Shown here: piece after piece, positions 1-14,938 of the stretch
How positions within the stretch are numbered: position 1 is the stretch's first letter
How the letters are laid out: each line of letters opens with the position of its first letter
NCBI GenBank assembly: GCA_947178085.1
Contig: CAMWWS010000025.1
Coordinates: 1-14,938 of the forward strand
From: an uncultured Lachnospiraceae bacterium
GTDB lineage: Bacteria > Bacillota_A > Clostridia > Lachnospirales > Lachnospiraceae
DNA length: 14,938 bases
Direction of reading: 5' to 3'
The notes under the pieces: generated by a model
What the model saw: only the letters and a program-made list of their open reading frames with translations
Databases searched by the model: none
Told to the model about the DNA's origin: nothing
Position numbers and translations under genes: made by a program

Positions 1-218
1 CTTAAATATAGCACAAAGAGAACCCTTATTCCACTGAAATCTTTATTTCTTTTCGATTTTTAATTTTATTTGTATGTTATAAACAATTTCTTCACTCACA
101 CGTTCTCCCTCTATCAACCTTATATTATCCATTATCTATACCCACGGCACCCCTTCCTATATTAAAATAAAATGTCCTTTTAATTATCATTAACTTAAAA
201 AATTTTTAACATATTGAA
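1..218. other. AT-rich downstream flank of the operon
   Basis: Non-coding apart from the doubtful 29-codon ORF. It contains an A/T-only near-palindrome around 193-210 (minus strand TTAAAAATTTTTTAA) and, near the left edge, TGCTATATT on the minus strand (13-5), which resembles an extended -10 element (TGnTATAAT) with no clear -35. If real, that site would drive a gene beyond the left edge. No RNA gene or repeat is recognised. Confidence 0.3.
43..132 (-). CDS. Possible 29-residue ORF in the AT-rich left flank
   Basis: ATG at 132 to TAA at 43 encodes 29 residues, with an acidic first half (IEGERVSEE) and a lysine-rich second half (KLKIEKK). There is no ribosome site at proper distance: the purine run GGAAGGGG lies about 19 nt upstream. 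I do not recognise it. It may be chance in AT-rich DNA or a remnant of a longer gene. Little supports expression. Confidence 0.12.
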   Translation of the reverse strand: MDNIRLIEGERVSEEIVYNIQIKLKIEKK

Positions 219-249
219 GGGGAGGCTGTCAATACCTCACAACCTCCCC
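219..249 (-). terminator. 11-bp hairpin spanning the stop codon of the adaptor gene
   Basis: In the minus-strand RNA the arms GGGGAGGUUGU (249-239) and ACAGCCUCCCC (229-219) pair over 11 bp with one G-U wobble, around a 9-nt loop. Seven of the pairs form a GC-rich base. The next bases are UUCAAUAUG; a run of six U comes only about 16 nt later. It is thus not a textbook intrinsic terminator, but it is the only strong hairpin I find at a gene end in the window and it marks the likely end of the operon. It could also act to protect the transcript's 3' end. Confidence 0.4.
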
Positions 250-1617
250 ATTCTTCAACCCCATCGTCGAATTCTCAACGACCTTGCTATCACCATCCAG
301 TGCGCCTTCCACTGCTATCCAATACTCATTCTCATCCAGTATCTTTACATATATTTGTTCCACATAGTACTCCATGCCGAGGATTCCTTCACGTTCCTTC
401 ACCACATACACATAACTTCTGGTGTCCTCTTTATGGACCGCCGCAGGAGTAAGACAGCAGGTGTATTTTTCACCGGCTTCGGAACGTCTCATAGTAGCGG
501 ATAGTCCGGGCGTTCCCACGCCTTCCGGCAGATTTACGTAGATTTCATAGTTTCCGGGTGAGGTCGCGCTCTCGCTCAGATAGTTTACTTTATAGTCCTC
601 TCCCTTGCTGCTTCCATCAAGCTTCAGGGTTATTATATCATTCAGACTTATATACTTTTTCTGGTCTTTATCAATGGACACCTTGAACTGACAGGGAATG
701 GTATCGTCCGCGAACAGCATCGCCGCCGTGTCGGGAGTTCTGTTTCCTATACTGATATAAATATCCGTAATAAGGCCTCCGCTTGCAGCCGTAATCTGGC
801 CTTCCGCCTCTTTTATTTCCTTATATACCGCTAAATCTTCCTTCAATGTGGATAGCTCCGCCTGTAAATCGGATAATGACAGCTGCATTTCTGACAGTTC
901 AATCTGGCTAATCTCTAATGAAGGATTCGCTTCATCAGGAAGCTGCATATCGTCAATCCTTCTCTGTGCTTCCTTCATAGTATTCTCTCTCTGCCATTTA
1001 GCGTCTCCCTCCGCATATGCCGCCGCCTGCAGTGCATCTTCCAACGCTTCTTCACTGTAGCCTTCTTCGCCCCTGTGATTCTCCAAGTCGTTTTCTGCCT
1101 TGCTCACTTCATTTGCAGCCCTACCGACCAATATGTCTTCACGTGTCGCCAAAGCATCATAATCCTCTCTGGCGCGCTGTTCTTCAATTATCTTTTCAAC
1201 TTCTGCAAGCTGTCCGTTATATATTTGTGCATTAATCTGAAGCTGTTTCTCGGTAATCAGATTCTGCTGCTTGGTAATTAAGCTCTGCTGGTCGGAAATC
1301 TTCTGCTGCTTCGCTTCCATGATTTCTTCCAAGTCATTCAAATCCACCCAAAAGAGCACGTCTCCCTCTTCTACCCTGTCGCCCTCTTGTACCGCAATCT
1401 TATCTATACGAAGTCCGCTCAAAACGTTAATCGGATTCTTGTTTCCCGCAATGATGATTCCTTCCGCTTCCACGATATGCTCTATATATTTCTGCTCTAT
1501 GCTTGTAGTCGTAACTACAGGAAGCTTCGACGCATATATACTTTTAGATATAACCGTACACAGCCACATAAACACCAGAAATCCCAGAAACCCAACCACT
1601 ATCTTTTTCTTTTTCAA
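229..1617 (-). CDS. HlyD-like membrane-fusion (periplasmic adaptor) protein
   Basis: 462 residues from a TTG at 1617, chosen because AGGAGG (1631-1626) is 8 nt upstream; an in-frame GTG at 1626 overlaps that site. Order: basic N-terminus KKKK, one transmembrane helix ~6-24, first half of a lipoyl-like domain ~62-95 (VLSGLRIDKIAVQEGDRVEEGDVL), a long charged coiled-coil hairpin ~96-272, second lipoyl half ~274-305 (ASGGLITDIYISIGN), then beta-barrel and membrane-proximal domains to the end. This is the canonical membrane-fusion-protein plan, used with ABC exporters such as the MacAB or YknXYZ type in Gram-positives. No exporter is present here. Instead the gene begins 12 nt after the MalG-like permease stop, apparently the last gene of the same transcript. 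Its partner, or a structural role in the importer, is unknown. Confidence 0.88.
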   Translation of the reverse strand: MKKKKIVVGFLGFLVFMWLCTVISKSIYASKLPVVTTTSIEQKYIEHIVEAEGIIIAGNKNPINVLSGLRIDKIAVQEGDRVEEGDVLFWVDLNDLEEIMEAKQQKISDQQSLITKQQNLITEKQLQINAQIYNGQLAEVEKIIEEQRAREDYDALATREDILVGRAANEVSKAENDLENHRGEEGYSEEALEDALQAAAYAEGDAKWQRENTMKEAQRRIDDMQLPDEANPSLEISQIELSEMQLSLSDLQAELSTLKEDLAVYKEIKEAEGQITAASGGLITDIYISIGNRTPDTAAMLFADDTIPCQFKVSIDKDQKKYISLNDIITLKLDGSSKGEDYKVNYLSESATSPGNYEIYVNLPEGVGTPGLSATMRRSEAGEKYTCCLTPAAVHKEDTRSYVYVVKEREGILGMEYYVEQIYVKILDENEYWIAVEGALDGDSKVVENSTMGLKNGEVVRY

Positions 1618-1625
1618 CCCATTCA

Positions 1626-1631
1626 CCTCCT
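1626..1631 (-). promoter_or_regulatory. Ribosome binding site of the adaptor gene, overlapping the permease stop
   Basis: AGGAGG on the minus strand begins within the TAG stop (1632-1630) of the MalG-like gene and lies 8 nt before the TTG at 1617. The GTG at 1626 is made partly of the site itself and is an unlikely start. Confidence 0.65.
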
Positions 1632-2490
1632 ACTCTTTTAAGCCCGAAAAAATAATCCCCTGCTCCAAATAATCCTGTCCCCAGACAAATACGAACACCG
1701 CCGGAATCAGTGTAATAATCGAAGCTACAAAAGCATACCCCGCCCTTGCCCACGTTATTTCAGGCAGATATAAGGACAAAGGCCACAGCGATTTATCCTC
1801 TATGAACGCCATCGGCTGTTCCATCATATTCCAATACTCCAGAAATCCCAGCACCATTGCCGAGAGAAGTCCGCTTTTCCCAAGAGGCAGTCCTATTCTT
1901 AAAAAGATACCGATTTCTCCGGCTCCGTCTATCCTTGCCGCCTCGAACAGCTGCTGGGGGATGCATCGGAATCCTCCATAGGTAAGGAAGATGGGAAAGG
2001 TGGAAAACACCGCTGACAAAATAACCGCCATCTGTGTATCCAAAAGTTCCAGACGTTTCAACGCCAGATAGCTTGAAAGCATCGTGACCTGAAAAGGCAG
2101 GAGCATGAGTACGACATAAAGCACGAAAAGCACTCTGCTGCCTTTTACCTTATATACGGCAAACGCCCATGCGGCAGGCACTCCGATTAAAAGCTGCCCC
2201 GCCAGAATGCAGGCGGTCATTTTAATGGAATTCCAGAACAGAACGAAGAACTGCGGCGTTATAAAAAGCAGTCTGCCATAATTTTCAAAAGTCGGATAAT
2301 CGGGTACAAGCTTCCAGCTTATAAATTCCAATCCATCCGAAAATACCGGCGACAAATACCTTCTCAACTCATCATTCCCCATCACGGAACCTGTTATCAG
2401 CAGTATTATAGGTAAAAAGGTAAAGAGCGCCGGTAAAAGGAGCGCAATAGTTATTATTTCTTTCTTCACTGTCTTACTGATGTTTTTCAT
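1630..2490 (-). CDS. CUT1-type carbohydrate ABC transporter permease (MalG-like)
   Basis: 286 residues starting at an ATG with AAGGAGG 9 nt upstream. Six hydrophobic stretches are visible (about 11-33, 80-110, 119-139, 152-170, 204-222, 251-272). The EAA loop lies at 183-202 (EAARIDGA, then LRIGLP). The C-terminus EQGIIFSGLKE resembles the QGI-x-x-G-x-x-K-G tail common in MalG-type permeases, here stopping at LKE. It would pair with the preceding MalF-like subunit to form the translocation pore in the cytoplasmic membrane. No ATP-binding subunit follows; in many Firmicutes a shared MsmK/UgpC-type ATPase encoded elsewhere serves several CUT1 importers, which is the likely explanation. The stop codon TAG overlaps the AGGAGG of the next gene, indicating tight coupling to the adaptor protein. 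Confidence 0.94.
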   Translation of the reverse strand: MKNISKTVKKEIITIALLLPALFTFLPIILLITGSVMGNDELRRYLSPVFSDGLEFISWKLVPDYPTFENYGRLLFITPQFFVLFWNSIKMTACILAGQLLIGVPAAWAFAVYKVKGSRVLFVLYVVLMLLPFQVTMLSSYLALKRLELLDTQMAVILSAVFSTFPIFLTYGGFRCIPQQLFEAARIDGAGEIGIFLRIGLPLGKSGLLSAMVLGFLEYWNMMEQPMAFIEDKSLWPLSLYLPEITWARAGYAFVASIITLIPAVFVFVWGQDYLEQGIIFSGLKE

Positions 2491-2511
2491 TTTTCCGCTC
2501 CTCCTTTCCTT

Positions 2512-3393
2512 CTACGTCTCTCTATCCCACAAATACTGCAACAGCATAATAACCACAAACAGGAATCCTCCCACACATACCGCCGCTGCCGCCATCTTAT
2601 CGAAGTCCAGTCCTACGAACCAGTTATTGAACAAGTGCTGCAGCAGATAAATATCCTGCTCCGGATATGAACCCGCAACCAGATATGCTTCTCTGTATAT
2701 CTTGAAAGAATTCAAAAACGAGAGAATCACTATGGTATAAAGGCTGCCCAGCAGATTAGGAAGCATAATTTTGAAAAAGCATTGTACTCCTGAGGCTCCA
2801 TCCACCCTTGCCGCCTCTATCAACTCATTGGGAATTCCGAGAATTCCTGCCAGCCACAGGACTACCGTATATCCCGTATTTTTCCATACATAGCTGAATA
2901 CCAGCACCCACAAGGCTGCGCTGCTTCCCAGATAGTCCTTATGTATCTCTCCCCAGAGTCCGCTCCATTCGCCTAACCGTGTCAGTAACAGATTTAAGAA
3001 TCCCTGCCTGTAAAAGAACATTTTCCATACGAGGACTATAGTTGCCGTCGGCATGGCAAGCGGGAACAGATACAGTGACTTAATAATTCCCGCGCTTTTT
3101 AATTTACTGAGCGGCAGCGCTATAATAAGTCCGATTACAACTAACAGCGGAATACATACTGCGGTAAACCTGAAAGTATTTTTTACCGCGAGACGGAACG
3201 CCTGATTCGCAAATATGGTCTTATAATTCTGCATTCCTACGAACTGACTCGTCACTGCCGTATTAAATGAGCGTCTGAACACATCCAGAAAAGGAATCAG
3301 TACAAAAATCACTACTCCAATCACGCTTGGAGCCATAAATAAGAAAAATATTCTATTCCGCCATATAGATCGAAATCTTCTTCTCAATCGCAT
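2512..3393 (-). CDS. CUT1-type sugar ABC transporter permease (MalF-like)
   Basis: 293 residues with about six hydrophobic segments (around 17-37, 73-95, 107-125, 157-180, 216-230, 267-287). The binding-protein-dependent permease signature sits at 193-212: EAARVDGA, then a spacing segment, then IMLP. This EAA loop is the docking site for the ATPase, so the protein is one half of the membrane channel of an importer. It has the short N-terminus typical of clostridial MalF homologues rather than the long E. coli form. The ATG at 3393 lies inside copy E; GGAGG 9 nt upstream (3407-3403) is also copy E coding sequence. The 41-nt overlap makes translational coupling with copy E likely. The basic N-terminus (RLRRRFRSIWRNR) is overprinted on the binding protein's KKISIYMAE tail. 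Ends 21 nt before the second permease. Confidence 0.93.
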   Translation of the reverse strand: MRLRRRFRSIWRNRIFFLFMAPSVIGVVIFVLIPFLDVFRRSFNTAVTSQFVGMQNYKTIFANQAFRLAVKNTFRFTAVCIPLLVVIGLIIALPLSKLKSAGIIKSLYLFPLAMPTATIVLVWKMFFYRQGFLNLLLTRLGEWSGLWGEIHKDYLGSSAALWVLVFSYVWKNTGYTVVLWLAGILGIPNELIEAARVDGASGVQCFFKIMLPNLLGSLYTIVILSFLNSFKIYREAYLVAGSYPEQDIYLLQHLFNNWFVGLDFDKMAAAAVCVGGFLFVVIMLLQYLWDRET

Positions 3394-5758
3394 TCACCGC
3401 TTCCTCCAGACTCTTTTCTCCCTGCATATATAGAATTCCTTCATCATATACGACGCTCTCCAGCACAGTATCTTCTATATATGGCGTATCAGCCGTCTCT
3501 ATACATTTTCTAAAATCTGCAATCTGATTTTCATCGGACGGGTAAACAGTCATAATGAGTTCAGTCCCTTCTTCCCCGCCGCTATAATATGCATATCTCT
3601 CCATATTATCAGGAACGATAAAGCTCTCATCAAACGCCTTTTTATTCACTGCAATCCCATCGAACAGATTCGACTGAATTTCCCTGCCAAGGCACAGTTT
3701 TATAAAATTCTCCGCCGCACCGGGATTTTCCGACGCCGCATTTATACCAAGCAGAGTTTTGGCACAAAATACATTGCTGCTCTGCCCGTTCATCACTGTC
3801 CATTTACTGCTCTCAAATCCCTCCGCTTTCTTTATAGAAACTATCTCATCATATGCGCGGGTATTTGGTAAAGCTGCATATGTCAGTTGTATCGTCCCCG
3901 CATAATAGAATATTATGTTATCACCCGTTCTTAAGTAATCGGAATCGTCTAAGGAGTAACCCTGATGCTCCAGCCATGAATCATTACGGCCTTTATATTC
4001 TTCAATTATCTTTTCCGGCAATCCGTCTGTCTGGGCATCATATATTCTCTTAGTCTGCTCTAAGAATTGCGTTATCGACTCTTTATTGAATTCCCCTCTT
4101 TCCGTTGTCCATGCCGGAACACAGGACATTGCAAAATAACGCATTATTCCTCTCTCAGTACAAATATTCAATATATCTTTACCCGGATTATCCTTACGAA
4201 TCTCCTCCATCATATCGGCTATGCTCTCTAAGTCTTTTAACTGCGAGATATATTTATCCGCTCCCGTCATAACCGGAATCTGTATTTCACAAGGGATCAC
4301 ACATACCTTATCATCCTTCTTCATCGCCTGCACGATGCTGTCAAATACCTCTTCCTCACCGCTGAGGCTTTCCAAAATCGTGCTTAAATTAAGCAGCACG
4401 CCTTTTTCAATATATGAATCAATCGGCATATCATCCAATATAAGTACATCAGGGCCTTCTCCCGCCATAATCTTCGTATTCAGCTTCTTCAGGGCATCCT
4501 CTCTTGTAACGGAGCTTCCTTCTTCCATTCCGATTTCGTATTCCACTGCAATACCCGGATAAGCTGTCATAAACATAGCGATTGCCTGACGTATGGTATC
4601 ATTTTCCTTAAGGCTGTAGACTTTCAGCCTGTCGTCAGGAACAGTTGCCATATCAGGGTCATAGACATAGCGAGCCAGCCTGCCGCCGTTATATGAGCTG
4701 ATTTCCGAAAATAAAGCGAGGAACTCATTATCCGCCAGCATAATCATATCTGTCAGCCCGTAAGATGGATTGCTGAATGTACATAGACTGCCGTCAATAA
4801 CCTGCTCCATCGCACTGCCGCCTATTACATGTCGATGTAAGCCCTTTTTACCTGCAATATATATTACTCCTTCTTCCCCCGGGAAAAAGTACATTTGATA
4901 GGTTCCGGTCATGTTATAGGTATTGCCGCCCGGATAGTTTTCCTTTATGAAATCGGCTAAAACTTCATCTTCTACATATTCCTTTTTCTCCATATCATAC
5001 ATAAGCGGCGGCTCGTACCCCGGTACTTCCAGAAACATCAGGTTCCCCTGAAACTGCATAAACACCGGACTCTCACCCTGAACTGTCATATAATATTCGC
5101 AGCTTCCGTCTTCTTTTACCTCATAGAGATCACTGCTGTTTGAAATACTGACAAAAATTCTTCCGTTATCCGTTATTTCGACAGCATGAGGATATTTACT
5201 GTCTCCGCTAACCGGAACATCAATAAGGCTTTCGCTGCCGTCAGGTCTGATAACAAGCAGCTCCGATTTTAAGGTCTGTCCGTAAATATTAAATCCGGCC
5301 TCCTTTTTGTCAGCTGAATCATTATATATAACCGCCGCCGTATTATCCGGGCCAATGGCTATCGATGAAGGAATCTTTCCTTCATTATACAATCGGGTAT
5401 ACCATTCTCTGCCATCCGCTTTCCATGTCGCCCCGTTATCATCTGAAATCAGAAACGTGCTGTAATTATCAGATAAAACAATCCTTCCATCCGATAACAT
5501 ATGCAGCCTGCATCCATACCCGGTGGTTTTGTCTTCAGTGAAATCGGTAACTTCTTCCACATAACGGCCCATAGCTAAATTTACGTCAGTCTGCTGTGAA
5601 TTTGAACCGCTTCCGCCATTGTCCGAAAGCGTTCCGTCTGCGCTGTTTACACCGCCTGTATTACTGTCCCCATTTGTTTTCCCACAACCCGTCAGGCATG
5701 CAAGCAGCATTATCATCGCCAGCAATAGCGCTGACATTCTTTTTATTCTCTTTTTCAA
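3353..5758 (-). CDS. Copy E: propeller-like/solute-binding fusion lipoprotein adjoining the permeases
   Basis: I favour the TTG at 5758 (801 residues): AGGAG ends only 1 nt before the ATG at 5764 but 7 nt before this TTG. Numbering from the ATG, the lipobox is LTGC with Cys27, tether 28-63, beta-rich region ~65-370 with Asp-box SDDNGATW at 107-114, and solute-binding domain ~378-800. Hallmarks are MAGEGPDVLILDDMPIDSYI at 433-452, PCEIQIPVM at 491-499 and MNGQSSNVFC at 658-667. As a lipoprotein it would sit on the outer face of the membrane and hand substrate to the permeases. Its last 13 codons overlap the start of permease 1 in another frame. The codon AAT (Asn791), where all other copies have AGT (Ser), creates the permease ATG. 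Being closest to the permeases and having its own promoter-like block, it is the best candidate for the primary binding protein of the importer. Confidence 0.92.
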   Translation of the reverse strand: MKKRIKRMSALLLAMIMLLACLTGCGKTNGDSNTGGVNSADGTLSDNGGSGSNSQQTDVNLAMGRYVEEVTDFTEDKTTGYGCRLHMLSDGRIVLSDNYSTFLISDDNGATWKADGREWYTRLYNEGKIPSSIAIGPDNTAAVIYNDSADKKEAGFNIYGQTLKSELLVIRPDGSESLIDVPVSGDSKYPHAVEITDNGRIFVSISNSSDLYEVKEDGSCEYYMTVQGESPVFMQFQGNLMFLEVPGYEPPLMYDMEKKEYVEDEVLADFIKENYPGGNTYNMTGTYQMYFFPGEEGVIYIAGKKGLHRHVIGGSAMEQVIDGSLCTFSNPSYGLTDMIMLADNEFLALFSEISSYNGGRLARYVYDPDMATVPDDRLKVYSLKENDTIRQAIAMFMTAYPGIAVEYEIGMEEGSSVTREDALKKLNTKIMAGEGPDVLILDDMPIDSYIEKGVLLNLSTILESLSGEEEVFDSIVQAMKKDDKVCVIPCEIQIPVMTGADKYISQLKDLESIADMMEEIRKDNPGKDILNICTERGIMRYFAMSCVPAWTTERGEFNKESITQFLEQTKRIYDAQTDGLPEKIIEEYKGRNDSWLEHQGYSLDDSDYLRTGDNIIFYYAGTIQLTYAALPNTRAYDEIVSIKKAEGFESSKWTVMNGQSSNVFCAKTLLGINAASENPGAAENFIKLCLGREIQSNLFDGIAVNKKAFDESFIVPDNMERYAYYSGGEEGTELIMTVYPSDENQIADFRKCIETADTPYIEDTVLESVVYDEGILYMQGEKSLEEAVNAIEKKISIYMAE
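3403..3407 (-). promoter_or_regulatory. Ribosome binding site for permease 1 inside copy E
   Basis: GGAGG on the minus strand, 9 nt before the ATG at 3393, within the codons for LEEAV of copy E. Similar purine-rich runs exist in the other copies, but only copy E follows with an ATG; the others have GTG at that point. Confidence 0.6.
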
Positions 5759-5765
5759 GACCATG

Positions 5766-5770
5766 CTCCT
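5766..5770 (-). promoter_or_regulatory. Ribosome binding site pointing to a TTG start for copy E
   Basis: AGGAG on the minus strand is followed by C and then ATG (1-nt spacing, too short) and by TTG at 5758 with 7-nt spacing. The two starts differ by only two residues. Confidence 0.55.
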
Positions 5771-5791
5771 TTCCCAGCCTGCGAGTTTGCT

Positions 5792-5807
5792 TGATAACTT
5801 TATATCA
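5792..5807. promoter_or_regulatory. TGATA-N6-TATCA inverted repeat over the -10 region (copy E promoter)
   Basis: TGATATAAAGTTATCA on the minus strand has 5-bp perfect arms and overlaps the TATAAA hexamer, in the same position relative to the direct repeats as at 13192-13207. Confidence 0.3.
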
Positions 5808-5862
5808 CATTAGTCTCTAAAAAATCTCTAATTTACTTTAAGTGCGCATATACGGCAATATC

Positions 5863-8283
5863 TTACTCCGCTAAATAAATTGAAATCTTCTTCTCAATCG
5901 CACTCACCGCATCCTCCAAGCTCTGCGCTCCCTGCATATACAAAATTCCTTCTTCATATACGACATTCTCCAACACGGTGTTTTCTATATATGGCGTATC
6001 AGCTTCCTCTACACATTTCCTTAAATCTGCAATCTGTTCTTCATTAGGAGGATAAACTATAAAATGCAAAGTAAGTCCTTCCTCAGTAGTCATATCAATT
6101 GCGCTATATTCCCCATTCGTCATGGAAGTATCGAAGATAAAGTTCTCTTCAAACGCTGCCTTATTCACTGCAAGCCCATCGTCCAGATTCGACTGATTTT
6201 CCTTTCCAAGGCACACTCTTATAAAATTCTCCGCCTGATCGGTCCTTTTTGATGCGGCATTTATTCCAAGTAAGGTTTTGGCACAAAATACATTGCTGCT
6301 CTGACCATTCATCACTGTCCATTTACTTCCCTCGAAATTCTCCACTTCATTTATCGAAATAATCTCGTTATATCCGCTGACATGTGACAATGCTGTATAT
6401 GCCAGTTGTATTTCTCCCTTGATATATTTATGTGCGTTTTGAAGAGTTCTTAAGTATTTGGTATTTTCTATGGAACCATCCAATTCTCCAATTCCTTTCA
6501 GCCAATTTGCATTTTTTCTTTTATCCTCTTCAATCACTTCTGCCGGCAATCCATCTATCTGTGCATCATATATTCTCTTAGTCTGTTCTAAGAATTGCGC
6601 TATCATTTCACTATCAAGTTCTCCGCTTTCCGTTGTCCACGCCGGGACGCAGGACATTGCAAAATAACGCATGATTCCCTTCTCCGTATAGATATCCAAT
6701 AAAGGCTTACCCGGGTTATCCGCACGCAGCTTCTCCATCATATCCGCTATGCTCTCAAGATCCTCTAACTGCGAGATATATTTTTCCGCTCCTGCCATAA
6801 CCGGAATCTGTATTTCACAAGGTATCGCATAAACTTTATCATCCTTTTTCATTTCCTGCACAATATTGTCAAATAATTCTTCCTCATCATCAAGGCTGTC
6901 CAAAATTGTACTTAAATCCACCAGCAGACCTTTTTCAATATATGAATCAATTGGCATATCATCCAATATCAATACATCAGGACCTTCTCCCGCCATAATT
7001 TTGGTATTCAGTTTCTTCAAAGCGTCCTCCCTTGTAACGGAACTGCCTTTTTCCATACCTATTTCATATTCCACTGCAATACCGGGATAAGCTATCTTAT
7101 ACAATGCAATCGCCTGACGTATGGTATCGTTATCATTTAAGCTGTAAACTTTCAGACTGTCGTCAGGCACAGTTTCTACATCAGGGTCATAGACATAACG
7201 GGCCAGCCTGCCGTCGGTAAATAAAGTCAGGAACGTATTATCTGCCAGCATAGTCATCGCTACTATTTCATAGGACGCAAATGCGTAACGGCTGCCGTCA
7301 ATGATCTGTTCCATCACGCTGCCGCCTATTACATGACGGTACAGGCCTTTTTTACCTGCAATGTATATTACGCCTTCTTCCCCTGCAAAAAAGTACATCT
7401 TATACCTTCTGCCTCCGTCAAAATATGTATTGGGATAGTTTTCCTTTATGAAATCGATTAAAACTTCATCCTCCACATATTCTTTCTTCTCCATATCATA
7501 TATCAACGGCGGCTCATATCCCGGTACACCCAGAAACATCAGATTCCCCTGAAACTGCATAAGCTCCGGACTCTCACCTTGAACTGTCATAAAATAATCG
7601 CAGCTTCCGTCTTCTTTTACTTCATAAAGATCGCTGCTTCCTGAAACACTGACAAAAATCCTACCGTTATCCGCTATTTCAACATAATTATGCGGATATA
7701 TATCATCTTTGCTCTTCGGAATATCAACAATATTTTCGGGTCCGTCAGGTCTGATAACAAGCAATTTCGGCTCATATGCAAATCCACCCTTATCTTTATC
7801 ATATGAACCGGAATTATATATAGCCGCTACCGTATTATCTGCGCCGATGGCTATTTCCGAAGCAAACGTTCCTTCACTATAGCATCTGTCATACCATTCA
7901 CTGTCATCCTCCCTCCACGTCTCCCCATTATCATCCGAAATCAGGCTCGGTTGATATATATTAGATAAAACAATCCTGCCATCCGATAACCTGCACAACT
8001 TGTTTGCAGACCAACTGACTCTGTCGCCTAAATCGGTAATTTCTTCCACATAACGTCCCATAGCCGGTTTTCCGTCCGCCTGCTGTGAGTCAGAACCGCT
8101 TCCGCTGCTATTCTCCAAAAGCTCACCAGTTGTCCCATTTGCTCCGTTTATACCGCCTGCACCATCGTCCGAATTTGTTTTCCCGCATCCAATCAGACAT
8201 GTTAATAGCATCACCGTCGCCAACAATAACGCTGACATCCTTCTTGTTTTCATTCTTTGCGTTTTCATTCCTTGTATTTTCAT
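5863..8283 (-). CDS. Copy D: propeller-like/solute-binding fusion lipoprotein with repeated N-terminus
   Basis: I place the start at the ATG at 8283 (806 residues). An upstream in-frame GTG at 8289 lies only 3 nt from the AGGGGG ribosome site, whereas the ATG is 9 nt away. The first 15 codons are three 15-bp repeats each beginning ATGAAAA, giving MKIQG, MKTQR and MKTRR before the usual MSALLL. The signal peptide ends in lipobox LIGC (Cys33). The Asp-box is SDDNGETW. The solute-binding half keeps MAGEGPDVLILDDMPIDSYI, PCEIQIPVM and MNGQSSNVFC, but several otherwise shared details differ: IYTEKG for ICTEKG, SRYAFASYE for SLCTFSNPSYE, terminal IYLAE for IYMAE. It is among the more divergent copies in the regions expected to face ligand. 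About 100 nt containing a promoter-like block separate it from copy E, so E can be expressed independently. Confidence 0.91.
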   Translation of the reverse strand: MKIQGMKTQRMKTRRMSALLLATVMLLTCLIGCGKTNSDDGAGGINGANGTTGELLENSSGSGSDSQQADGKPAMGRYVEEITDLGDRVSWSANKLCRLSDGRIVLSNIYQPSLISDDNGETWREDDSEWYDRCYSEGTFASEIAIGADNTVAAIYNSGSYDKDKGGFAYEPKLLVIRPDGPENIVDIPKSKDDIYPHNYVEIADNGRIFVSVSGSSDLYEVKEDGSCDYFMTVQGESPELMQFQGNLMFLGVPGYEPPLIYDMEKKEYVEDEVLIDFIKENYPNTYFDGGRRYKMYFFAGEEGVIYIAGKKGLYRHVIGGSVMEQIIDGSRYAFASYEIVAMTMLADNTFLTLFTDGRLARYVYDPDVETVPDDSLKVYSLNDNDTIRQAIALYKIAYPGIAVEYEIGMEKGSSVTREDALKKLNTKIMAGEGPDVLILDDMPIDSYIEKGLLVDLSTILDSLDDEEELFDNIVQEMKKDDKVYAIPCEIQIPVMAGAEKYISQLEDLESIADMMEKLRADNPGKPLLDIYTEKGIMRYFAMSCVPAWTTESGELDSEMIAQFLEQTKRIYDAQIDGLPAEVIEEDKRKNANWLKGIGELDGSIENTKYLRTLQNAHKYIKGEIQLAYTALSHVSGYNEIISINEVENFEGSKWTVMNGQSSNVFCAKTLLGINAASKRTDQAENFIRVCLGKENQSNLDDGLAVNKAAFEENFIFDTSMTNGEYSAIDMTTEEGLTLHFIVYPPNEEQIADLRKCVEEADTPYIENTVLENVVYEEGILYMQGAQSLEDAVSAIEKKISIYLAE
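8239..8283 (-). repeat. Three 15-bp tandem repeats at the start of copy D
   Basis: Read on the minus strand the units are ATGAAAATACAAGGA, ATGAAAACGCAAAGA and ATGAAAACAAGAAGG, directly followed by ATGTCAGCG. Each unit adds an in-frame Met and two to three basic or polar residues. Only the first ATG has a ribosome site at normal distance. Copies B and C have a single such unit, so this is a local slippage-type expansion of the positively charged n-region. Confidence 0.75.
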
Positions 8284-8292
8284 TTTCACTAT

Positions 8293-8298
8293 CCCCCT
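8293..8298 (-). promoter_or_regulatory. Ribosome binding site deciding the start of copy D
   Basis: AGGGGG on the minus strand lies 9 nt before the ATG at 8283 and only 3 nt before the in-frame GTG at 8289, which favours the ATG. Confidence 0.6.
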
Positions 8299-8334
8299 CA
8301 GATGATTTTGTGTAATGAAATTACTGTAAACACC

Positions 8335-10737
8335 CTATTCCGCCATATAAATCGAAATCTTCTTCTCAATCGCACTAACCGCTTCATCAAGACTCTGTAC
8401 TCCCTGCATATATAGGATTCCTTCATCATATACGGCATATTCCAGCACGGTGTCTTCTATATATGGCGTTTCTGCTGCCTCTACACATTTCCGCAAATCC
8501 GCGATCTGCTCTTCATTTGACTGATAAATATTTAAAGTGATTTCCATCCCTTCATCATTAGGCCTACTTACCCATCCATACCTACCGTTCTCATTAACCC
8601 AGCTTCCGGGAATAAAGTTCCCGTCAAACGCCGCCTTATTCACGGCAAGCCCATAGAACAAATTCGACTGGTTTTCCTTTCCAAGGCACAGCCTTAAGAA
8701 GTTTTCCGCCAAGCTTGAATTTTCCGATATTGCATTTATTCCGAATAAAGTTTTGGCGCAAAATACATTGCTGCTCTGCCCATTCATTACCGCCCATTTG
8801 CTTCCCTCGAATCCCTCCACTTTATTTACGGAAACCGTCTCATCATATGCGCGGGTGCTTGCCAAAGCTGAATATGTCAATTGTGTCGAACCCACGATAT
8901 AATCTATTCCGTTATCAATCGTTCTTAAGATTGCAGCATCGTCCATAAATTCGCCCCAATACTCCAGCCACAGTTCATTTGATGTTTTATAACTTTCAAT
9001 TATTTCCTCCGGTAGTCCGTCTGTCTGCGCATCATATATTCTCTTAGTCTGCTCTAAGAATTGCATTATCGCTCCTCTATCGAGTTCCCCGCTTTCCGTT
9101 GTCCACGCGGGAACACAGGACATTGCAAAATAACGCATGATTCCTTTCTCCGTACATATTCCTAATAAATCTTTTCCAGGATTATCCCTTCGCATCTCCT
9201 CCATCATATCCGCTATGCTCTCAAGATCTTTTATCTGCGAAATATATTTTTCCGCTCCCATCATCACCGGTATCTGGATTTCACAGGGCATTGCATAAAC
9301 CTTATCATCCTTTTTCATTGCCTGCACGATGCTGTCAAATACTTCCTCCTCACCGCTTAAGCTCCCCAGAATTGTACTTAAATCCATCAGCATGCCTTTT
9401 TCAATATATGAGTCAATCGGCATATCATCCAATATCAGTACATCAGGACCTTCTCCCGCCATAATCTTCGTATTCAGTTTCTTCAAGGCATCTTCTCTCG
9501 TAACGGAACTTCCTTCTTCAATGCCGACTTCATATTCCACTGCGGCATTGGGATAAGCTGTCATAAACAGGGCAACTGCCTGACGTATGGTATCATTTTC
9601 CTTAAGACTGTAAACTTTTAACTTGTCAGCAGGCACAGTAGCCACATCAGGGTCATAGACATAACGGACCAGTCTGCCGTCGGTAAATAAAGTCAGGAAC
9701 ACATTATCTTCAAGCATAGCCATAGCTACTATTTCATAAGAAGGATTACTGAATGTGCAAAGGCTGCCGTCGATAATCTGCTCCATCGCGTCGCCGCCTA
9801 TTGCATGCCGGTGCAGACCTTTTTTACCTGCAATATATATCACTCCTTCTTCACCTGTGAAAAAGTACATTTGATATGTTCTGCTTCCGTCATAAAAATT
9901 ATCATTCAAATTACCACTCGAATAATTTTCCTTTAAAAAATCGATTAAAACTTCATCCTCCACATATTCTTTCTTTTCCATATCATAGATTAGAAGCTGA
10001 TTATAGTCATGACCATTCAAAAACATCAGGTTCCCCTGAAACTTCATAATCTCCGGACTCTCGCCTTGAACTGTCATAAAATATTCGCAGCTTCCGTCTT
10101 CCTTTACCTCATAAATATCACTGCTTCCCGTAATACTTACAAAAATCCTTCCGCTATCCGCTATTTCGACATTATACGGATTTTTATCATTTCCGCTCAC
10201 CGGAATATCTATAAGGTGTTCCGTGCCGTCAGGTCTGATTACAGTAAATCTCTTAACTTGGGTATATTGACCCGTTTCTTCGTCATATGAACCGTCATCA
10301 TATATAACCGCTGCCGTATTATCTGTGCCAATAGCTATCTGTGAAGCGTACTTTCCTTCTCCGAACATTCTGGCATGCCATTCCGCATCGTCTTCCTCCC
10401 ATGTCGCTCCGTTATCATCCGAAACCAGAAACGTTCTGTATATATCAGATAAAACAACCTGTCCATTCGACAGCCTGCACAATCTGTTTCCATACCAACT
10501 GACTCTGTCACCCAATTCGGTGACTTCTTCCACATAACGGCCCATAGCCGAATTTACGCCTGCCTGCTGTAAGTCTGTACCGCCTTCGACGTCATTCCCG
10601 GAAAGCGCCGCATCTGTGCCACCTGCTCCGTTTACGGTGCCCGTACTATCGTCTGAATTTGTTTTCCCGCAGCCCGTAAGACATGTTAATAACATAATCA
10701 TTACCAGTAATAACGCCGACATTTTTCTTGTATTCAT
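8335..10737 (-). CDS. Copy C: propeller-like/solute-binding fusion lipoprotein
   Basis: 800 residues from an ATG that has GGGAGG about 11 nt upstream. It begins MNTRKMSALLL, the minimal N-terminus of the set, with lipobox LTGC and acylated Cys at residue 23. A Gly/Ser/Asp/Thr-rich tether runs to ~62. The beta-rich region contains the canonical Asp-box SDDNGATW near residue 108 and repeated strand-turn units such as DNTAAVIYDDG and DSGRIFVSITGSSDIYEV. The solute-binding domain starts near LKVYSLKENDTIRQA and ends KISIYMAE. The surface-exposed stretches after RIYDAQTDGLP and after VNKAAFDGNF resemble copy B more than D or E, while its EDALKKLNT motif groups it with D and E, suggesting mosaic ancestry. 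By family it would deliver solute to the downstream permeases. It sits 32 nt after B and about 50 nt before D, with no promoter of its own. Confidence 0.92.
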   Translation of the reverse strand: MNTRKMSALLLVMIMLLTCLTGCGKTNSDDSTGTVNGAGGTDAALSGNDVEGGTDLQQAGVNSAMGRYVEEVTELGDRVSWYGNRLCRLSNGQVVLSDIYRTFLVSDDNGATWEEDDAEWHARMFGEGKYASQIAIGTDNTAAVIYDDGSYDEETGQYTQVKRFTVIRPDGTEHLIDIPVSGNDKNPYNVEIADSGRIFVSITGSSDIYEVKEDGSCEYFMTVQGESPEIMKFQGNLMFLNGHDYNQLLIYDMEKKEYVEDEVLIDFLKENYSSGNLNDNFYDGSRTYQMYFFTGEEGVIYIAGKKGLHRHAIGGDAMEQIIDGSLCTFSNPSYEIVAMAMLEDNVFLTLFTDGRLVRYVYDPDVATVPADKLKVYSLKENDTIRQAVALFMTAYPNAAVEYEVGIEEGSSVTREDALKKLNTKIMAGEGPDVLILDDMPIDSYIEKGMLMDLSTILGSLSGEEEVFDSIVQAMKKDDKVYAMPCEIQIPVMMGAEKYISQIKDLESIADMMEEMRRDNPGKDLLGICTEKGIMRYFAMSCVPAWTTESGELDRGAIMQFLEQTKRIYDAQTDGLPEEIIESYKTSNELWLEYWGEFMDDAAILRTIDNGIDYIVGSTQLTYSALASTRAYDETVSVNKVEGFEGSKWAVMNGQSSNVFCAKTLFGINAISENSSLAENFLRLCLGKENQSNLFYGLAVNKAAFDGNFIPGSWVNENGRYGWVSRPNDEGMEITLNIYQSNEEQIADLRKCVEAAETPYIEDTVLEYAVYDEGILYMQGVQSLDEAVSAIEKKISIYMAE

Positions 10738-10769
10738 TATTTGCTATTCCTCCCATAATATATTTCACC

Positions 10770-13127
10770 CTATTCCGCCATATAAATCGCAATCTTATCT
10801 TCAATAGCACTCACCGCTTCCTCAAGGCTTTGTGCTCCCTGCATATACAGAATGCCTTCCTCATATACGGCATTCTCCAGCATGGTATCTTCTATATATG
10901 GCGTATCAGCCGCCTCTATGCATTTCCTTAAATCTGCAATCTGTTCTTCATTTGACTGATAAACATTTATAGTAAATTCAACCCCTTCATCATTGCTTAT
11001 ACTTACCCATGCGTATCTCTTATTCTCATCCATCCAGTCATAGGCGGTGAAATTCTCATCAAACGCAGCCTTATTCACAGCAAGTCCATAGTTCAGATAT
11101 GACTGATTTTCCCTGCCAAGGCACAGTCTGATAAAATCCGCCGCCGAATCGGCATTTTCTGATGCTGCATTTATCCCAAGTAAAGTTTTGGCACAAAATA
11201 CATTGCTGCTCTGACCATTCATCATAGTCCATTTGCTATCCTCGAATCCTTCCACTTTATTAATGGAAACCATACCGTCATATGCACGGACGCTTGGCAA
11301 AGCTGAATATGTAAGTTGTATCGTTCCTCCGACATAATCTATTCCATTATCATCCGTTCTTAATAATGCGGAATCATCTTTGCATTCGCCCTGAATCTCC
11401 AGCCATAATTCATTTATCACTTTATAATGTTCAATGGTTTCTTCCGGCAGTCCGTCCGTCTGCGCATCATATATTCTCTTGGTCTGCTCTAAGAATTCTG
11501 CTATTACTTCTCTGTCTAGCTCCCCGTTGTCCGTTGTCCATGCCGGAACACAGGACATAGCAAAATAACGCATTATTCCTTTCTCCGTACAGATGTTAAG
11601 TAAATCTTTACCCTGATTATCATTACGCAGCTCCTCCATCACATCCGCTGTGCTCTTAAGGTCTTTTATCTGCGAGATATATTTTTCCCCTCCCATCATA
11701 ACCGGAATCTGAATTTCACAAGGCATTGCATATACCTTATCACCCTTTTTCATTGCCTGTACGATGTTCTCAAATACTACTTCTTCACCGCTTAAACCGC
11801 CTAGGATTGTACCTAAATCCATCAACATGCTTTTTTCAATATATGAGTCAATCGGCATGTCATCCAATATCAATACATCAGGACCTTCTCCCGCCATAAT
11901 CTTGGTATTCAGGCTCTTTATCGCATCCTCTCTTGTAACGGAACCGCCTTCTTCCATGCCGATTTCATATTCCACTGCAATATCATTATGAGCTGACAGA
12001 AACAGGGCGATTGCCATACGTATGGTATCATTTTCCTTAAGGCTGTAAACCTTAAGTTTATTGTCAGGTACAGTCGGCACATTAGGGTCATAGGCATAAC
12101 GGGTCAGTTTCCCGCTGTTGAACACAGTCAGGAACTCATCATCAGGCAGCATAACCATCCCTGTTATTTCGTGGGAAGGATTACTTAATGAACAAAGGCT
12201 GCCGTCAATAACCTGCTCCATCACGCTGCCGCCTATTACATGCCTGTACAGACCTTTTTTACCTACAATGTACATTACCCCTTTTTCTCCCGGGAAAAAG
12301 TACATTTTATATACTTCACTTCCGTTATAATCATTGCCGTCCGGATAATTTTCCTTTATGAAACCGGCTAAAACTTCATCCTCCACATATTCTTTCTTCT
12401 CGATATCATATATCAACGGCGACTCATATTCTAATCCATCCAGAAACATCAGGTTCCCCTGAAACTGCATAAGCTCAGGACTTTCACCCTGAGCTGTCAT
12501 AAAATATTCGCAACTTCCGTCTTCTTTTATCTCATAAATATCACTGCTTCTTAAAGCACTGAAAAAAATCCTTCCGTTATCGGCTATTCCGATATTATGT
12601 GGATATTTACCGTCTTTAGTATGTGGAACATCATAAAGATTTTCAGTACCGTCAGATCTGGTAACAAGCATGCTCGGTTTAGCTATATACTTATCTTCCT
12701 TTTCGTAATAAAAACCATCATCATATATAACCACTACCGTATTATCTGCGCCGACGGCCATCTTTGAAGCAAGGCTTTCGTCTTCTTCCCATGTCGCACC
12801 ATTATCATGCGAAATCAGAAATGGCTTATAGTTATCAGATATAATCAATCTTCCATCTGATAATTTATATATTTTGTTTCCGTATCCGGTAATTCTGTCA
12901 GACAAATCGGTAACTTCTTCCATATAACGACCCATAGCGCCGGTTCCGTCCGCATGCTGTGAGTAAGAATCTCTTTCGCCGGCATTCTCCGAAAGAACAC
13001 CTCCTGCATCAGTTGCACCGTTTATACTGCCAGCACTATCTCCCGCATTTGTTTTACCGCCACCCGCCAGAAATGTGAATAACATTATCAAAGCAAGCAT
13101 CAATGCCGACATTCTTTTTGTTTTCAT
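10770..13127 (-). CDS. Copy B: propeller-like/solute-binding fusion protein lacking the lipobox cysteine
   Basis: A 785-residue intact frame with an ATG start preceded by AGGGGG. Layout: signal peptide 1-22, low-complexity linker ~26-60, beta-rich region ~64-360 with an Asp-box at 106-113 (SHDNGATW, first Asp replaced by His), then a family-1 solute-binding domain to the C-terminus (KVYSLKENDTIRMAI, MAGEGPDVLILDDMPIDSYI). Two oddities stand out. The lipobox reads LAGG where other copies read LTGC or LIGC: residue 23 is GGC (13061-13059), one base from TGC, so no lipid can be attached there. In addition 11 residues present in copies C-E just after the Asp-box are missing (near 12776). The rest is uninterrupted, so it is either secreted, held by an uncleaved signal helix, or recently inactivated as a surface lipoprotein. 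The gap to copy C is 32 nt with no promoter, implying co-transcription. Confidence 0.9.
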   Translation of the reverse strand: MKTKRMSALMLALIMLFTFLAGGGKTNAGDSAGSINGATDAGGVLSENAGERDSYSQHADGTGAMGRYMEEVTDLSDRITGYGNKIYKLSDGRLIISDNYKPFLISHDNGATWEEDESLASKMAVGADNTVVVIYDDGFYYEKEDKYIAKPSMLVTRSDGTENLYDVPHTKDGKYPHNIGIADNGRIFFSALRSSDIYEIKEDGSCEYFMTAQGESPELMQFQGNLMFLDGLEYESPLIYDIEKKEYVEDEVLAGFIKENYPDGNDYNGSEVYKMYFFPGEKGVMYIVGKKGLYRHVIGGSVMEQVIDGSLCSLSNPSHEITGMVMLPDDEFLTVFNSGKLTRYAYDPNVPTVPDNKLKVYSLKENDTIRMAIALFLSAHNDIAVEYEIGMEEGGSVTREDAIKSLNTKIMAGEGPDVLILDDMPIDSYIEKSMLMDLGTILGGLSGEEVVFENIVQAMKKGDKVYAMPCEIQIPVMMGGEKYISQIKDLKSTADVMEELRNDNQGKDLLNICTEKGIMRYFAMSCVPAWTTDNGELDREVIAEFLEQTKRIYDAQTDGLPEETIEHYKVINELWLEIQGECKDDSALLRTDDNGIDYVGGTIQLTYSALPSVRAYDGMVSINKVEGFEDSKWTMMNGQSSNVFCAKTLLGINAASENADSAADFIRLCLGRENQSYLNYGLAVNKAAFDENFTAYDWMDENKRYAWVSISNDEGVEFTINVYQSNEEQIADLRKCIEAADTPYIEDTMLENAVYEEGILYMQGAQSLEEAVSAIEDKIAIYMAE

Positions 13128-13268
13128 TTTTCGCTTTCCCCCTAAATGCTTTTTACGAAATACAATAGTCTGCCCTTTATAAATGCATACTTGATAATGT
13201 TATATCACACTAATCTCTAAAGAATCTCTAAAAACAATTTTAAATAGTACATAATCAGAAACTATACT
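13128..13268 (-). promoter_or_regulatory. Intergenic leader between copies A and B with a promoter-like block
   Basis: A 141-nt gap, the longest inside the array. Read on the minus strand it holds two direct repeats, TTTAGAGATT at 13232-13223 and TTTAGAGATT at 13221-13212, exactly 11 bp apart. Seven bases later comes a TATAAC -10-like hexamer (13204-13199). No recognisable TTGACA lies 16-18 bp upstream; the second repeat fills that space. This is the usual look of a promoter driven by an OmpR/PhoB-family regulator, which is an inference. A leader of about 65 nt would follow, ending in an AGGGGG ribosome site before the ATG of copy B. A 42-nt stretch (13190-13231) matches 5790-5831 upstream of copy E at 37 of 42 positions. 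No terminator hairpin is seen after copy A. Confidence 0.55.
13192..13207. promoter_or_regulatory. TGATA-N6-TATCA inverted repeat over the -10 region (copy B promoter)
   Basis: A 16-bp inverted repeat, TGATATAACATTATCA on the minus strand, with perfect 5-bp arms and a 6-bp centre, covers the putative -10 hexamer. The arms are kept in the equivalent place upstream of copy E although the centre differs. It could be an operator for a dimeric repressor, or just AT-rich symmetry around a -10 box. Confidence 0.3.
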
Positions 13269-14938
13269 TTATTCCGCCATATAAATCGAAATCTTCTTCT
13301 CAATCGCACTCACCGCTTCCTCTAGGCTCAGCTCTCCCTGCATGTACAGTATTCCCGCCTCATATACGGTGTTCTCCAGTACGGTATCTTCTATATACGG
13401 CGTATCAGCTGCCTCTATGCATTTCCTCAAATCTGCAATCTGTTCTTCATTCGACTGGTAAATTATAAAGCTTGAATCTATTCCATCTTCAGAAATTATG
13501 CTAGTAGAAATATAACCCCCATCCTCATCCAGCCAGTTTTCATTGACGATAAAGCTTTCCTCAAATGCCGCTTTATTTACTGCAAATCCGCTAAACAGAT
13601 TTGACTGGTTTTCCTTACCGAGGCATAATCTTATAAAACCCTCAGCCAAATCGGTATTTTTTGATGCTGCATTAATTCCGAGAAGGGTACGGGTACAAAA
13701 TACATTGCTGCTCTGTCCATTCATCACTGTCCATTTACTTTCCTCATAACCTTTTACTCTGTTTATGGAAAGCATCTCATCATATGCCATGGCATTATTC
13801 AATGCTGCGTATTCCATTTGTATTGATCCACCGGCATAGTCTGTTGCATTTGAACCGGTTCTTAAGTACTTGGAATCCTCTCTCAATTTACCGATTATTC
13901 CTACCCAATATTCGTTTACCCTTTTGTAGCTTTCAACCTTTTCAGCCGGAAGCCCCTCCATCTGCGCATCATATATTCTCTTAGACTGTATCAGGAATTC
14001 CTCTATTGCCTTACTGTCAAGTTCTCCGCCTTCCGTAATCCATGCAGGAACGCAGGTCATTGCAAAATAACGCATTATTCCTTTCTCTGTGCAAATATTC
14101 AGCAAATCTTTACCCGGATTTTCTTTTCGCAGTTCTTCCATTACGTCCGCTATACTCTCAAGGTCTTTTAACTGCGATATATATTTTTCCGCGCCCATCA
14201 TAACAGGAATCTGGATTTCGCAAGGCATTGCGTAAATCTTATCTCCTTTTTTCATAGCCTGAGCAATATTTGTAAAAATTTCATCTTCACCGCTTAATCC
14301 ACCTAATACAGCGCTCAAATCCATCATCAGACCTTTTTCAATATATGAATCAAGCGGCATATCATCCAATATCAATATATCAGGACCTTCTCCTGCCATA
14401 ATCCTTGTATTCAGACTCTTTATAGCATCCTCCCTCGTAACAGAGCTTCCTTCTTCAATACCGATTTCATACTCTACCGCGACATCCGGATAAGCCGACT
14501 GATACATGGAGCTTGCCTGACGTATGGTATCATTTTCCTCAAGACTGTATACCTTCAGTCTGTAAATGGGTACAGTAGCTACATCCGGATCATAAACGTA
14601 ACGGATCAGCTTTCCGCCGCTGAACATAGTTAAGAACTCATTATTATCCAGCATGATCATTCCGGATATCTCATACGCAGGATTATTAAATGTACAAAGG
14701 CTGCCGTCAATAATCTGTTCCATCGCACTTCCGCCTATTACGTGCCGGTGCAGCCCCTTTTTCCCGGCAATATACAGAACCCCTTCTTCTCCTGCGAAAA
14801 AGTACATTTGATAAGATTCGCTTCCGGTATAAACATTACCCTCCGGATAGTTTTCCTTAATAAAATCTGCTAAAACATCATCCTCCACATACTCTTTCTT
14901 TTCGATATCATAGATTAGCGGGTGTTTATAGCCGCGAC
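13269..14938 (-). CDS. Copy A: family-1 solute-binding lipoprotein with propeller-like N-terminus (5' end cut by window edge)
   Basis: Partial gene: the frame is open to the right edge (first complete codon CGC at 14936-14934), leaving 555 visible residues and the TAA stop. By alignment with copies B-E about 240 N-terminal residues are missing, so the signal peptide, lipobox and Asp-box cannot be judged. The GTG at 14888 is an internal Val (EYVEDDVL), not a start. The visible part begins in the beta-rich region (PLIYDIEKKEYV, YIAGKKGLHRHVIGG) and runs through the solute-binding domain with the family hallmarks LKVYSLEENDTIRQ, MAGEGPDILILDDMPLDSYI, PCEIQIPVM and MNGQSSNVFC. It carries EDAIKSLNT, shared with copy B, where C, D and E have EDALKKLNT. 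Role by family: extracellular capture of a solute, probably a glycan or oligosaccharide, for a CUT1-type ABC importer. A gap of 141 nt with a promoter-like block separates it from copy B. Substrate unknown. Confidence 0.9.
   Translation of the reverse strand, partial: RGYKHPLIYDIEKKEYVEDDVLADFIKENYPEGNVYTGSESYQMYFFAGEEGVLYIAGKKGLHRHVIGGSAMEQIIDGSLCTFNNPAYEISGMIMLDNNEFLTMFSGGKLIRYVYDPDVATVPIYRLKVYSLEENDTIRQASSMYQSAYPDVAVEYEIGIEEGSSVTREDAIKSLNTRIMAGEGPDILILDDMPLDSYIEKGLMMDLSAVLGGLSGEDEIFTNIAQAMKKGDKIYAMPCEIQIPVMMGAEKYISQLKDLESIADVMEELRKENPGKDLLNICTEKGIMRYFAMTCVPAWITEGGELDSKAIEEFLIQSKRIYDAQMEGLPAEKVESYKRVNEYWVGIIGKLREDSKYLRTGSNATDYAGGSIQMEYAALNNAMAYDEMLSINRVKGYEESKWTVMNGQSSNVFCTRTLLGINAASKNTDLAEGFIRLCLGKENQSNLFSGFAVNKAAFEESFIVNENWLDEDGGYISTSIISEDGIDSSFIIYQSNEEQIADLRKCIEAADTPYIEDTVLENTVYEAGILYMQGELSLEEAVSAIEKKISIYMAE

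Follow-up and report, generated by a model that had tools for sequence, protein, structure and literature searches.

A putative multi-receptor ABC import module of Lachnospiraceae linked to an efflux-type membrane-fusion protein

How a single pair of importer permeases comes to be preceded by a row of solute-binding protein (SBP) genes, and what these receptors do there, is the question raised by a 14,938-nucleotide stretch of DNA from an uncultured Lachnospiraceae bacterium (contig CAMWWS010000025.1). This whole stretch is called the window below. According to the ORF list of the window, the minus strand carries one operon-like series in the order SBP5-SBP4-SBP3-SBP2-SBP1-MalF-MalG-HlyD (Table 1). 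The coordinates bore out the original prediction of SBPs placed head to tail before a single MalF/MalG pair. The same prediction spoke of at least five full-length paralogues with intact frames. The paralogy and the open frames held, but only four copies are complete, the fifth being cut by the window edge, and copy 4 has lost its lipobox cysteine. For two of the window proteins the longest contig listed has 14,960 bases, so that the source contig probably stops at this edge as well. The propeller domain of the SBPs, the HlyD-like gene after MalG and the two-component system found in relatives outside the window had been overlooked in the earlier reading. Copies 2-5 were 68-72% identical to copy 1, and 50-55 of the last 60 nt were identical to those of copy 1. 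Five paralogues of about 800 aa in tandem are not the result of chance. The SBP frames as listed are spaced by 141 (5/4), 32 (4/3), 45 (3/2) and 98 nt (2/1), and purine-rich ribosome-binding-like stretches were observed upstream of the complete SBP copies. Scans of the window for promoters and terminators gave signals near the shuffled expectation. The reading preferred here, with a probability of roughly 0.6, is that Lachnospiraceae possess an ABC import module with multiple receptors, composed of a shared MalFG, an efflux-type HlyD adaptor and a pool of receptors, with relatives in other Clostridia.

Table 1. Location and properties of the features of the operon-like series in the window.
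Feature	Position	Strand	Properties
SBP copy 5	13269..14936	-	555 aa remaining after truncation of the 5' end at the window edge; orthologues L002 copy 1 and P0018
SBP copy 4	10770..13127	-	785 aa; lipobox without its Cys; propeller domain lacks an 11-aa loop; orthologue P0020
SBP copy 3	8335..10737	-	800 aa; orthologues P0013 and L003 copy 1
SBP copy 2	5863..8289	-	808 aa as listed (GTG start); orthologue P0023
SBP copy 1, permease-adjacent	3353..5764	-	803 aa; residues 1-62 signal/lipobox and linker, ~63-376 propeller-like domain, 377-803 SBP domain
Propeller-like domain of copy 1, profile cut	4613..5578	-	residues 63-384; all-beta in model; WD40/PQQ profile matches
Overlap of SBP copy 1 3' end and MalF start	3353..3393	-	41 nt; equal size in L002, L003, L038 and L039
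MalF-like permease	2512..3393	-	BPD_transp_1, EAA loop
MalG-like permease	1630..2490	-	BPD_transp_1, EAA loop
HlyD/MacA-type membrane-fusion (periplasmic adaptor) protein	229..1626	-	465 aa; N-terminal TM helix, long coiled-coil hairpin; MalG-linked in relatives

The architecture of the receptors is unusual for SBPs. A protein of about 800 aa begins with a propeller-like domain in its own right, made up of the N-terminal 320 residues or so, and ends with a sugar-type SBP domain. Assignment of the former as a beta-propeller rests on the secondary structure of the full model and on a family profile search, which matched WD40/PQQ propellers; a weak BNR/Asp-box match was seen in 10 of 25 members. 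The matches listed in fold searches with the full SBP model cover the SBP part, and the solved chain of Clostridium thermocellum CbpC (PDB 7x0o, 420 residues) likewise matches the SBP domain only. The fold resemblance of this domain points to sugar ligands; glycans as ligands are a guess. The Pfam cut-off for SBPs (PF01547/PF13416) was passed by four of the five window copies, copy 4 scoring 19.5 vs 26 bits for PF01547. The lipobox of copy 4 reads AGGGK, with Gly in place of Cys, whereas the Cys is kept in the close orthologue P0020 (TGCGK). A sequence error at this base could account for the difference; otherwise copy 4 may be a released rather than an anchored protein.

The ratio of receptors to permeases was determined in 50 draft genomes from the genus-level group nearest to the window, that of the relative G003. 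SBP1 matches were listed for 46 of the 50 genomes, one of them weak, and module-type MalG was present in 45 genomes, with one or two per genome. After merging of split matches by hand, the matches listed amounted to at least 129 SBP genes, at least two of which are contig-edge pieces, versus 56 MalG genes of the module type. With the weak match left out, the SBP matches listed were more numerous than MalG in 34 of the 50 genomes, equal in 11 and fewer in one, and both were absent in four. Judged by these counts, several SBPs per permease pair are normal in this genus-level group. Most, though not all, of the places found to hold such an SBP were fetched, giving 83 neighbourhoods. Permease genes were present in 46 of these, together with one SBP (22 loci), two (15), three (7) or four (2), so the window with its five copies lies above this range. 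The other 37 neighbourhoods, for example L072-L077 and L098-L110, were without these permease genes, and several of them lie at contig ends. Five of the close SBPs (P0002, P0009, P0010, P0021 and P0023) and the HlyD protein P0123 are listed with a contig of 82,827 bases, and four SBPs (P0007, P0008, P0025 and P0028) with one of 21,948 bases. Taking equal contig size to indicate one contig, another five-SBP contig, known from the protein database, seems to exist. At one locus, a single SBP gene is located between MalF and MalG and not before both (L052:8600-12884). The SBP gene appears split into two frames in the draft genomes at L053 and L075, by decay or sequence errors.

The original prediction inferred that all copies feed the one permease pair, and named dedicated permeases for each copy as a finding that would speak against it. 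Since SBPs outnumber MalG in most of these genomes among the matches listed, a module-type permease for every copy was not seen in the relatives, and the ratio favours shared use. However, ordinary CUT1 permeases are present in such genomes (e.g. L060, L065 and L244) and could serve some of the SBP copies. One channel may sample several ligands, as the original prediction proposed, or the copies may jointly make up a capture layer at the surface.

Copy number and order were also compared across strains, as proposed with the original prediction. Counts varied by genome, and different paralogues were found in the permease-adjacent slot: the copy 1 type in the window, the copy 5 type in L002 and the copy 3 type in L003. 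Among 45 close SBPs placed in a tree (42 different ones), every window copy paired with an orthologue of its own, as given in Table 1 for copies 2-5 and with P0001/P0002 for copy 1. This pattern of slots and orthology supports shared use of the permeases by an exchangeable pool of receptors. Synonymous divergence was compared for two SBP pairs, of which one is mosaic: dS was 0.24 for copy 5 and its L002 orthologue and 0.32 for copy 3 and its L003 orthologue, versus 0.40-0.56 when MalF, MalG and HlyD were compared between the same strains. For copy 1 and the orphan L001, which has no matching permease pair for comparison, dS was 0.66. The mosaic pair consists of window copy 3 (8335-10737) and L003 copy 1 (L003:10007-12394), with an identity of 97-98% mid-gene and 71-91% elsewhere, which suggests recombination between receptor genes; copy 5 and L002 copy 1 were 91-95% identical throughout. 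These few comparisons suggest that receptor genes have been exchanged around a stable channel.

Another explanation of the tandem array would be redundant duplication, where one ligand is common to all copies and their number serves to increase the capture capacity, by dosage or as a surface layer, with no diversification of ligands. The long invariant blocks retained among the copies in the SBP domain are in line with this, as is the purifying selection found in the four window paralogue pairs computed (dN/dS 0.17-0.30). The dS values of the same pairs were 0.67-1.24, and by this measure the window paralogues are old and maintained. Their age, the separate orthologues of each copy and the clustering of the variation among copies at certain sites, e.g. 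residues 83-202, 583-642 and 703-742, make redundancy an unlikely explanation.

As to the class of transporter, both window permeases carry import-type EAA loops, and the strict EAA pattern was found in 25 of 36 MalF and 26 of 36 MalG proteins of sampled relatives. Matches to the named NCBIfam equivalogs (MalE, UgpA/E, MalF/G) all scored below cut-off, and the claim of being one of these named transporters is therefore weaker. Genes with the OB_MalK domain were present in all three related genomes searched, outside the modules. A MalK-type ATPase gene, a candidate energy partner, was observed about 1.4 kb upstream of a module SBP gene and on the same strand (L156:15342-16478).

A glycan-utilisation locus was considered as well, and neighbouring genes were scanned. 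The scan covered 120 genes from 66 loci, obtained from 195 neighbours by a random, length-limited draw of 124 minus four SBP genes; truncation or the presence of X led to the omission of 31 more genes. ABC_tran genes made up four of the 120. Carbohydrate enzymes were few among the 25 of 113 families listed, with glycosyl hydrolases represented by two GH31 genes, both at L148; rarer families may lie outside this list. A GH3 gene was located near the permease-less SBP locus L108. Within the families listed, glycerophosphodiester phosphodiesterase (9 of 120) and PPDK (7 of 120) recurred, probably as shared synteny of one subclade. One gene of the phosphodiesterase type and one pyruvate phosphate dikinase-like gene follow HlyD at L018:2773-6425, and these families recur near related loci.

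An OmpR/PhoB-like response regulator and a histidine kinase were encoded beside 22 of the 46 permease loci and 17 of the 37 permease-less loci, both figures being lower bounds given the limited flanks. The adjoining two-component system hints at inducible control or sensing. Since permease-less SBP loci occur, 17 of them beside two-component genes, some SBPs may act without MalFG, for example as sensors, or via ordinary CUT1 permeases. It could be argued that the whole module is devoted to sensing, with propeller-SBPs that mainly present ligands to the two-component system, MalFG/HlyD as a flux sensor or signal-removal pump, and copies that widen the range of signals. Besides the position and the OmpR/PhoB-like type of the regulator, the scarcity of carbohydrate enzymes among the neighbour families listed would fit. 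The system was present in 12 of 20 larger regions fetched at the family level but lacking in eight, the window does not reach one, and the window permeases have retained their import-type EAA loops. Sensing as the main function is therefore regarded as improbable.

The least expected member of the proposed import module is the HlyD-like protein. Its model shows a TM helix, an 88-residue helix with a return hairpin, and lipoyl/barrel domains (mean pLDDT 82.7, pTM 0.42). Fold matches were MacA, EmrA, AcrA-type proteins and Spr0693, and a profile search agreed. The TM-scores of these matches were low, 0.22-0.39 by query length, probably owing to a shift of the long hairpin, and TIGR01730 reached 63.6 of the 94.9 bits required. 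The features of a membrane-fusion protein, i.e. TM anchor, split lipoyl/barrel domains and helical hairpin, are present according to the model, the fold matches and the profile. The HlyD-like gene was found in all 46 loci of the genus-level group having permease genes; in two of them (L054 and L066, draft genomes) it is split into two frames, by decay or sequence errors. At the family level, 70 of 150 genomes had a match, and in the best 30 of those loci MalG was located directly before HlyD in 26, the flank ended at the gene in two, and L140 and L144 had no MalG there. At the class level (291 genomes), MalG preceded HlyD in 22 of the best 30 loci, one of these being G003 itself, and two further loci were ordered HlyD-MacB-like-MalF. 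At the phylum level, MalG lay beside HlyD in three of 28 new loci, and a Walker-A gene was found near 11 of the other 25. A leftover efflux gene as the origin of HlyD was rejected in view of the linkage in 46 of 46 loci, more distant membrane-fusion proteins being located elsewhere, as the phylum-level loci show. The linkage thus makes HlyD a conserved part of the importer module, presumably with a role in import.

A further protein was found next to HlyD in other Clostridia. Larger regions were fetched for 20 of the family-level loci with MalG before HlyD, and all 20 had MalF, MalG and HlyD followed by a protein of one family. A relative of the SBPs preceded MalF in 18 of them; at L164 its place is on the far side of the two-component genes, and none was shown at L163. 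Nine of the downstream proteins, including L203 from the phylum-level set, were scanned, and a MacB periplasmic-core domain was found in eight, four of them above cut-off, L150 being without a match. At the class level, 21 of the 22 MalG-HlyD loci among the best 30 had a MacB-like protein after HlyD. No gene for a MacB-type ATPase/permease partner was found in the window. In the window's genus-level group the MacB-like protein was absent beside the module, except for one module of G040. HlyD has been retained there without it, and its partner is therefore argued to be the MalFG/SBP complex. Weak MacB-like matches occurred elsewhere in 39 of the 50 genomes of this group, and those looked at were ordinary permeases of about 406 aa, which leaves room for a different partner of HlyD in the cell. 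The ordinary MacB-like cassettes looked at have a HlyD of their own, and some lie beside two-component genes. At L243, L244, L246 and L247 a MacAB-like cassette (HlyD, ABC-ATPase and FtsX) is located beyond the histidine kinase of the module, and likewise at L245 with no flagged ATPase. Under export or detoxification, the SBPs would catch molecules toxic to the envelope, a recruited MalFG would expel or clear them, and HlyD would play the part it has in efflux of the MacAB type. This reading would suit the fold matches to MacA, EmrA and Spr0693 and the MacB_PCD-like protein next in the modules of other Clostridia, but is very doubtful in view of the lack of an ATPase domain in the scanned MacB-like proteins, of a Walker-A frame inside any of the 66 modules and of a MacB-like protein beside nearly all genus-group modules. 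Also against it, no SBP-dependent type I permease is known to act other than as an importer.

In the multi-receptor import module favoured here, propeller-SBP receptors, most of them lipid-anchored as judged from family and lipobox, would capture ligands at the cell surface and dock by turns on one common MalF/MalG channel, as the gene ratio and linkage suggest. A MalK/MsmX-type ATPase encoded elsewhere would drive the channel. The HlyD/MacA-like protein, anchored in the membrane, would project to the outside and serve as a scaffold or conduit that joins the receptors to the channel. The operon is probably under the control of the OmpR-type two-component system seen next to it in relatives, at a place that the window does not cover. 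The comparative pattern is one of a receptor gene pool that was duplicated, diversified, recombined and differentially kept, leaving one channel with strain-specific receptor sets, which presumably differ in their ligands. A more far-reaching version, put forward tentatively, is a hybrid ABC system, unnamed so far, in which import-type MalF/MalG work with interchangeable propeller-SBPs and use the MacA-like protein, together with the ATPase-less MacB-like protein in a number of other Clostridia, as an extracellular uptake conduit or scaffold; such an importer would be re-equipped by swaps of receptor genes.

CUT1 importers of the MalEFG/MsmEFG type have an SBP domain and a pair of BPD_transp_1 permeases with EAA loops in common with the window module, which may also resemble them in its use of a shared ATPase. 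The module differs from them in the propeller domain, in a number of SBP genes that can reach five or more for one permease pair and in the consistent HlyD neighbour, and its relatives differ in the OmpR-type regulator nearby. The MacAB, YknXYZ and Spr0693-type systems are exporters, and membrane-fusion proteins are known from export. These systems share with the module the membrane-fusion protein with a long hairpin and, in other Clostridia, the MacB_PCD-like companion, whereas the window module is without a MacB-type ATPase and is tied to importer permeases and SBPs. Diversified binding proteins with few permeases are described for Opp of Borrelia burgdorferi (OppA1-OppA5), three of them tandemly encoded, with a paralogue number that varies by species, in the part of the source available (PMC5736914). 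The window module resembles Opp in having several diversified binding proteins per few permeases. In contrast, Opp is a peptide transporter, not CUT1-like, that has two pairs of permeases and a pair of ATPases dedicated to it, and the available part of that source mentions neither a propeller domain nor a membrane-fusion protein, both features of the window module (PMC5736914). The cello-oligosaccharide ABC transporter of Anaerocellum bescii is a sugar importer with two SBPs, Athe_0597/0598, at one locus, as opposed to five in the window, and a propeller domain or HlyD is not mentioned in the available part of the source (PMC12838199).

A CUT1-like importer linked to a HlyD/MacA-type or MacB-like protein was not found described in the open-licence papers searched. 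Several receptors per channel have precedents in few systems. Here they recur throughout one Lachnospiraceae group of genus level, each genome having its own count, and the choice of receptor is therefore directly testable. If the reading is true, a membrane-fusion protein works in import, which would add a role to that family, and envelope adaptors would be combinable with importers.
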